Source: Anaerolineae bacterium
GTDB taxonomy: Bacteria; Chloroflexota; Anaerolineae; Caldilineales; Caldilineaceae
DNA length: 64,000 bases
Assembly (NCBI GenBank): GCA_030432295.1
Contig: JAUIHI010000006.1
Coordinates: forward strand, 1 to 64,000
Direction: 5' to 3'
The position numbers and the translations under genes are program-made. This document shows, one piece after another, positions 1-64,000 of the stretch (within the stretch, counting starts at the first letter, position 1; each line of letters opens with the position of its first letter). The notes below the pieces were generated by a model. That model saw only the letters and a program-made list of their open reading frames with translations, did no database searches and was not told the origin of the DNA.

Positions 1-2
1 AT

Positions 3-371
3 CAGGCCATCTGGACTGAGGCGGAGAAGAAGAACACCAACTCCTTTATCCACTTCCTGGAACATTTCATGGCCTCAGTCAACACAGACCACCCGGTTCT
101 CCTTGTCCTGGATAATGCTTCCTATCACCACAGTGCCGGGGCCGAAGCGGCTCTTGCTCTCTGCGAAGAACAGGGCATCCTTATCTGCTGGTTGCCCCCT
201 TATTGCTCAGACCTCAACCCGATTGAGCGCTTCTGGGGCTTTCTTAAAGAATGGGCCTGTGCCAACAAACTTTTCGCTTCCGTCTTGGACCTACTTGCTT
301 CGGCCACCAACTGCCTTCACAACCAAAACAATTTGCTTTCTGATGACCGCTTCTTATTTCTAAAAACTTAG
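3..371 (+). CDS. IS630-type transposase, C-terminal part (cut by window edge)
   Basis: The frame is open from base 3 and ends at TAG 369-371, so the gene begins outside the window. The translation has the second catalytic Asp in LVLDNASYH and the third acidic residue in DLNPIERFW. These are the last two residues of the DDE triad of IS630/Tc1-mariner transposases, which cut and join the ends of their own element. The C-terminal half looks intact, but the first Asp, the start and the left terminal repeat cannot be seen. The downstream sequence belongs to a different transposase family, so this is probably one copy in an insertion-sequence graveyard. Confidence 0.8.
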   Translation, partial: QAIWTEAEKKNTNSFIHFLEHFMASVNTDHPVLLVLDNASYHHSAGAEAALALCEEQGILICWLPPYCSDLNPIERFWGFLKEWACANKLFASVLDLLASATNCLHNQNNLLSDDRFLFLKT

Positions 372-631
372 TTGGCTCTACTTATATCGTTGGGTGTGCT
401 TACAATTTCTGCGAGACCCACAAAAGCCTGCGTGTTCGCCTCTGGGTAGGCAGCCGGGACTTTCGCTGGGTTCAGCGTACACCCGCCATCGCCGCCGGTC
501 TCACCGATCATGTCTAGTCTATGGATGAACTCTGGTCTTATCGGGTCCCGCCGCCCGCTTGGACCCCTCCCAAACGCCGAGGACGTCCTTCTTTAGAGAC
601 TCTGAAACTCATCGAAAAGTGGTGCCAATGA
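371..631 (+). pseudogene. Remnant of an IS1-like transposase C-terminus
   Basis: Read from 371, the translation contains AYNFCETHKSLRVRL, then TPAIAAGLTDHV, an in-frame TAG at 515-517, then SMDELWSYRVPPP and KRRGRP before TGA at 629-631. The order YNFC-HKSLR, TPAxAAGLTDH, and VPPP with a basic tail is typical of the C-terminus of DDE transposases of the IS1-like type common in cyanobacteria and Chloroflexota. There is no start codon, and the frame begins inside the stop codon of the preceding IS630 fragment. It is therefore a truncated, stop-containing relic. The family name rests on motif memory rather than on a search. Confidence 0.6.
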
Positions 632-694
632 CTCCACGCTATTGTGCGGTCCTACCCGCTCAACCGTTGAGCGCACCTTTTCCTTTTTGTCAGC

Positions 695-733
695 AGAGAA
701 GTTCGACTTTTTCTGAAAAAGTCGAACTTCTCT
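695..733. repeat. Palindrome with core AGAAGTTCGACTTTTT, copy 1
   Basis: Perfect 19-base arms (695-713 and 715-733) flank one central base. It lies immediately 3' of the LLM oxidoreductase stop and can fold as that gene's terminator on the minus strand. The same 16-base core recurs at 25283-25326, so it is a dispersed extragenic palindrome rather than a one-off terminator. Confidence 0.75.
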
Positions 734-1744
734 CTAAAATCCCCCGGCAAAAGTATCGATCATCAGCTTCACATCCCCCAACGGATAGAGAATCGGGCAG
801 GTCGCGCCGTTTTCCATATACTGGCGGACTTTGGCCTTCACCTGCTCTGGCGTGCCACTGGCGGTGATGCGGTTAACCAGATCGTCCGGCACAAGCGGCA
901 TGGCCTGGCGCACCTGCTCGTGGGTGGCGGGCCAGCCCAGAATCGACTGAATCTTCTGCACAATCTCCGGTTTGACGCCGCTGGCCTTGGCGATGTGGGG
1001 CTGCTGGGCCAGGTATTGGGTGAGGAGTTCCCGCGCGCCGTCCAGGGCCGTCTGCTGGTCGTCGTGTACAGAGCAGACGATCAGCTGGGGGCGGTCGATG
1101 TCGTCCAACGTTCGGCCTGCGCTCTTTGCACCCTTCTCCAACTGTTCCAGGGCCTGGTGGTTGTAGTCCGGCGGCACGCAGTAGTTGAGCACCGCGCCGT
1201 CGGCAATCGCGCCGGTCAGTTCCATCATTTTGGGGCCGGTGGCGCCGATCATCATCGGCACATTGCGGGGTTCCCGGCGGCCATGCACTACATCCAATTC
1301 AATGCCGCTGACTTTGTGGAATTCGCCGTCGTAGGTCACATTTTCCAGAGCCAACAGACGGCGCATGACTTCAATCGTCTCCTGCATAGCCAGCAGCGGT
1401 TTGCGCCGGTCGATGCCCACATTCTTGGCAAGCGGGTCCCACCAGGCGCCGATGCCGCAGATAATCCGGTCCGGGGCCAGATCGTCCAGTGTCAAAAAAG
1501 TGGCGGCCAGCAGGCCGATATTGCGGGTCCAGTTGTTGATGACGCCGGAGCCGATTTTGATGCGCTCGGTGACCGCTGCGTAGGCGGCCATGGGCACAAT
1601 CGCGTCCCGCACCAGACGGCTCTCGGCCTGCCAGATTGCCTCAAAACCCTTCTCTTCGGCATACTGGGCGTAGGCCATCCCGTCGCGGATGGGGTGTTTG
1701 TCCTGCAAATAGAGGGCCACACGGGTGTATTTGTTGTCGGCCAT
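734..1744 (-). CDS. LLM class (F420-dependent type) oxidoreductase
   Basis: This is a 336-residue luciferase-like monooxygenase-fold flavin or F420 enzyme. Visible marks are a TIM-barrel start (RVALYLQDK), [23 protein letters not shown] and the [14 protein letters not shown] block, all usual in F420-dependent 5,10-methylene-H4MPT-reductase-like proteins. The frame is open much further upstream, but ATG 1742-1744 is preferred: it has AAGGAG upstream and starts exactly where family members begin ([11 protein letters not shown]). The upstream extension is low-complexity leader. The substrate is unknown. F420 use is inferred from the family and not proven by a cofactor motif. The gene diverges from the SMP-30 lactonase. 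Confidence 0.85.
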
Positions 1745-2123
1745 TTCGGGAAGGCTCCTTTGCCGGTGGAGATGGGATGATAGGATTCTGGGATGCTGTA
1801 TGGATTGTGAAGTCAGGCGACACGACCGGCTGACACCGATAACGATGAAAACAGGAACGCAGATTTTGCAGAAAAAATCCGTGTTCTTTTCTATCCGTGT
1901 ATACAAAGCTATTTTCAGAACAGGACGTTGTCTGACAACTATTGCCATTGATTGTACACCGCCATACAGCGGAGCGTCAAGAGATGTGAGGAGATTTCGC
2001 CGTCTGAACCGGCGTTGTGTCGCTATCCCCGCCCGTGTATAATAGCAGCCAGCGTGCCTCTGGAAATCCTGACTCTGGGGCACGTGCATCCCCGAATCAA
2101 CTGACCAGAAAAGAGAGACCCCT
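1745..2123. other. Divergent intergenic region, 379 bp
   Basis: This gap separates two divergent genes. It holds a copy of the CGCAGATTTTGC...ATCCGTGT wording near 1856-1900. Related sequence is seen near 20118, 26758 and 58950, so it is a dispersed repeat remnant. A promoter for the rightward gene lies at 2015-2043. I see no RNA gene in it. Confidence 0.6.
2015..2043 (+). promoter_or_regulatory. Sigma-70-type promoter for the SMP-30 lactonase
   Basis: TTGTGT at 2015-2020, a 17-bp spacer and a perfect TATAAT at 2038-2043. It points to the gene at 2124 and leaves a leader of about 75 nt. Confidence 0.55.
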
Positions 2124-3098
<975 letters not shown>

Positions 3099-3122
3099 CC
3101 GTTTGCGCTGGTGGCGTATCGA

Positions 3123-4232
3123 CTACAGCCCCTCTTTCGTCTCGGCGATCAGATGCTGCACCACAGCCTTCAAATCTCCGTCGTTGGCGTCGAAGACCCG
3201 CAACTGGCGGTCGGCGCTGGTTCCCACTTCCAGCATCCGGTGGATCGGCTCGATCTCGGCGGCGATGCCCAGTTCGTCGATCTCCTCGCCCAACATTTCC
3301 AGCAGTTCCCGGATTAAGGCGCGGGCGGGCAGGTCCGTCTTTTTGCCAAAGTCGATGAGCTTGCCGTCCAGCCCATAGCGGGCGGCCCGCCATTTGTTCT
3401 CGGTGATCAAATCCCGGCGGTAGACCCGGAAAGTAATATTGTGCTGGCGCAGTTTCCAGTGCCAGAGGACAATCGCCTGGCAGAGCGCGGCGATGGCGAT
3501 GGCCTCGTCCACCCGGGTGCAGATGTCGCAGGTGCGGAATTCCAGGGTGGGGTAGAGGTGATGGGGGCGCACATCCCACCAGATTTTGCTGGAATCGGGC
3601 ATACAGCCGGTGTTGACCAGCGTGCGGATCAGCCCCTCGTACTCGGCCCGGTTGCGGAAGACATCCGGGATGCCGCTGCGGGGGAAGTCCTCGAAGATCA
3701 CCGCCCGGTAGCTCTTCAGCCCCGTCTTGCGCCCAGCCCAGAAGGGGCTGCTTGTGCTCAGGGCCAACAGATGGGGCAGCATATAACGCACCACATTCAT
3801 TGTGTCGATGGCAAAGTCCGGGTCGTCCAGCCCCACGTGGATGTGCATTCCAAAAATGAGCAGGCGCTGGGCAAGCACTTGCATCTCTTCAAGCACGCCC
3901 CGGTAGCGGGGAAAGGGCGTCACCTGCTGGTCGGCCCAGCGGCTGAATGGGTGGGTGGCCGCGGCTACAATCGCCAGCCCTTTGTCCTCGGCCAGTTTGG
4001 TGATAAAGTGGCGCTGGCGCAGCAGTTCCTCCTTGGCCTGGGCCGGCGTCTCGCAGACCGGTGTGCCCATCTCCACCATCGACTGATGCAACTCCGGTTT
4101 GATCTCCCGTTCGATCATCACCATTTTTCCATCTTCGATGAATTGGGTGATGAAAGAGCGCAGTTCGCCGCTCTCCGGGTCAACCACCTGATATTCTTCT
4201 TCGATGCCAATCGTCAGGCTGGGGCGTTTCAT
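3123..4232 (-). CDS. Carboxylate-amine ligase, GCS2/YbdK family (copy B)
   Basis: This 369-residue protein belongs to the glutamate-cysteine ligase family 2 (COG2170), ATP-dependent enzymes that join a carboxylate to an amine through an acyl phosphate. It opens with the diagnostic [18 protein letters not shown]. It continues with [15 protein letters not shown], the [13 protein letters not shown] block, the metal- and nucleotide-binding MHIHVGLDD, and [19 protein letters not shown]. The length matches E. coli YbdK (about 370). It is the last gene of the minus-strand cluster and its ATG overlaps the stop of copy A by 4 nt, so the two are translationally coupled. The substrates are unknown. Confidence 0.88.
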
Positions 4233-5362
4233 GCCAGGCTCTCCGTTTCTGCAATCAGGTCGTCCACCACTGCGTTCAGGCTCTCGCCACTCTCTCGCCA
4301 GACGGCCAACTGGCGATCTGTGCTGCTGCCCCGCTCCAGCATTGTGTGGATGTGCTCGATCTCGGCCCGGCTGTTTAGACGGTCCATTATCGGCTCCACC
4401 CGCTCCACCAACTCCCGGATCAGAGATTTGACCGGCACTTCCTCTTCAATGCCAAAATCCAATAATTTGCCCTGCAAGCCATAGCGCACGGCCCGCCATT
4501 TGTTCTCGGCAATCAGTGTGCGATCGTAGAGGCGGAAGGACATATTGCGCATGCGCAGATCCACCATCCACGCCACCACAGCCTGGATGAGCGCGGTGAT
4601 GGCCAGGGTGTCTTCCACACTGGGCAGCACATCGCAGATGCGGATTTCCAGGGTGGGGAAGCGGTGGTGGGGGCGGATGTCCCACCAGATTTGGCCCGGC
4701 CCCTGGACGCTGTTGGTGCGGACGAGGGTATCCACATAGCTTTCGTAGTCGGCGTAGCTGTCGAATTCGTTGGGGATACCCGTGCGGGGCAGAGCGTCGA
4801 GGAGCACGGCCCGGTAGCTCTTCAGGCCCGTGTCCTTGCCCAGCCAGAAGGGGCTGCTGTTGGCCAGGCAGAGGATGTGGGGGAGCAGATAGCGCATCCC
4901 ATTCATCACATCCACCGACAATTCCCGGTCTTCGATGCCGATGTGGACGTGCATCCCAAAGGCGAGCAGGCGGCGGGCAATGATCTGCGTATCTTCGATC
5001 AGCGCACGGTAGCGGGAGAGTCCCGGCTGGCGGCCTTCCCGCGCCCAGTGGCTGAAGGGGTGGGTTCCCGCGGCCACCACTTTGAAGCCTTCCCGGCTGG
5101 CCTGTTCCAGCAGTGTAGAGCGGATACGCACCAATTCCGAGCGGGCCTCTTTGATGTCGGCGCAGACCGGCGTGCCCACTTCGATGGAATCGCTGTCGAT
5201 ACGCTGGGCAAAGTCCAGTTCCGGCTGCTTCTCCCGGATCAGCAACTGATCGGACCCCATGGACTGAGTAGCGTAGCCCAGTAGTTCCCGGCTCTGGGGA
5301 TCGATGAACTGGTATTCCTCTTCGATGCCGATGTTAAGGGAGGGAGGTGAATGGTAGGGCAT
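4229..5362 (-). CDS. Carboxylate-amine ligase, GCS2/YbdK family (copy A)
   Basis: This 377-residue paralogue of the next gene is collinear over its full length. Its motifs are [57 protein letters not shown] and [19 protein letters not shown]. All the acidic and histidine residues that bind metal and ATP in this family look present in both copies, so neither is an obvious pseudoenzyme. A tandem pair suggests two successive amide-bond steps or a heteromer. A 23-bp-arm hairpin separates it from the upstream ATP-grasp gene. Confidence 0.88.
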
Positions 5363-5388
5363 GGGCAGATTCTCCTGACGTGCGTAAA

Positions 5389-5447
5389 GATGATGAGATG
5401 CTGAGATGATGGGGCGTTGTACCGCATCATCTCAGCATCTCATCATC
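5389..5447. repeat. Long palindrome between ATP-grasp and ligase genes
   Basis: Arms of 23 bases (5389-5411 and 5425-5447, built on GATGATGAGATGCTGAG) flank a 13-base loop. The right arm runs into the stop codon of the circularly permuted ATP-grasp gene. It could be a transcript-processing or attenuation hairpin inside the operon, or another extragenic palindrome family. Confidence 0.75.
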
Positions 5448-6822
5448 ACTTTTCTTCCACCACATAGACCGGCACAATCGACCCGCCACCCGCAGTCACA
5501 TTCAGCAGCGTCACACTGCTCAGCCGGGTCAGGCAGCCGGTCACGTCCTGGCCATGGAAGAGGAAGGGGTCGCAGTCCACCAGCCGCTGGGAGACGACGA
5601 GGCTGCCGTCGCCGCCCATTGTGGGGAAATCCTCGTAGGCGATGACCGCCCGCTCCTGGACAATCGACGGCTGTTCGATGGCGTCGTAGAGCGCAGTGTC
5701 CCAGGCGCTCTGGTCTGTCTCCCAGCCGATGATGACCCCTTTGCCGCCGTACTCGTCGTTAGGCTTCAGCACCAGATGTTCCCGGTTGTGGCTGGCCCAG
5801 GGCAACAGATCGATGGACTGGCCGTGCTGGTCCAGGGTCGTGCGCTCCTCCACCAGCCGGGTCCAGGGCACGTGGGCCTGAATCACCGCCCGCTCTTCGG
5901 CGGTGAGCAGATGGGCGTTGCGCTCATCCCCGGCGATGGCGAAGCTGGCCTTTTTGTGGAGCAGTTTGCAGGTGAAAGGGTTCATCACACAGATTGCGCC
6001 TGCTTCCAGGGCATGGACAATCGGGTGGTTCAGTCCGTATTTTTGCAACAGTTCGGTGATCAGCACCCGCTTGTAGACGAAATCCACGGCTGTGCCGTCG
6101 GCGTAGAAGACGCCATCCCGGAACTCCACTTCGTCCGGGCTGCAAATGACGGCTTTGATCCCCTGGCGGGCGAAGTATTCGACAAAGAGATGAAACTCAC
6201 TGGTAGTGGGCACGCCGTGCCAGTCCACAATCGCGATGTCGGGCAGTTTGTCCCGGTTGCCCCGCCATTCGTAGTAAATCTTCAAAATCGCGTCCACCGC
6301 CGCGGACTGGCTGCGTAACATCCGCATATCGTAGCGCTCGCCCATGGCCTGCATTACCGGCAGTTCGTCGAAGAGATCGCCCAGCACGTCCTGATAGGCC
6401 ATCGAAGCCGGGCTTTCGCCGTTGAATTCGATGAAGTTGAGGGTGCGGCTGCCGTCCGGGTTGCGGGCGTAGAAGCTGTCCAGCCGGGCCGTGGGGATGG
6501 GCGTGCCGTAGCCGTGCTCCACATTGACCAGATACTCCTCGTCCGGGGTGAGCCGGGCCTGTTTGCGCAGTTCCGGGTCGGCCTGCATCAGCCGTCCCAG
6601 CCGGTCGAAGGCCCGCAGTACAACCGTCGTGCGCTCTTTCAGGTGCGCCCATTCCGCAGGTGTGTACATCAGCGGGCGCAGGACTGTGCAGAGGGGCCGT
6701 CCGCCGAATAGCAGATTGCGCTCCCGCAGGCCGGGGACCAGAGCATCCCAACTGTCCTGGGCGACGCCGGGCTGGTGGAGCAGGTCGTGGTAGTGGTGGA
6801 TGGCGGTGAGAGAATTGGTCAT
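5446..6822 (-). CDS. Circularly permuted type 2 ATP-grasp protein
   Basis: This 458-residue protein resembles the circularly permuted ATP-grasp ligases (COG2308, CP_ATPgrasp_2). Seen in order are [18 protein letters not shown], the KIYYEWRG region, [28 protein letters not shown] and [15 protein letters not shown] with the ATP-binding Lys and glycine loop. These also echo glutathionylspermidine synthase, which forms amide bonds. Start ATG 6820-6822 is chosen because the longer frame upstream (MPSPFAFC...) is only translated CAAAAGG repeat. Neighbours are GCS2 ligases downstream and another ATP-grasp ligase upstream. Confidence 0.82.
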
Positions 6823-6840
6823 TGGTGAAGTTCCAGAGAA

Positions 6841-6877
6841 AAAAATAAGGCAAAAGGCAAAAGGGGAAGGCAAAAGT
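6841..6877. repeat. GGCAAAAGG repeat tract, left copy
   Basis: A run of AAGGCAAAAGGCAAAAGG-type words. The same wording, inverted, recurs at 7283-7330, 7402-7436 and 11578-11610. It borders the four-helix-bundle gene on both sides. Confidence 0.7.
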
Positions 6878-6925
6878 GCAGGTCGGGCGTTGGTGGCGCG
6901 ACAGATTCTTTAGGGGCTGGGAGAG

Positions 6926-7288
6926 TTATTTGGCCTTCATTTTCTGTTTGGCTGTGACCACCGATTTGGAGAGGATGGCTCGTAGCTGTTTGCCTTCGTC
7001 GATCAAATCGTTCAAACGGGCGGCAGGCAAAAGTTCTGCTCGTTCAATCAGGCTTAGCCAGTAGACCGATTCGCGCAATTCCTTCAAGGCCACCTGCAAT
7101 TTGTGGACGAAATCAGCGCTGGATTCGGCTCCCTGCGCCTCCTGATAATGTGCGCCGACACTCGTTCCGCTGCGCAATAACTGATCCCCAATGCGCCGTC
7201 CAGAAAGACCGCTCGGCAACGCCTCCACAACTTTGATCACCCGCACCGCGTAATTCAACAGCCGTTCATCCAAGTCACGCGCGGCCAC
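6926..7288 (-). CDS. Four-helix-bundle (S23/IVP-type) protein
   Basis: This 120-residue all-helical protein is of the family also found inside 23S rRNA intervening sequences. The pattern LPSGLSGRRIGDQLLRSGTSVGAHYQEA followed by FVHKLQVALKELRESVYWLSL is diagnostic. The start is GTG 7286-7288, nine bases after AGGAGG, and both the RBS and the start codon sit in a GGCAAAAG repeat. Its cellular role is unknown. It interrupts an otherwise enzymatic minus-strand cluster and is bracketed by repeat tracts, so it looks like a carried-in passenger. It is not in an rRNA gene here. Confidence 0.85.
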   Translation of the reverse strand: MAARDLDERLLNYAVRVIKVVEALPSGLSGRRIGDQLLRSGTSVGAHYQEAQGAESSADFVHKLQVALKELRESVYWLSLIERAELLPAARLNDLIDEGKQLRAILSKSVVTAKQKMKAK

Positions 7289-7439
7289 TTTTGCCTTCCT
7301 CCTTCGACAGGCTCAGGACACCGCCTTTTGCCTTATCCCAATCCCCATCGGTTCTTATGACCCCACTACATTCGAATGACCCCACTACATTCGAATCCGA
7401 CTTTTGCCTTCCCCTTTTGCCTTTTGCCTTCAAATAAAG
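7283..7439. repeat. Repeat tract right of the four-helix-bundle gene
   Basis: Contains TTTTGCCTT words (near 7288, 7325 and 7400-7436), the CTTCGACAGGCTCAGGAC wording that is common in bacterial extragenic repeats, and a 19-bp unit in exact tandem duplicate (7358-7376 and 7377-7395, TGACCCCACTACATTCGAA). The last repeat reaches into the stop of the next ATP-grasp gene. Confidence 0.75.
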
Positions 7440-8353
7440 TCCGCCCAGCCCATCCGTTCCTTCTGCGGCGGCGGATTGATGGCCCGATCAATCGCCAGAT
7501 CGGCCATCGCCTTCACCACCCAGTCGAAGTAGTGGGGCGTCAGGCTGTTGATGTCCATATCCGGCGCTGGGTTGGTGAAGTCGATGGCGTAGGGGATGCC
7601 GTCCCGCACCGCGAATTCGATACTGTTCATATCGTAGCCCAGGGCACGGTTGAGTGTGCGGGCGTCCTGGATGATGCGTTCCCGCAGTTCCGGCGAGAGG
7701 TAATCATCATCCACGTGATATTTGCGTTCGCCGGGGTCGTAGTGGATGGGCTGGATATTCTCCTGGCCGATGCAGACACAGCGCACAAATTTGTCCCAGT
7801 CGATGAACTCCTGGAGCATCATACAGAGGGTGCCGGTCTGGTCGTAGTTCTGGATCAGTTCGTCCAGTGAATGGACGACGTAGACGTGCTTCCAGCCGCC
7901 ACCCCAGGCATCCTTCAAAATCGCGGGCATCCCGATGTAATCGGTGATCGCTTGCCAATCCATCGGGTAGTTCAGGTTGCGCAGGCTCTCGCTGATCACC
8001 CCATCGATGTAGCTGTGGGATGGCAGGGCCATTGTTTTGGGAATCGCCACGCCCAGTTTTTCGGCCAGGGACGTGCCAAAGAATTTGTCGTCTGCGCTCC
8101 ACCAGAAGGGATTGTTGATCAGATACGCTCCCTGGAGCATCGCATTCTTCAGATACGTGCGATAGTAGGGAATCTCGTGGCTGATGCGGTCGATAATCAC
8201 CGCGTAGTCACAGGCTTCGTTGGCCCGGGTCCCGCCCAACTTCACATACTCGGCGATGACGCCCGCGTCCCGTTTGTTCACCTCTTCAATAAAGGCCGGA
8301 GGCCAGCTCCACTCCCGCCCCACCACCAGACCGATCTTTTTTGGTTTACTCAT
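7430..8353 (-). CDS. ATP-grasp ligase (RimK-like)
   Basis: This 307-residue protein has the ATP-grasp architecture. It has an N-terminal Rossmann-like part (KKIGLVVGREWSWPPAF), a central domain with the ATP-binding Lys in MPAILKDAWGGGWKHVYVV, and MMLQEFIDWDKFVRCVCIG. The C-terminal metal-binding region is NSIEFAVRDGIPYAIDFTNPAPDMD, in which Glu and Asn/Asp ligate Mg-ATP. Proteins of this fold join carboxylates to amines. The gene follows the esterase with a 57-nt gap and precedes the repeat-flanked four-helix-bundle gene. The substrate is unknown. Confidence 0.82.
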   Translation of the reverse strand: MSKPKKIGLVVGREWSWPPAFIEEVNKRDAGVIAEYVKLGGTRANEACDYAVIIDRISHEIPYYRTYLKNAMLQGAYLINNPFWWSADDKFFGTSLAEKLGVAIPKTMALPSHSYIDGVISESLRNLNYPMDWQAITDYIGMPAILKDAWGGGWKHVYVVHSLDELIQNYDQTGTLCMMLQEFIDWDKFVRCVCIGQENIQPIHYDPGERKYHVDDDYLSPELRERIIQDARTLNRALGYDMNSIEFAVRDGIPYAIDFTNPAPDMDINSLTPHYFDWVVKAMADLAIDRAINPPPQKERMGWADFI

Positions 8354-8410
8354 CGGATAGTTGCTCCTGTTCTAAAATTTCACATACCGCCGTCTGCATT
8401 CCGCATTTTC

Positions 8411-9127
8411 TCACGCCCCGCCAATGTACATCTGCGCCATCTGCTGCCAATAGGGCCAGTCGTGGGACCAGCCGTCCCATTCGCGCAGCGCGTTGCCGAT
8501 GCCCTTCTCCCAGAGCAGACCGCTCAGTCGTCGGTTCTCCTCGATGTTGGGGTCTTCCCGGCCCAGAGCCAGAATAATATCCAGCCCCTGAAGGCGGGCA
8601 ATGTGGCCGGGGTCCGATAGATTCGGCACAAAATGCATTGGCGTATTGTGATAGATATTTTCGTCGTAATAGCCGTCGAAAAAACTGGTCATATCGTACT
8701 TGCCGCTCATGGCCAGCACCCGGCCAAAGTGATGGGGGTGACGCAGGGCGATATTGAGCGCGTGATAGGCCCCAAAGCTGGCTCCCATAGAAATCAGAAA
8801 GGGGTTGTCGTTTAGCTGTCGGGTCAGGGGCAGCACTTCGTTGATGATGTAATCCTCGTACTGAAGATGGCGGGTGATGCGCCCCGACGGATGGGCCCAT
8901 TTGCAGTAAAAGCTCTCTGCGTCCACACTGTCCACGCAGAAGATTTGTAGCCAGCCTTCCTCCACGTGCCTGTGCAGGGCATCCACCATTTTCCGGTCTT
9001 CAAATTCATAAAAGCGGCCCTGGCTGGTGGGGAAAACAATCGCCCGCGCGCCGGCGTGGCCAAAGACCAGCAACTCCATTTCCCGATTCAGCCGGGGGCT
9101 GTACCAACTGTGATATTCTCGTTTCAT
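8411..9127 (-). CDS. Alpha/beta-hydrolase, esterase D-like (COG4947-type)
   Basis: A 238-residue putative esterase. The nucleophile elbow is GASFG (Ser117) preceded by FLISM. A likely acid is Asp192 in ALGREDP and the catalytic His is His222 in WSHDWPYW, which gives a complete triad. There is no signal peptide, so it should be cytoplasmic. It is the first gene of the cluster of ATP-grasp and GCS2 ligases. In such a setting it could release, trim or hydrolyse a thioester or amide intermediate. That role is inferred from context only. Confidence 0.82.
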   Translation of the reverse strand: MKREYHSWYSPRLNREMELLVFGHAGARAIVFPTSQGRFYEFEDRKMVDALHRHVEEGWLQIFCVDSVDAESFYCKWAHPSGRITRHLQYEDYIINEVLPLTRQLNDNPFLISMGASFGAYHALNIALRHPHHFGRVLAMSGKYDMTSFFDGYYDENIYHNTPMHFVPNLSDPGHIARLQGLDIILALGREDPNIEENRRLSGLLWEKGIGNALREWDGWSHDWPYWQQMAQMYIGGA

Positions 9128-9141
9128 CGTTGACTCCAGTG

Positions 9142-9210
9142 AAAAACCGAGTTTTTGGTGAAAGGAACCGGAAACCCCAGGTGTGGCGCGGTCCTAAAAA
9201 CTCGGTTTTT
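9142..9210. repeat. Inverted repeat with arms AAAAACCGAGTTTTT
   Basis: Arms of 15 bases (9142-9156 and 9196-9210) surround a 39-base spacer, in the gap between the subtilase end and the esterase start. It could terminate transcription arriving from the subtilase. No further copy was noticed in this window. Confidence 0.65.
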
Positions 9211-9241
9211 GAGCTTTTTGCAGTGGACGCATCATTCGTTC

Positions 9242-11116
9242 CTATCCAATCACACTGTGTGAAATTGCAAAGCCACTCTCTGCCCGCACCGGATTCTCGC
9301 CATCCACCACCCAATCCCCGCGACCGCTCTCCCTATCGGCCACCCAAAAGCGGTAGAAATGCTCGCCCGGCGCAAAGCAAAATACGCCATGCCACCAGCC
9401 TTTGCCTGCCTCTTCCAAATATAGACGATTTGGCTGCCAATGGTTGAACGATCCGACCAGACTGACCGACCGGGCCTGGGGCGCATACATTCCCAAATAA
9501 ACGGTTCTATCCGCTTCGCCGATGGGGGCATCGACACTTTCCGAGGAATCTACCGCTACTCTAACCGGAATCCCCAATTTGCGCAAACTGTCGGTGGAAA
9601 TCGCTGTGCCGCTGATGGGCAGCCCGGCCAATGGGCCGCCGTGACGACGCAGGGCCAGGGCCACGGCCCGCCCCGGCTGCAACAGGCCGTGGCCGGTCTG
9701 TTCGTCGGGCAGATGGCGCAGGGGCAGGCTGCTCTCCACCACCAGTTGTTTCAGTTGATAGGGCGTCAGCTTCGGATTCGCTTCCAGCATCTGGGCTGTG
9801 GTGGCGGCCACCAGCGGCGCGGCCACACTCGTGCCGTCCACGTGCTGGGCGTGGCGGTGTACCCATTTGTGGGGATTCATGCGCAGCAGCAGCGCCTCGC
9901 GCACAGCCTCGTCGCTGGCCGTGCGGATGGCCCAGGTCAGCTTCAACACCGAATGCCACTCGTCCAGAATGTGGCGTGCGCCGTCACCGTCGCCATTTTG
10001 TAGGGCTTCCCAGGCCCGGCCCAGCACCCACAGTTCCCGGAAGAGCGGGCTGACCGGCAGAATCGGCCCCGCCAGCCAGACCGCGGGGGCCAGAATTTCC
10101 GGCTTGGGGATGTGCCAGGCGTCCACCTGACTTTGCCCCCAACTGTGATGATAGAGGCGCAGACCGTCCACTTCGCCCGGTCGATCTGCCCGCCAGCGAC
10201 GGTTGGCGTCGTCAATGCCGCCGACGGTCAGCGCGGAGGGGGCCTGGGCTGGAGCCAGCAGCCGCTCCTGGCCGGAGTTGCCAGCGGCCACCACCACCAG
10301 CACCCCCCGCCGGGTCAGCTCCTCCACGGCCAGGCAGAGCGGATTCTCCCACCAGGGCTGGGGATAGTCGCCGCCCACACTCACATTCACCACCCGCACG
10401 CCGTAGCGCTGCCAGTTGTCCTCCCGCAGCAGCCAACGCAACCCGCCCAAAATGTCCTCTTCCGGGATGCTGCCGTTGGGCCGCCCGACTTTGATGGGCA
10501 GCAGCCCGGCTTGGGGTGCATAGCCCCGGTGCAGCCCGCCGCTCAGTTGGCCGTTGCCCGCGGCGATGACCGTCGTCATCTGCCCGTGCCAGGAGTTGCC
10601 CGCGTCGCTCCACAGGCTCGGCGCATCCACACCCATGCCCTGATGTCCTTCGGTCAGATTGACGTACTGGCGGATGCGGTTGGGTCGCTTTTCCAGGGCC
10701 AGACGGATACGGGCTACATCCGTATCAAGCGACGCGATGTCCAGGCTGGGATCGACGGCCTCGCCCAAATCCGGGTGGGGGTAGTAGCCACTGTCCAGAA
10801 AGGCGATTGTCACGCCCCGACCCGTATAGCCGGGGTGGTGGGGCAGGCGCTGGGTCAATCCCAGTAGGCCGTATTCCGATGGGTGATAGTAGGGAAAAGT
10901 CGTGCGGGGGAATGTCTGGGCGTTGAGGGGGCGTTGGGAACGGGTGCGGGCGTGGCGGCGGGCGAAGTTCAGAGCGCAGTCCGGACAGAGACCGTCGCTC
11001 GGCTGCCAGGTCGGATGTTCTTGCTCGATCAGTCGGCGTACAGGCAGGGTGACATTCGTCGTCTTTGCCAGCAGTTCCGGGTGGACCGCGCCGCCGCAGA
11101 GAGGGCAGGACTCCAC
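9242..11116 (-). CDS. Subtilisin-family (S8) serine protease with CBM48-like C-terminus
   Basis: A 624-residue protein starting at GTG 11114-11116. An N-terminal zinc-ribbon-like pair (CPLCGG ... CPDC, residues 4-47) precedes the S8 domain. The catalytic triad is Asp108 (AFLDSGYYPH), His177 (NSWHGQMT) and Ser430 (DGTSVAAP), with oxyanion Asn280 (AAGNSG). There is no signal peptide, so an intracellular role is likely. The last ~90 residues (VYLGMYAPQARSVSLVGSFNHW ... FYRFWVAD) look like an early-set CBM48/AMPK glycogen-binding module, which is rare on subtilases. The GTG overlaps the TAG of the preceding small gene by one base, so the two are coupled. Confidence 0.88.
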   Translation of the reverse strand: MESCPLCGGAVHPELLAKTTNVTLPVRRLIEQEHPTWQPSDGLCPDCALNFARRHARTRSQRPLNAQTFPRTTFPYYHPSEYGLLGLTQRLPHHPGYTGRGVTIAFLDSGYYPHPDLGEAVDPSLDIASLDTDVARIRLALEKRPNRIRQYVNLTEGHQGMGVDAPSLWSDAGNSWHGQMTTVIAAGNGQLSGGLHRGYAPQAGLLPIKVGRPNGSIPEEDILGGLRWLLREDNWQRYGVRVVNVSVGGDYPQPWWENPLCLAVEELTRRGVLVVVAAGNSGQERLLAPAQAPSALTVGGIDDANRRWRADRPGEVDGLRLYHHSWGQSQVDAWHIPKPEILAPAVWLAGPILPVSPLFRELWVLGRAWEALQNGDGDGARHILDEWHSVLKLTWAIRTASDEAVREALLLRMNPHKWVHRHAQHVDGTSVAAPLVAATTAQMLEANPKLTPYQLKQLVVESSLPLRHLPDEQTGHGLLQPGRAVALALRRHGGPLAGLPISGTAISTDSLRKLGIPVRVAVDSSESVDAPIGEADRTVYLGMYAPQARSVSLVGSFNHWQPNRLYLEEAGKGWWHGVFCFAPGEHFYRFWVADRESGRGDWVVDGENPVRAESGFAISHSVIG

Positions 11117-11532
11117 TAACTCTCCTCGGCTCCGTCAGCAAACCACTCGTCCAGGCCGATGCCGAATCCCCGCTGCCCGGATTCCGGGTCCCGGAATTCC
11201 AGCACCAGGGGAAATTCCTGGCGGTCCACCATTTTTGCGTCGGCGTTGAAGCCCACCGACAATTCGGCTATCATCCGATAGTCCCCGCCGGGGATGGGGT
11301 CTTTCAGATGAAAAGTATTGTTGAGCTTTGTGTCGGTCTGGGCCAGCAGCACAAGACTGTTGTTCTCGCTGCCGTCCGGGTTGATCAGCCGCAGTTCTAC
11401 ATTGGGCGAATCGCCATCCAGCAGGGCAGGCAGCCAGATACGCACCCAAAGCCGGTGCAGGTCCGGGTAGGGATAGATGAGGATATGTTCAAAGCGCAGG
11501 GTGGCGCTGTCGTCGAAAAAGTTGATTTCCAT
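11116..11532 (-). CDS. Hypothetical protein coupled to the subtilase
   Basis: A 138-residue protein starting at ATG 11530-11532 (MEINFFDDSATLRFEHI). The longer open frame upstream runs through repeat sequence and the tRNA-Sec gene, so it is rejected. The sequence is beta-rich (LRFEHILIYPYPDLHRLWVRIWLP, PIPGGDYRMIAEL) with no signal peptide and no recognised catalytic motif. It may be a small beta-sandwich. Stop TAG shares a base with the GTG of the subtilase, which suggests a partner, inhibitor or chaperone of the protease; this is inferred from coupling alone. Confidence 0.65.
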   Translation of the reverse strand: MEINFFDDSATLRFEHILIYPYPDLHRLWVRIWLPALLDGDSPNVELRLINPDGSENNSLVLLAQTDTKLNNTFHLKDPIPGGDYRMIAELSVGFNADAKMVDRQEFPLVLEFRDPESGQRGFGIGLDEWFADGAEES

Positions 11533-11615
11533 AGGGTTGCGAGGGGCGAATTGCAAAATCAACACCCGCAGACCGCCCCTTTTGCCTTTCCTTTTTGCCT
11601 TTTGCCTTTCACAAG

Positions 11616-11711
11616 CGGGAGGGCGTGGGAGTCGAACCCACCGCAGCCGGCTCTGCGCCACCTGCCACTGATTTTGAAGACCAGGGCGCCCACCGGGACA
11701 CATCCCCCCCC
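11616..11711 (-). tRNA. selC: tRNA-Sec (anticodon TCA), selenocysteine
   Basis: On the minus strand a 96-nt tRNA can be folded with the selC hallmarks. The acceptor 5' strand is eight G (11704-11711) opposite GCCCTCCC (11617-11624), 7 of 8 pairing with one G-U, then discriminator G. The D stem has 6 bp (GTGTCC/GGGCGC) with the 4-nt loop CGGT, as in E. coli selC. The anticodon stem is CTGGT/ATCAG with loop CTTCAAA, giving anticodon TCA. A long variable arm contains GCAG/CTGC and GGC/GCC, and the T arm is GTGGG-TTCGACT-CCCAC. CCA is not encoded. It implies UGA decoding as selenocysteine elsewhere in the genome. Confidence 0.88.
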
Positions 11712-11858
11712 ATTCGATCTATTGTAGCGGAGGGGGAAGGGATCGGGGAAATTGTGGATGGTGCATCCGACACTTCTCTTTGCCCCCATCTCTCCCCCGT
11801 GCTATTCTGTGGGAGCAGATTTTGCGCGCACATCACCCAATCACCCGAGGATGCACCC

Positions 11859-14114
11859 ATGGCTTCTGCTGCCACCGATACAGCACCCGCCGAACCGACA
11901 ACCATCGAAAAACTGCGAGGGCTGCGCTGGTCGATTGCCTCCAACTCGGCCAATACCGTCTTTGTACAATACACTTTCTTCGGCTCTATTTTCGTCCTCT
12001 TCCTCAACGAACTGGGGCTGAGCAAAGGACAGATCGGCTTTCTGCTCTCCCTGCTCCCCTTCACTGGGCTGATCTCCATTTTCATCGCGCCGGCGGTAGC
12101 CCGCTTTGGTTACAAACGCACGTATGTCACCGCCTGGGCCGGGCGCACGGCGATCGCCACATTTATGCTGCTCACCCCCTGGGTTGCCAATACCTATGGG
12201 TTGAATGCGACCCTCGTTTTCATCTCTTTTACGGTCGCCGCCTTTTCCCTCGTCCGTTCGATTGGGATGACGGCCAATATGCCCTGGGTGCAGGAATATG
12301 TGCCGGACACAATGCGGGGCAAATATACGGCTACCAACAATACTTTTGCATCGGTCGTCGGCTTTGCCGCGGTCAGTCTCGGCGGTTTTGTGCTGGGACG
12401 CATCGCCGGTCTGCCCGGTTTTGTGGTTCTAATCAGCGTGGGCATTGTGGGTGGGATCGTCTCCACCTGGCTGGCCTCGTTTATCCCCGGCGGCGCGCCC
12501 GTGCCCAACCGCCCGGAACAGAAACGCCAGCGGGATTTGGGCACAGCCCTGCGCGATGGCAATTATATGCGCTATCTGGTCGGCGTGGCTTTGCTGACCC
12601 TGGCAACGGTTCCCCTCGGCTCATTCCTGCCTCTTTATATGCGGGAGGAAGTGGGGTTGCTGCCGGGCAATATCGTCCTGCTTCAGATCGGGACCCTGGC
12701 CGGTGGGCTGGCTACCAGCTTTGCCTGGGGCTGGGCCGCAGACCGCTACGGCAGCAAACCGGTGATGCTCTGGGGGTTGCTCCTACGCATGTCCCTGCCT
12801 TTGCTGTGGATGTTTATGCCCAAAAACTCGCCCATCAGCCTCTACGTGGCCCTGGGCATCGCCCTCTTCCAGGGGCTGGCGGATATGGGCTGGGGCATCG
12901 GCTCGGCCCGGATGCTCTATGTGAGTATTGTGCCCAACGCCAAACGCTCGGACTATATGGCCCTTTACACGGCCTGGACGGGTATCGCCGGTGGCATCAG
13001 CCAACTGGTGGGTGGTCAATTGCTGCAAGCCTCTCAGGGTGTCACAGGACAGTTCTTTTTTGTTTCCCTCAACCCCTACATTCCCCTCTTTGGCCTGGCA
13101 CTGGTGCTGCCCCTGGTCAGCCTGCTGATTATGCGGGCCATCCGTCTGACCGAAAGTCTCGGCATGGGCGAATTTGTGGGTATTTTCCTGCGCGGCAACC
13201 CTTTCCTGGCCATGTCATCGCTTGTCCGTTATCATCTGGCCAAGGACGAGCAATCCACCCTTCTGGTCACAGAACGGTTGGGCCAGACCCGCAGTCGGCT
13301 GGCCGTGGAAGAGCTGCTCGAAGCCCTGCAGGACCCCCGCTTCAATGTGCGCTTCGAGGCGATTATCGCCATCTCCCGGATGCCCGCGGACCCTCGCCTG
13401 ACCGCTGCGCTGGTCGAGATTCTCCACGGCAGCGAACTGGCCCTTTCGGTGGTGGCGGCCTGGGCGCTGGGACGCATCGGCGATCCGTCTGCCCACGACG
13501 CACTGGTGCGGGGGCTGGATTCGGACTTCCGCTCGATTCAGGCCCACAGCGTGCGCGCGTTGGGGTCCCTGGGCAACCCGGATGTGGCGGCTGTGCTGAT
13601 GGAACGACTACAAGGGGAGGACAACCGGGGATTGCAGATGGCCTATGCCTCAGCGCTCGGCCAATTGGGCGCGACAGAGGCTGTGCAGGAACTGCTCGCC
13701 CTTCTGCGGGGAACAGACAATCCCGGCGCACGGCTGGAAGTAGCCCTCGCGGTCGGGCGGTTGGTTGGCAACGAAAACAACTTTGTCCAACTGGCCCGCA
13801 ATGTGCGCTCGGACCCGGGCACAACTCTAGCCCAGGCTGTGCAGGGGTTGAAGCGGCGGCTGAATCGGGGCGACGCCGACGCCGATGCCCTGCGCTCTCT
13901 GCTGGACCGGGAGACAGCGGTTCTCGGCCAGGGCGATATGGAGAGCGGCTCCCGTTCGTTGGGCCAACTCATCCGCCAAATGCCCCTGGAACGTTTCGAC
14001 GCCACTTCCCAGGCCATTCTCGCCGAATGTGCCGACCGTCTGGAAGAGAGCGGCGCAAAGCATATCGAGTACGCGATTTTGGCATTGCATACCCTGGACG
14101 CGGGGTGGAAATAG
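11859..14114 (+). CDS. MFS transporter fused to C-terminal HEAT repeats
   Basis: A 751-residue protein starting at ATG 11859-11861 (MASAATDTAPAEP). The frame is open upstream only through the selC region. The first ~430 residues carry about 12 hydrophobic segments of the major facilitator type, with RFGYKRTYVTAWAGR and DRYGSKPVMLWG as the conserved loop-2/loop-8 motifs. From about residue 450 a soluble domain of HEAT-like helical pairs follows (LLEALQDPRFNVRFEAIIAIS, ALVRGLDSDFRSIQAHSVRALG, LMERLQGEDNRGLQMAYASALG). The HEAT part probably sits in the cytoplasm and binds a partner. The transported substrate is unknown. Confidence 0.85.
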   Translation: MASAATDTAPAEPTTIEKLRGLRWSIASNSANTVFVQYTFFGSIFVLFLNELGLSKGQIGFLLSLLPFTGLISIFIAPAVARFGYKRTYVTAWAGRTAIATFMLLTPWVANTYGLNATLVFISFTVAAFSLVRSIGMTANMPWVQEYVPDTMRGKYTATNNTFASVVGFAAVSLGGFVLGRIAGLPGFVVLISVGIVGGIVSTWLASFIPGGAPVPNRPEQKRQRDLGTALRDGNYMRYLVGVALLTLATVPLGSFLPLYMREEVGLLPGNIVLLQIGTLAGGLATSFAWGWAADRYGSKPVMLWGLLLRMSLPLLWMFMPKNSPISLYVALGIALFQGLADMGWGIGSARMLYVSIVPNAKRSDYMALYTAWTGIAGGISQLVGGQLLQASQGVTGQFFFVSLNPYIPLFGLALVLPLVSLLIMRAIRLTESLGMGEFVGIFLRGNPFLAMSSLVRYHLAKDEQSTLLVTERLGQTRSRLAVEELLEALQDPRFNVRFEAIIAISRMPADPRLTAALVEILHGSELALSVVAAWALGRIGDPSAHDALVRGLDSDFRSIQAHSVRALGSLGNPDVAAVLMERLQGEDNRGLQMAYASALGQLGATEAVQELLALLRGTDNPGARLEVALAVGRLVGNENNFVQLARNVRSDPGTTLAQAVQGLKRRLNRGDADADALRSLLDRETAVLGQGDMESGSRSLGQLIRQMPLERFDATSQAILAECADRLEESGAKHIEYAILALHTLDAGWK

Positions 14115-14117
14115 GGG

Positions 14118-14217
14118 ACGACAGACGGCGGACGACGGACGCCGGACGCCGGACGAACGTATTCTCAGATGAGGGGAAGCCACCTAACGTTCGTCAGTCG
14201 TCCATTGTCCTTCGTCT
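14118..14217. repeat. GACGACGGACG-type palindrome, copy 1
   Basis: GAC-rich left part (14118-14160, ending ACGAACGT) and complementary GTC-rich right part (14187-14217, AACGTTCGTCAGTCGTCC onward) around a 26-base centre. Related copies lie at 53579-53659 and 56291-56365. It sits 3 bases after the stop of the MFS-HEAT gene. Confidence 0.75.
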
Positions 14218-14272
14218 CGGCCATTCCGAATTTACCCGTATACGAATTCGCTCTCTCAACGAAAGGCCCACA

Positions 14273-15817
14273 ATGAACGGCGCAGAAAGTCTGATTCACA
14301 CCCTCGTCAACGGCGGGGTGGATGTCTGTTTTATGAATCCGGGCACATCGGAGATGCACTTTGTGGCCGCGCTGGACAGTGTGCCCCAGATGCGGGGCGT
14401 GCTCTGTCTTTTTGAAGGGGTGGCAACCGGCGCGGCCGATGGCTACGGGCGGATGGTGGGCAAACCAGCGGCGACGTTGCTCCATCTGGGGCCGGGGCTG
14501 GGCAACGGCATTGCCAACCTGCACAACGCGCACAAAGCCCATACCCCGCTGGTCAATGTCGTGGGCGAGCACGCCACTTGGCACATCCAGCACAACGCAC
14601 CCCTGACCGCGGACATCGACGCCCTGGCCCGCACCGTCTCCGGCTGGGTGCGCACGGCCAGCAGTTCGGCCACAGTCGGCGCAGACGGTGCGGCCGCCAT
14701 CGCTGCTGCCCGCACAGGCGCGGGACAGGTCGCCACCCTTATCCTGCCCGGCGACGCGGCCTGGGAAGCGGGCGGAGTGGTGGCAGCGCTTCCACCCACG
14801 CCCCGGCCTGCTGCGATTGGGCCGGAACGGGTAACAGAGGCCGCGGCCCTGCTCCACAACGGACGGCGCACTGCGCTGGTGCTGGGCGAAACGGTGATGG
14901 ACGAGGCGTCCCAGCGTATGGCCAGCCGGGTTGCCGCGGCCACTGGCAGCCAACTGATCGGCGCACGCTCTGGCCGCCGGGTGACGAGAGGGGCGGGTCT
15001 GCCCGTGGTCGATCGCGTCCCCTATCCCGTGGACCAGGCCGTGGCGATGCTCTCCGGCATCGAGCAGGTGATACTGGTCGGAGCGCACCCGCCGGTGGCC
15101 TTCTTCGCCTATCCGGGCAAGCCCAGCCTCCTCGCCCCGCCCGACTGCTATATCCACGAACTGGCCGGCCTGCACAGCGATTGTCTGGCCGCGCTGGCTG
15201 CCCTGGCCGACGAATTGGACGCGCCGGATCGGCTGCACGCACTCCACGAACTCTCCCGGCCCGCCCTGCCCACCGGTCCCATCAGTGTAGAAAAAGTGTG
15301 GGCCGGTCTGGCCGCACTCTTGCCCGAAGGCGCGATTATTTCCGACGAGTCCATCACCTCCGGGCGCAGCGCACACCAGTGGATGTCCGGCGCGCCGCCC
15401 CACGACTGGATGCACATCACCGGCGGCTCCATCGGCCAGGGAATGCCTGCTGCCACCGGCGCGGCCGTGGCCTGCCCGGATCGCCGGGTCTTTGCGATGG
15501 AATCGGACGGCTCCGCGATGTACACATTGCAGGCCCTGTGGACCCAGGCCCGCGAGCAACTGGACGTGACGACGATTCTCTTCGCCAACCGTTCCTATGC
15601 GATTTTGCAGGGAGAACTGCGCAATCTGGCACAGGACGCGTCTGGTCCTAAAGCCGGGGCCGTGCTTTCTCTGGACAATCCGGCCATCGATTGGGTGCAA
15701 CTGGCGCAAGGAATGGGTGTGCCCGCCTGTCGGGTGACAACGGCGGAGGAATATGTGGCCGCGCTGACCGGGGGGATTGAAGAATCGGGTCCGCGCTTTA
15801 TTGAGGTGGTGGTGTGA
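14273..15817 (+). CDS. ThDP-dependent enzyme, acetolactate-synthase-like large subunit
   Basis: A 514-residue thiamine-diphosphate enzyme with the three-domain decarboxylase/ALS fold. The catalytic Glu is in LFEGVATGAADGYGRM, the central domain includes ALVLGETVMDEAS, and the C-terminal ThDP/Mg motif is ESDGSAMYT ... ILFANRSY (DG-x-N spacing). Start ATG 14273 has GAAAGG upstream. The family (MdlC-like/ALS-like) includes benzoylformate decarboxylase and orphan acetolactate synthases. No ilvN regulatory subunit is adjacent, so a catabolic 2-oxo-acid decarboxylase or carboligase is as likely as ALS. Confidence 0.83.
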   Translation: MNGAESLIHTLVNGGVDVCFMNPGTSEMHFVAALDSVPQMRGVLCLFEGVATGAADGYGRMVGKPAATLLHLGPGLGNGIANLHNAHKAHTPLVNVVGEHATWHIQHNAPLTADIDALARTVSGWVRTASSSATVGADGAAAIAAARTGAGQVATLILPGDAAWEAGGVVAALPPTPRPAAIGPERVTEAAALLHNGRRTALVLGETVMDEASQRMASRVAAATGSQLIGARSGRRVTRGAGLPVVDRVPYPVDQAVAMLSGIEQVILVGAHPPVAFFAYPGKPSLLAPPDCYIHELAGLHSDCLAALAALADELDAPDRLHALHELSRPALPTGPISVEKVWAGLAALLPEGAIISDESITSGRSAHQWMSGAPPHDWMHITGGSIGQGMPAATGAAVACPDRRVFAMESDGSAMYTLQALWTQAREQLDVTTILFANRSYAILQGELRNLAQDASGPKAGAVLSLDNPAIDWVQLAQGMGVPACRVTTAEEYVAALTGGIEESGPRFIEVVV

Positions 15818-15876
15818 CCCAAGACGAACCAGCACCGGTTGACTGTCTCCAGGCGAAAATCCTTCCTCTGTTTTGG

Positions 15877-15913
15877 TTTATCGTCTAATTATAGACTATA
15901 ATTAGACGATAAA
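15877..15913. promoter_or_regulatory. 37-bp perfect palindromic operator/promoter of the Fic gene
   Basis: Arms of 18 bases (15877-15894 and 15896-15913, TTTATCGTCTAATTATAG and its complement) flank a single A. The right arm contains TATAAT (15897-15902), and a TTGGTT hexamer lies 18 bp upstream (15873-15878). The palindrome therefore covers the putative -10 and spacer and ends just before the AGGAGG of the Fic gene. It is AT-rich in a GC-rich region. An operator bound by a dimeric repressor, perhaps the winged-helix Fic protein itself, is the natural reading. Confidence 0.75.
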
Positions 15914-15922
15914 GGAGGTGCA

Positions 15923-16951
15923 ATGTTTGAGCCACGTTATCAAGTTTCTCCCCCACTCTTACGCGCCATTAAACAGATTACGCTGCTGGTACACAGGCTG
16001 AATCAAGGCCAGTTGACCCAGCTGCAACTGGCAAAACTGCTCTCAGCCGCGCGCGACCTGTCCACCTACGCTTCCACCAGCATTGAGGGCAATCCACTGC
16101 CCTTGACCGATGTGCGGCGGTTACTCAAAAGCCGTCCCGAATCGGCCCGACAGAGCGAGCAGGAAGTGTTGAACTACAATCAGGTGTTGATCCAACTTCA
16201 GGAGCGCGAGGAGACGGCGTTTACAGCGGAGTTGATTCTGCAAATTCAGCGCGGGGTAACTGCCGGGTTATTGCCACCCCATCAAGTGGGTGCATGGCGA
16301 CAGGAACCGGTAATCGTCCATGAGCCGCGCAGCGGGGATATCGTCTATCTGCCGCCCGACCATCAGGACGTAGCCCGTCTGATGGATGAATTGATCACTT
16401 TTGTGCAGACAGAGCAGGCAAGCCTCGACCCACTTTTGCTGGCTGGCCTTTTCCACAAACAGTTTGTGGTCATCCACCCATTTATCGACGGCAACGGACG
16501 CACAGCGCGACTGGCAACTAATGTTCTGTTGGCCGACCTGGGGCTTGATTTTTTCAAGCTGGTCAGCTTTGAAAACTATTACAACCAAAATGTCACCCGC
16601 TACTTTCAGCGGGTCGGTCTCTTTGGCAACTATTATGAGTTGGCCGACAGCCTCGATTTTACCGCCTGGCTGGAATACTTCGCCGGTGGCATTCTGGATG
16701 AATTGTTGCGTCTGGAGAAATCTCTAATCCAGACAACCGCCACACCCGCTACACGCCTGCACGCGCATCATCAGCAAATATTGGACTACATCGACCAGCA
16801 CGGCTTTGTCACCGATCGGGACTACGCCAAGCTGACCGAGCGGGCCAAAGCTACCCGCAGCCTGGATTTTAGAAAATTGATCGAATTGGGTCTGATTCAA
16901 CGGCACGGGCGCGGGCGCGGCATTTACTACACAAGAGCCGCACAATCGTAG
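15923..16951 (+). CDS. Fic/DOC family protein with C-terminal winged helix
   Basis: A 342-residue protein that is likely an AMP-transferase or related NMP-transferase. The active-site loop is intact: HPFIDGNGRTAR (His185 to Arg196). The N-terminal STSIEGN (residues 51-57) matches the autoinhibitory (S/T)xxxE(G/N) helix of class II Fic proteins, with Glu55 expected to block ATP. The C-terminal ~70 residues (HQQILDYIDQHGFVTDRDYAKLT ... LGLIQRHGRGRGIYY) look like a winged helix, as in Fic proteins that bind DNA. AGGAGG precedes ATG 15923. The gene is preceded by a 37-bp palindrome, so autoregulation is plausible. No separate antitoxin gene is present. Confidence 0.9.
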   Translation: MFEPRYQVSPPLLRAIKQITLLVHRLNQGQLTQLQLAKLLSAARDLSTYASTSIEGNPLPLTDVRRLLKSRPESARQSEQEVLNYNQVLIQLQEREETAFTAELILQIQRGVTAGLLPPHQVGAWRQEPVIVHEPRSGDIVYLPPDHQDVARLMDELITFVQTEQASLDPLLLAGLFHKQFVVIHPFIDGNGRTARLATNVLLADLGLDFFKLVSFENYYNQNVTRYFQRVGLFGNYYELADSLDFTAWLEYFAGGILDELLRLEKSLIQTTATPATRLHAHHQQILDYIDQHGFVTDRDYAKLTERAKATRSLDFRKLIELGLIQRHGRGRGIYYTRAAQS

Positions 16952-16961
16952 GATTTCTCGT

Positions 16962-18092
16962 CTACTCCTTCAACAACTCCCAAAAGACTTTCGCATCGAT
17001 CCCCGCCCGCTCTGCCGCCCGCAGATTCTCGCGCACGTGGGCTGGTGCGGACATCCCCACCAGTGTCGTCGTCAGGGCGGGGGTGCTGCGGTTGAAGTGG
17101 ATGGCCGCTTGCGCGTCGGTCTCCCAGCCGCCCAGGGCATCCATCACCTCTTCCGGCACATTGTCCAGCACTTCCCGCTGCATCAGCCCCGCGGAACCCA
17201 CAGCCACCAGCCCCAATTGACGGGCCACGGCCAGCAGCGGCAGCATCCGCTTCTCCTGCTTCCCCGCAACCACTCCCTCGAAGGGCTGATTGTTCTCCAC
17301 CACCGGCTCCAACATTCCCAAATTGTAGGGGAACTGCACAAAACGGAAGCGGTGCTTTTCGCCGCCCACCTGCCGGGCCATCTCCAGCAATTGGGAAAGG
17401 GGGAGATAGCGCCGGTCGTTGCGCCCCACCCGCAGCCCGTCCCAGGTGGCGATGCCGTAGAAGCGGATGCGCCCATCCGCGACTTCCTGCTCCAGACGCT
17501 CGAAGGCGGCCCGCAGCCGGGCGCGAAACTCGTCGGGGGTGACGTATTGAAGTTGGGTCTCCGGGTTGTGCAGGTAGTAGATGTCAACCGTCTTTAGTCC
17601 CAGATTTTCCAGGCTGACACCGATCTGCTGGCTGAGATAGGCCGGGGCCATACAGTGGACACCGCCCGCCATTTCCAGCGGGGCCAGATTCAATTCTTCC
17701 AGACGGGCCTGGACAAAGGTCAGCCGATCTTCCGGGGGCGCGCCGTCGTAGGGCAGAAATCCGCCTTTTGTGCAGACGATCACCTCATTCCGCTGGGCCT
17801 GGCCGCTGGCAAAAAGGCGGGCCAGCCCCGCGCCCACATCCCTCTCCGAGCGCATGTGGCGATAGTTGACGGCTGTGTCGATGACATTGCAGCCTCCCGA
17901 CACCGCAGCCACAACGCTCTCCACATAGCCCGCCGAAGTCGTGTCGTCTATCCCGCCCTGGTATGTGCCCAGGCCGATGCTGCTCATCTGGAGGCCGTAG
18001 CGGGCGTGGAAATGGTCTGGGGCCAGGTGGGCAAAGCGCTGGGCGTAACGCTGGGTTCCCGCTTGGGTGGCAAAATCAAATTCGTCTGTCAT
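16962..18092 (-). CDS. Aldo/keto reductase
   Basis: A 376-residue NADPH-dependent aldo/keto reductase-type TIM barrel. The catalytic tetrad is complete: Asp72 and Tyr77 (NVIDTAVNYRHMRSE), Lys109 (VIVCTKGG) and His175 (DIYYLHNPE). The C-terminal region (GSAGLMQRE, PALTTTLVGMSAPAHVREN) is the usual NADP-binding end. It is longer than classic AKRs (about 320) because of insertions around residues 115-150. It converges tail-to-tail with the Fic gene (10-nt gap). The substrate is unknown. Confidence 0.9.
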   Translation of the reverse strand: MTDEFDFATQAGTQRYAQRFAHLAPDHFHARYGLQMSSIGLGTYQGGIDDTTSAGYVESVVAAVSGGCNVIDTAVNYRHMRSERDVGAGLARLFASGQAQRNEVIVCTKGGFLPYDGAPPEDRLTFVQARLEELNLAPLEMAGGVHCMAPAYLSQQIGVSLENLGLKTVDIYYLHNPETQLQYVTPDEFRARLRAAFERLEQEVADGRIRFYGIATWDGLRVGRNDRRYLPLSQLLEMARQVGGEKHRFRFVQFPYNLGMLEPVVENNQPFEGVVAGKQEKRMLPLLAVARQLGLVAVGSAGLMQREVLDNVPEEVMDALGGWETDAQAAIHFNRSTPALTTTLVGMSAPAHVRENLRAAERAGIDAKVFWELLKE

Positions 18093-18271
18093 GTGGATTC
18101 CAGGAAAGGATCGGGTTTGGGTAGATAAGTGTCAGGTGAAATAGGCAACAAGTTGCATAGAAAATCCTGCTGTTTTCCATATACTGAGTTTAGAGTACGG
18201 CAAACAGCCTATCCTGGTCAGAGGATTGGATTTGCAGACAAAGTGATTTCTTATACGACAGGGAAGTAACT

Positions 18272-18664
18272 ATGGCAACAATTATGGTTGTGGACGATTA
18301 TCCAATTACCCAACGGATATTGACATATCAACTATTCAAAGAGGGACATCAGGTGGTGACGGCCAGCAATGGACAGGAGGCATTGAATTCGCTCATCGAA
18401 TTGGATGTGGATTTGATGATTATGGACCTAACTATGCCCGAAATGGATGGCATAACTGTATTGTATCAATTGCGCGCCTGCAGCCGTCATGCCAATATGC
18501 CCGTCATTATACTGACGGCCAGCAACAAAGATCAGGACCGCAAACAGGCGCTGAGAGCAGGGGCCAATGCGTTTTTGACCAAACCCGCCGACAATTGGCA
18601 ACTGTTTAATATGATAGACGAATTGCTGGTAGACCTTGCACCGATGGAATTGGCTGTCGGATAG
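18272..18664 (+). CDS. Single-domain response regulator (CheY-like)
   Basis: A 130-residue stand-alone receiver domain. All phospho-acceptor machinery is present: Asp8-Asp9 (MVVDDYP), Asp52 (IMDLTMPEMDG), Thr82 (IILTAS) and Lys104 (FLTKPAD). There is no output domain. No histidine kinase is adjacent, so the partner must be encoded elsewhere. It is preceded by a 179-bp gap and transcribed alone, converging on the PPK2 gene. Confidence 0.93.
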   Translation: MATIMVVDDYPITQRILTYQLFKEGHQVVTASNGQEALNSLIELDVDLMIMDLTMPEMDGITVLYQLRACSRHANMPVIILTASNKDQDRKQALRAGANAFLTKPADNWQLFNMIDELLVDLAPMELAVG

Positions 18665-18748
18665 CTTGAAAAGGGCTGTCGCCCTGACGCTTGTCTGCGA
18701 TACCGGCCTCGAACATCTCCTGCGGCCCTCCAGCCCGGACATCAACTG

Positions 18749-19555
18749 TCAGTCGATCACAATCCCTTCCAGCCCCTCCTCGGCCTGGGGATATTCCATC
18801 TTCAGCCCTTCCAGCGTCTCCACCAGAATCTGGGAAATGACCAGATTGCGATACCACTTGCGGTTGGCGGGAATGATGTACCAGGGCGCGTGGTCGGTGC
18901 TGGTGCGGGAGAGAACGGCTTCATAGGCATTCTGATATTCGGGCCAAAGCGCGCGTTCGGCCAGGTCGCCTTTGGCGAATTTCCAGTTCTTGTCCGGCTC
19001 GTCCAGCCGGGCCTGCAAGCGCTCCTTCTGCTCGTCTTTGTCGATGTGCAGATAGAACTTGAGGATCGTCGTGCCCTCCTCGGCCAGTTGCTTCTCGAAG
19101 GCATTGATCTGCTCATAGCGGCGGCTCCACACCTTTTCGGGAACCAGATTGTGAACCCGCACCACCAGCACATCCTCGTAGTGGCTGCGGTTGAAGATGA
19201 CGATCTCCCCAGAACCTGGCGTCACTTTGTGGACCCGCCAGAGATAATCGTGGGCCAGTTCTTCCGGCGTGGGCCGTTTGAAGCTGGCAACCTTCACCCC
19301 CTGGGGATTCACTCCGTCGAAGACGTGACGGATAGTTCCGTCTTTGCCCCCCGAGTCCATCGCCTGCAGAACAATCAGCACTTTGTGTTTGCCCTCGGCG
19401 TAGAGCAACTCCTGCAAGGCTTCCAGCCGCTTGTTGAGCTTTTTGGTAGCCTCCTTGCCTGCCTTTTTGTCCCCCTCAAAAGCCCCGGCGTCTGCCGGGT
19501 CCCACTCGTTCAGGTCGATCTCCTGCTCTGGTTTCACTCGATAGCGTTCGTACAC
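18749..19555 (-). CDS. Polyphosphate kinase 2 family (PPK2)
   Basis: A 268-residue PPK2, which moves phosphate between polyphosphate and nucleotides. The Walker A motif is QAMDSGGKDGT (residues 65-74), followed by the family's GVNPQGVKVASFKRPT, the Walker B-like FNRSHYEDVLV and a lid region RRYEQINAFEKQL. The sequence reads like the PPK2 subgroup that phosphorylates nucleoside mono- or diphosphates from polyP. The exact class cannot be fixed by eye. The length is normal. Confidence 0.92.
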   Translation of the reverse strand: MYERYRVKPEQEIDLNEWDPADAGAFEGDKKAGKEATKKLNKRLEALQELLYAEGKHKVLIVLQAMDSGGKDGTIRHVFDGVNPQGVKVASFKRPTPEELAHDYLWRVHKVTPGSGEIVIFNRSHYEDVLVVRVHNLVPEKVWSRRYEQINAFEKQLAEEGTTILKFYLHIDKDEQKERLQARLDEPDKNWKFAKGDLAERALWPEYQNAYEAVLSRTSTDHAPWYIIPANRKWYRNLVISQILVETLEGLKMEYPQAEEGLEGIVID

Positions 19556-19602
19556 AATCCTTGCTCCTATGTGTAAATGGGGTTGTATACAGATTCCTGC
19601 TC

Positions 19603-20073
19603 TTATGTAGCCACACCCGTCAGTTCAGCCATACGGGGCAGAGCCTGGCCAATCCACTCTTCCAGCAGATGATAGGTGCGTTCGTACTCGGCAAAGGCCA
19701 GACCAATCGGGTCGTCCACATCTTCGCCGCGCCCGATCAGTTCAGATAGGACAAAGACCCGACCGCTTGCCTCCGGGAATGCGCTCAGAATCGCCTGCTT
19801 GTGGGCAGCCTCCATCGTCACCAGCAGTTCGCTCTCGGCCACCAGCGCGGATGTGAGCGCCCGACTGCTGTGGCGGCTCAGGTCGAAGCCGTGGCGACCC
19901 GCCATTGTGGCCGACGCGGGGGTGGCTGGGTAGCCATCCACAGCCCGCACACCCGCCGACCCAACCCGCCATTCTTCCGCAGGATAGGCGCGGGTGAGCT
20001 TGTCCCGTCCGATGACTTCGGCCATCGGCGAACGGCATTGGTTGGCTGTACAGATAAAAAGAACATTTGGCAT
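19603..20073 (-). CDS. Low-molecular-weight protein tyrosine phosphatase
   Basis: A 156-residue LMW-PTP fold protein. The P-loop CX5R is CTANQCR (Cys8 to Arg14) followed by SPMAE. The general acid is Asp121 in DVDDPIG, at the expected C-terminal place. Start ATG 20071-20073 gives the canonical MPNVLFIC opening; upstream in-frame codons are ignored. Related proteins dephosphorylate bacterial tyrosine kinases that control exopolysaccharide export, or reduce arsenate. The wording fits a phosphatase better than an arsenate reductase. Confidence 0.9.
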   Translation of the reverse strand: MPNVLFICTANQCRSPMAEVIGRDKLTRAYPAEEWRVGSAGVRAVDGYPATPASATMAGRHGFDLSRHSSRALTSALVAESELLVTMEAAHKQAILSAFPEASGRVFVLSELIGRGEDVDDPIGLAFAEYERTYHLLEEWIGQALPRMAELTGVAT

Positions 20074-20493
20074 TGGGTGGTATCCCTGATCAGTACAGAA
20101 AGTGGGACGCTGATTCACGCAGATTGACGCTGATCCAAAGAAAAAATCAGCGTTTATCTGCGTCCAGCTTTTTTCACCATCTTCTTGACTACTACAAAAA
20201 AGTCGAACATCTGATAGTCGGCTGTGGCGACTATACCGAATGCAGGGCCAGTTGTCAACGACAAGCCGCCCTCAAATATTTTGGACGTTTTCAAAACCAG
20301 TTAGAGGCGCAGGCACGCCCACGTGCCGGTCAGAGCCGCACGTGGGCGTGCTTACTCTTCACTCCAACCCAAAATGAACATACCCAAATGTTTTGCAAAT
20401 GAATCGCATAGCCGTATACTTCCAACAGTTTTGGCCTGCGCACTGCTTGCACAGGTTGCCACCCATCACAACTGCCTGGGGATAGATTTGGAT
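20074..20493. other. Intergenic region, 420 bp, with two inverted repeats
   Basis: Between the divergent phosphatase and CapA-like genes. At 20104-20168 lies an imperfect inverted repeat of the CGCAGATTGACGCTGAT type, related to text at 1856, 26758 and 58950. At 20313-20351 a perfect 14-bp-arm hairpin follows. No RNA gene or clear promoter was identified. Confidence 0.55.
20313..20351. repeat. Hairpin with arms GCACGCCCACGTGC
   Basis: Perfect 14-base arms (20313-20326 and 20338-20351) with an 11-base loop, about 140 bases upstream of the CapA-like start. It may be a terminator-like palindrome or a regulatory hairpin. Confidence 0.6.
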
Positions 20494-22224
20494 ATGTCTG
20501 CATCTAACACCGCCGTACCAACTCGCCCAACCCTTAAGAAAAGAATGCCCTTGCAGCCGGAACGACGATGGCTGGTAGCACTATTGGCTGCCTTACTGTT
20601 GACAATAGCCGGGGCGGCTGCGCGCCCGCCCGCGCTGGCAGATGACGACGCCCAGCAGAGCCACTCGGATTGGCTGACTGTCGCCATCGATTCCAGCCTG
20701 CCCGAACGCTATTACAACCGGCTGCTCTCCCTGCTCGTCTATCGGGTGAAATCTTTGGAGACCGACGACGGCCTGAAGAAAGTTTTGTTGCTCGACAGGG
20801 GCAGCGAAGCCGACGCGACGATTGAACTGATGCCCCTGACCGCAGCCGAGGGCGCCGCCATCTACACCCGTTTCTATGCGCCGGTAGTCGCCTTTGCCAC
20901 GGTGACCGATGACATCCCGTTGGAAGAATTGGCAGCGCGCTGGCAGGGGGAGGGGGAGGGGCCGCTGGTCATCACCCGTGAATACGAAGCGGAACTGACC
21001 GCCATTCTGGGCGCGCCAATGGCAGAATCGGTGATTGTCACTGGCACGAACGATATCTTGGCAGTGGTGGAAGCCAATGCCGACGCAGTGGGGATCGCCC
21101 TCTTCGACCGGCTGCAACCCCGTTTCAAAGTTCTGTCGGTGGATGGAGTCAATGTTCTGGACAACCATCTGGACCCCAGTACCTACGGCCTAGCCGCGGC
21201 GGTGGCCGTAACCGGTCCCCACGCGGCAGAGCTGGCCGCGGCCCTTTCTGCACAGGTCACCAATCCCAGCAACCGGGACCCGGAGCATCTGACAACCCTT
21301 GTGATGACCGGCGTGACTGCGATGACACGGGTCACCGCGGCCAAAATGGAGCGCAATGGCTACGACTATCCAGCCCGCGTCATTTCGCCCACCCTCTCCG
21401 CCGCCGACATCACCCACATCAGCAACGAAGTGCCTTTCATCGAAGGCTGTGTGGTCAACGCCTCCCAGGACAACCTGACGATGTGCAGCGATACCACTTA
21501 CTGGGCCGCGCTGGAAGCCCTGGGCACGGACATTGTGGGGTTGAGCGGCAACCACGTGAACGACTTTGGGCGGGACGGTGCGCGGGAATCTATCGGCTGG
21601 TATCGGGAGAACGACATTGCCATCTACGGCAGCGGACTGAATGTGGAGGAAGCCTGCGCGCCCCTGATTCTGGAGCACAACGGCAACCGCATCGCCTTTA
21701 TCGCGGCCCTGGCCTTTGGCCCCTCCTTTGCCTGGGCCACAGACGAACTGCCTGGCGCCTGCTACTACTACGACCACAAAGAGCTGATCTTTGAGACAAT
21801 CGAAAAATTGCGCTCCGAAGTCGATGTGATTGCGGTGGAGTTGCAATATCTGGAAACCTACAATCCCTATCCCACGGGCCAGCAGGTGACTGAATTTCGG
21901 GAATTGCGGGATCAGGGCGTGGATATTGTAACGGGCGTGCAGAGCCACGTGCCCCAGGCTTTTGAACCCTACGGACCAGACGCTTCCCAGCGCCCCGGCG
22001 TGATTGTCTATGGCCTGGGCAATCTCTTCTTCGATCAGATGTGGAGTTGGCAGACCCGCACGGAACTGATCGCCCGCCACACAATCTATCGGGGGCGAGT
22101 GATCAGCACAGAGATTCTGACCGCTGTGTTGGAGGATTACGCGCAGCCCCGCTGGGCGACGGAAGCGGAGCGGGCCGGGCTGTTGCGCAGCATCTTCCAG
22201 GCCGCGCCGACCCGGCCCGATTGA
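20494..22224 (+). CDS. CapA-like poly-gamma-glutamate/capsule protein with N-terminal binding-protein-like domain
   Basis: A 576-residue secreted protein from ATG 20494; a later ATG at 20545 is possible. The basic stretch and hydrophobic run RRWLVALLAALLLTIAGAAA form a signal peptide or anchor. Residues ~60-270 resemble a periplasmic solute-binding half (APVVAFATVTDDIPLEEL, VITGTNDILAVVE-like text). The C-terminal ~280 residues are the CapA metallophosphatase-like fold: VPFIEGCVVN, LSGNHVNDFGRDG, VDVIAVELQY, VTGVQSHVPQAFEPYG and VIVYGLGNLFFDQ. Probable envelope polysaccharide or gamma-glutamyl work. The double-domain architecture is unusual. Confidence 0.8.
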   Translation: MSASNTAVPTRPTLKKRMPLQPERRWLVALLAALLLTIAGAAARPPALADDDAQQSHSDWLTVAIDSSLPERYYNRLLSLLVYRVKSLETDDGLKKVLLLDRGSEADATIELMPLTAAEGAAIYTRFYAPVVAFATVTDDIPLEELAARWQGEGEGPLVITREYEAELTAILGAPMAESVIVTGTNDILAVVEANADAVGIALFDRLQPRFKVLSVDGVNVLDNHLDPSTYGLAAAVAVTGPHAAELAAALSAQVTNPSNRDPEHLTTLVMTGVTAMTRVTAAKMERNGYDYPARVISPTLSAADITHISNEVPFIEGCVVNASQDNLTMCSDTTYWAALEALGTDIVGLSGNHVNDFGRDGARESIGWYRENDIAIYGSGLNVEEACAPLILEHNGNRIAFIAALAFGPSFAWATDELPGACYYYDHKELIFETIEKLRSEVDVIAVELQYLETYNPYPTGQQVTEFRELRDQGVDIVTGVQSHVPQAFEPYGPDASQRPGVIVYGLGNLFFDQMWSWQTRTELIARHTIYRGRVISTEILTAVLEDYAQPRWATEAERAGLLRSIFQAAPTRPD

Positions 22225-22233
22225 GTAGGCTGT

Positions 22234-22905
22234 CTATCCCGCATTCGACGCGGCCGCGTTCCCGTACTGCCGCTTCAATGTCTGCAACAGCACCCGGCCC
22301 GGCCCGGAGAGACGGGTCATAAAGAAGCCCTCGCCGCTGAAGAGGATTTTGCGGCAGCCGCCCACGCCCTGGATGTCGTAGTCCACCCCGGAGGAGAAAG
22401 CGGCCAGGTTGCCTGTGCTGACCAGAATCTGCTCGCCTTCGGCCAGGCGCTGCTCGGAAAAGTCGCCGCTGGCGTGGACCAGCACAGTGCCTTTGCCAGA
22501 GACAGTCTGCAAAAAGAGGCCGGCCCCGCCAAAAAGGGCGGCCCCGGCCCGACGCGCGACGGTGACGGTAATGTCCAGATCGTTGCCCCAGGCGCAGAGA
22601 AAAGAGCCCCGGGTAGTGGTCACAGGGCCGTCGTTCTCCAGGTCCCAGACTTCCAGATGGCCCGGTGCGTTGGCCGAGAGCAGCGCGTGCTGGTCTGGCT
22701 GGTCGGTTTGCAGATAGGTGAGGGCGACCCCTTCGCCGGAAAGCGAGCGACGCACGGCCCCGCCCAACCCGCCGGGGACGCGCAGGTTCCATTGCAGGCC
22801 AGGGCTGTAGGCCATCAACCCGCCTTTGCTGCACCAGACAAACTCGCCCGGCTCAAATTCCAGACGGACCGATTGGGCGATTTCGCCAGAGATGGTATAA
22901 CGCAT
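22234..22905 (-). CDS. AIM24/TIGR00266 family protein
   Basis: A 223-residue beta-barrel protein of the AIM24 family. Glycine-rich beta repeats are characteristic: FVWCSKGGLMAYSPGLQW, FLCAWGNDLDITVTVARRAGAALFGGAGLFLQTVSGKGTVLVHASG. It has no catalytic motif and its bacterial function is unknown. It converges with the CapA-like gene with only 9 nt between stops. Confidence 0.85.
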   Translation of the reverse strand: MRYTISGEIAQSVRLEFEPGEFVWCSKGGLMAYSPGLQWNLRVPGGLGGAVRRSLSGEGVALTYLQTDQPDQHALLSANAPGHLEVWDLENDGPVTTTRGSFLCAWGNDLDITVTVARRAGAALFGGAGLFLQTVSGKGTVLVHASGDFSEQRLAEGEQILVSTGNLAAFSSGVDYDIQGVGGCRKILFSGEGFFMTRLSGPGRVLLQTLKRQYGNAAASNAG

Positions 22906-23035
22906 AGAGAATCTCCTATTGGGAGTGCGGATTCGGAAAAGATAGTCAGGGGACTGTTTGTAAACAGCAATTCTCTGTATCCACTACGCAGGCCCGGCGC
23001 GAGGGTCGCGGCCACGGAAAGATGAGGGAACGACA

Positions 23036-23383
23036 ATGAGCAACAATCGACGGCTGGCCTATTCGACGGACCCGGAGCCAGAGGCCGAAAAGGCCCCGCT
23101 AGAGATGCCCCGCAATCCGGCTGCGCCCTTTGCCATTCAGGGCAACCAGCCGGTCTACGTGCGTCTGGAACGCAAGGGTCGTCGAGGCAAGACTGTCTCG
23201 CTTATAGATGGAGTGATGAGTCCTGCTGTGGGCAAAGAGGCATTGCTGAAGCATTTGAAGAACGCGTTGGGCACAGGCGGTGCGCTCAAAGAGGGCGTGC
23301 TGGAGATTCAGGGCGATCACCGGGACCGGATTGTGGAAGTGTTGACCGGACTGGGCTACAAGCCGAAGAAGGCGGGGGGATGA
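23036..23383 (+). CDS. SUI1/YciH-type translation factor
   Basis: A 115-residue protein. The C-terminal ~75 residues have the SUI1/eIF1 fold pattern: VYVRLERKGRRGKTVSLIDGV, LLKHLKNALGTGGALKEGVLEIQGDHRDRIVEVLTGLGYKPKKAG. The GTGG loop and the IQGDHR element are family hallmarks. Bacterial YciH influences start-codon fidelity and stress translation. The ~35-residue N-terminal extension is disordered-looking. Start ATG 23036 has GAGGGAACG upstream. Confidence 0.93.
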   Translation: MSNNRRLAYSTDPEPEAEKAPLEMPRNPAAPFAIQGNQPVYVRLERKGRRGKTVSLIDGVMSPAVGKEALLKHLKNALGTGGALKEGVLEIQGDHRDRIVEVLTGLGYKPKKAGG

Positions 23384-23386
23384 GGA

Positions 23387-23408
23387 GGGTATTGGGTGTT
23401 GGGTATCT
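23387..23408. repeat. GGGTATTGG repeat, left copy
   Basis: GGGTATTGGGTGTTGGGTAT-type wording directly after the SUI1 gene stop. The inverted counterpart is at 23951-23970, and another forward copy lies at 37071-37088 upstream of a membrane gene. Confidence 0.6.
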
Positions 23409-23463
23409 CGTCGGCATCTAAGATGAAAGTGACGAGTAAAGTGTAGACGTTAGGTAGCACCCA

Positions 23464-23874
23464 TTAAGCTGCGCGCTCTCTCCAGTTCCATGCCAATCGG
23501 ATAATCAACAACAGTGCGACCAACTCAATCACAGCAAAGAAAATGTCATCAAGATCAGGTGTCATGTTGTTTCCGATAACACTCACGATTTGGAGCACAC
23601 CGATGATGATGTTGGTTAAACGATTCGCCTTTAAGTGTAGGAATTGAATGAGCGGGATCATAAGGAGGGGGATTGCGATCATAATCCCACCAACCAGCAT
23701 AAGGCCGTCTGTTATCCGAACGCCATTTACGATGCCTGTCATCATCTCTTCAATGAATCCAGCGTGCCCAAATTGATGAAGGTCACGAAAGATCATATTG
23801 AAGAAAATAAAGACCCACAGGGAGGATAGCTTTGCCTTCTTGTCTAAATCGTTCATCGTCAGTGTCGTATTCAT
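23464..23874 (-). CDS. Small four-helix membrane protein (DUF6326-like), low GC
   Basis: A 136-residue protein with about four hydrophobic segments (LWVFIFFNMIFRDLHQ, LVGGIMIAIPLLMIPLIQFL, NIIIGVLQIVSVIGN, FFAVIELVALLLIIRLAW). The conserved-looking FRDLHQFGHAGFIEEM resembles DUF6326 proteins. Function is unknown. The gene is visibly AT-richer than its surroundings and lies between inverted copies of a GGGTATTGG repeat (23387-23408 and 23951-23970). Horizontal arrival is plausible. Confidence 0.7.
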   Translation of the reverse strand: MNTTLTMNDLDKKAKLSSLWVFIFFNMIFRDLHQFGHAGFIEEMMTGIVNGVRITDGLMLVGGIMIAIPLLMIPLIQFLHLKANRLTNIIIGVLQIVSVIGNNMTPDLDDIFFAVIELVALLLIIRLAWNWRERAA

Positions 23875-23950
23875 CTCTACCCCTTGTATTTTAGTGAGGG
23901 GTGCGCATAATCGAGAGACGGAGAGTTTTTCCTTATTGCCAAACCGCCGA

Positions 23951-23970
23951 AATATCCAATACCCAATATC
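23951..23970. repeat. GGGTATTGG repeat, right (inverted) copy
   Basis: AATATCCAATACCCAATATC, complementary to the 23387-23408 and 37071-37088 wording. Together with the left copy it brackets the low-GC membrane gene. Confidence 0.6.
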
Positions 23971-23979
23971 TACGCCTCC

Positions 23980-25239
23980 CTACCGCAAATCCTTTCCCAC
24001 ATCGTTGCCGCTGCGGATGCTCTTGCGTTTGCCAAAGACGTCGTCCCCGCTGAAGGGGTGAATGACGACGTTGCGCCCGATGGAGATACCCGCGGGGATG
24101 CGGCTGCTTTTACCGATAAGGGTAATGCCTGTGTTCAGCCGTTCGGGCAGGAGCGCGTTGGGTTTGTTGTTGTCGCCGTATCCCACCTGCGCGCCCTCGC
24201 CAATCACTACCCCTTTGTCCACAATACAGCGGTCCACCACCGCACCGGGACCGATGACCGTATCGCTGAGGATGATACTGTCGCGCACAATCGCGCCCTC
24301 GGCCACCCGCACACCCGGCGAAAGCACACTGCGCTCCACCGTGCCGTCGATCTGACAGCCATTGGAAAGTAGCGTCCCATCCACATCAGCGATGGGACCC
24401 AACTTTACCGGCGCGCGTTCCTCGCTGCGGGTGTGGATCACCCACTGGGGATCGTAGAGGTCCAGGGCTGGCTCCTCGGCCATCAGACTCATATTAGCCT
24501 CCCAATAGGACTGGACTGTGCTGACGTCGGCCCAATAGCCGGGGAAGGTGAAGCTCTGCACCCGACGATTGTCGGCCAGCAGCGCGGGCAGAATGTGATA
24601 GCCAAAATCCACGTGGGTACTGCCCGCCAGCAGTTCGATCAGAAAATCCCGGCGGAAGACGTAGATACCCATCGAAGCCAGGTTGCGGGGAGAGCGGCGG
24701 GGCTTCTCCTGAAACTCGACGATACGCCCATCCCCCCCGGTGGAGACGATGCCAAAGCGGTGGGTTTCGTGGAGATTGACCCGGCGCACGGCCACGGTCA
24801 CGTCGGCTTCTGTCTGGGCGTGGTGCTGAATCAGAGGCCGGTAGTCCATCACCGAGACGTGACGACCGGAAAGGATCAGCACATACTCCTCGTGCTGCTG
24901 GGCCACGTAGTCCAAATTGCGGCGCACCGCATCCGCCGATCCCCGCTGCCAATCCCCATAGGGACCGCCCTGGTAGGGCTGAAGCAGACGCACACCGCCG
25001 CTGGCCCGGTCCAAATCCCAGGGCTTGCCGATGCCGATGTGGTCGTTCAAACTGCGGGGACGGTATTGGGTGAGCACAGCCACATTGGTAATTTCACTGT
25101 TGACGCAGTTGCTCAAGGAAAAATCGACCAGCCGAAACTTGCCGCCAAAGGGAACTGACGGTTCCGAGCGGATTTCGGTGAGAACACTCAAGTCCTGGCT
25201 TTCGCCGCCAGCCATAATCAATGCAAGTGCACGGGCCAT
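23980..25239 (-). CDS. GlgC-like ADP-glucose pyrophosphorylase paralogue, probably regulatory (GlgD-like)
   Basis: A 419-residue nucleotidyltransferase plus left-handed beta-helix protein from ATG 25237-25239, with AGGTG in front. It is collinear with the adjacent GlgC. The pyrophosphorylase loop that should read GGxGTRL..L...RAKPA is here [20 protein letters not shown], losing the catalytic Arg and Lys. The catalytic Asp in [10 protein letters not shown] is replaced in [10 protein letters not shown]. The [28 protein letters not shown] and hexapeptide domains are intact. By analogy with Bacillus GlgD and plant large subunits it may form an inactive, regulatory partner of the active GlgC. Confidence 0.85.
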
Positions 25240-25282
25240 TGGAAACACCTCGCTTCACTGAGAATTGCAACCCAAGAAGTTT

Positions 25283-25326
25283 GACTTAGAAGTTCGACTT
25301 TTTCCAAAAAGTCGAACTTCTAAGTC
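25283..25326. repeat. Palindrome with core AGAAGTTCGACTTTTT, copy 2
   Basis: Perfect 21-base arms (25283-25303 and 25306-25326) with a 2-base loop, between the two GlgC-like genes. It shares its core with 695-733. It could act as a hairpin that separates or attenuates the two transcripts. Confidence 0.75.
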
Positions 25327-25339
25327 GAGCTCCTACTGT

Positions 25340-26593
25340 TTATATTGTCTGCCCATCTTTGACTTCGCCGTCGGCGGGGAAATCTTTGGCCCGGCGGTCG
25401 CTGTTGATGAGCACATTCGTGCCCACCCGCGCGCCGTCGGGAATCTCCGCGCCTTTGCCGATGACTGTAATTCCAAAGGCCAGGCGGTCGGGCATCTTCT
25501 CGTTGACCACCGCGGCATCCCCCACGCCGATCTGCGCGCCCGCACCCACCACCACCTGTTTGTCAACCACCGACTTTTCGATGAGCGCACCGGGGCCTAT
25601 CCAGGTGTCGTTCATCACAATGCTGTCGCGCACCACCGCGCCGGGGCTGACGTAGACGCCGGGACTGAGCACGCTGTTCTCCACCAGCCCCCGCACCACA
25701 CAGCCGTTGGAAACCATACTCTGTACAACTTTGGCCTGGGGGCCGATTTTGGCGGGCGGGCGCTCTTCGGATTTGGTGTGCAGAGGCCAGTCTTCGTTGT
25801 AGAGGTCCAGGGCCGGATTGGGCTGCACCAGTTCCAGATTGGTGGCCCAATAGGAGTCAATTGTCCCCACATCCACCCAATAGCCCTCGAAGCGGTAGGC
25901 GAAGACCCGATCCCCCGCGGCCAGCATCGCCGGGACGACGTGCTTGCCGAAGTCTTCCCGCGGCGTCTCTTTTGTGCCTTCGTTCAGCCGCTGCTCCAGC
26001 ATACGGGCATTGAAAATGTAGATGCCCATCGATGCCAGATTGCCGCGATCTTCCTTGGGCTTCTCATAGAATTGGGTGATGGAGCCATCCTCGGCCACTT
26101 CCATAATTCCATAGCGGCTGGCTTCTTCCATTGGTACAGGCATAACCGCAATTGTCAGGTCCGCGTTTTGCTCCCGGTGATAGGCCAGCATCGGGCCGTA
26201 GTCCATCTTATAGATGTGGTCACCAGAGAGAATAATCACCTCATCCGCGTTCTGCTCGGTGACAAAGTTCATATTCTGGTGGATGGCGTCGGCTGTGCCC
26301 GCGTACCAGTTCTGGTTGCCCCGGCCCTGATAGGGCTGAAGCAGACGCACACCACCCCGTGTCCGGTCCAGGTCCCAGGGCTTGCCGATGGCAATGTGAT
26401 CGTTCAAGCTGTGGGGGCGGTATTGGGTCAACACACCGATGGTGTAGATCCCGCTGTTGACACAGTTGCTGAGGGTGAAGTCGATGATGCGGAATTTCCC
26501 GGCAAAGGGGACCGCTGGTTTGGCCCGCTGTTCGGACAGGACGGTGAGCCGGGTTCCTTCACCGCCAGCCAGGATCATAGCAATCGTGGTCAT
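25340..26593 (-). CDS. glgC: Glucose-1-phosphate adenylyltransferase
   Basis: A 417-residue ADP-glucose pyrophosphorylase, which makes ADP-glucose for glycogen. All active-site motifs are present: [66 protein letters not shown] and ASMGIYIF, followed by the C-terminal beta-helix. Start ATG 26591-26593 gives the canonical [11 protein letters not shown]; the longer frame upstream has no family match. It lies 100 nt upstream of the inactive-looking paralogue, in the same direction. Confidence 0.93.
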
Positions 26594-26704
26594 CGCGACC
26601 TTCTTTCTGCGCACGGGGAGGATAGAGAGATAAATTAGTAGCTGTATCGTAACGTAAAGACGAGGGGAATGCAATTTTGAAAATAACAGCCCCCTAATAG
26701 CTTT

Positions 26705-26733
26705 TTGAAATTCCCCCTGACGGCTGCTATAAT
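26705..26733 (+). promoter_or_regulatory. Strong sigma-70-type promoter
   Basis: TTGAAA (26705-26710), a 17-bp spacer and TATAAT (26728-26733). It points toward the gene at 26872 and leaves a leader of about 130 nt that contains a copy of the GACGCAGATTTG repeat wording (26758-26827). Confidence 0.7.
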
Positions 26734-26871
26734 AGGCTGTTGAATCGATGATAAGAGGACGCAGATTTGTCTGATCTGGATTGATTGTTATCCATCTCTA
26801 TTTTGGTATCTTTCGATCTGCGTCCGCTTTCCTATTTATTGATGGCTTGGTTGAGATGGCAGGAGGGGTAA

Positions 26872-28461
26872 GTGTTGCAGCGAAAGACCCAAACCGCGGC
26901 GTTTTGGCGCGATCAATTTGAGTTGACCCAGGAAGACCTGGATTTTGTACACGAGCTTGTGCTGGACGCGGATTCGCCGTTGACATCCGATCAGCTGGCC
27001 CTGCGCGTGATCGAAGAGTATCAGCGGCGCGAGACCAGCCGCATGGAGTCCGAACTTGCCAAAGGCAAAATTTACCAACCGGACAAACGTTATGAGGTCG
27101 GTCAGACGCTAGTCTTTCCGGTGATGGATTTCGCTGTGGGCGAGATCACCACCATCCGGCCCGGCGAGAACCCGGAATATGGCGATTTTTCCGTGATGGA
27201 AGTAGCGATGAACGGGGCCACCCGGGAATTTGCTGCCGAGTTGCAAACACCCCACCGCTTGAACAGTGCCAATGGGCAGGGGCTTATCGAAGAGAGTGCG
27301 CTGCTGACGGCCAAAGAAATCTATGACCTCTATCAGGATGAGATCGAAGAGAGCCTGCTCTATGCGCTGGAAGAGGGCGAGCGCCACGAAGAATTTGTCC
27401 AGGTGGGCACCTATTGGCTGCTGTCGGATATGCTGGCCGATGTCCACGTGGGTCATCTGAATATCGCCGAAGCATTGATCGAAATGCAGGGCCGTCCTCT
27501 CTCTCCCCAGGAAATTCTGAAAGAGCTGGATGTCAATGCAGATATTTCCGAGCCTATGCAGGTGATCAGCATCAACCACGCGCTGGGCAGCGATCCCCGC
27601 TTTGACCGGGTGGGCAACGGTTCCGCCCATCTCTGGTATCTCAAACGGCTGGAACCCCAAGAAGCCCTGGAGACGCCAGCGCTGCTGCGCCCCCACCAGC
27701 CCCGTTACAACCGTGCTCTGCTCAGCGTCGAACTGTTGCAGATCGAATGGGAGTTGGACGACGAATGGGGCGAAAGTGGTATCGGCAGCGATGTGCCGTC
27801 GATTGTGCCCAGCACCAGCTTCACGCTGATCTATCCCCACCGCCGCCACGGAACCCTGCCCCTGAGCAGCCGCACCCGCAGTTTCTTCCCCGCAGGGGCC
27901 GAAGGCCGGTCGATGGTCACAATCATCGACGGGCGTTGGGGCAAACGCTTCACCGCCTGGGTTGTCCACGGTGGGCGCTATGTGAGTGGGCTGTCCGAGT
28001 GGATGGAAGAACACAACCTGCCCGTGGGCGCACAGATAACCCTGGAACGCACCCGCAACCCCGGCGAGGTGGTCATCGACTACCGGCCCCGGCGTATGAA
28101 GCGGGAGTGGAGCCGTTTTGCCGCAGCAGAAGCCAACGCAATGGGCATCACCTTCGAGATGAACAAAATTCAGATCACCTGTGAATACGACGACTATCTG
28201 ATCGTCTCGGCAGAGGATGCCAAACAGGTGGATGTGCAGAGCCAGCGGGTGGAAAAAGCGGGCATATCGGTGGACGAGCTTGTGGAACAGATCGTGCCCG
28301 AACTGACCAAACTCAGTCCCCAGGGCACGGCCCACGCCAAAACCGTCTACAGCGCAGTCAATATGCTCTGGCGCTGCCCGCCCGGACCCGTCTTCTATGC
28401 ACTGATCAGCAATCGTCGCTTCCGGGATGCGGGCGGCGGCTTCTTCGCCTTGGAGGTATAA
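26872..28461 (+). CDS. Conserved-looking hypothetical protein, 529 aa
   Basis: Start GTG 26872 follows AGGAGGGG by 5 nt. The acidic soluble protein opens FWRDQFELTQEDLDFVHELVLDADSPLTSDQLALRVIEEY, which looks helical and possibly winged-helix-like. A second such stretch is LNIAEALIEMQGRPLSPQEILKEL near residue 200, reminiscent of HARE-type helix-turn-helix domains; that is tentative. The C-terminal part includes a beta-rich region (MVTIIDGRWGKRFTAWVVHGGRYVSGL). It has no membrane segment and no known catalytic motif. It forms an operon with the next gene, 2 nt away. Confidence 0.75.
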   Translation: MLQRKTQTAAFWRDQFELTQEDLDFVHELVLDADSPLTSDQLALRVIEEYQRRETSRMESELAKGKIYQPDKRYEVGQTLVFPVMDFAVGEITTIRPGENPEYGDFSVMEVAMNGATREFAAELQTPHRLNSANGQGLIEESALLTAKEIYDLYQDEIEESLLYALEEGERHEEFVQVGTYWLLSDMLADVHVGHLNIAEALIEMQGRPLSPQEILKELDVNADISEPMQVISINHALGSDPRFDRVGNGSAHLWYLKRLEPQEALETPALLRPHQPRYNRALLSVELLQIEWELDDEWGESGIGSDVPSIVPSTSFTLIYPHRRHGTLPLSSRTRSFFPAGAEGRSMVTIIDGRWGKRFTAWVVHGGRYVSGLSEWMEEHNLPVGAQITLERTRNPGEVVIDYRPRRMKREWSRFAAAEANAMGITFEMNKIQITCEYDDYLIVSAEDAKQVDVQSQRVEKAGISVDELVEQIVPELTKLSPQGTAHAKTVYSAVNMLWRCPPGPVFYALISNRRFRDAGGGFFALEV

Positions 28462-28463
28462 CA

Positions 28464-28904
28464 ATGGCCCCTGCTGCCAGACCAGACATCAGCCGCTTCC
28501 GCCCGGATGCGGATACCAAATTCCACATTGACTACGCCTGGTGGGAAGAGAGCGGGCGGGATTTCCGTCTCTATCTGCGCGACCAGCTATGCGCCGAATG
28601 CCGGGATCGTTTCGCGGATCATCGCAACACAGAGAGTGTGGACTGGGTGGACCCGGAGACCGGGGAAGTCCACCGCACGGACGCACTGTGGGAATGTCTG
28701 CGCACCCGCTGCGCCAACGACCCGGATTTCATCAACGAGCATCTGCCCATCGGCGCGGCCTGCTTCCGGGTCTTTCTTGCCAACGACAACACCCCCCTCA
28801 CCCCCAATGAACTGAGCCAGATTCTGCCCTGGAAACCCGCCCGCACGATTCTGGCCACCCTGGGCGGACGGCAGGTCTATCTGGGGCTGCGGCCTGTGCG
28901 GTAG
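28464..28904 (+). CDS. Hypothetical Cys-pair protein, partner of the preceding gene
   Basis: A 146-residue soluble protein. Two cysteine pairs (CAEC at ~41 and CLRTRC at ~76) could bind a metal. FHIDYAWWEESGRDFRLYLRDQLC precedes the first pair, and LTPNELSQILPWKPARTILATLGGRQVYLGLRPV closes the protein as a possible helix-turn-helix with wing. Two nucleotides separate it from the 529-aa gene, so the two are one operon and probably one complex. No function can be assigned. Confidence 0.72.
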   Translation: MAPAARPDISRFRPDADTKFHIDYAWWEESGRDFRLYLRDQLCAECRDRFADHRNTESVDWVDPETGEVHRTDALWECLRTRCANDPDFINEHLPIGAACFRVFLANDNTPLTPNELSQILPWKPARTILATLGGRQVYLGLRPVR

Positions 28905-28933
28905 AAGCGCAAAACGATAAAGCGATGAAATGT

Positions 28934-28985
28934 TGAAGCGTGCCAAGTGAGCGATCAAAACTCACTTGGCACGCTTCATTTTGTT
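28934..28985. terminator. Bidirectional intrinsic terminator
   Basis: Perfect 18-base arms (28934-28951 and 28961-28978, TGAAGCGTGCCAAGTGAG) with a 9-base loop, then TTTTGTTT. It lies between the rightward two-gene operon and the leftward CitE-like gene and can serve both. Confidence 0.85.
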
Positions 28986-29001
28986 TGAATGCTCTATTGC
29001 T

Positions 29002-29880
29002 TCAACGGTTTACCGCGGCCACCACTTTCCGCGCGGCCAGCACCACCGGCATATCCACCATTTTCCCATCCATCTCAAAGACACCTGTGCCCGCGGCCTG
29101 CTGGCTGTCGAAGGCGTCGATCAGCCGCTGGGCCTGGGCTATCTCCTCCGCTGTGGGCGAAAAGGCCCGGTTGATCACTTCCACCTGGCGCGGGTGGATC
29201 GCCAGTTTGCCGGAGAAGCCCATCCCTCGCGCCAGATGACACTCGGCGGTCAGCCCGTCGCTGTCGGCCAGTTCCAGAAAAACTGTGTCGATGGCGGGCA
29301 GGCCGTAGGCCGCGGCTGCAATGACGACTGCACCCCGGGCGTAGAAAATCTCCCATCCCTCCCGGCTACGGCGCGCACCCATATCCCCGGCCAGGTCTTC
29401 TGCGCCAAAGAGCAGCGCGTCCAGACGGCTGTCCGCCCCGGCAATCGGTGCGGCCTGGACAACACCCATCGCTGTCTCGATTTGGGCCAGCAGCCGGACG
29501 CTGCCCACAGCCAGCGCGTGGGCCACTTCCAATTCGGCCAGCCGGGCCGAGACTGTCTGCACCTGCTCGGCAGATTCCACTTTGGGCAGGACGTAGCCAT
29601 CGGGCCGCGCGGCAATTGTCTGGGCCAAGTCCTTTTCCCAGAGGTCTGTGCTGACCGGATTGATACGGATCAGTCGCTCGGACGCGCCAAAATTCAGGCG
29701 CGCAAAACAGGCGGCGACGGTCTCCCGTGCCGCCTGCTTCTGGCTGATCGCCACCGCATCTTCCAGATCGGCGATGATGGAATCCGCGCCCAGAGTCGTG
29801 GCTTTCTCCATTTTGCGCATACTGTCGCCGGGCATAAAGAGCAACGACCGACGCAGCGGCCCTGGCTGGGAGTTTGGCAT
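29002..29880 (-). CDS. CitE-like CoA ester lyase (HpcH/HpaI family)
   Basis: A 292-residue TIM barrel of the citrate lyase beta/malyl-CoA lyase family, which cleaves 3-hydroxyacyl-CoA by a Mg-dependent aldol reaction. Motifs: RRSLLFMPGDSMRKMEKA, DLEDAVAISQK, YVLPKVESAEQV, LLAQIETAMGVVQA (Glu), LLFGAEDLAGDMG (Asp metal ligand) and FSGKLAIHPRQVEVIN. The length is that of CitE/Mcl. No citrate lyase alpha or gamma subunit is near, so a malyl- or citramalyl-CoA lyase-type reaction is likelier. Confidence 0.88.
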   Translation of the reverse strand: MPNSQPGPLRRSLLFMPGDSMRKMEKATTLGADSIIADLEDAVAISQKQAARETVAACFARLNFGASERLIRINPVSTDLWEKDLAQTIAARPDGYVLPKVESAEQVQTVSARLAELEVAHALAVGSVRLLAQIETAMGVVQAAPIAGADSRLDALLFGAEDLAGDMGARRSREGWEIFYARGAVVIAAAAYGLPAIDTVFLELADSDGLTAECHLARGMGFSGKLAIHPRQVEVINRAFSPTAEEIAQAQRLIDAFDSQQAAGTGVFEMDGKMVDMPVVLAARKVVAAVNR

Positions 29881-29884
29881 TGGG

Positions 29885-30691
29885 TTAGTATCCGATTCCT
29901 TTGAGAAATGCGATCATTCCCGCGCTGCGCTTGGCCTCGCTGATGGGGTCATCGCCGCCGGGGAGGGGCTGACCGGGGCAGGCAGTCACCCAGCGATCGA
30001 AGCCGATGTCGTCCAGTGCGCCTTTGATGGCGACAAAATCGATGTCCTTGCCCAGCCCCACCTGCGTCCAGACCGGATCGTAGAAGCCATCTTCCCGGCG
30101 GCTGGTGCTGGCCCAATCCTGCAAATGGACGTAATTGAGTTGGCTGGCGAAATCTTTGAGCGAATCCACCGGATCGTAGCCCCACAACTGGGCGTGGGAG
30201 ACGTCGATGCAGAGCTTCGCCTTGTCCAGATTCGCCATATAGAGCTTCCAGTGCTCGATGGAGTCCACCAGCAGATTGGTGTGGATGTGATAGCTCAGTT
30301 CCAGCCCCATCTGCCCCGCATACTCGGCCCACATCTCCGCGCCTTCGGCCGCGGCTTTTACGTCGTCGTCGGTCACGGCCCGATCGTCGGGTTTGCGTCC
30401 GTTCATATACATAAAGGCGTCGCAGCCCACCTCTGCGGCAAAATCCATCCGCCGTTTGTTGCTTTCGATGTTCTCCGGGTCCCGGCTGTCCGGCGTGCCG
30501 TTGGCGGTGAGGACGGCCAGGGGCATCCCGGTGTTGTCGCAGATGCGTTTGATGCGGCTGGGCGTGCCCATCCAGTTCAAGGGCAGGCGGCCTTCCCAGC
30601 CGTCCCAGCCCACCGCGGCCAGAGCCTCCAGTCCAGCTTCCAGGTCTGGGTTCTTCCAGCGCAGTGTGCAGTAGCCGAGTTTGTAACTCAT
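29885..30691 (-). CDS. Sugar phosphate isomerase/epimerase (AP endonuclease 2 family TIM barrel)
   Basis: A 268-residue xylose-isomerase-like TIM barrel. It starts KLGYCTLRWKNPDLEAGLEALAAVGWDGWEGRLPLNW. It has LSYHIHTNLLVDSIEHWK, LCIDVSHAQLWG and LNYVHLQDWAS, the usual Glu/His/Asp metal-ligand strands. It precedes the CitE-like gene with a 4-nt gap, so the two are co-transcribed. Together they suggest catabolism of a sugar acid or hydroxy acid, but no substrate can be named. Confidence 0.85.
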   Translation of the reverse strand: MSYKLGYCTLRWKNPDLEAGLEALAAVGWDGWEGRLPLNWMGTPSRIKRICDNTGMPLAVLTANGTPDSRDPENIESNKRRMDFAAEVGCDAFMYMNGRKPDDRAVTDDDVKAAAEGAEMWAEYAGQMGLELSYHIHTNLLVDSIEHWKLYMANLDKAKLCIDVSHAQLWGYDPVDSLKDFASQLNYVHLQDWASTSRREDGFYDPVWTQVGLGKDIDFVAIKGALDDIGFDRWVTACPGQPLPGGDDPISEAKRSAGMIAFLKGIGY

Positions 30692-30764
30692 TGTCTTCCT
30701 CCGTGGGGAATAGGGGTTTGATCAGCCACGACATTATAGAACGGGTGGGGTATGAGGACAAGTG

Positions 30765-30868
30765 ATAAAAAAGAGGCGGTAGTCCCCTTCTATGGGGAGA
30801 AGAACCGCTTTTGCAGCCCGGTAAAGGCAGATATAAAAATGCCCCGACGAAATAGTCAGGGCATCCTA
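30765..30868 (-). terminator. Two tandem intrinsic terminators
   Basis: Read on the minus strand. The first is a hairpin of ATGCCC...GGGCAT type (30839-30864) followed by TTTTTAT. The second is a compound hairpin (GCGGT outer stem, CCCC/GGGG inner stem, 30769-30811) followed by TTTTTT. They close the transcript of the membrane-protein gene at 30936-31469. Confidence 0.7.
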
Positions 30869-30935
30869 TTTTGCTGTTTGTTGATTCTCAATGGTCCAAC
30901 AGAATGGGTCCCAGCGCAGGCGTGAGCGCTGACAA

Positions 30936-31469
30936 CTACTGCCAGCTATACTGCCCTTTGCTGTCCTGGGGGATGGCATCAAACTTTGTCATCCCGCTGC
31001 CTTTGGCGGCCTTCAGCCCGGCCCGGGCAACGATCTCTTCGGCCAGTTGGCTGTAGTAGGGGATATCTTCCCGGACCATTTGGGTCGTGCCTTCGGGGAT
31101 GAAGATGATCTGCAATTCTGCATCTTCTTCCGTGGCCTCAGCCCGTTCCACAATCACATTCAGGCGCTTGATAAACGACCAGCCCATAGAGCGGCCAAAG
31201 CTCCAGAAACGCAGAGGGCTGCGCACGACCAGTGCGTCGTCGGTCACTTCATAGGTGGTGGACATATCGATCAGATGCCCGTAGAAGAGCAGTCCACCCC
31301 AAATGATAAAGGTCCAGGCCATAGCTTCGACAAAGAAAACAGTGTTCATCCCCATAGAAAAGGTGAGGGCACCGGCTATCATCACGGCCACCGCTGCGGT
31401 CATAGACTTGGGTCTACCCTTGAAAATCAACCCTGTGTCGTTTGCTTGCGCTTCAATCAACTCTGTCAT
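30936..31469 (-). CDS. Small membrane protein with PH-like tail
   Basis: A 177-residue protein. Two adjacent hydrophobic segments (AAVAVMIAGALTFSMGM and EAMAWTFIIWGGLLFYG) follow a ~23-residue N-terminal lead. The soluble part TTYEVTDDALVVRSPLRFWSFGRSMGWSFIKRLNVIVERA resembles bacterial PH-like (bPH2) domains, though only loosely. Function is unknown. Confidence 0.7.
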   Translation of the reverse strand: MTELIEAQANDTGLIFKGRPKSMTAAVAVMIAGALTFSMGMNTVFFVEAMAWTFIIWGGLLFYGHLIDMSTTYEVTDDALVVRSPLRFWSFGRSMGWSFIKRLNVIVERAEATEEDAELQIIFIPEGTTQMVREDIPYYSQLAEEIVARAGLKAAKGSGMTKFDAIPQDSKGQYSWQ

Positions 31470-31581
31470 TTGGACCTCTTCGTTCTGTCAAGGATTGTGA
31501 AAAATATCCCGTTCTATGGGAAAAGTATAGCCGCGTTTGGACAGATTCTCAAATTGTCGCAGGGCGGAATACCATTCGGCC

Positions 31582-32940
31582 CTACAGGATCAGCCGATAG
31601 CCCCGACCGCGCACAGTTGTAATGAAGCGGGGCGCAGTCGGGTCCGGTTCCACCTTCTGGCGCAGACGGCTCACCAGTTTTTCGATGCGGGCGTCGTCCA
31701 CCTCGTCAATATAGGCGTCGCCCCAGACACCGGTCACAATCTGATATTTGTCGATAATCTTGTCTGGATTTTCAAAAAGCAGGGTCATCAACTGATATTC
31801 CAGCTTCGTCAGAGTCTCCGCGGCCACACCGTCCACAAGCACTTCCCCGCTGTCCGCATCCACCCACAGCCCTTTGTCCGTCGGTGCCACCTGGCTCTCT
31901 TTGCCCTGGACAAAGAGGGAGAAAAGCCGGGAAAATGCCCGACGTTCTTTCTCCACCCGGATCAGAATGTGCTTCTCTTCCAGGCGAGAGAGCACACTTT
32001 CGTCGGCGGGCTGTTCAGCGAAGAGGGCAAGCAGGGATTGCCGTTCGGGTTCCGAACAATTTTGCCAGATTTTCTGATTCTCCCGGGCCAGCACAGGACT
32101 TGCGCGCAGGATAGGTGCAAGCCTGCGCTGCATCATCCAATGATCCGCGCCGACACCTTCCTGGGCCAGGGCATCGATCAGCAGTTGTGTCGCGCCTGTA
32201 AGCAGACCCGGATGTCCCCCGCTCCACAAATAAAGAAACTCGGCGTCGGACTGTTCCAGTTCCACACCGGCCCGTTCGCCAGCGTTCCGCACAAAGTGGG
32301 CTGTGTCCCCCGCGGTCAGGGGGGCCAGATGCCAGCGGTGGGCAATGAAAAGCTCGCAAAACTCGGCGCAATGTTCGTCCGGGCGGATGCTGTCCATTCG
32401 CTCGACGGTGGCGGTGGCATAGACCAGCGCCGTGTCGTAGCGATCTTTCTTGGCCCGCAGATTCAAAAAGACCCGGGAATCGATCTGGGCGAAGGCTTCA
32501 TCGAATTCGTCAAAGAGCAAAACGAGGGTGCGCTGGCTGGCCTGCACAGCCGCGGTCAGCCCCCGGTTGAAGCTGAGCGGAATCTGGAAATCGTTGGCCG
32601 GAATAGTCAACTGTTGATAGGCGTCGAGCAGTTCCTCATTCGCGGCCAGAGTCGGCTCGCCCTCGAGCAGACAGCGCAGGATCAACTCGTAGAGGCCCTG
32701 ATCCGTCACCTCTACCATTCGGTTACAGTCGATATAGACCGGCAGGAATTGCTTGGCCGCTTCGCCCAACTCTTTTTGCCAGACATCGGGCTGGGCCAGC
32801 AGACGCAGCAACTCCGACTTGCCCAGGTTGCTGAAACCTGTGATCTCGACGCAAGCGGACGCGTGCAACAGCCCCAAAATCGCGTGGATATCCGTATGGC
32901 GGGTGTAGCTTCCATCCGGGAAGCGCAAGGCTGAGGGCAT
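31582..32940 (-). CDS. AAA/STAND-like ATPase fused to an OmpR-type winged helix
   Basis: A 452-residue regulator. The N-terminal P-loop ATPase has Walker A GFSNLGKS (residues ~35-42), Walker B VLLFDEFDEA and a sensor-like RMDSIRPDE. The lid and helical part includes YLWSGGHPGLLTGATQLLIDAL. The last ~100 residues are a Trans_reg_C winged helix: LTKLEYQLMTLLFENPDKIIDKYQIVTGVWG ... RIEKLVSRLRQKVEPDPTAPRFITTVRGRGYRLIL. The arrangement inverts the usual order of winged-helix-first STAND regulators. It probably senses a signal through ATP-driven conformational change. Targets are unknown; the GlmL-like operon lies immediately upstream in the same direction. Confidence 0.83.
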   Translation of the reverse strand: MPSALRFPDGSYTRHTDIHAILGLLHASACVEITGFSNLGKSELLRLLAQPDVWQKELGEAAKQFLPVYIDCNRMVEVTDQGLYELILRCLLEGEPTLAANEELLDAYQQLTIPANDFQIPLSFNRGLTAAVQASQRTLVLLFDEFDEAFAQIDSRVFLNLRAKKDRYDTALVYATATVERMDSIRPDEHCAEFCELFIAHRWHLAPLTAGDTAHFVRNAGERAGVELEQSDAEFLYLWSGGHPGLLTGATQLLIDALAQEGVGADHWMMQRRLAPILRASPVLARENQKIWQNCSEPERQSLLALFAEQPADESVLSRLEEKHILIRVEKERRAFSRLFSLFVQGKESQVAPTDKGLWVDADSGEVLVDGVAAETLTKLEYQLMTLLFENPDKIIDKYQIVTGVWGDAYIDEVDDARIEKLVSRLRQKVEPDPTAPRFITTVRGRGYRLIL

Positions 32941-32992
32941 ACAGAAAACTCCGAACTTGTAGGCGAAGAGACGATCGCCCTATCCTATCCTA

Positions 32993-34180
32993 TCACTCCT
33001 CGTGGAGCAAATCCTGCGCCAAAACTTGATAGGCGATCAGCGGGTCGATCTGGCCCAGATTCGCCACCGTCGGCACCAGACCCGTGGGGTCCCACCAGTG
33101 GCTGGGCCATCTTTGGCCTGACGGGCGGGGCCAGAGATTTGCGGGCCAATCTCCGCTGACCAGACGTAGCGGTGGCCAGCCAGCCAGTGTGGCCGGGCGG
33201 GTATTGGGCGGCACAAAGCGCAGACGCACCCCATCCCGCCCCTCTTCCGCGCAGACGTGAATCCAGAGGGGACCCGCGCAGAAGAGGCCGTGGAGCGCGG
33301 GCAGATTGTGTACTTGCCGCCAGAGACGCACGGCCTGGGCAAAGCTCCAGGAGGTACTGCGCACTTCGGAGGGCGGTGTAATCCAGCGGCGGATGCTCTG
33401 CACCGCGGGGGTGGCCTGACAGCGCCGCCAATAGAGCCGGGAAGCGGCCACCGCCAGGGATGTGGAGCGATGGATGCCGGGCGCGGGTGCGACATTCTCC
33501 ACCGCATCTGCCGACAGACCGCCGGGCAGCCGGGACCAGCGGTCAAGCACAGCCGGCGCGGCCCAGCGATTGCCCGCAAAATAGACAGCTGGGCGATGGC
33601 CAGAGGGCAGGGCAGCCAATGCCTGGGCCACCTCATCACACATCTCCAGAACCGGACGGGCAGCAGCCTCACCGGGTTTGTCATAGCCCCCGACCACCAC
33701 CGCCAGGTCCGGGCGGACGTCGCTCAACTCCGCGGCCAGCCGGGCCGGGTCGCCGCCCATCCCAAAACGATAGACCGCCACTGCGCGGCAGATGGTGGAA
33801 TCCAGGGCAGACTGGGCCGCGGCCAGACTTTCGTGGCCGGTCAGTCCACCGATCCAGACCCGCAGGGGCGGCAATGGGTCTACCGCGGCCACCACCTGGC
33901 CCAGATGCAAGCCCAGGGCCGGGTCTGGGCTGGACAGGCGGGGAGCCTCCAGGCTATCGTCCCACAGGGGACGGCCCAACCGCGCGCCGAGCAGTCGGGC
34001 GATCGCGCTGAGCACGGCGGGCGGGGCTACTCCGTCCTCCGGGGAGAGGCTGGCCGATTCCCAGGCGATCAGCCGATGGATACCGTTGACCGGTTCGATC
34101 AGTGCGGCGTGGGCGTTGGCGCTGTCCACTTGCAGGGCCAGAATGGAGGATGCGTGTCCCGGCTGGATTTTCTCGCTCAT
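32993..34180 (-). CDS. GlmL/MutL-like ASKHA protein, degenerate
   Basis: A 395-residue protein resembling the N-terminal half of glutamate mutase L (GlmL/MutL) proteins. The marks are ILALQVDSANAHAALIEPVNGIHRLIAW at the start, PDLAVVVGGYDKPGE, and HRPAVYFAGNRWAAPAV. In authentic GlmL the first loop reads D-x-G-S/T, which binds nucleotide phosphate. Here it is QVDSANA, so the Asp and Gly are displaced and ATPase activity is doubtful. No glutamate mutase or B12 enzyme lies near. It is the last gene of a four-gene operon with membrane proteins. Confidence 0.65.
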   Translation of the reverse strand: MSEKIQPGHASSILALQVDSANAHAALIEPVNGIHRLIAWESASLSPEDGVAPPAVLSAIARLLGARLGRPLWDDSLEAPRLSSPDPALGLHLGQVVAAVDPLPPLRVWIGGLTGHESLAAAQSALDSTICRAVAVYRFGMGGDPARLAAELSDVRPDLAVVVGGYDKPGEAAARPVLEMCDEVAQALAALPSGHRPAVYFAGNRWAAPAVLDRWSRLPGGLSADAVENVAPAPGIHRSTSLAVAASRLYWRRCQATPAVQSIRRWITPPSEVRSTSWSFAQAVRLWRQVHNLPALHGLFCAGPLWIHVCAEEGRDGVRLRFVPPNTRPATLAGWPPLRLVSGDWPANLWPRPSGQRWPSHWWDPTGLVPTVANLGQIDPLIAYQVLAQDLLHEE

Positions 34181-34181
34181 C

Positions 34182-34976
34182 TCAGCCTCCCCCCACCAGC
34201 GCCAACAGCCAGCGCCAGAGATCGCTTGCCTGTTGGCTGAAAAAGAGGGTGTCGAGCCGGGCGATCAGCAGTGTGATGCGGGAGGCGAAGACGCGGGCAA
34301 AGATCACACCCGCGGCCAGCCATAGGGCACGCTGGCCCAGCCAGGCCCAACCGCTCAACACTGGGCGCAGGGGCGCTGGAAACCGCTGTCTGTCACCGGT
34401 TGCTTGACCAGAATGGAGATGGAGCAGCGCGCCGCCGGTGATCAGCAGTGTGAGCAGCCCGGTCAGCAGCAGAGACGGCGCGCCAGCCAGGGATTCTCCC
34501 ATCTGCCCGGCCCGCCAGAATTGGGGCAGCAGCGTGCCCTGGATGGCACCGGCCACGCCCGCGCCCAGCCCCACGCCCACCAGCAACGCAAGCGGGAACG
34601 CGGCCAAATGGCGCAGCCAGGGCTGTCCACTGCCGGTGAAGCGCTGGCGCAGGTGGTCGATGCCCGCGGCCCAAAGCAGCAGACCCGCGGCCAGCGGCAG
34701 CCACCCTACCCAAAGCTGATCTGTGGGTTGACCCCCGCTGTCGAAAAGGGCAAGCGGATTTGTGAGCAGAGGCAGAAAGAGGCGGGGCCAGAGTACATTG
34801 CTCCAGACCAGCACGACTGTATAAGCCAGTGTGACGCCGACCAGCAGATATTGGGCGGCCCGCACCAGCCAGCTATCCCGGATCACAAAGCTGAGGATGA
34901 AGAGAGAAAAGACGAAGCCGATGAGGAGGCCCAGATTCTCCCAGATCGGCGGCAGGGTGCTGTCGAGAGGGGTCAC
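34182..34976 (-). CDS. Polytopic membrane protein, operon gene 3
   Basis: A 264-residue protein with about seven hydrophobic segments, starting at GTG 34974-34976, which overlaps the TGA of the zinc-ribbon gene (GTGA). Segments include WENLGLLIGFVFSLFILSFVI, AAQYLLVGVTLAYTVVLVW, WLPLAAGLLLWAAG, FPLALLVGVGLGAGVAGAIQG and LLLTGLLTLLITGGALL. There is no recognised family. It may be the membrane platform for the zinc-ribbon and GlmL-like proteins on either side. Confidence 0.72.
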   Translation of the reverse strand: MTPLDSTLPPIWENLGLLIGFVFSLFILSFVIRDSWLVRAAQYLLVGVTLAYTVVLVWSNVLWPRLFLPLLTNPLALFDSGGQPTDQLWVGWLPLAAGLLLWAAGIDHLRQRFTGSGQPWLRHLAAFPLALLVGVGLGAGVAGAIQGTLLPQFWRAGQMGESLAGAPSLLLTGLLTLLITGGALLHLHSGQATGDRQRFPAPLRPVLSGWAWLGQRALWLAAGVIFARVFASRITLLIARLDTLFFSQQASDLWRWLLALVGGG

Positions 34977-36412
34977 GGCTCTCTCCTCTCGGCCAGACCG
35001 GCCAGGCTGCCCACAGCGACGACCAGCAGCAGCACAACCAGCGCCCAATTTTGGCCGGTGATGTGGCGGCGCTGGCTTTCCTGGCCACTTGTGGTCAGGA
35101 CATCGGCCATCAGTGTCTGGTATTCAATGCCGCCCGCATAGCCGCTGACCAGCCCGACAATCTGGCCGCTGTCCACATAGGGGCGGATGGCCGGGTCCAC
35201 CGCTGCGCTGGTCACTGCCACAATCGGCGCGTCGTCCAGGGATTGCACCTGCTCGATCCAGCGCTGCACCTCCTCGGAACGGGCGGCCAAAATCAGGAGG
35301 AGGGCCGGGCTGTCTGTGGCGAGCGCTCTGATCGCGGCCCGGTTGCCCACCGCGCGGCCCTGCATATCCACGGGTACGCTTTGGACGGGCGCCTGGCCCA
35401 GCAGAGGCAGAGAGGCCACGCCGCCAGGCAGATAGCCCCCTTCCACCAGTGTGTCGCCCAGTTGACGGCTGAGCGCGGCCTGGGATGCACCAGTGCGCGC
35501 AACGGCTATCAGTCGCCGGGCTGTGGCCGGGCCGCCGGGCAGCTGGCTGACCACCAGCAGGCGTGCGCCCTTTTCCAGCAGATGTTCGATGACGGGCAGG
35601 GCGGCCAGGTCCATCTCCCCGGCGTTGCTGGGGTCGTAGGCCCAATTGACAAGCACCACCGCGTCGGCGGACAGGCTGTCGATGGCGCTGTAGGCTGCAC
35701 TCACCCCAGGCCAACTGTGGGGGCGGCTGTCCGGCGTGGCATTGGCAAACCAGAGGCCCAGCAGCAGCGCGGCCAGCAGCAGCCCGTAGATCCAATTGCG
35801 CCGCCACAGCCCTCGCCCCTGCCCAGCCGACAGGCCCACTTCCGGGTTCTCTTGGGCCGGGTCTTCCAGAATCGGCACATCTGTGGCGAAAAGCTGGCGC
35901 AACTCCCGCCGGGTCTCGTAGGGGAGATCGTCCAGAGCGGAGCGGGTTGGCCCAGCCGATTCTGGCCGGAAAAGGCTCTGGTCTATCTCGATGGGTTCGA
36001 TCAGTCCTTGCAGACCGCCCACCAGACGCTGGGGCGCGGGCCGGGGTGGGGGATCGGTCGGCTGGGCATCGCTGTCTGCCCGCAGCCAGGGCTGATCGTC
36101 TGGTGAGGGCCTTCCCCTTTCGGGGGGATTGGGCCGTTCAGAACCGGGCCGCTCAGAATCGGGCCGCTCAGATTCAGGCTGGTCAAAATCGGGCCGCAGC
36201 CAGGGCTGGGTCTGGGCCGGATCGGAGGGGGGCGTTGGCGCATCGTTGCGCGGCTGAAAGACCGGCTCGTCGTCGGCTGGTGGGTTGCTCTTGCGGGTCA
36301 TTTCAGCCGCATCCAGGCCGAGCAGATAGGCTCCGCAGGCTCCGCAAAAGGTGGCTGCCAGGGGGTTGGGTTTGCCGCAGTGGGGACAGCCAAAGGTGGA
36401 TGTCGATGTCAT
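34973..36412 (-). CDS. Zinc-ribbon, membrane-anchored protein with large extracytoplasmic domain
   Basis: A 479-residue protein. The N-terminal zinc ribbon is CPHCGKPNPLAATFCGACG (Cys 9, 12, 23, 26). A ~110-residue Pro/Asp/Glu/Arg-rich linker with SERPDSERPGSERP-type tandem wording follows, then a TM segment (WIYGLLLAALLLGLWFANA). The ~240-residue globular domain (VVLVNWAYDPSNAGEMDLAALPVIEHLLEKGARLLVVS, PALLLILAARSEEVQRWIEQ) ends in a C-terminal TM (WALVVLLLVVAVGSLAGLA). The globular part has a Rossmann-like alternation. No family is known to me. Confidence 0.75.
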   Translation of the reverse strand: MTSTSTFGCPHCGKPNPLAATFCGACGAYLLGLDAAEMTRKSNPPADDEPVFQPRNDAPTPPSDPAQTQPWLRPDFDQPESERPDSERPGSERPNPPERGRPSPDDQPWLRADSDAQPTDPPPRPAPQRLVGGLQGLIEPIEIDQSLFRPESAGPTRSALDDLPYETRRELRQLFATDVPILEDPAQENPEVGLSAGQGRGLWRRNWIYGLLLAALLLGLWFANATPDSRPHSWPGVSAAYSAIDSLSADAVVLVNWAYDPSNAGEMDLAALPVIEHLLEKGARLLVVSQLPGGPATARRLIAVARTGASQAALSRQLGDTLVEGGYLPGGVASLPLLGQAPVQSVPVDMQGRAVGNRAAIRALATDSPALLLILAARSEEVQRWIEQVQSLDDAPIVAVTSAAVDPAIRPYVDSGQIVGLVSGYAGGIEYQTLMADVLTTSGQESQRRHITGQNWALVVLLLVVAVGSLAGLAERREP

Positions 36413-36415
36413 GGC

Positions 36416-37057
36416 CTAGCCCTTTGGCCCGAAGAAGAGACGGACCCCGGCAAAAAGCACGGCTAATGCACCGCCCAGCAGCGCGCCGCGCATCACAGCC
36501 ATCACCGGGACAAGCAGCAACCAATCGGCAAATTGGGTGGCGACCGGGGGCAGGGCCTGCTGGCTGAGGGGCGTCTGGACCAGCAGTGTGATGAGCGCGC
36601 CGGCCAGAATCCACAGACCGCCGGGGCTGCCCAGGCGTAGATAGCGGTAGGCCGCGGCCACGACGAAGAAACCGGTGAGCGCGAAAAGGGTGGCCTGTCC
36701 CGGTGCGATGAGGGCATCGAAGGTCCATTCCAGCAGGGGGCTGGTCACACCACCGGACGCGGCAAAACCAGCGACCAGCACGAGAACAAAGGCTACCACC
36801 AGCAGAAGACTCAGGGGCCATTCCTGGCTGCCCTGTTGGATGCGGTCGAGATGGGTCCACAGGAGATGGAAAACACCGAGAATGAGGGTGAAAGCCGAGA
36901 GGAGTAGCGCCCAGGTGTAGAGTAGATTGGCGATGGGTCGGGTGGGCAGGTCGCTGTTGAAGCCGTCGCCAAGGCGATCCACAAAGAGCAGCCCTGCGAC
37001 CAGCGCCACAATCAATAGTGCGATGCGGTTGATCCACGGCGAGCGCTGGGCGAACAT
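36416..37057 (-). CDS. Polytopic membrane protein, operon gene 1
   Basis: A 213-residue protein from ATG 37055-37057 (MFAQRSPWINRIALLIVAL). The frame is open further upstream only through repeat text. Six hydrophobic segments are visible, among them LLYTWALLLSAFTLILGVFHLLW, LSLLLVVAFVLVLVAGFAASG and GLWILAGALITLLVQ. Its stop is 3 nt before the next start. The RBS is poor because the GGGTATTGG repeat (37071-37088) lies directly upstream. Confidence 0.7.
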   Translation of the reverse strand: MFAQRSPWINRIALLIVALVAGLLFVDRLGDGFNSDLPTRPIANLLYTWALLLSAFTLILGVFHLLWTHLDRIQQGSQEWPLSLLLVVAFVLVLVAGFAASGGVTSPLLEWTFDALIAPGQATLFALTGFFVVAAAYRYLRLGSPGGLWILAGALITLLVQTPLSQQALPPVATQFADWLLLVPVMAVMRGALLGGALAVLFAGVRLFFGPKG

Positions 37058-37185
37058 TGGGGTTAGGTATTGGGTATTGGATATTTGGGTAGACGGCGAT
37101 TGGCGGTCCGCCGTCATGTGGTAGGGAGTATAGCAGAGACGGGGGGATTCTTCCAGTCGTTGCAGGCAAAAGATAGCCCAAACAA

Positions 37186-37214
37186 TTGACGAAAGTGGGC
37201 AGTCGTGATAATGT
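37186..37214 (+). promoter_or_regulatory. Promoter of glyA
   Basis: TTGACG (37186-37191), a 17-bp spacer and TAATGT (37209-37214). It points to glyA at 37375 and leaves a leader of about 150 nt. The leader contains a GC-rich hairpin around 37268-37300, but no riboswitch consensus that I recognise. Confidence 0.5.
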
Positions 37215-37374
37215 GACCCGGTTGCGCGGCACAGTCGCCCACAGGACAATGACGTTGATTAGTAGCGTTGGCGGGGGCTTTGACCAGCCCGCTGGCATGA
37301 CGGATAGAACGACAGAAGTGGAGACCGGCGCGGCAGGCGTCGGCATTTATTTGTTCACCAGGAGAAACCAGCCT

Positions 37375-38682
37375 ATGCAGACCCTTTCCCCGACTCAGGA
37401 ACACGCCCTGACCGCCTGGATCGATCAGCCAGATCCCCGCAAAATTTTGCAGGAAGTGGACCCGGATATTTACAACGCCATCGAACTGGAACGCAAGCGC
37501 CAGAACGACGGCATCGAACTGATCGCCAGCGAGAATTATGTTTTCCCGGCTATTCTGGCCGCGGCGGGCAGTGTATTGACCAACAAATACGCCGAGGGCT
37601 ATCCGGGCCGGCGCTATTACGGCGGCTGCGAGTTTGTGGACATCGCCGAGCAGATCGCCATCGACCGGGCCAAAGCGCTCTTTGGCGCAGAGTTCGCCAA
37701 TGTCCAGCCCCATTCCGGCGCACAGGCCAACGCTGCGGTCTATATGGCCCTGCTCCAGCCCGGCGACACTGTGCTGGCGATGAAGCTGGACCACGGCGGT
37801 CATCTGAGCCACGGCTTCCATCTCAACAGCTCCGGCCACTACTACAATTTTGTCCACTACGGGCTGAACCCAGACACAGAGCAACTCGACTACGACGAGA
37901 TTCTGCGTCTGGCCAAGGAGCACAAACCCAAACTGCTGCTGGTGGGGGCCAGCGCCTATCCCCGCCACTTCGACTACCCCCGTCTGCGCCAGATCGCGGA
38001 CGAAGTGGGCTGTCTGCTGATGATGGATATGGCCCACGTGGCCGGGCTGATCGCGACCGGGCTGCACCCGGACCCGGTCCCCTATTGCGATGTGGTGACG
38101 ACCACCACCCACAAGACTCTGCGTGGCACCCGGGGCGGACTGATTCTGAGCCGGGAGAAGTACGCCAAGGACATCAACCGGGCGGTCTTCCCCGGAATGC
38201 AGGGCGGGCCGCTGATGCACATCATTGCGGCCAAAGCGGTCGGCTTCAAACTGGCCATGGAACCCTCCTTCAAAGCCTATCAGCAGCAGGTGCTGACCAA
38301 CGCGGCCGCGCTTGCCAATTCGTTGCAGGCCGAGGACATCCGCATCGTCAGCGGCGGCACAGACAACCATCTGATGCTGGTGGACCTGGGCAGCATTGGC
38401 GATGACAATGTGACGGGCAAAGCCGCTGAGAAGGCCCTGGACAACGCGGCCATCCACTGCAACAAAAATATGATTCCCTTTGACCCCAAGCCTGCGATGG
38501 TGACGAGCGGCATCCGCCTGGGCAGTCCCGCCGCGACAACGCGAGGGATGGGCGTGGCCGAGTTCCAGCAGATTGGCCGCTGGATTGCGTCGGTGGCTCG
38601 CGAACCGGGCAATACGGCCCTGCAAGAGCAGGTGCGGGCCGAAGTGTTGGAGATGGTGCAGGCCTTCCCTGTGCCTGCGTAA
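37375..38682 (+). CDS. glyA: Serine hydroxymethyltransferase
   Basis: A 435-residue SHMT, which interconverts serine and glycine with tetrahydrofolate. Motifs: [60 protein letters not shown] and [14 protein letters not shown], with the PLP lysine in [15 protein letters not shown] and FPGMQGGP downstream. ATG 37375 has CAGGAGAAA in front and starts at the usual place; the 63-codon upstream extension is untranslated leader. It is a complete enzyme with no odd residues. Confidence 0.96.
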
Positions 38683-38692
38683 GAAGCCTTTA

Positions 38693-38758
38693 CCACGAAG
38701 GCACGAAGACACAAAGGAAAAGCAAGAAATCTTTTTCGTGTCTTTGTGCCTTCGTGGT
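38693..38758. repeat. CACGAAGGCACGAAGACAC palindrome, copy 1
   Basis: CCACGAAGGCACGAAGACAC-type left arm and CGTGTCTTTGTGCCTTCGTGG right arm around an A/T-rich centre, starting about 10 bases after the glyA stop. A related copy is at 43314-43379. It may double as the glyA terminator. Confidence 0.75.
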
Positions 38759-38833
38759 TTTGCAGCCTGATTTTGTCTTTGTCCTTCCCCCGCTCGTCGT
38801 TTGCCCACAGCCCAATTCAAAGCGAGGTCGGTA

Positions 38834-40183
38834 ATGTCCGCACGTTCTGACTCTACAGAGACCCACAGCCCACCCCCGGTTGACGACCGCAAAGAGCTGG
38901 TCAGTTGGTATTTCTACGACTGGGCCAATTCGGCCTTCTCCACAACCGTCGTCACTGTCTTCCTCGGCCCCTATCTGACCAGCATTGCCAAAGCCGCCGC
39001 GGATGCGGAGGGTCTCGTTCATCCCCTCGGCATCAGCGTCTTCGCCGACTCGTTTTTCCCCTATATGGTTTCGCTGTCGGTGCTGCTACAGGTCTTCTTC
39101 CTGCCCATTTTGGGGGCCATCGCCGACTATTCCCATCTAAAAAAGCAGATGCTGGGTTTCTTCGCCTATCTGGGCGCGGCGGCCACGATGTGTCTCTACT
39201 TCTTGCAGGGGGACAACTATCTGCTGGGCGGCGGACTGTTCCTGCTGGCGAATCTGAGCTTTGGCGCGTCGATTGTCTTCTATAACGCATTCCTGCCGGA
39301 AATCTCCTCCCTGGAAAAGCGGGATACGGTCTCATCCCAGGGCTGGGCGCTGGGCTATCTGGGCGGTGGCATTTTGCTGGCGGTCAATCTGGTGCTCTTT
39401 CTCAACGCCGAGAGTTTTGGTGTTTCGGAGGGCCACGCGGTGCGCATCAGTATGGCCTCGGCGGGTATCTGGTGGGCGATTTTCACCGTTATTCCGTTGC
39501 TGAATTTGAAGCGACGTCAGCCTCTCAAGAGTTTGCAAGCGGGCGAGCGGATGCTCACTGTGGGTTTTCGCCAGCTTGCCCACACCCTGCGCAACCTGCC
39601 CAAATATCCCCAAACCCTGCTCTTTCTCATCGCCTATCTGCTCTACAACGACGGTATCCAGACGGTCATCGCGCTCTCGTCCCAGTTTGGGAGCGAAGAG
39701 TTGGGCGTGGGCGCATCGTCGCTGATTGCGCTGATTCTGATGGTGCAGTTTGTGGCCTTTGGGGGCGCTCTCTTCTTTGGCTATCTGGCCGGGAAGATCG
39801 GCACAAAGCGGGCCATTCTCGCCAGTCTGGTCATCTGGAGCCTGACGGTCATCTACGCCTACGCCTTCTTGCAGACTGAAATTCAATTCTTCATTATGGG
39901 CGCGGTGATTGCGATTGTGCTGGGCGGCAGTCAGGCCCTGAGCCGTTCGGTCTTCTCGACGATGATTCCTAAAGGCCAGGAAGCCGAATATTTTAGCCTC
40001 TACGAGATCAGCGAACGGGGGACCAGTTGGATCGGGCCGCTGGTCTTTGGGCTGGCGCTACAGATGACCGGCAGTTACCGGGTGGGTATTCTGTCGGTGG
40101 TCATATTCTTTATCGCAGGTCTGGTGATGCTGCCCTTTGTGAACTTCCATCGGGCCGCGGTCGAGGCGGGGAACGCGGAATGA
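38834..40183 (+). CDS. MFS transporter, UMF1/Atg22-type
   Basis: A 449-residue protein with about 11-12 hydrophobic segments. The UMF1/vacuole effluxer signature SWYFYDWANSAFSTTVVTVFLGPYL opens it. ADSFFPYMVSLSVLLQVFFLPILGAIADYSHLKKQ, SLEKRDTVSSQGWALGYLGGG and LSRSVFSTMIPKGQEAEYFSLYEISERG are further family blocks. ATG 38834 has GCGAGG in front. Atg22-type relatives export amino acids; the substrate here is unknown. It ends in a strong terminator. Confidence 0.88.
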   Translation: MSARSDSTETHSPPPVDDRKELVSWYFYDWANSAFSTTVVTVFLGPYLTSIAKAAADAEGLVHPLGISVFADSFFPYMVSLSVLLQVFFLPILGAIADYSHLKKQMLGFFAYLGAAATMCLYFLQGDNYLLGGGLFLLANLSFGASIVFYNAFLPEISSLEKRDTVSSQGWALGYLGGGILLAVNLVLFLNAESFGVSEGHAVRISMASAGIWWAIFTVIPLLNLKRRQPLKSLQAGERMLTVGFRQLAHTLRNLPKYPQTLLFLIAYLLYNDGIQTVIALSSQFGSEELGVGASSLIALILMVQFVAFGGALFFGYLAGKIGTKRAILASLVIWSLTVIYAYAFLQTEIQFFIMGAVIAIVLGGSQALSRSVFSTMIPKGQEAEYFSLYEISERGTSWIGPLVFGLALQMTGSYRVGILSVVIFFIAGLVMLPFVNFHRAAVEAGNAE

Positions 40184-40228
40184 ATGGGGAATTTTGAAGT
40201 CGGAATACGGAATGGAAGAGGTTGTGAC

Positions 40229-40270
40229 GAAACGTGAGAGTGGGTTGTTTACTCTCACGTTTCATTTTTT
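40229..40270. terminator. Intrinsic terminator between converging genes
   Basis: Perfect 13-base arms (40229-40241 and 40251-40263, GAAACGTGAGAGT) with a 9-base loop, then ATTTTTT. It stops the UMF1-type transporter transcript and may also serve pyk from the other side. Confidence 0.85.
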
Positions 40271-40279
40271 ACCTATCAA

Positions 40280-42043
40280 TTAGTACGTCCCGTCGTAGGC
40301 GCTGCCGGTGACAGCGTCCAGCACAATCAACTGGTTATCCTTCAGTTCGTCCCAGTGGCCTCTGGCCCCGACAAGCGCGGGGATGCCCAGTTCTACCGCG
40401 GCCAAGGCGGCATAGCTCTCCCGGCCTGGCTCGGCTGTGATCAGTCCACCTACCTGATAGACCAGCTCGGCCCAGCTTGGGTCGATCCGTTCTGCCACCA
40501 GAATGTCTTGTGTGCTGACGGAAAGCGAATCCATCGTTTGCCCCGGCTTCATACGCAGAACCCGACCACTGCTGCGGCGGTTGCCGACCCCATCTCCGGT
40601 GACCAGCACCCGGGCAATTTTGCGCACAGTCATCAGATTGGTTGCGCCGGGGATACCCCCCACTACACCACCTGTCACCAGCACAATATCCCCCTGATCC
40701 ACATAGCCGGCCCGGTGGGCCAGCCGCACTGCATCCTCCACCACCTCATCCGTTGTGTTCATACGCCGCCCCAAAATCGTATAGACGCCCCAATAGAGGG
40801 TCAACTGGCGGTGGACGACCGGGCTGGGGGTGACGGCGATAATCGGCACGTGGGGGCGATAGCGGGCCAGTTTCTTGGCCGTGGAGCCGCTGACCGTCGG
40901 CGCAATGATGGCCGCCGCATTCACTTCCAGGGCTGTGGCAACTGTGGCCCGACTGACCGCACCGGCAATGGTGATGGCCCGTGTGGTGGGTGTGCTGGGG
41001 CGGGTGTGGGCCGCCGCGGACATAGAACGCACCCGCTCGGCCTCTTCGGCAATCTTGACCATTGTCTGCACCGAGCGCACGGGGTAGATACCCGAAGCGG
41101 TCTCGCCGGAGAGCATAATGGCGTCGCTGCCGTCCAACACCGCATTGGCCACATCGCTGGCTTCGGCACGGGTGGGGCGAGGATTGCGGATCATCGAGTC
41201 GAGCATCTGGGTTGCGGTGATCACCGGCACGTCGGTTTCGTTGCAATAGGTGATGATCATTTTCTGCACCATCGGCACAGCTTCCGGGCTGGTCTCGATG
41301 CCCAGATCGCCCCGGGCCACCATCACCCCGTCCGATGCGTCAATGATCTCCCGAATGTTCTTCACTGCATCCGGTTTCTCAATTTTGGAAATGATAGGGG
41401 TGGTGCGACCAAAGCCAGCCTTTCCCCGGATCATTTTGCGCAATTCTTCCACATCCTGGGCCTGGCGTACAAAACTGAGCGCGATCCAGTCCACCTGCTG
41501 CTGGAGCAGAAACTCCACATCGGCAATGTCTTTGGGGGTGAGGGAGGGGATTTCCAGCTTGGAATGGGGCAGGTTCATGCCTTTGTTGTCGTGCAGAGTG
41601 CCGCCGACGATGACATTGGTGATAATCTCGTCTTCGGTGGTTCCGGTCACCTCCAGTTCCAACAGCCCATCATCGAGCAGAATCCGCTCGCCGGGGCGCA
41701 CCATCCCCGGCAATTCGCTGTTCTGCAGCGGAACCCGGCCCGGCTCGCCCAGCATATCTGTGGCCGCCAACACCAGTTCCTCACCCGCCTTCAGGGGCAC
41801 GCCGCCCTCTTGCATGCGCCCCACCCGCAGCTTTGGCCCTTGAAGGTCGCCAAGAATGGCGATGGGTTTGTTGCGCCGCTGGGATATCTCCCGGATACGC
41901 TGGATATTCTGCGCGTGGTATTCGTGGCTGCCGTGGCTCATATTGAGCCGGGCCACATTCATCCCCGAATCGATCAACTGTTCGAGGACCTCCGGGTCGT
42001 GGCAGGCTGGCCCGATAGTACAGACTATTTTGACACGCAGCAT
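40280..42043 (-). CDS. pyk: Pyruvate kinase with C-terminal PEP-utilizer-like domain
   Basis: A 587-residue enzyme (PEP + ADP to pyruvate + ATP). Motifs: RVKIVCTIGPAC, NVARLNMSHG, ILGDLQGPKLRVG, LSFVRQAQDVEELR, ISKIEKPDAVKNIREIIDASDGVMVARGDLGIE, and VITATQMLDSMIRNPRPTRAEASDVANAVLDGSDAIMLSGETA. The last ~100 residues match the extra C-terminal domain of Geobacillus-type PKs (ELGIPALVGARG). The GLTSHA phosphohistidine element of that domain reads GRESYA here, with Tyr in place of His, so the domain is probably structural. Confidence 0.94.
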   Translation of the reverse strand: MLRVKIVCTIGPACHDPEVLEQLIDSGMNVARLNMSHGSHEYHAQNIQRIREISQRRNKPIAILGDLQGPKLRVGRMQEGGVPLKAGEELVLAATDMLGEPGRVPLQNSELPGMVRPGERILLDDGLLELEVTGTTEDEIITNVIVGGTLHDNKGMNLPHSKLEIPSLTPKDIADVEFLLQQQVDWIALSFVRQAQDVEELRKMIRGKAGFGRTTPIISKIEKPDAVKNIREIIDASDGVMVARGDLGIETSPEAVPMVQKMIITYCNETDVPVITATQMLDSMIRNPRPTRAEASDVANAVLDGSDAIMLSGETASGIYPVRSVQTMVKIAEEAERVRSMSAAAHTRPSTPTTRAITIAGAVSRATVATALEVNAAAIIAPTVSGSTAKKLARYRPHVPIIAVTPSPVVHRQLTLYWGVYTILGRRMNTTDEVVEDAVRLAHRAGYVDQGDIVLVTGGVVGGIPGATNLMTVRKIARVLVTGDGVGNRRSSGRVLRMKPGQTMDSLSVSTQDILVAERIDPSWAELVYQVGGLITAEPGRESYAALAAVELGIPALVGARGHWDELKDNQLIVLDAVTGSAYDGTY

Positions 42044-42088
42044 ACATCCCCCTGGATTTCTACGATTCGAATGGACTGGGAATCTTCA

Positions 42089-43210
42089 TCAATCGATAAA
42101 TTCATATGGAATATCTGGCTCTGCAGATGGTTTCTCTGGTTCTGGTTTTTCTGAGGCCGGCTTCTCTGGGGCCGACTGCTGGGCCGACGCTTCCTCGGCC
42201 TCGTGCAGCGTCCGTTCGCCCGCATCGTGGCGGGAGCGGGCCTCTTCAAAGGCTTCTTCGCTCATGCCCAGGGGCCGCTCTTCTCCCAGCGTCTTGTGCA
42301 GCCCTTTGCGCAGCCCCTGGAGGGTTCGTTCCAATGGGCGGTCGCTGTGGGTTTCGGCAAAGGTGGTGACCGCTGTCTCCGGGTCCAGCGGGGCCAGCCC
42401 ATAACGGGCAGCCAGGCGTTCCCGGTGCTTGACAATCCAGAGATAGAGATCGGCCTCGGTGCGGCCCGGAAAGTGTTCAAGCAGACGCAACTTGCGCATG
42501 GCTTCGACAACGGGCAGATAGACCGTATCGTACCAGCTAATCACAGCCTCTGCCCGACTGAGCCGTTCGGCCCGTCCTTCGTTTTCTAGGTCCAGATTGC
42601 GCAGGTAGCGGTGGACTTCGATGTGATGACGCAGAATTTCGTAGCGACCGGGAACGGTCATGCTGATGTCCGCGCCGGGACGCAGCAGGTCCAGATGGGT
42701 CTCGGCCATAAACTCGGCATATTCGATTTTGATAATCCACAGGTCCCGCTCGAAGTCGGAGAGGGTAAGTGGAATAGGCGTCTTTAGCTCGGTGACGTAG
42801 GCTTCGATCCGGTCGATCTGGTTGGCTCTGGCCACGCTGACCCGGTGGTTGCCATCCCGAACAAAATAGACCTCCCCCAGTTTGTAGAGTTCAATCGGGG
42901 GCACGCCTTCCATTGAATTGAGCGCCGCGTCTATCTTGGCCCAGCGGGCACCGCTTACATTGGAACGGGGCAAAAACTCCCGGGTGAAGTCTCTGTAGCG
43001 GCCCACACTGCCCACAATTTTTTCCAGGAGGACGTATTCGGTGCGATGGCTGATCTCCTGGCGCGCTCTCAACCGATCCGCCACATCATTGAAGCTGACC
43101 AGATTGGTGTCTTCGCCTGTAATCAGGCCCATCAGATCGATCAGTTGTGCTTTGCGCAGACTGGACGTGTAATGCTGGCGTGCCACTGCGTCGTGATATT
43201 CACTAGACAT
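42089..43210 (-). CDS. ParB/Srx-like N-terminal domain protein
   Basis: A 373-residue soluble protein. Near residues 110-130, YKLGEVYFVRDGNHRVSVARANQ matches the ParB/sulfiredoxin-like nucleotide-binding fold (GNHR box). The following ~190 residues are helical (WIIKIEYAEFMAETHLDLLRPG, ISWYDTVYLPVVEAMRKLRLLEHFPGRTEADLYLWIVKHRERLA). The C-terminal ~60 residues are a disordered Ala/Glu/Pro/Lys tail with EKPASEKPEPEKP repeats. It is not a chromosome-partition ParB (no HTH, no parA). Function unknown. Confidence 0.75.
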   Translation of the reverse strand: MSSEYHDAVARQHYTSSLRKAQLIDLMGLITGEDTNLVSFNDVADRLRARQEISHRTEYVLLEKIVGSVGRYRDFTREFLPRSNVSGARWAKIDAALNSMEGVPPIELYKLGEVYFVRDGNHRVSVARANQIDRIEAYVTELKTPIPLTLSDFERDLWIIKIEYAEFMAETHLDLLRPGADISMTVPGRYEILRHHIEVHRYLRNLDLENEGRAERLSRAEAVISWYDTVYLPVVEAMRKLRLLEHFPGRTEADLYLWIVKHRERLAARYGLAPLDPETAVTTFAETHSDRPLERTLQGLRKGLHKTLGEERPLGMSEEAFEEARSRHDAGERTLHEAEEASAQQSAPEKPASEKPEPEKPSAEPDIPYEFID

Positions 43211-43234
43211 TTTTCTATTTGCGTTCTATGAAAG

Positions 43235-43280
43235 GGAAAGCAGGTGATAGCGCCCGAATTGGGTAGCTCACCTGCTTTCC
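43235..43280. terminator. Terminator-like hairpin
   Basis: Perfect 13-base arms (43235-43247 and 43268-43280, GGAAAGCAGGTGA) with a 20-base loop. It lies between the DUF3048 gene and the ParB-like gene, both on the minus strand; T-rich text follows on the minus side. Confidence 0.6.
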
Positions 43281-43313
43281 GTTGCAGTTATTTGAATTCA
43301 GTTTAGAAGATTA

Positions 43314-43379
43314 ACCACAAAGACCCAAAGGCACGAAGAAAAAGAAGTCTGTTTTCTTTGTGCCTTCGTGGCTTTGTGG
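43314..43379. repeat. CACGAAGGCACGAAGACAC-type palindrome, copy 2
   Basis: CCACAAAGACCCAAAGGCAC left arm and GTGCCTTCGTGGCTTTGTGG right arm, ending 8 bases from the DUF3048 stop. It is a relative of the 38693-38758 element. Confidence 0.7.
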
Positions 43380-43387
43380 CAATTTTT

Positions 43388-44587
43388 TCACTGGTAGGTG
43401 ATGATGTCGGTCGGGCGCACCACCTGAATCCAGCTTTGACCCGGCTTCAGCGGTACATTCTGCTCGCCTGGCCCCAGCCAGCGGGGTGGACTTTCGTCGT
43501 TGGCCCGCCACGTGCCTTCATAGACCCGGCCATCCCGGAAGATGCGAAAATCGCCGAAGCCGTAGAGGTCCACATCTACACCCTTTGTGCCCAGGCTGTC
43601 TTCCACCATATTGGTCAGTTCGTGCTCGGCAAAGAGTACAATCACATTGTCGGTGAAAATCTGTTCGCCGGTTTCGTTGTCAATGTGAACCTGGCCGCCC
43701 TGAAAGCGCACATACTGGTTGCGCTGGGTGTCGTAGCGCCATTCCACCTGATTGCCGCCAGGATAGGGTATCTGAATGGTGCTGGCCTGGCCTGCATCAA
43801 AAGTGGCGGGCACTTCGTTGTACAGGAAACCGGGTCGGCTCCAATCCTTGTCCTTGTCAACGTCCTGTAGCCAGCGGCGCACCCCGTCTGTGCTGGCTTG
43901 CAGCCGGGTGCGATAGTCTGTACCCACGCTGGAAAAGTAGACAGTGTTGCTCGGGTCGTCGATGTCCACGTCCAGATAGGGGAAGCCGACTTCGTTTTTG
44001 AGCAGATAACGAATCTCATCGCTGCCGCCGGAACAGGCCAGCACCCCGTCGTACATCTGGGTCATCCAGATATTGGGCATACGCGCGCTGCGCACAGGCC
44101 CGATGCGGTCGGCACTCTGGCTCTGGTAGAGCGCTGTGATACGGGTCATCGTAAAGCCATCCACAATGTACTCGTAGACCAGATCCGCTTTGCCCAGCCC
44201 ATAGTGGGCAGAGCGCCCCACCGCATCGTTGTTGATACAGATGAATATGGGCCGACTGTGCAGAGGCGCTGTGTCTACCACCTCTTTGCCGGTGAAAGGC
44301 GCAATGTTGGCAGGCAGAGGTGTGGCCGTGGGCGGTACTTCTGGTGTGTCGGTAGGCGGAATCGGTGTGTCGATGGCCTGGGCCGCAGGAACCGGCGTCG
44401 CAATAATCGGCTCACCCGCAGGCAAGGGCGTCTTTGTCGGCGTGGCTGTCGCAGCGGGCGCTTCTGGTCCACAGCCAGCCAGAAGCAGCAGGCTACCCAG
44501 CAGCAGAAGCAGGACAAAAATAGGCAAACGGGAAGCCAGCCGGGCAGGAACCGGAGCGATAGAATTTGAGTAAGAAGAAGCAATCAT
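43388..44587 (-). CDS. DUF3048 lipoprotein (YerB-like)
   Basis: A 399-residue protein from ATG 44585-44587. A lipobox LLLLAGC (Cys39) follows a hydrophobic run, so it should be a membrane-tethered lipoprotein. A ~60-residue Thr/Pro/Ala linker (TATPTKTPLPAG) precedes the DUF3048 domain: RPIFICINNDAVGRSAHYGLGKADLVYEYIVDGFTMTRITALYQS, RIGPVRSARMPNI, YRTRLQASTDGVRR and FLYNEVP. Function is unknown; the location is the outer face of the cytoplasmic membrane. A longer upstream frame exists but has no signal and crosses the divergent promoter region. Confidence 0.88.
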   Translation of the reverse strand: MIASSYSNSIAPVPARLASRLPIFVLLLLLGSLLLLAGCGPEAPAATATPTKTPLPAGEPIIATPVPAAQAIDTPIPPTDTPEVPPTATPLPANIAPFTGKEVVDTAPLHSRPIFICINNDAVGRSAHYGLGKADLVYEYIVDGFTMTRITALYQSQSADRIGPVRSARMPNIWMTQMYDGVLACSGGSDEIRYLLKNEVGFPYLDVDIDDPSNTVYFSSVGTDYRTRLQASTDGVRRWLQDVDKDKDWSRPGFLYNEVPATFDAGQASTIQIPYPGGNQVEWRYDTQRNQYVRFQGGQVHIDNETGEQIFTDNVIVLFAEHELTNMVEDSLGTKGVDVDLYGFGDFRIFRDGRVYEGTWRANDESPPRWLGPGEQNVPLKPGQSWIQVVRPTDIITYQ

Positions 44588-44722
44588 AGAAAGGCCACTG
44601 GTGATTGAATGGAAATCGTCAATGATTTTATTGCCAAGACACGGGCTGCATATCACAGAAAAGTATACCACAGCCCGCATAGATGCAATACTGAATTGCT
44701 CCCTCTGTGGTACAATCCTGAA

Positions 44723-45037
44723 ATGATGAACGTCCCACCCAAGGATAGGACAGAACAGGATAGCCGACTGATCCCCAGTTTGGACTATCTGGCACGCAGC
44801 CAGATGCTCTTGCCTGGGCTGCTCTTTTTGTCCAGCCATGCACCCCTGGCCTTTGTCGCGGGGCAGATGCTCTGGCTGCTCAGCCCCTTCGAGATGCTCT
44901 TTCCCAATGCAAATCTGGGGGCCTGGGCCAGGCTGCTGAGCGATCCCCAGGCGGTCGCATCGCTGAAGCGGCTGGCGGACGGGGCGTTGGTCCACGAGAC
45001 AAATCCCCAAAGAGAGTCTGCCGATGAATCTCTATGA
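44723..45037 (+). CDS. Small hypothetical protein, first gene of the DUF1385 operon
   Basis: A 104-residue protein (ATG 44723, or 44726) with one hydrophobic stretch (LLPGLLFLSSHAPLAFVAGQMLWLLSPFEMLF). TACAAT at 44711-44716 sits only about 7 bp before the start codon, so if it is the -10 the transcript would be almost leaderless; no good -35 is seen. It overlaps the next gene by 14 nt. No family is recognised. Confidence 0.6.
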   Translation: MMNVPPKDRTEQDSRLIPSLDYLARSQMLLPGLLFLSSHAPLAFVAGQMLWLLSPFEMLFPNANLGAWARLLSDPQAVASLKRLADGALVHETNPQRESADESL

Positions 45038-45602
45038 AAGCCCACGCGCCCTCTCCGCTCTCTGGCGAAGGCAGTTGGAAATGGGGTTGGAAGCGGGTGA
45101 AACACCGGTCTTGGCCCTGGGCTGGGACACGCTGCACCCGGACAGTCATTTCCCACTGGCCGCACTGGGGGAACTGGCCCGTCGTCGTCCCGGCGCGGTG
45201 GACCCGCTGGTTGTGGCCGGGGGAGAGGGCGATCTTTGGCTGCTGGGCACAACCCAATGGCCGACAGGAAGGCGAGGGAGCCACACAAGACGCGGGGGCG
45301 TTCTCTATGCCGGAAACGACAGCGCAACCTTTGCCGCGTCTCTGACATTGGCCGAAGCATCCGGCGGGGATATGTCGGGGCCAAGCCTTCCTCTGGGAAT
45401 GGCCTGGCTGCTGACGCCCACTGCCGCGCCCGGCGCTGAACGATCCGAAGGCGAATATCTGCCCTTTGCTCTGGCCGCAGACGAATTTTCTCCCCTGCCT
45501 GTGCCGCCCGCCCCGTCCGATTGGCTGGCGCGGCTGGAAGGCTGGGCGATTGCACTGCTGGCGGTCGGGCTGTTGGTAGCAGCCACTATTAATTCAATTT
45601 GA
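45024..45602 (+). CDS. Hypothetical tail-anchored protein
   Basis: A 192-residue protein. The soluble N-terminal ~165 residues contain [28 protein letters not shown] and a Gly/Asp-rich middle. A single C-terminal membrane helix ([19 protein letters not shown]) suggests tail anchoring. It overlaps the preceding gene and precedes the DUF1385 gene by 37 nt. No function can be assigned. Confidence 0.65.
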
Positions 45603-45639
45603 ACAGTCAAGAAACAGTCAAGAATCTGGAGATAAAAGC

Positions 45640-46596
45640 GTGAGCACACAATACTACGGCGGGCAGGCGGTCATCGAAGGGGTGATGATGCGGGGGCGCA
45701 AATCGATGGCAGTGGCCGTGCGCAACCCACAAAACGAAATTGTCCTCCACGAGGAACCCCTGACCGCCAAAATCTACACCAGCAACTGGGGCCAGTGGCC
45801 TTTTGTGCGGGGGCTGGCTATGCTCTGGGACGCGCTGGGGCTGGGGATGCGGGCGCTGATGTGGAGCGCAGATGTGGCGGTTCAGGAAGAGGGGCAGGCC
45901 GAGCCGGTGGAGTTCTCCGGCCCCGTAGCCTGGACGACGATTGCCGTCAGCCTCTCCTTTGCCATCGGCCTCTTCTTTTTGCTGCCCACCTTTGCCAGCC
46001 AATGGCTGGCGGGCTTCTTCGACGATCACGCCGCGGTGGATGCCGTCTTTGAAGGTGCTATCCGGCTGATTCTCTTCGTGCTCTACCTGTGGGCAATTGG
46101 GCTGATGCCCGACATCCGCCGGGTCTTTGGCTATCACGGCGCGGAGCACAAGACGATCAATGCCTATGAGGCAGGCGAAGAGTTGACCGTCGCCAATGTC
46201 CAGCGCTACAGCGTGCAGCACACCCGCTGCGGAACCAGCTTTCTGCTCTATGTGCTGGTGATCAGTATCTTCCTCTTTGCGCCCCTCACCTTTGCCAGCG
46301 TCGAGCCGAACTGGCTGGCCCTGCTGCTGCGCTTTATCACCCGGCTGCTGCTGATCCCGATTGTGGCGGGCATCGCCTACGAGATCATCCGCTTCAGCGC
46401 CAACCACGACAAAAGCCCGGTCATGCGGGCGCTGATTACCCCGGGCCTGCTCCTGCAAAAGCTGACCACCCGGGAACCCGACGACGGAATGGTGGAATGC
46501 GCCATCACCGCACTCCGCCCTGTGCTGGCCGCGGATGGACGGACCGCTGGCGCGCCGGTTCAGGCGCAACCTTCTGGGTTGGTGAGCGCTGATTGA
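45640..46596 (+). CDS. DUF1385 integral membrane protein
   Basis: A 318-residue protein from GTG 45640 with GGAG upstream. It has the family opening [26 protein letters not shown] and the central block [43 protein letters not shown]. There are four or five hydrophobic segments ([70 protein letters not shown]). [11 protein letters not shown] near the end is also typical. The HGAEHK element suggests metal binding. Function remains undetermined in the family. Confidence 0.92.
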
Positions 46597-46609
46597 GTGT
46601 TCTGCAGCG

Positions 46610-46754
46610 GTAGGTCGGACTGGTTGGACATTAAAAAATTGATCGGGTAATGACGTAGGGGCGCTGCTTGCTGCGCCCGACACCTGCGGGCGCAGCAAGC
46701 AGCGCCCCTACAGTTGCCCGGTTATTTTCTTAATTCACAACCAGTCCGACCTAC
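46610..46754. repeat. Nested palindromic (MITE-like) element
   Basis: Outer 16-base inverted repeats (46610-46625, GTAGGTCGGACTGGTT, and 46739-46754) enclose a perfect 25-bp-arm hairpin (46655-46679 and 46687-46711, GTAGGGGCGCTGCTTG...). The intervening text (GATCGGGTAA / TTGCCCGGTT) also pairs partly. The whole 145-nt unit folds on itself and has no ORF. It resembles a miniature inverted-repeat element or a composite of two extragenic palindromes. Confidence 0.75.
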
Positions 46755-46774
46755 AATTTTTCACAGCCACGCAA

Positions 46775-46808
46775 AAAGGCCGGGCGATTATCGCCCGGCC
46801 TTTCATTT
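46775..46808. terminator. Bidirectional intrinsic terminator
   Basis: Perfect 14-base arms (46775-46788 and 46790-46803, AAAGGCCGGGCGAT) around one base, with A-run before and T-run after. It separates the converging DUF1385 operon and the large glycosidase-like gene. Confidence 0.85.
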
Positions 46809-46833
46809 TAACACTTGCCACCTGCCACTCTCT

Positions 46834-49800
46834 CTACTTCGGCATATCCCGCAGCGCGTTGTAGGCGGGGAGGGGTGACCAGTTGTTGGCGACGATACCC
46901 CACTGGGCTTTTTCTGTGCCGTCGGCCACCACCCGGAAGTTGAGATTCCAGAGGAAAGCCGGGCCGACCCAGCCCCAATTGCGCATCATCTGATAGGCTT
47001 CCACTGTCCAGGCCGCCTGCTCTTCGTAGCTGTTGTCGTTGGCATAGGCATAGGCCGGATTGAAAGCGCCGCCTGCGGCCCAACCGAATTCTGTGGGCCA
47101 GATACGTTTGTTGCCGCCGCCCGCGTTGACCGCCCGCTGGCGATAGCCCTCCATTGTGCTGCGGAAGCTCCAGGAGTGATGGGGGCTGTCACAGGCACCG
47201 TTGAAGCTGTTGCCATTGATCTGAATCGCTTCGCAGGCCGTCTCCCACGTATTGGAGGGGGGCACATTGTAGCCGCTGGGGTGTGCGCCAAAGCCGTCGG
47301 CATAGTTGTTCAGACCCGCCGCGAACATCCCATCCATATAGGTGAAGTCGTCCATCGCCAGATTGCCATTGTTGCCCGCGGGCGTCAGCGCACCGCTGAT
47401 CACAAGCATGGACGGACAGGCCGCCTTGATGCTGGCGTAGGAGGGGGCCAGTAGAGCCACATACTCGGCCGGATTGAGGGGTTTGTTGCCCCATTCGTAG
47501 TGCAGATTCTGCTCGTTCCAGACTTCGATAGCCTTCAGCGAAGTGCCACAATACTTGCCCGCCAGCGCACCGTTGAAGTTGGCGAAGGTCTGGGGGTCCT
47601 GGGGCGGGCCACCCACGCTGCCGTCAAAGCCCGGCTCCCGTGCCCAAGGCGGCGAATTGACCGTACTAAAGAGCAGACTGACACCCGAATTGTTGGCCGC
47701 GTTGATGATTCCGTCCAGCGCGCCCCATTGGAAATCGCCCGGATTCGGCTCGAAAACCTTCCACTCCACCTGCTGTTTGACCCAGTTGAAGCCCATGCCG
47801 GTGGTCACATTCATCACCTGACCCGCCTGGTCGTTGTGGACCATATGGGCCTGGACGCCGTAGCCAAAGCTGCCACCGCCAGTCGGAGCCGGGGCGCTGA
47901 CTGCCGGAGCAGCGGCGGCGGGTGCGGCTGCTGGCGCGGATGCTGCCACAGCCACTGGTTCCGGTGCTGGCGGAATGTCGGTGATGACCGCCACACTGTT
48001 GGCCAGGCTGTTGGCACTGGTCAACAGGCCAATCACCCAGCCGGTGACACCGTTGTCCAGATCGATCTGCCACCAGTCCTGGGCGTCATTCTTACCCAGC
48101 ACCCGATAGGTCACACCGGGCTGAACACCCCCTACAATCGGATAGAGTGTGCTCGGTCCCTGACGCACATTGACGAGTTGATCGCTGGAGAGCGTGGCAA
48201 ACTCTGGCTCAGCTACGGCTGGGCTGGCTGCTTCTGCGGCAGTCTCGGCAGCCCCACCGCCGACTGCGCCAGGGCCAAGGGTAATCGATCGGCTGCTGAC
48301 GGCGCTGACCGGGCGATTGTTCTCCACAATCTGCGCATCCACCCGCAGTGCGCCCTGTCCTTCCGGCGCGGCAAAGGCAAAGGCGGGATTGTCCAGCGGG
48401 CGTGCGTCCTGCACCAGAATCGATCCGTCAGGATTGACGACTGTGTAGGCCACGGCCAGGGTGGCGCCGCTGCTGCTGATTGAGCCAATCTGGAACTGGC
48501 GCACCATATCCCACAGGTTGGGGTCCACGTCGTTGGACTCTGTATCCCGCAGAATCGCACGGGTCACATTGTAGCGCCGGATCAGATTCAGCTTGTGGGC
48601 CAGACTGCCCGCGTGTTCCAGATAGACCGTGCGCTCGTAGCCCTGGTCGTCCACATAACTATAGGAATAGGTTCCGGTGGATTCGTCAAAGGTCAACCGG
48701 CTGAGCAGACGCGGGTTGTCCAGGCTGATGTTGACGACTTCCCCTGGGGCGGCGTTGTCTGTGCTGCTCTGCATCTGGCTGATCAGGGGTTGCAGCGCGG
48801 CTTCATAGCCCTTGAGCAGCAGATAGTTGCCGCTGCGCTCCACCGACTGGCTGGGCAGTTCGATCTCCAATTTGTTGCGATCCACCTGATCCGTGGCCCA
48901 GGCCAGGAGCGCGTCCATCTCGCCGCCGGTCTGGAAGGCACGGGGGTCCACCGGTGCGGGGACAATCAGTCTGTCGGCCACCGCGGCCAGCCCAACCCAA
49001 TCGTAGCCAAATGTTTCCCAATCTTCCGCTGAGATTTGTCGGGGGACTTCCACCCGCACGGCCAAGGTTTTGCCAATTTCCGGCGCGTGCAGCCGCTCGG
49101 CCAGCCGGGTGACAAATGCCACAAAATCGGCCCTGGCGCCAGCCTCTGCGTCTACCCCCCGGTAGTCGATGATGACGCCAGGGTGGTTGTTGGCAAGCAG
49201 CCGGTCTGTGATAGCGTTGAGTTGATTCTCCTGCAAGCCCACATCTACCAGCATATTGTTGAGCAGATCGATGCGGGGCATCTCCCCGGCCACCCAATTG
49301 CGCAGCACAGGCAGAATCTGATAGTTGCCCACAGGCACGCCCCGGGTCTCCCCCTCCAACGCGCCATCACCCCGCAGATAGAGACCAGCCACGGCCACCG
49401 AGGCCACGGCGCTATCCGCAAAGGCGGGCAACTGGCCGGACAGCCCCACATTGACCCCTACTTCGGGCAGGGGTGCTGCGCTCTGCACCAGCATAAAGTT
49501 GCCCGGCATCGGGTTGGTCAAGTCGGCGATCACCCGGTCGTCTGCACGGACAACCGCGCTGGGCAGATAGGACCAGGCCCCGTCGCTCCACGTATAGAGA
49601 TCGAGGGTTTCGTAGGGTTCGCTGTCGTTGGGGATGGGAATGCGCAGCACGGCCTTCTGGGGTTCGTCACCGCGAATGTCCAAAGTGTAGACCGGGCTTT
49701 TGGGTTGCAGGAAGTCGGGCATGGCCGCGGCCGCGTCCCGCCACCCATCCCCGGCTGAGCCGCCGACAAAATCAGCCCTGGGAATGCTTTGGAAGGCAGC

Positions 49801-50061
49801 CCGGAAAGAGTTGTCCACAGCTTCGGCAGGAAAGATCAGAGCGGTCCCGTCCGGGTCCAGCAGCGTCGCGCCCCCATCGCCTACACTGGTCAGGGTCAGC
49901 CCCTGAATCCGTTCGAGCAGGCTGACCGGCGGCAGTAGCATAGCCACTGCCAACAGGGCGGGAATGAGGATCAGACTGGCGACTGTAGCGGCTGAACCTT
50001 CCAGCATAGAGGCCAGGTTGCGTCCAAAGCCGGGACGTTCGTTGTAGTTCATTCGTTGCAT
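46834..50061 (-). CDS. Membrane-anchored multidomain glycosidase-like protein (GH18-like + SH3b + clan-A barrel)
   Basis: A 1075-residue protein from ATG 50059-50061 (AAGGAAA upstream). The N-terminal TM (AATVASLILIPALLAVAMLLPPVSLL) is a signal anchor. A GH18-like barrel follows at about 250-450 (GVIIDYRGVDAEAGARADFVAFVTRLAERL, YDWVGLAAVADRL), but the DxxDxDxE catalytic signature is absent. An SH3b domain lies near 640-705 (LVNVRQGPSTLYPIVGGVQPG ... GWVIGLL), then an Ala/Pro linker. The C-terminal ~330-residue TIM barrel has candidate acid/base Glu in IEVWNEQNLHYEW and nucleophile Glu in RIWPTEFGWAAG, as in clan GH-A (GH5/GH39-like). Likely cell-wall or polysaccharide hydrolase on the outer face. 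Confidence 0.82.
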   Translation of the reverse strand: MQRMNYNERPGFGRNLASMLEGSAATVASLILIPALLAVAMLLPPVSLLERIQGLTLTSVGDGGATLLDPDGTALIFPAEAVDNSFRAAFQSIPRADFVGGSAGDGWRDAAAAMPDFLQPKSPVYTLDIRGDEPQKAVLRIPIPNDSEPYETLDLYTWSDGAWSYLPSAVVRADDRVIADLTNPMPGNFMLVQSAAPLPEVGVNVGLSGQLPAFADSAVASVAVAGLYLRGDGALEGETRGVPVGNYQILPVLRNWVAGEMPRIDLLNNMLVDVGLQENQLNAITDRLLANNHPGVIIDYRGVDAEAGARADFVAFVTRLAERLHAPEIGKTLAVRVEVPRQISAEDWETFGYDWVGLAAVADRLIVPAPVDPRAFQTGGEMDALLAWATDQVDRNKLEIELPSQSVERSGNYLLLKGYEAALQPLISQMQSSTDNAAPGEVVNISLDNPRLLSRLTFDESTGTYSYSYVDDQGYERTVYLEHAGSLAHKLNLIRRYNVTRAILRDTESNDVDPNLWDMVRQFQIGSISSSGATLAVAYTVVNPDGSILVQDARPLDNPAFAFAAPEGQGALRVDAQIVENNRPVSAVSSRSITLGPGAVGGGAAETAAEAASPAVAEPEFATLSSDQLVNVRQGPSTLYPIVGGVQPGVTYRVLGKNDAQDWWQIDLDNGVTGWVIGLLTSANSLANSVAVITDIPPAPEPVAVAASAPAAAPAAAAPAVSAPAPTGGGSFGYGVQAHMVHNDQAGQVMNVTTGMGFNWVKQQVEWKVFEPNPGDFQWGALDGIINAANNSGVSLLFSTVNSPPWAREPGFDGSVGGPPQDPQTFANFNGALAGKYCGTSLKAIEVWNEQNLHYEWGNKPLNPAEYVALLAPSYASIKAACPSMLVISGALTPAGNNGNLAMDDFTYMDGMFAAGLNNYADGFGAHPSGYNVPPSNTWETACEAIQINGNSFNGACDSPHHSWSFRSTMEGYRQRAVNAGGGNKRIWPTEFGWAAGGAFNPAYAYANDNSYEEQAAWTVEAYQMMRNWGWVGPAFLWNLNFRVVADGTEKAQWGIVANNWSPLPAYNALRDMPK

Positions 50062-50422
50062 AATTGTTGGTTTTCCTTCACATTCCAGTCACTCCAACTC
50101 CGAATCCCGAAGCTGCTGACAGGAAAAATACGCGTCCCATATCATAGCATAGGCGGTGAGTGGCACAAAAAACACCCGCTTTCGCCACCTTTACGCCTTC
50201 CAAAAACAGATTGTACCCAGTGTCTACAGGTGTGTAAGCCGCCAAGCCAGCCTGGGGAAAGTCAGATTTGTGAGCCTTTGGTTCTGGTTGTATACGTGCT
50301 TCGTGCTATACTGGGGCACAGACTCTGCGCGTGCCCTACTGTATTGTGCGTATTCGCCTGTTGCTTCCCGGTCTGTTTGACAACGTTTCTGCAACGCTTC
50401 TCCTACGTAGTGATTTCACCGA
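50062..50422. other. Intergenic region, 361 bp
   Basis: Divergent spacer between the glycosidase-like gene and the 446-aa membrane protein. A TATACT hexamer lies at 50307-50312, but its -35 is poor. I see no ORF, tRNA or long palindrome. Confidence 0.5.
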
Positions 50423-51763
50423 ATGACATTTCGAATCTCCACTCCAAAAACTGGTCCGCGGTCTGGTCGCCGTTGGCTGCAATGGCTCCTTCTGGCCGGC
50501 TTTGTGTTCAGCCTGCTCATCGGTGCTGGCGCGCTGTTGGGCATTTTTCTGCTGCCCAATGTAGAAGAGGAAGCAGCCCAGGTCATTTCAGACCCGCTTT
50601 TGCTGGTCGAGCCAGCGCGCATCCCCCCCCATCTGGCCCTGCTGCAATTGGCCGGGGCCGACGGTGACGGACTTGTGCGTCAGGCGGCCAATGCGGGTGA
50701 ACGGACACTGGCCTACGCCATTTTAATCTACGACGGCACGCTGACCCCTTCCCGTCAGGCCAACGAATCCCTGCGGGTGGGCCGTCTCTTTCTGGCAGAC
50801 GGCGACGCTGTGCGCGGGGTGGCTGCATTCAATCGGGCACGCACAGCCGCGCTCTTTGCGCTGCCTATGCCGCCCCTGGAGCGGGGACAATTGCTGGCGC
50901 GCAGCGCGGAAGGACTGTTGCAGGCCGATGATCTGGCGGGCAGCCTGCAAAGCGCGTTGCAGGCCCAGCACGTGGCTGCCCAGGCCGCTGGGCTGCTTCC
51001 GGCCCAGCGGGTGCAGATTCTCCAATCAGTGGAGCCAATCATTCGTGCCCACGGCAGCAGCGAGGAAGTTCAACGTTTGACCGAACTTCTGCGTTCTCCT
51101 GGTCAGACGCCGCCCAGGGTAGCACTGATCAGCCGTCTGCCCGAACTGCGAGCCGACTACCCCAAGCCCGTCGCGCTGGATGAGGCCCACAGTCAACGCA
51201 TCTCCGCGGCCCAACTACTGATCGATCGCATTCTTCTGACCGGTGGGCAGGACATCGACCCGGAGCGGGGTGGGCTGGTGCAGGCAATGCAGGCAGAAGA
51301 CGTCCTGTGGACGGAACTCTACGCTGGGTGGAACGACCCGGCCCTGCAACTGGCCCAGCGCCACAGCCTTCTCCTGGACTATCGCAATTGGCTGCTGGTG
51401 AAGCAGCAGGCCGCCCAAGGGGGCTTTGGTCTGCGTCTGGTGGAAAGCTGGGAAAGTGAGCAGACGAATATCCGCATCCAATTGGGCCGGGTGATGGGCG
51501 AAATGAACGCGCTGATCGCTGCTCAGGTCAACGAAGAGACGGACCCGCTGAGACGGCCTGTCCTGCGTCTGGAAACCCTGCAATGGCTGGCGTTGCAGGC
51601 CGAGTTGGGCTTTTATCCCAATGCGCCTCTGGGCGATCTGAGCAGCCAGATGGAGGCGACCCAGGCCGAATTGGAGACGTTGGCTGTGCCGCCGGACCTG
51701 CCTCTCTTCTACGAGATTGGGGGCGATGCACCGGGCTTTCGCATTGCCCGGCGCTATCAGTAG
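50423..51763 (+). CDS. Membrane-anchored helical-repeat protein
   Basis: A 446-residue protein. A single N-terminal TM (WLQWLLLAGFVFSLLIGAGALLGIFLL) is followed by a ~380-residue Leu/Ala-rich alpha-helical domain. The helices look like TPR-type pairs (TLAYAILIYDGTLTPSRQANESLRVGRLFLADGDAVRGVAAFNRARTAALF, LLQADDLAGSLQSALQAQHVA). It has no catalytic motif. The probable role is scaffolding on the outer face of the membrane. Confidence 0.75.
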   Translation: MTFRISTPKTGPRSGRRWLQWLLLAGFVFSLLIGAGALLGIFLLPNVEEEAAQVISDPLLLVEPARIPPHLALLQLAGADGDGLVRQAANAGERTLAYAILIYDGTLTPSRQANESLRVGRLFLADGDAVRGVAAFNRARTAALFALPMPPLERGQLLARSAEGLLQADDLAGSLQSALQAQHVAAQAAGLLPAQRVQILQSVEPIIRAHGSSEEVQRLTELLRSPGQTPPRVALISRLPELRADYPKPVALDEAHSQRISAAQLLIDRILLTGGQDIDPERGGLVQAMQAEDVLWTELYAGWNDPALQLAQRHSLLLDYRNWLLVKQQAAQGGFGLRLVESWESEQTNIRIQLGRVMGEMNALIAAQVNEETDPLRRPVLRLETLQWLALQAELGFYPNAPLGDLSSQMEATQAELETLAVPPDLPLFYEIGGDAPGFRIARRYQ

Positions 51764-51852
51764 AGGACTCAGGACGCAAATCGCCCAGAAACCATTGGTT
51801 TTTGCAGGTCTTTGGTCTTGATTCTGTTCTGTGGACGTGGGCAAAACGGCGG

Positions 51853-51881
51853 TTGACACATTCGGCCAACCGTTTTATACT
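51853..51881 (+). promoter_or_regulatory. Near-consensus sigma-70 promoter in a gene-free gap
   Basis: Perfect TTGACA (51853-51858), 17-bp spacer and TATACT (51876-51881). This is the best promoter match in the window. It is followed by no ORF before the terminator at 52031. Confidence 0.8.
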
Positions 51882-51887
51882 ACTCCT

Positions 51888-52065
51888 ACACCGATTTGGC
51901 CCCACCCGGTCGGTATTGAAGAGTCAACTTTGGTTTTTCAATTCAGTTGAAACAGAGGATAAATCTTGACGGATCGCACGATTCCGCACAAGGCACCGAA
52001 TCGGTGCAAGACCCTATATTTTGGGAGCTAACACCCAAGCGCGTCATGCTGCTTGGGTGTTTTTA
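51888..52065 (+). ncRNA. Candidate small RNA (about 178 nt)
   Basis: The unit begins at a consensus promoter and ends at a 10-bp-arm intrinsic terminator (ACACCCAAGC / GCTTGGGTGT, then TTTTTAT). Between them are ACCGA...TCGGT (51890-51914) and the strong hairpin GCACCGAATCGGTGC (51995-52009). The size resembles 6S RNA, but I cannot match 6S, tmRNA, SRP or RNase P consensus. It could instead be an attenuated leader of the SWIM-protein gene at 52163. Confidence 0.45.
52031..52065 (+). terminator. Intrinsic terminator of the candidate small RNA
   Basis: Perfect 10-base arms (52031-52040 and 52051-52060) with a 10-base loop, followed by TTTTTAT. It sits 98 nt upstream of the SWIM gene. Confidence 0.85.
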
Positions 52066-52162
52066 TATCTACATTGCACCTCTGTAGACCATTTCAATAC
52101 CAATTTTCGAAGCGTTGCCGAAACATCTCTTACCGGTGACACATTCACGAAAGGATCAGAAA

Positions 52163-52411
52163 ATGGACGCAATTGCCAGTCGCATCATCAAAGCCCGCCA
52201 GTACGCGGCGGAACGGGATACGCGTATCCACGTCATCAGCTTTGAAGTTCAGATTGACGGCGACAACTCCAACCACCAGGTCAGCTATAACCGGGGCACA
52301 TGGGGTTGTGACTGCGAGGAATCTATCCGCCGGGGTATCTGCGCCCACATTATGGCGATGGAAGAAATTATGGGGGATACTGTTCAGCCCGCATTGGTGG
52401 CTGCAGGATAG
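52163..52411 (+). CDS. Small SWIM zinc-finger protein
   Basis: An 82-residue protein from ATG 52163 with AAGGA upstream; an ATG at 52115 lacks an RBS. The C-terminal half is a SWIM motif CxC-x8-CxH: Cys49, Cys51, Cys60, His62 (CDCEESIRRGICAHIMAM). The N-terminus is a short beta hairpin with HVISFEVQ. SWIM fingers bind DNA or protein partners. It is unusually small: a SWIM domain with almost nothing else. It closes with its own terminator. Confidence 0.85.
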   Translation: MDAIASRIIKARQYAAERDTRIHVISFEVQIDGDNSNHQVSYNRGTWGCDCEESIRRGICAHIMAMEEIMGDTVQPALVAAG

Positions 52412-52437
52412 AACAAAAAACTGAATAGCGTGTGAGC

Positions 52438-52471
52438 AGAGCGCCGGGCTCAATCCCGGCGCTCTTTCTTT
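52438..52471 (+). terminator. Intrinsic terminator after the SWIM gene
   Basis: Perfect 11-base arms (52438-52448 and 52455-52465, AGAGCGCCGGG) with a 6-base loop, then TTCTTT. Confidence 0.85.
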
Positions 52472-52589
52472 GGCAACAACCGCCGAAGATGGGGTGGGGC
52501 GGTAGAATTTGACACCACCCGATGATTTCGAGCCTATCCGGGCCTGTGCGATAATAGGCGACGGTAGCTATTCATCTTTTGGACCGGGT

Positions 52590-53621
52590 ATGAAGCGACA
52601 ACATCTCCAACTTCTGATCGGCTTTGGCATCAGCGCCATTTTCATCTACTATCTGCTGCCTGGCCTGAAACTGGACGAGGTGGGCGCTACGCTACGCACG
52701 GCCAACTACTGGTGGATTCTGCCAGGGGTGGCGGTCTATTTTGTGGGGCTGTGGGCACGCACCTGGCGTTGGCACTATATGCTTCGCCACCTGAAACCCA
52801 TCCCATTGGGCCGCCTTTTTCCTGTCGTCTGCATCGGCTATTTTGGCAATAATGTCTATCCTTTCCGGGCTGGCGAGGTCATCCGCTCGTATGTATTGAA
52901 GCGTAAAGAAGAGATTCCGATGGCCGCCAGCCTGACGACGGTCATCATCGAACGCATCTTCGACGGGCTGGTGATGCTGCTCTTTGTCTTTCTGGCCCTG
53001 CCCTTTGCCCCCATTCCCGCGGCCTATCGTCAGTTTGTCATCGTCTTGACGGTGTTGCTGGTGTTGGCGACCGGGATTTTTGTGTGGATGGCCAGCCAGC
53101 CATCGGTAATGACCCGGCTCTACAATTGGTTCGCCGTGCGACTGCTGCCCGCCCCCATCCGCACCCGCACGGATGACATCTTCCAGCGCTTTATGGAGGG
53201 TATTCGCAGCCTGAGCAGCCCGAAAGACATTGGGATGATTTTTTTGACCAGTGTCTTTGTCTGGCTGATGGAGACGGTGAAGTATTGGTTTGTCATGCAC
53301 GCCTTCCCCTTTGAAGTCAGTTTTCTGGCTCTGATGCTGATGAACGGGATTGTCAATCTGGCCACGACCCTCCCCTCTGCACCGGGCTATGTAGGCACAT
53401 TCGACACGCCGGGCATCGAAACCCTCGTCGCCTATGGCGTGGGCCGGGATGTGGCTGCTGCCTACACCGCTGTCCTCCACGTGGCCTTGTGGGTCCCTGT
53501 GACAGCCGTAGGCGCGTGGTTCTTCTGGCGGGAGCAGTTGACGTGGGGGGACTTTGGCGCGGCGAAAGTGGAAGCCTCGACGGCAGACGACGGCAGACGG
53601 CGGACGGCAGACGAACGTTGA
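52590..53621 (+). CDS. Lysylphosphatidylglycerol-synthase-TM-like (UPF0104/AglD family) membrane protein
   Basis: A 343-residue protein from ATG 52590 (MKRQHLQLLIGFGISAIFIYYLLPGL) with about 7-8 TM segments. Family blocks: WWILPGVAVYFVGLWARTWRWHYML, NNVYPFRAGEVIRSYVLKRK, TTVIIERIFDGLVMLLFV and LPSAPGYVGTFDTPGIETL. Members act as flippase-like parts of MprF or in lipid-sugar transport. The C-terminal STADDGRRRTADER tail is translated palindrome (53579-53659) rather than family sequence, so the repeat has extended the protein. The UGD gene follows, which suggests glycolipid or polysaccharide work. Confidence 0.87.
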   Translation: MKRQHLQLLIGFGISAIFIYYLLPGLKLDEVGATLRTANYWWILPGVAVYFVGLWARTWRWHYMLRHLKPIPLGRLFPVVCIGYFGNNVYPFRAGEVIRSYVLKRKEEIPMAASLTTVIIERIFDGLVMLLFVFLALPFAPIPAAYRQFVIVLTVLLVLATGIFVWMASQPSVMTRLYNWFAVRLLPAPIRTRTDDIFQRFMEGIRSLSSPKDIGMIFLTSVFVWLMETVKYWFVMHAFPFEVSFLALMLMNGIVNLATTLPSAPGYVGTFDTPGIETLVAYGVGRDVAAAYTAVLHVALWVPVTAVGAWFFWREQLTWGDFGAAKVEASTADDGRRRTADER

Positions 53622-53659
53622 CGCCATTGGTTCGTCATTCGTCTATCGTCGGTCGTCCA
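53579..53659. repeat. GACGACGGACG-type palindrome, copy 2
   Basis: GAC-rich left half overlapping the last 14 codons of the flippase-like gene, and GTC-rich right half (GGTTCGTCATTCGTCTATCG...). Same family as 14118-14217 and 56291-56365. Confidence 0.75.
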
Positions 53660-53693
53660 CGATAGCAGTATATCTTTAATGGAGAACGCTTCT

Positions 53694-55016
53694 ATGAAAA
53701 ACATCGCAGTGGCAGGAACCGGCTACGTCGGTCTTGTGACCGGGACCTGTTTCGCCAATTTGGGCAACAAAATCACCTGCATCGACATCAGCGAAGAGAA
53801 GATCGCGATGCTCAAGCGGGGTGAGACCCCCATCTACGAGCCGGGGCTGAGTGAGCTGATCCAGCGCAATGTGAAGGCTGGGCGGCTTCACTTCACCACC
53901 AGCTACGACGAAGCCTTGGCCGACGCGGATTTTGTCTTTATCTGTGTGGGCACGCCCAGCGGTGTAGACGGCGAGGCAGACCTGCGCTACGTGCGGATGG
54001 CCGCGGAGACGATTGCCGAGAAGATGGACCACCCGCTGATCGTCGTCAACAAAAGCACTGTCCCGGTGGGGACCGGCGACTGGGTGGCCGACATCATCAG
54101 CCGCAAGCAGCCGACGCCCATCGACTTTGCGGTGGTCAGTTGCCCGGAATTTTTGAAAGAAGGCTCTGCCATCGCCGACTTTATGGCCGCGGACCGGGTA
54201 GTGCTGGGCAGCCTGAATGCGGATGCTGCCGAAAAAGTAGCCCGATTGCATCTCCCTCTGCGTGCGCCCATCCTCGTCACCGACCTGCGCACGGCGGAGA
54301 TGATCAAATACGCCAGCAACGCTTTCCTGGCTACCCGCATCAGCTTCATCAACGAAATCGCCACCATCTGCGAAAAGCTGGGCGCGGATGTAAGTGAGGT
54401 GGCTGCGGGGATGGGCTATGACAAGCGTATCGGCCCCCACTTTCTCAACGCGGGACTGGGCTACGGGGGAAGCTGCTTTCCCAAAGATGTGAAGGCGCTG
54501 GAGCATATGGCCCTGGTCCAGGGCAGCCATCCGTCGCTCCTGCGCGCTGTGATGGAGATCAACCGGGACGCCCGGCGCTGGGCAGTGATTACCCTGCGCA
54601 ATCTGCTGGGCGGCAAGCTGGAGGACAAACGCATCGGTCTGCTGGGTCTGGCCTTCAAACCCAACACCGACGACCTGCGCGAGGCCCCGGCTATGGAGAT
54701 CGGCCATCTGCTGCAAAACGAGGGCGCACAGGTCAGCGGCTATGACCCGGTGGCGATGGTACACGCGGGCAAAATGAATCCCCGGCTGCGGTTGGCCGAG
54801 GACCCCTACGAACTGGCCCAGGGCGTGGATGCGCTGCTCGTCGTAACCGAATGGGATGAATTCAAACATCTGGACATGCGTCGCATCAAAGAGGGGATGG
54901 CCCAGCCGATTCTGGTGGATGGGCGCAATATCTATGACCCCGAACAGATGGCCGCATTGGGCTTTACCTACCGGGCCGTAGGCCGAGGAAATGGAGCAAA
55001 TGGCTACAACGAATGA
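53694..55016 (+). CDS. UDP-glucose 6-dehydrogenase
   Basis: A 440-residue enzyme oxidising UDP-glucose to UDP-glucuronate with 2 NAD+. The NAD fold is [42 protein letters not shown] and [14 protein letters not shown] follow. The catalytic Cys261 is in [12 protein letters not shown], and [15 protein letters not shown] starts the C-terminal domain. ATG 53694 is preferred over 53679 because GGAGA stands 8 nt upstream. It supplies precursors for polysaccharide, in keeping with the CapA-like protein and the phosphatase elsewhere in the window. Confidence 0.95.
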
Positions 55017-56286
55017 GAACGGCTTGACGATTACAACCCTGGACAACGGCTTGCGGGTGATTCTCCAGGAGACCCACCAGGCCCCGGTCGCCAGCTTTTG
55101 GGTCTTCTATCGGGTGGGCAGCCGCAACGAAACGCCCGGTCTGACCGGTATCAGCCATTGGGTGGAGCATATGCTCTTCAAAGGCACCGATCGCTATCCC
55201 CAGGGCGAGTTTGACAAAGTGGTGGCGAGAGCGGGCGGCCAGTTCAACGGCATGACCTGGCAGGACTGGACCACCTATTTTGAGACCTTCCCATCGGACC
55301 GCATCGAACTGGCTCTGGACGTAGAGAGCGACCGTATGGCGAATGCGATCTTCGACCCGGAGGAGATCGACCCGGAGCGTACGGTTATTATCAGCGAGCG
55401 GGAAGGCAGCGAGAACAGCTACCGCTGGCTGCTGGATACGGAAGTGCAGGCCGCGGCCTTCCAGGCCCATAGCTACCAGCATCCGATCATCGGCTGGCGC
55501 GAAGACCTGCTGACGATGAACCGGGAGGACCTCTACAGCCATTACCGCACCTTTTACACGCCCAACAACGCCACCGCCGTGGCCGTGGGCGACTTTGACA
55601 CCGCCGAAATGCTGGCGAAGATCGAGCAACACTTTGGCGCGCTTGCCCGCGGCCCGGAACTGAAGCCCCTGCGGGCGAGCGAACCGGCTCAACTGGCCGA
55701 GCGGCGCATCCTCCTGCGCGGGGCAGACCGAACCAGCCATCTGCAAATGGCCTTCCCCGGCCCGAATGCCCGCCACCCGGACTTCTTCCCGTTGACAGTG
55801 CTGGACGCTATTCTGGGCGGGGCGAAAGGGATGGGTCTCTTTGGGGGCAGCTCATCCAACCGCAGCAACCGGCTCTACCGGGCGCTGGTGGACAAAGAGC
55901 TGGCTGTGGGCGCAGGCTGTGGCTTTCTGCCCACCATCGACCCCTACCTTTTCTCCTTCCGGGCGACCCTCGCCCGCGATGTCATCCACCAGCAGGTGGA
56001 AGACGCCATCTGGACCGAAATTGAAAAGGTGCAGACCGACGGTGTGACTGTCGCTGAACTGGAAAAGGCCATCAAACAGACCAAAGCCCAATTCGCCTAC
56101 AGCAGCGAGAGCGTGACCAATCAAGCCTATTGGCTCGGCTTCAGCGATATGATTGCCGACACCGACTGGTTCGCTGGCTGGCTGGAAAATCTGGTCGCCG
56201 TCACCGCCGCGGATGTGCAACGGGTGGCCCAGACCTGGTTCACCCGCACGCGCCAGACGGTAGGGTGGTATCTGCCGGAAGGGTAG
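55000..56286 (+). CDS. M16 family zinc peptidase (pitrilysin-like)
   Basis: A 428-residue protein from ATG 55000 (or ATG 54991); it overlaps the UGD gene by 17 nt, so the two are coupled. The inverted zinc motif HXXEH is HWVEH, in [13 protein letters not shown], and the distal Glu lies in [10 protein letters not shown]. The C-terminal half has the expected R/Y pair region ([15 protein letters not shown]). The length is that of single-polypeptide processing-peptidase-type M16B enzymes, which usually work as pairs with an inactive partner. No such partner gene is adjacent. Confidence 0.92.
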
Positions 56287-56290
56287 AAAT

Positions 56291-56365
56291 TTGGACGACG
56301 GACGATGGACGAAAGACGAACCAATTCGCCATTGGTTCGTCTTTCGTCCATCGTCCGTCGTCATT
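56291..56365. repeat. GACGACGGACG-type palindrome, copy 3
   Basis: Perfect 32-base arms (56294-56325 and 56331-56362, GACGACGGACGATGGACG...) around a 5-base loop. It starts 8 bases after the M16 stop and ends about 30 bases before recF. The best-preserved member of the family. Confidence 0.8.
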
Positions 56366-56394
56366 GCATACAATCTCATCCACAGATCGCTCTC

Positions 56395-57630
56395 ATGTTC
56401 CTCTCCCATCTCACCCTCGAACATTTCCGCAACTACCGCTCCCTCTCCCACGATTTCGCCGCGCCCTTTACGCTGATTCAGGGGCGCAACGCCCAGGGCA
56501 AGACAAATCTGCTGGAAGCCATCCACTATCTGGCGACTAGCAAGTCCAGCCATGCGCGCACGGAAAAAGAGGTGGTGGGCTGGAGCGCGGAGGGTGAGCC
56601 GATCCCCTACAGCCGTATCCGGGGGATTGTGCAGCAGGCCAACGGCGAAACGGAGTTGGAGATTCTCTTTTCGTCCCGGGGCGGCAGCGACGAGAACTTT
56701 GCCAAGCAGGTACGGGTCAACGGCGTCAACCGGCGGGGCATCGACCTCATCGGCAACCTGCGCGCCGTCCTCTTCCTTCCCGAGGATGTGGTGCTGGTGG
56801 CGGGCAGCCCCGGCGAGCGCCGCCGCTATCTCGACATAGCCCTCTGTCAGATCGACCGCAACTACACCCAGCACCTCTCCCGCTACCAGAAAGTGACCAC
56901 CCAGCGCAACAGTCTGCTGCGCCGTTTGCGGGAAGAGAACGCCAGCTATCGGGACCCGGGCGTCGTCGCCCAACTGCGCTTCTGGGACGAGCAACTGGTG
57001 GAACACGGCGCCTTTGTCCTGGCCCGTCGCTACAGCTTCCTGGCCCGGCTGGACCCCGCGGCCCGCACCATCCACCGGGAACTTTCGGCAGGACTGGAGC
57101 ATCTGCAACTGGTCTACCAGCCCAGCTTCGACCCCGGCTTTCTTGGCGAGCCCGACTACCGGCGGCTGGTCAAAGGCGACATTACCCCCCACACCGGTCG
57201 CCTGCCCGATTCCCCCCTCGCTCTCGCCGCCCTGCAAGAAACTTTTCTCAAAAAGCTCGATAGCCGCCGCAGCCGGGAGATGGCCGCGGGCGCGACCCTC
57301 TACGGCCCCCACCGGGACGATATGGCCTTTCTGGTCAACGAGCGGGATTTGCGCACCTACGGCAGCCGGGGCCAGCAGCGCACGGGCGCGCTGGCGTTGA
57401 AACTGGCCGAAGTCCAGGCGATGACCGCGGAGACCGGCGAGACGCCGATTCTCCTGCTGGACGACGTAATGAGCGAGTTGGACGCCCAGCGCCGGGCCAC
57501 CCTTTTGGCCGCGCTGGCGGGGGTCTCCCAGGCCGTCGTCACCGCCACGGACTGGGAAGATTTCTCCCCGGAGTTCCGCGCCCAGGCCCAGTTGCTGCAT
57601 GTGGATGGGGGCGTGCTCACCCAGCCGTAA
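56395..57630 (+). CDS. recF: DNA replication and repair protein RecF
   Basis: A 411-residue SMC-like ABC ATPase acting in single-strand gap repair with RecO/RecR. It opens MFLSHLTLEHFRNYRSLSHDF; Walker A is GRNAQGKTNLLEAIHYLA. PEDVVLVAGSPGERRRYLD, the signature LYGPHRDDM, SRGQQRTGALALKLAE and Walker B ILLLDDVMSELDAQRR are all present. ATG 56395 is the canonical start. It is separated from dnaA/dnaN/gyrB, unlike the classical locus. Its TAA lies inside a 150-bp repeat. Confidence 0.95.
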   Translation: MFLSHLTLEHFRNYRSLSHDFAAPFTLIQGRNAQGKTNLLEAIHYLATSKSSHARTEKEVVGWSAEGEPIPYSRIRGIVQQANGETELEILFSSRGGSDENFAKQVRVNGVNRRGIDLIGNLRAVLFLPEDVVLVAGSPGERRRYLDIALCQIDRNYTQHLSRYQKVTTQRNSLLRRLREENASYRDPGVVAQLRFWDEQLVEHGAFVLARRYSFLARLDPAARTIHRELSAGLEHLQLVYQPSFDPGFLGEPDYRRLVKGDITPHTGRLPDSPLALAALQETFLKKLDSRRSREMAAGATLYGPHRDDMAFLVNERDLRTYGSRGQQRTGALALKLAEVQAMTAETGETPILLLDDVMSELDAQRRATLLAALAGVSQAVVTATDWEDFSPEFRAQAQLLHVDGGVLTQP

Positions 57631-57773
57631 GTTGGGTTCTCGCTGCTGGAGAATGCCGAATGCCCCAGTTCGTTCGCGACGAGAACCCAACACGCACGCG
57701 CGAATGTTGGGTGAATGGCTGGCATATTGAATGGACAACCGGCACCGTGTGGACGTCATTCACCCAAACTACG
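57624..57773. repeat. 150-bp compound palindrome, copy A
   Basis: Two hairpins in series: GTTGGGTTCTCG...CGAGAACCCAAC and GTTGGGTGAATGGC...GTCATTCACCCAAA. It starts at GCCGTAAGTTGGG and includes the recF stop. Its twin is at 58717-58866. Between them lies an AT-rich two-gene cassette. Confidence 0.85.
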
Positions 57774-57811
57774 CTTCTAATAAATTTGCCCTGTCATGCA
57801 AGGGGTATACG

Positions 57812-58198
57812 CTATTGAATGAAGATAGCGATGACCAAGGTCAAAATTGCTACCGATCCAAGTACTAATGTAATAACCATCAGTAGGCACCCGTCGCTAC
57901 GATCTACATATCCTGCGGTTCTTGCAACTAAATTTTGTACAAATGTCAAGAAAATTAATCCAAAGATACAAATTGTCGAAAAGGCAAGCAATAGAGGTGA
58001 TAACAGATTAATATCAGTGGATTGTATATCGATACGTGTAATGAATATAATTATTTCTAACACTAGGAAACTTAATATCGATACAATTACAAAAGTGCGT
58101 AATTGTCGTCCATAAATCTGTAGAGCTTCCCAGAAAGGATACTCCGTAGGCAATTTATCGTTTTCAAACCTAAATAGATCGATTAGTGGAATTTTCAT
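57812..58198 (-). CDS. AT-rich membrane protein, cassette gene 2
   Basis: A 128-residue protein with three hydrophobic segments (TFVIVSILSFLVLEIIIFI, LLSPLLLAFSTICIFGLIFLTFVQNLV, CLLMVITLVLGSVAILTLVIAIFI). Codons are strongly A/T-biased, unlike all neighbours. It overlaps the preceding gene by 4 nt (ATGA). No family known; the pair may be a membrane-active toxin or immunity-like system, but that is only a guess. Confidence 0.72.
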   Translation of the reverse strand: MKIPLIDLFRFENDKLPTEYPFWEALQIYGRQLRTFVIVSILSFLVLEIIIFITRIDIQSTDINLLSPLLLAFSTICIFGLIFLTFVQNLVARTAGYVDRSDGCLLMVITLVLGSVAILTLVIAIFIQ

Positions 58199-58545
58199 TT
58201 GCGATTTACCTTGAAGAGCTCATTTTTAATGTCACGAAACGTTCTAATAGCCATTGTAGCAATAAGTCTCAGTAAAAAAAACAGGATAGGTGCGAGTGTA
58301 GCTACCCCAAAAGCATATTGAGCAATGACCAAAACAGCCTTATCAGTACCCGTCACCTGAAAGCGCATTACTACATACTCATTTACTGCCCACTGAATTA
58401 TCACCCATAGCCCCAAAAATAGAGCTTGGATTAGACCGGACAGAAGCCACCGAAGTACGGTAACAAATTCTATCGCTGCATCAGCAAAAATGTTTTCTGA
58501 ATCTACTCTGGCAGGTTTTCCGGGTCCCTCGTTTAGAGACATCAT
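58195..58545 (-). CDS. AT-rich membrane protein, cassette gene 1
   Basis: A 116-residue protein from ATG 58543-58545, preceded by AGAGGATAGG; an in-frame ATG at 58594-58596 is less likely. Two TM segments (LLSGLIQALFLGLWVIIQWAV and VLVIAQYAFGVATLAPILFFLLRLIATM) follow a soluble ~40-residue start. The C-terminus is basic (RTFRDIKNELFKVNRK). It is AT-rich and coupled to the next gene. No family recognised. Confidence 0.68.
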   Translation of the reverse strand: MMSLNEGPGKPARVDSENIFADAAIEFVTVLRWLLSGLIQALFLGLWVIIQWAVNEYVVMRFQVTGTDKAVLVIAQYAFGVATLAPILFFLLRLIATMAIRTFRDIKNELFKVNRK

Positions 58546-58997
58546 CCTATCCTCTGTAAACTTTGGCGTCATATTTAATGTAACAATATCATACAAAACA
58601 ATGAAACGCTACACACTCAAATTTTATGTAAAAGTTGGGTCGGTAGCCCAATCACTTCCCTGGCTGCCCTGTGCGCTATATCGTTCTGGTTTCGGTTCAT
58701 CCCTGGAAATAGAGTAGCCGTAGGTTGGGTTCTCGCCGCCGGGAAATGTCCGAACTGCCCACCAGCGTTTGCGGCGAGAACCCAACACGCACGCCACTGT
58801 TGGGTGAATGGCTGGGGGGCTGACGGGGCATTCGGTGGCGTGTGGACGCCATTCACCCAACCTACGAAATCTCTAATTCGACGCAAACGCTTTGGATACG
58901 TTCTGCCAATCTTCATCGGCTATTCTATAGAAAAGTCGCAGGTACGTCTGCGAAATCTGTGTTTTCTGCGTAATCTGCGTTCAGAAAAGGAGCGCCC
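58546..58997. other. Intergenic region, 452 bp, upstream of clpB
   Basis: Contains the promoter side of the AT-rich cassette, repeat copy B (58717-58866), and a TCTGCGAAATCTGTG...AATCTGCGTTC repeat tract (58949-58985) directly upstream of clpB. A CIRCE element (TTAGCACTC-N9-GAGTGCTAA) was looked for and not seen. Confidence 0.6.
58717..58866. repeat. 150-bp compound palindrome, copy B
   Basis: Same order and length as copy A: GCCGTAGGTTGGGTTCTCG, CGAGAACCCAACACGCACG, TTGGGTGAATGGC, ATTCACCCAACCTACG. The stems of both copies are conserved while loops have diverged. Confidence 0.85.
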
Positions 58998-61583
58998 ATG
59001 CGTTTTGATCGTTTTACCGAAAAAGCCCAGGAAGCCGTCCTGGACGCCCGCACAATTGCGGAAGAATACAACCACCCGGCCATCGAGCCGGAGCATCTGC
59101 TGGCCGCGCTGCTGCGCCAGGACGGGGGTGTTGTCCCCGCGGTGGTGGCGCGGATTGGCGTGCCCACGGGCAGTCTGAACACGGCAGTCGAACAGGCGTT
59201 GGCGGCTCGCCCCCGCGCCACGGGCAGTGCCATCCAACTCAATACCTCCCGGGAAGCTACGGCCCTGCTCGACGAGGCCCAGTCCATCGCGGGCGGGATG
59301 AAGGACGAATACACCTCCACCGAGCATTTGCTCCTGGCCATGACCGGCAACAAAGCGGCCCGCATCCGCACGCTGCTCTCCCGCTTTGGCATCACCAATG
59401 ATGCGATTTTGCAGGCGCTGACGACTGTGCGCGGCAGCCAGCGGGTCACCAGCCAGAACCCGGAAGGCCAATACGAGGCCCTGGAAAAGTATGGCCGGGA
59501 CCTGACCGAAGAGGCCGAGAAGGGCAAGCTGGACCCGGTGATTGGCCGGGATCAGGAGATTCGCCGGGTGATTCAGATTCTCAGCCGACGCACAAAGAAC
59601 AATCCGGTCCTCATCGGCGAGCCGGGCGTGGGCAAGACTGCCATCGCCGAAGGGCTGGCCCGGCGCATTGTGGCCGGCGACGTGCCCACAACCCTGCGCG
59701 ACAAACGGCTGGTCTCCCTCGATTTGGGCAGTCTGGTGGCCGGGGCCAAATACCGGGGCGAATTTGAGGAGCGGCTGAAGGCTGTTCTCAACGAAGTGAA
59801 GGGCGCGGAAGGGCAAATTCTGCTCTTCATCGACGAGATGCACACCCTCGTCGGCGCGGGCGCGGCCGAAGGCGCGATGGATGCCAGCAATATGCTCAAA
59901 CCGATGCTGGCCCGGGGTGAACTCCACGCCATCGGTGCTACCACTTTGGACGAATATCATAAACACATCGAGAAGGACGCGGCGCTGGAACGGCGCTTCC
60001 AGCCCGTCTTTGTGGACGAGCCGACAGTCGAGGATACGATTTCTATCCTGCGCGGACTGAAGGAGCGCTACGAAGTCCATCACGGCGTGCGGGTCACCGA
60101 CGGCGCGGTCATCGCTGCGGCCACCCTCAGCAACCGCTACATCAGCGACCGCCAGTTGCCCGATAAGGCCATCGACCTCATCGACGAGGCTGCCAGCCGC
60201 CTGCGTATGCAGATCGATTCCAAACCCAAAGCCCTGGACGAACTGGACCGCCAGGTGATGCAACTGGAGATCGAGCGGGAGGCCCTGCGCAAGGAGAGCG
60301 ACGATCCCAGCCGCAAACGGTTGGATGCCCTGGAGCAGGAGATCGCCAACCTGAAGGAGGACAGCGCGGAACTGAGCACCCGCTGGGAGTCTGAGCGGGA
60401 GTCGATTTCCCAGGTGCGCAAGCTCAAAGAGGAGATGGAAGGGCTGCGCACCCAGGCCGAGCAGGCCGAGCGGGACTACGACCTGCAAAAGGCCGCGGAA
60501 CTGCGCTACGGCAAAATCAACGAGCTGGAACGCCGTTTGGCCGAAGCCACCCAGCGGGTCCACGACTTGCAGGCCGAGGGCGCGCTGCTGAAGGAAGAGG
60601 TGGACGCGGACGAAGTGGCAACGGTCGTCAGCGAGTGGACCGGTGTGCCTGTCTCCCGGCTGTTGGAAGGCGAACGGGAGAAGTTGATCCGGATGGAGGA
60701 TGAACTGCATCACCGGGTCGTCGGCCAGGACGAAGCCGTGCGGGTCGTCGCTTCGGCCATCCGCCGCAGCCGGGCCGGTCTGCAAGACCCCAACCGGCCA
60801 ATGGGCAGCTTCATCTTTCTTGGCCCCACCGGCGTGGGCAAGACCGAACTGGCCCGCACCCTGGCCCAGTTTCTCTTCGATGACGAGAACAATCTGGTGC
60901 GCATCGATATGAGTGAATATCAGGAGCGCCACACCGTCTCCCGGCTGATCGGTGCGCCCCCCGGCTATGTGGGCTACGACGAGGGCGGCCAACTGACCGA
61001 AGCCGTGCGCCGTCGTCCCTATGCAGTGGTGCTTTTCGACGAAATCGAGAAGGCCCACCCGGAGGTTTTCAATGTACTCTTACAGGTGTTGGACGACGGG
61101 CGGTTGACCGACGGCCAGGGGCGCACAGTCGATTTCCTCAACACTGTGCTGATTATGACCAGCAACATCGGCAGCCAGTATATTCTGGATGTGGCCGGGG
61201 TGGATGCGGAGGTGGAGCGCCGGGTGATGGAGGCTATGCGTCAGCACTTCCGCCCGGAATTTCTGAACCGGGTGGATGAAATCGTCATCTTCCACAGCCT
61301 GACGATGGAACACCTGAAGGGAATTGTGGATATTCAGCTGGAGCGGCTGCGCAGTCTATTGACCGAACGGCGCATCCAACTGCAATTGACCGACGCGGCC
61401 AAAGCCCGCATTGTGGAGGATGGCTACGATCCGGCCTACGGTGCGCGGCCATTGAAACGGGCCATCCAACATCTGGTGGCGGACCCGCTGGCCGGGGAGA
61501 TTCTGGCCGGGCGCGTTCCCGACGGCAGCCGTCTGCTGGTGGACGCGCAAGGGGATCAGATGATCTTTACGCCGCAACGATAG
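58998..61583 (+). CDS. clpB: ATP-dependent disaggregase ClpB
   Basis: An 861-residue Hsp100 chaperone with AAGGAG in front of ATG 58998. Order: Clp N domain ([33 protein letters not shown]), AAA1 with Walker [14 protein letters not shown] and Walker [16 protein letters not shown], the long coiled-coil M domain (about 410-530, [18 protein letters not shown]...), AAA2 with Walker [29 protein letters not shown] and SNIGSQYI, and the C-terminal sensor [10 protein letters not shown]. The M domain distinguishes ClpB from ClpA/ClpC. It refolds aggregates with DnaK. Confidence 0.97.
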
Positions 61584-61609
61584 CCGACCCACGCAAAACC
61601 ATCCAAAAA

Positions 61610-61641
61610 CAGGCCCGGAATCGAACGCGATTCCGGGCCTG
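61610..61641. terminator. Hairpin after clpB
   Basis: Perfect 14-base arms (61610-61623 and 61628-61641, CAGGCCCGGAATCG) with loop AACG. No long T-run follows, so termination strength is uncertain. Confidence 0.65.
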
Positions 61642-61650
61642 TTGCGTTCT

Positions 61651-61678
61651 GTCACGATTTGGTCACGATATAGTCACG
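61651..61678. repeat. Three GTCACG repeats at exact 11-bp phase
   Basis: GTCACGAT at 61651 and 61662 and GTCACG at 61673, each 11 bp apart, so all would face the same side of the helix. This is typical of an operator or activator array. Confidence 0.55.
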
Positions 61679-61852
61679 CGGTACTACTTCACAAGTGAGC
61701 AAGAAGGCGTATACTAAGAGTGGCAGGAATCTGAGCTTTGCTGGGAAATTCCTTCCCAATTGGTCCTCTCATCCTGTTTCCCCCATCTTTTCAACAAAGG
61801 GAGTCGTCAGGAATGCAAAGCCAGCACTGGCCTTGATTCTAGTGGATGCTCT

Positions 61853-62203
61853 ATGGCAACGGGCAGATGGACAGGAGATGTAATAACGGCTGTAACGTTT
61901 GGCAGATACATTGGGCATATCGCATCAGAAACAGGAAACGTATGGCTAATCGGTAAGGCGATTACACCGTTACTCTCTCTACGAAAGTGTATTTTACTTA
62001 TGGCTACACAGGCTGCCCAGGCTTATTTGATTGCCTCCTTCAATTTTCTCTTGGCAGGTCAGAACGAAGAAGACCAACTTTCAGATTCCCAGATTGTTAC
62101 CATCTTGTATGAGATGGCTGAAAACGAAGATATGCGTTCATTTCATGAGCACACCGAATCCGTTTTGTTCTGGTACGGCGAGTACAATTTGTATCGTCTT
62201 TGA
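61853..62203 (+). CDS. Possible small hypothetical protein
   Basis: A 116-residue frame (ATG 61853, MATGRWTGDVITAV); ATG 61760 and a late ATG 61999 are alternatives. The C-terminal part (AAQAYLIASFNFLLAGQNEEDQLSDSQIVTILYEMAENEDM) reads like a real helical protein with an acidic, well-composed end, whereas the first half may be untranslated. There is no convincing RBS and no family. It lies between clpB and the LysM gene. Confidence 0.35.
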   Translation: MATGRWTGDVITAVTFGRYIGHIASETGNVWLIGKAITPLLSLRKCILLMATQAAQAYLIASFNFLLAGQNEEDQLSDSQIVTILYEMAENEDMRSFHEHTESVLFWYGEYNLYRL

Positions 62204-62281
62204 GTGTGCCTATCTTTGCCATCGACGTCAGAGGAGTTACCGAACACAGACCAACAAAGGCAATTGGGGCAATCAACAACT

Positions 62282-63028
62282 ATGGACCTTCGCTTTGAAA
62301 GAAACTCTGGAACCTCTATAGTGTCTTCTATCCGCACGCTTGGCTTTTTGCTCCTATTGGTGTGTCTGCTACCCGCGCTTACGGAAACTGCTTTTGCCCA
62401 GGATACAGGTCAAACCCATGTGGTCAGACCGGGGGAAAACCTCTCTACAATTGCCAGCCGATACGGTGTATCTCTTTCAACGCTAACCCGAGTCAATGGG
62501 ATCAGTAACCCAAATCTATTGAGATCCGGGCAGGTATTGGTTATCCCTGGTGGGGAGCCACAAGCCCCGGAACCTCCCCCTACCAGGACACCTGCCCCCC
62601 AGAGCGATGCCACACGCGCGCCCAGCGCGCCGTCAGCCCAATACATGCCCCAGATTCAATCTGACCCCGGACCAACCGCTGCGGCCAATGACGTGCTTCA
62701 CACAGTCTATCCGGGTGAGTCGCTCTCTTCGATCGCCAGGAGGTTTGGCACGACTGTAAGTGCAATTATGGCCCGCAATCGCCTGCCATCTTCGCTGATC
62801 TATTCGGGTCAGCGCCTGATCATCCCGGCAGGTAGGGTGCCAGCTTCTTCGAGTGTACGACCGGCTGCCACTGTAGTGCGGTCGGAAAGCGTCACCGGAA
62901 CAGCGACACGAACGGCTACACCCAAGCCCACGCGCACGCTCATACCCACAGCTACACCCACCCGTTCCATCCCAGGATTGCTCCGCCTGCCCACAATAGC
63001 TGCGACGCCTACTCCAGCCCGTCGATAG
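62282..63028 (+). CDS. Secreted protein with two LysM domains
   Basis: A 248-residue protein from ATG 62282. A signal peptide (IRTLGFLLLLVCLLPALTETAFA, cleavage near AFA-QD) is followed by LysM 1 (THVVRPGENLSTIASRYGVS, ~41-85), a Pro/Thr/Ala linker, LysM 2 (LHTVYPGESLSSIARRFGTT, ~135-180) and a Thr/Pro/Arg-rich tail. LysM binds N-acetylglucosamine polymers such as peptidoglycan. There is no catalytic domain, so it is likely a wall-binding adaptor. Confidence 0.9.
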   Translation: MDLRFERNSGTSIVSSIRTLGFLLLLVCLLPALTETAFAQDTGQTHVVRPGENLSTIASRYGVSLSTLTRVNGISNPNLLRSGQVLVIPGGEPQAPEPPPTRTPAPQSDATRAPSAPSAQYMPQIQSDPGPTAAANDVLHTVYPGESLSSIARRFGTTVSAIMARNRLPSSLIYSGQRLIIPAGRVPASSSVRPAATVVRSESVTGTATRTATPKPTRTLIPTATPTRSIPGLLRLPTIAATPTPARR

Positions 63029-63194
63029 CAACAGCGCACGCAACTGTTCGGCCTCTGGCTAAAGTCCCCAGTACTTTGGCGTTCTGCTGAATGGTTACCT
63101 GCGCGCTAACATTCGCAGACACTGTGCTTATCTTTCGCTAATCCTTCGCATGTGCTGTGCTAACATTGACCCCTTATACTGATAATTGTCTACG

Positions 63195-63217
63195 CCGGTA
63201 GAGATGACCACTACCGG
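63195..63217. promoter_or_regulatory. Inverted repeat upstream of hsp20
   Basis: CCGGTAG (63195-63201), a 9-base spacer, CTACCGG (63211-63217), located 44 bp before the hsp20 ATG. The 7-9-7 layout resembles the CIRCE geometry, but the sequence differs. It may be the operator of a heat-shock regulator. Confidence 0.5.
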
Positions 63218-63260
63218 TCGTGAAGGTAAAGACCTTTTTTCATCTATAAGGAGGCACAAT

Positions 63261-63737
63261 ATGAGTAGGATTGTACGTTGGGACCCCATCCGTGAAGTAG
63301 CGTCTATGCGCAACCAGATGGATCGGCTGATGGCTGATGTTTTCAACACTCCTGCCACCTGGCAGAACGATGAGTATGCCGGATATATGCGGCTGGCTTT
63401 GGATGTGTCTGAAAACGACGAGAACTACACTGTTCACGCATCCGTGCCCGGCATGAACCCCGAGGATTTGGACATCAGCTTCACCGAGAATACGCTGACC
63501 ATCAAGGGCGAATCGAAGGACGAGCGTGTGGATGAGAACGAGAAGTGGCATCTGCGTGAGCGACGCTTCGGCAGCTTTATGCGTACCATTTCTCTGCCCA
63601 CAATGATCAATGCGGACGCCATTGAGGCCAACTTTGACAACGGTGTTTTGACCCTGACTCTGCCCAAGGCCGAGGAGGTCAAGCCCCGGCGCATCTCCAT
63701 CAAAGCTAATGGGCAAAAGGTAGTCGAAGCCGCATAA
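63261..63737 (+). CDS. Hsp20/alpha-crystallin small heat-shock protein
   Basis: A 158-residue sHSP from ATG 63261, with AAGGAGG 7 nt upstream. The N-terminus is IVRWDPIREVASMRNQMDRLM. The alpha-crystallin domain spans about 48-145 (LALDVSENDENYTVHASVPGMNPEDLDISFTENTLTIKGE ... FGSFMRTISLPTMINADAIEANFDNGVLTLTLPKAEE). The conserved GVLTLTLPK and the short basic tail are typical. It holds unfolding proteins for ClpB/DnaK, and clpB lies 1.7 kb upstream. Confidence 0.96.
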   Translation: MSRIVRWDPIREVASMRNQMDRLMADVFNTPATWQNDEYAGYMRLALDVSENDENYTVHASVPGMNPEDLDISFTENTLTIKGESKDERVDENEKWHLRERRFGSFMRTISLPTMINADAIEANFDNGVLTLTLPKAEEVKPRRISIKANGQKVVEAA

Positions 63738-63749
63738 GCAAAGACAAGG

Positions 63750-63780
63750 GCCTATCTGATAGGCCGCCTATCAGATAGGC
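63750..63780. repeat. 31-bp perfect palindrome after hsp20
   Basis: Arms of 15 bases (63750-63764 and 63766-63780, GCCTATCTGATAGGC) around one C. Each arm is itself nearly palindromic, so several foldings are possible. Confidence 0.7.
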
Positions 63781-63790
63781 TGAGCATAAG

Positions 63791-63836
63791 AAAAGTGAAG
63801 CGCAAGATCGTCTCTGATCTTGCGCTTCACTTTTTT
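63791..63836 (+). terminator. Strong intrinsic terminator
   Basis: Perfect 19-base arms (63791-63809 and 63816-63834, AAAAGTGAAGCGCAAGATC) with a 6-base loop and a T-run. It ends the hsp20 transcript. Confidence 0.85.
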
Positions 63837-63880
63837 GTTGGAAAAATGGTTTGCAAGATTTGGTTGGAGAGAGGAGGGTT

Positions 63881-63916
63881 GGCCTGGGGTTTTGTGCTTG
63901 CACAAAACCCCAGGCC
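63881..63916. repeat. Third hairpin after hsp20
   Basis: Perfect 16-base arms (63881-63896 and 63901-63916, GGCCTGGGGTTTTGTG) with loop CTTG. No T-run follows; it may belong to a leftward-reading gene outside the window. Confidence 0.7.
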
Positions 63917-64000
63917 GAGAAGAGGGAGGAAAGAAGAAACACCCATCAGAGGAGCAGGTAAGCGTTCATCGGAAACCACCCCACGAGGCTCCCGTACTTA

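Follow-up and report, generated by a model that had tools for sequence, protein, structure and literature searches.

Selenocysteine (Sec), the 21st amino acid, is inserted by tRNASec. Bacterial forms of this tRNA usually have eight acceptor and five T-stem positions (8+5), an arrangement that is not strictly defining, since forms with 12 pairs exist (PMC5330540). Such a 12-bp acceptor-T stack is already known from Epsilonproteobacteria, Cloacimonetes, some Clostridiales, Gammaproteobacteria, and Dehalogenimonas (PMC5330540). In the literature on selenocysteine in Caldilinea or Chloroflexota, nothing specific to Caldilineaceae was found.

The window analysed here, a stretch of 64 kb (C47:1-64000), belongs to a Caldilineaceae genome of 6.72 Mb in 61 contigs that is rated 100% complete. 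It contains what we regard, with a probability of about 0.97, as the single functional selC gene of this bacterium, serving UGA decoding by the established bacterial Sec pathway (Table 1); its expression and charging, the recoding, and the addition of CCA are what we infer from this assignment. Following the established pathway, SerRS would charge the tRNASec with serine, SelA would convert the charged tRNA to Sec-tRNASec with selenophosphate from SelD, and SelB would bring Sec-tRNASec to the UGA codons of selenoprotein mRNAs.

Table 1. Features of the selC locus, sel genes, and genes with in-frame UGA (U in motifs); positions without a contig label are those of the window
Feature	Location	Strand	Evidence or remarks
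selC, tRNASec with anticodon UCA	11616-11711	minus	ARAGORN, RF01852, fold, strong matches in 102/120 related genomes
UCA anticodon within loop CTTCAAA	11675-11677	minus	sequence
G8, eighth base of 5' acceptor strand, non-Watson-Crick opposite G at 11624	11704	minus	sequence, fold
G opposite G8, numbered 66	11624	minus	sequence, fold
Uncharacterised small protein, 138 aa	11116-11532	minus	no Pfam match; ~83 nt downstream of tRNASec
Subtilase with CBM48-like C-terminal domain	9242-11116	minus	
MFS transporter fused to C-terminal HEAT repeats	11859-14114	plus	MFS_1 with HEAT_2/HEAT_PBS
selA	C16:235442-236788		578 bits vs curated cut-off 268
selB	C16:89399-91312		333 bits vs curated cut-off 242
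selD	C47:64444-65436 (matched part)		341 bits vs curated cut-off 125; CAGUASK
FdhA	C52		SRAUHAPTVAGL; TIGR01591 738 vs 666
AhpD-like peroxidase-related protein	C32		GCVYURRAH; TIGR01926 118 vs 81.8
2-Cys peroxiredoxin	C9		DFTFVUATE; Pfam match (PF00578) and motif reading
BCP/PrxQ	C53		DDTPGUT; Pfam match (PF00578) and motif reading
Thioredoxin-like protein	C29		FWTYGUINC; Pfam match (PF00578) and motif reading
Prx-like protein	C52		RGKWUSYC; Pfam match (PF00578) and motif reading
SelW-like protein	C11		EYCVQUNYTPRA (CVQU); Pfam match and motif reading

Structure of the tRNASec gene

The initial annotation had proposed a selenocysteine tRNA with anticodon TCA, a long variable arm, and an acceptor of eight positions, and had suggested a Sec-aware tRNA search. 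ARAGORN finds a tRNA-SeC(tca) at 11615-11712 on the minus strand, the sole tRNA of the window, and RF01852 matches 11617-11711 of the same strand with 66.9 bits (E 1.8e-11; gathering score 47), being the only Rfam family to reach its gathering score in the window. Both confirm a bacterial tRNASec, and the score lies 20 bits above the threshold despite the G-G acceptor mismatch, which had been feared to press it below. Across the whole genome this is the one RF01852 match above the cut-off; the next best reaches 42.6 bits, i.e., 24 bits less. The gene had been described as hidden, which is too strong a word: standard tools detect it at once, and most sampled genomes of the class possess a tRNASec.

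The minimum-free-energy fold is the cloverleaf with seven acceptor pairs and two opposed G residues left unpaired at the eighth position, and it reproduces the features originally described: a 6-bp D stem with a 4-nt loop and a long variable arm are present, together with a 5-bp anticodon stem and a 5-bp T stem. Position 11616 corresponds to G73; it is followed by CTT, such that no CCA is encoded. With z -0.89, the fold energy is not unusual for such a G+C-rich sequence; it is the score of the covariance model, together with the genomic setting, that makes the case for tRNASec, not the fold energy alone.

Genes of the Sec pathway and in-frame UGA codons

A search of the genome yielded selA, selB, and selD, all above their curated cut-offs (Table 1); the lack of selB or selD, which would have spoken against the proposed tRNASec, is thus not observed. 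None of the three lies in the window, as had been stated, though selD (likely start 64423, or 64453) begins only ~420 bases beyond its right edge. The sel genes do not share a single operon, with 53 kb lying between selC and selD on C47 and ~145 kb between selA and selB on C16. One in-frame TGA is present in selD (C47:64471), situated at the catalytic residue in the motif MVACAGUASK.

Including SelD, eight genes carry an in-frame TGA at a catalytic or redox-active Cys/Sec position, a number that is a minimum, the genes having been sought family by family. Their UGA motifs are the canonical active sites of the respective families; the identity of the four PF00578 proteins and of the SelW-like protein derives from Pfam matches and motif reading, not from an NCBIfam name. 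A second TGA near the end of the thioredoxin-like gene on C29 is probably the true stop. Most members of the families searched have no in-frame UGA, and no in-frame stop is found in the PF00085 thioredoxins. Concerning SECIS elements, hairpins 3' of three tested UGAs were no stronger than shuffles (z -0.2 to -1.0). When the window was scanned by codon usage for UGA codons that are read through, no convincing selenoprotein gene emerged, the sensitivity of the scan being limited (the upstream coding signal was weak on two of three known positives).

The genome thus has UGA-containing genes of the sort that had been predicted, among them one for formate dehydrogenase, and together with selA, selB, selD and a tRNASec above threshold they support the proposal that the organism would read some UGA codons as selenocysteine. 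For annotation this means that at least eight genes would look truncated, split, or broken if every UGA were read as a stop.

Sec trait among relatives

For comparison, 120 genomes of the same genus, family, and class were considered (source genome counted), with tRNASec defined as an RF01852 match of at least 60 bits and SelB as a match above its cut-off. By these definitions, tRNASec is present in 102 and SelB in 103 genomes, and the two co-occur: 98 have both, four only the tRNA, five only SelB, and 13 neither (Fisher p 1.9e-10, a value that overstates independence since the genomes are related). The tRNASec is also present in each of the six further genomes of the genus. On the genomic criteria tested, the tRNASec gene is real and predicted to be functional; it is also ordinary, and of low interest because the Sec trait is widespread in the class.

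Two of the five genomes with SelB only, G075 and G016, carry a divergent tRNA-SeC according to ARAGORN (loci L106 and L107, respectively), to which RF01852 responds weakly (49-53 bits). The D arm is shortened as drawn by ARAGORN in G075, and the outer acceptor pairs are open in G016 (CAAAGGGC vs GCCTTCCC); these are either real variants or assembly faults. Furthermore, G027, a 99% complete Caldilineaceae genome, has neither tRNASec nor SelB, and two genomes of the same genus (G008 and G030) have both. It is a plausible candidate for a recent loss of Sec decoding (locus L119, G027:C47:54700-56700).

The eighth acceptor pair

In the numbering used here, the eighth acceptor pair is 8-66 and the outer T-stem pair 49-65. 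All 8+5 positions are present in the tRNASec and, one of them being G-G, 12 of 13 are paired. Among 27 tRNASec from other families of the class, a sample of the best-scoring ones in which well-paired molecules may be favoured, 8-66 is G-C in 24, A-U in one, and G-G in two, and 49-65 is G-U in all 27. The 21 tRNASec of Caldilineaceae show G-G at 8-66 in 12 cases distributed over seven genera, C-G in six, and G-A, C-A, and U-G in one each; at 49-65, 17 of them have G-C and four G-U.

G-G at 8-66 is thus real and an inherited trait of the family, not a sign of decay, and some genera have a C-G pair in its place. The adjoining T-stem pair, mostly G-C in Caldilineaceae, is a stronger pair than the G-U of the other families of the class. 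With its changing eighth pair, the family provides a natural experiment, on a small scale, in the demands that SelA and SelB place on the acceptor/T junction.

Gene order around selC

The "protease operon" of the initial annotation is a minus-strand set consisting of the small protein, the subtilase, and a putative esterase. The subtilase combines an N-terminal Cys-rich stretch with a C-terminal domain resembling the CBM48/AMPK-type glycogen-binding domain, which is unusual for a protease. On the other side of selC, the MFS-HEAT protein is most similar (85-91% identity) to proteins from public MAGs that carry the labels Caldilineaceae, Litorilinea, or Chloroflexi; its gene is not a conserved neighbour of tRNASec. 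Elsewhere in the window (3123-5362, minus strand), two adjacent similar ORFs of 369 and 377 aa were judged by eye to be probably paralogous carboxylate-amine ligases (GCS2/YbdK-like).

A homologue of the small protein follows the tRNASec within 200 nt on the same strand in 12 of 20 other Caldilineaceae loci examined, and the arrangement recurs at some loci outside the family but within the class (L026 and L042; by coordinates G059, G075, and G100). It occurs in 65 of the 120 genomes, being conserved in Caldilineaceae and weakly so in other families of the class. A role as a Sec-linked factor was rejected: the protein persists in genomes that lack both tRNASec and SelB (G027, G061, G077, and G109) and lies far from the tRNA in one genus. 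Beside it, no tRNASec remnant was seen in G027, G061, or G077. Conserved order of this kind, with no dependence between the genes, most likely reflects ancestral synteny.

Alternative explanations

The unpaired eighth acceptor position could be taken as the mark of lost function in a decaying tRNASec or pseudogene. This is very improbable: the same mismatch is common to more than half of the family members compared, every other arm of the tRNA is intact, and selA, selB, and selD exist in the genome along with the eight UGA-containing genes. Confusion with tRNA-Ser or another tRNA with a long variable arm would find some footing in the fact that RF01852 also matches other places of the genome more weakly, at 31-43 bits; these matches are below threshold and presumably represent other tRNAs. 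The distance of 24 bits to the best of these, the UCA anticodon, the 8-position acceptor, and the 6-bp D stem make such a confusion negligible; neither a non-UCA anticodon nor a 7-position acceptor was seen.

A UCA anticodon would also suit a suppressor tRNA that inserts some other amino acid at UGA codons genome-wide. However, the in-frame UGAs seen in the families searched fall on the catalytic or redox-active residues of known selenoprotein families, most members of which have none, and SelA, SelB, and SelD are present. UGA at ordinary positions of many conserved genes, the pattern that would favour a suppressor, was not seen in these families; a suppressor is therefore hardly credible. Functional selC remains the preferred reading. 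An extension of it, that Caldilineaceae evolved a further independent departure from the canonical 13-bp stack, comprising the unpaired G-G at the acceptor/T junction, the change from G-U to G-C in the outer T-stem pair, and matching changes in SelA or SelB, appears unlikely.

Comparison with known tRNASec

The tRNA agrees with bacterial tRNASec (selC, RF01852) in having a UCA anticodon, G73, a D stem of 6 bp closing a 4-nt loop, a long variable arm, eight acceptor positions, and a T stem of 5 bp. It is an ordinary representative of a well-studied system, apart from a minor lineage-specific peculiarity of the acceptor stem. Unlike in the usual RF01852 tRNASec, the eighth acceptor position is G-G, leaving 7+5 pairs and one mismatch at the acceptor/T junction. 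Being one pair below the canonical 13, it resembles the tRNASec with a 12-bp acceptor-T stack (PMC5330540), whose existence makes the loss of one pair compatible with function. In those, however, the acceptor is one position shorter, usually with a bulged nucleotide; the present tRNA has its full set of nucleotides and differs by a mismatch in one pair. Departures from the 8+5 bacterial fold have been described before, and this mismatch adds a minor one to them.
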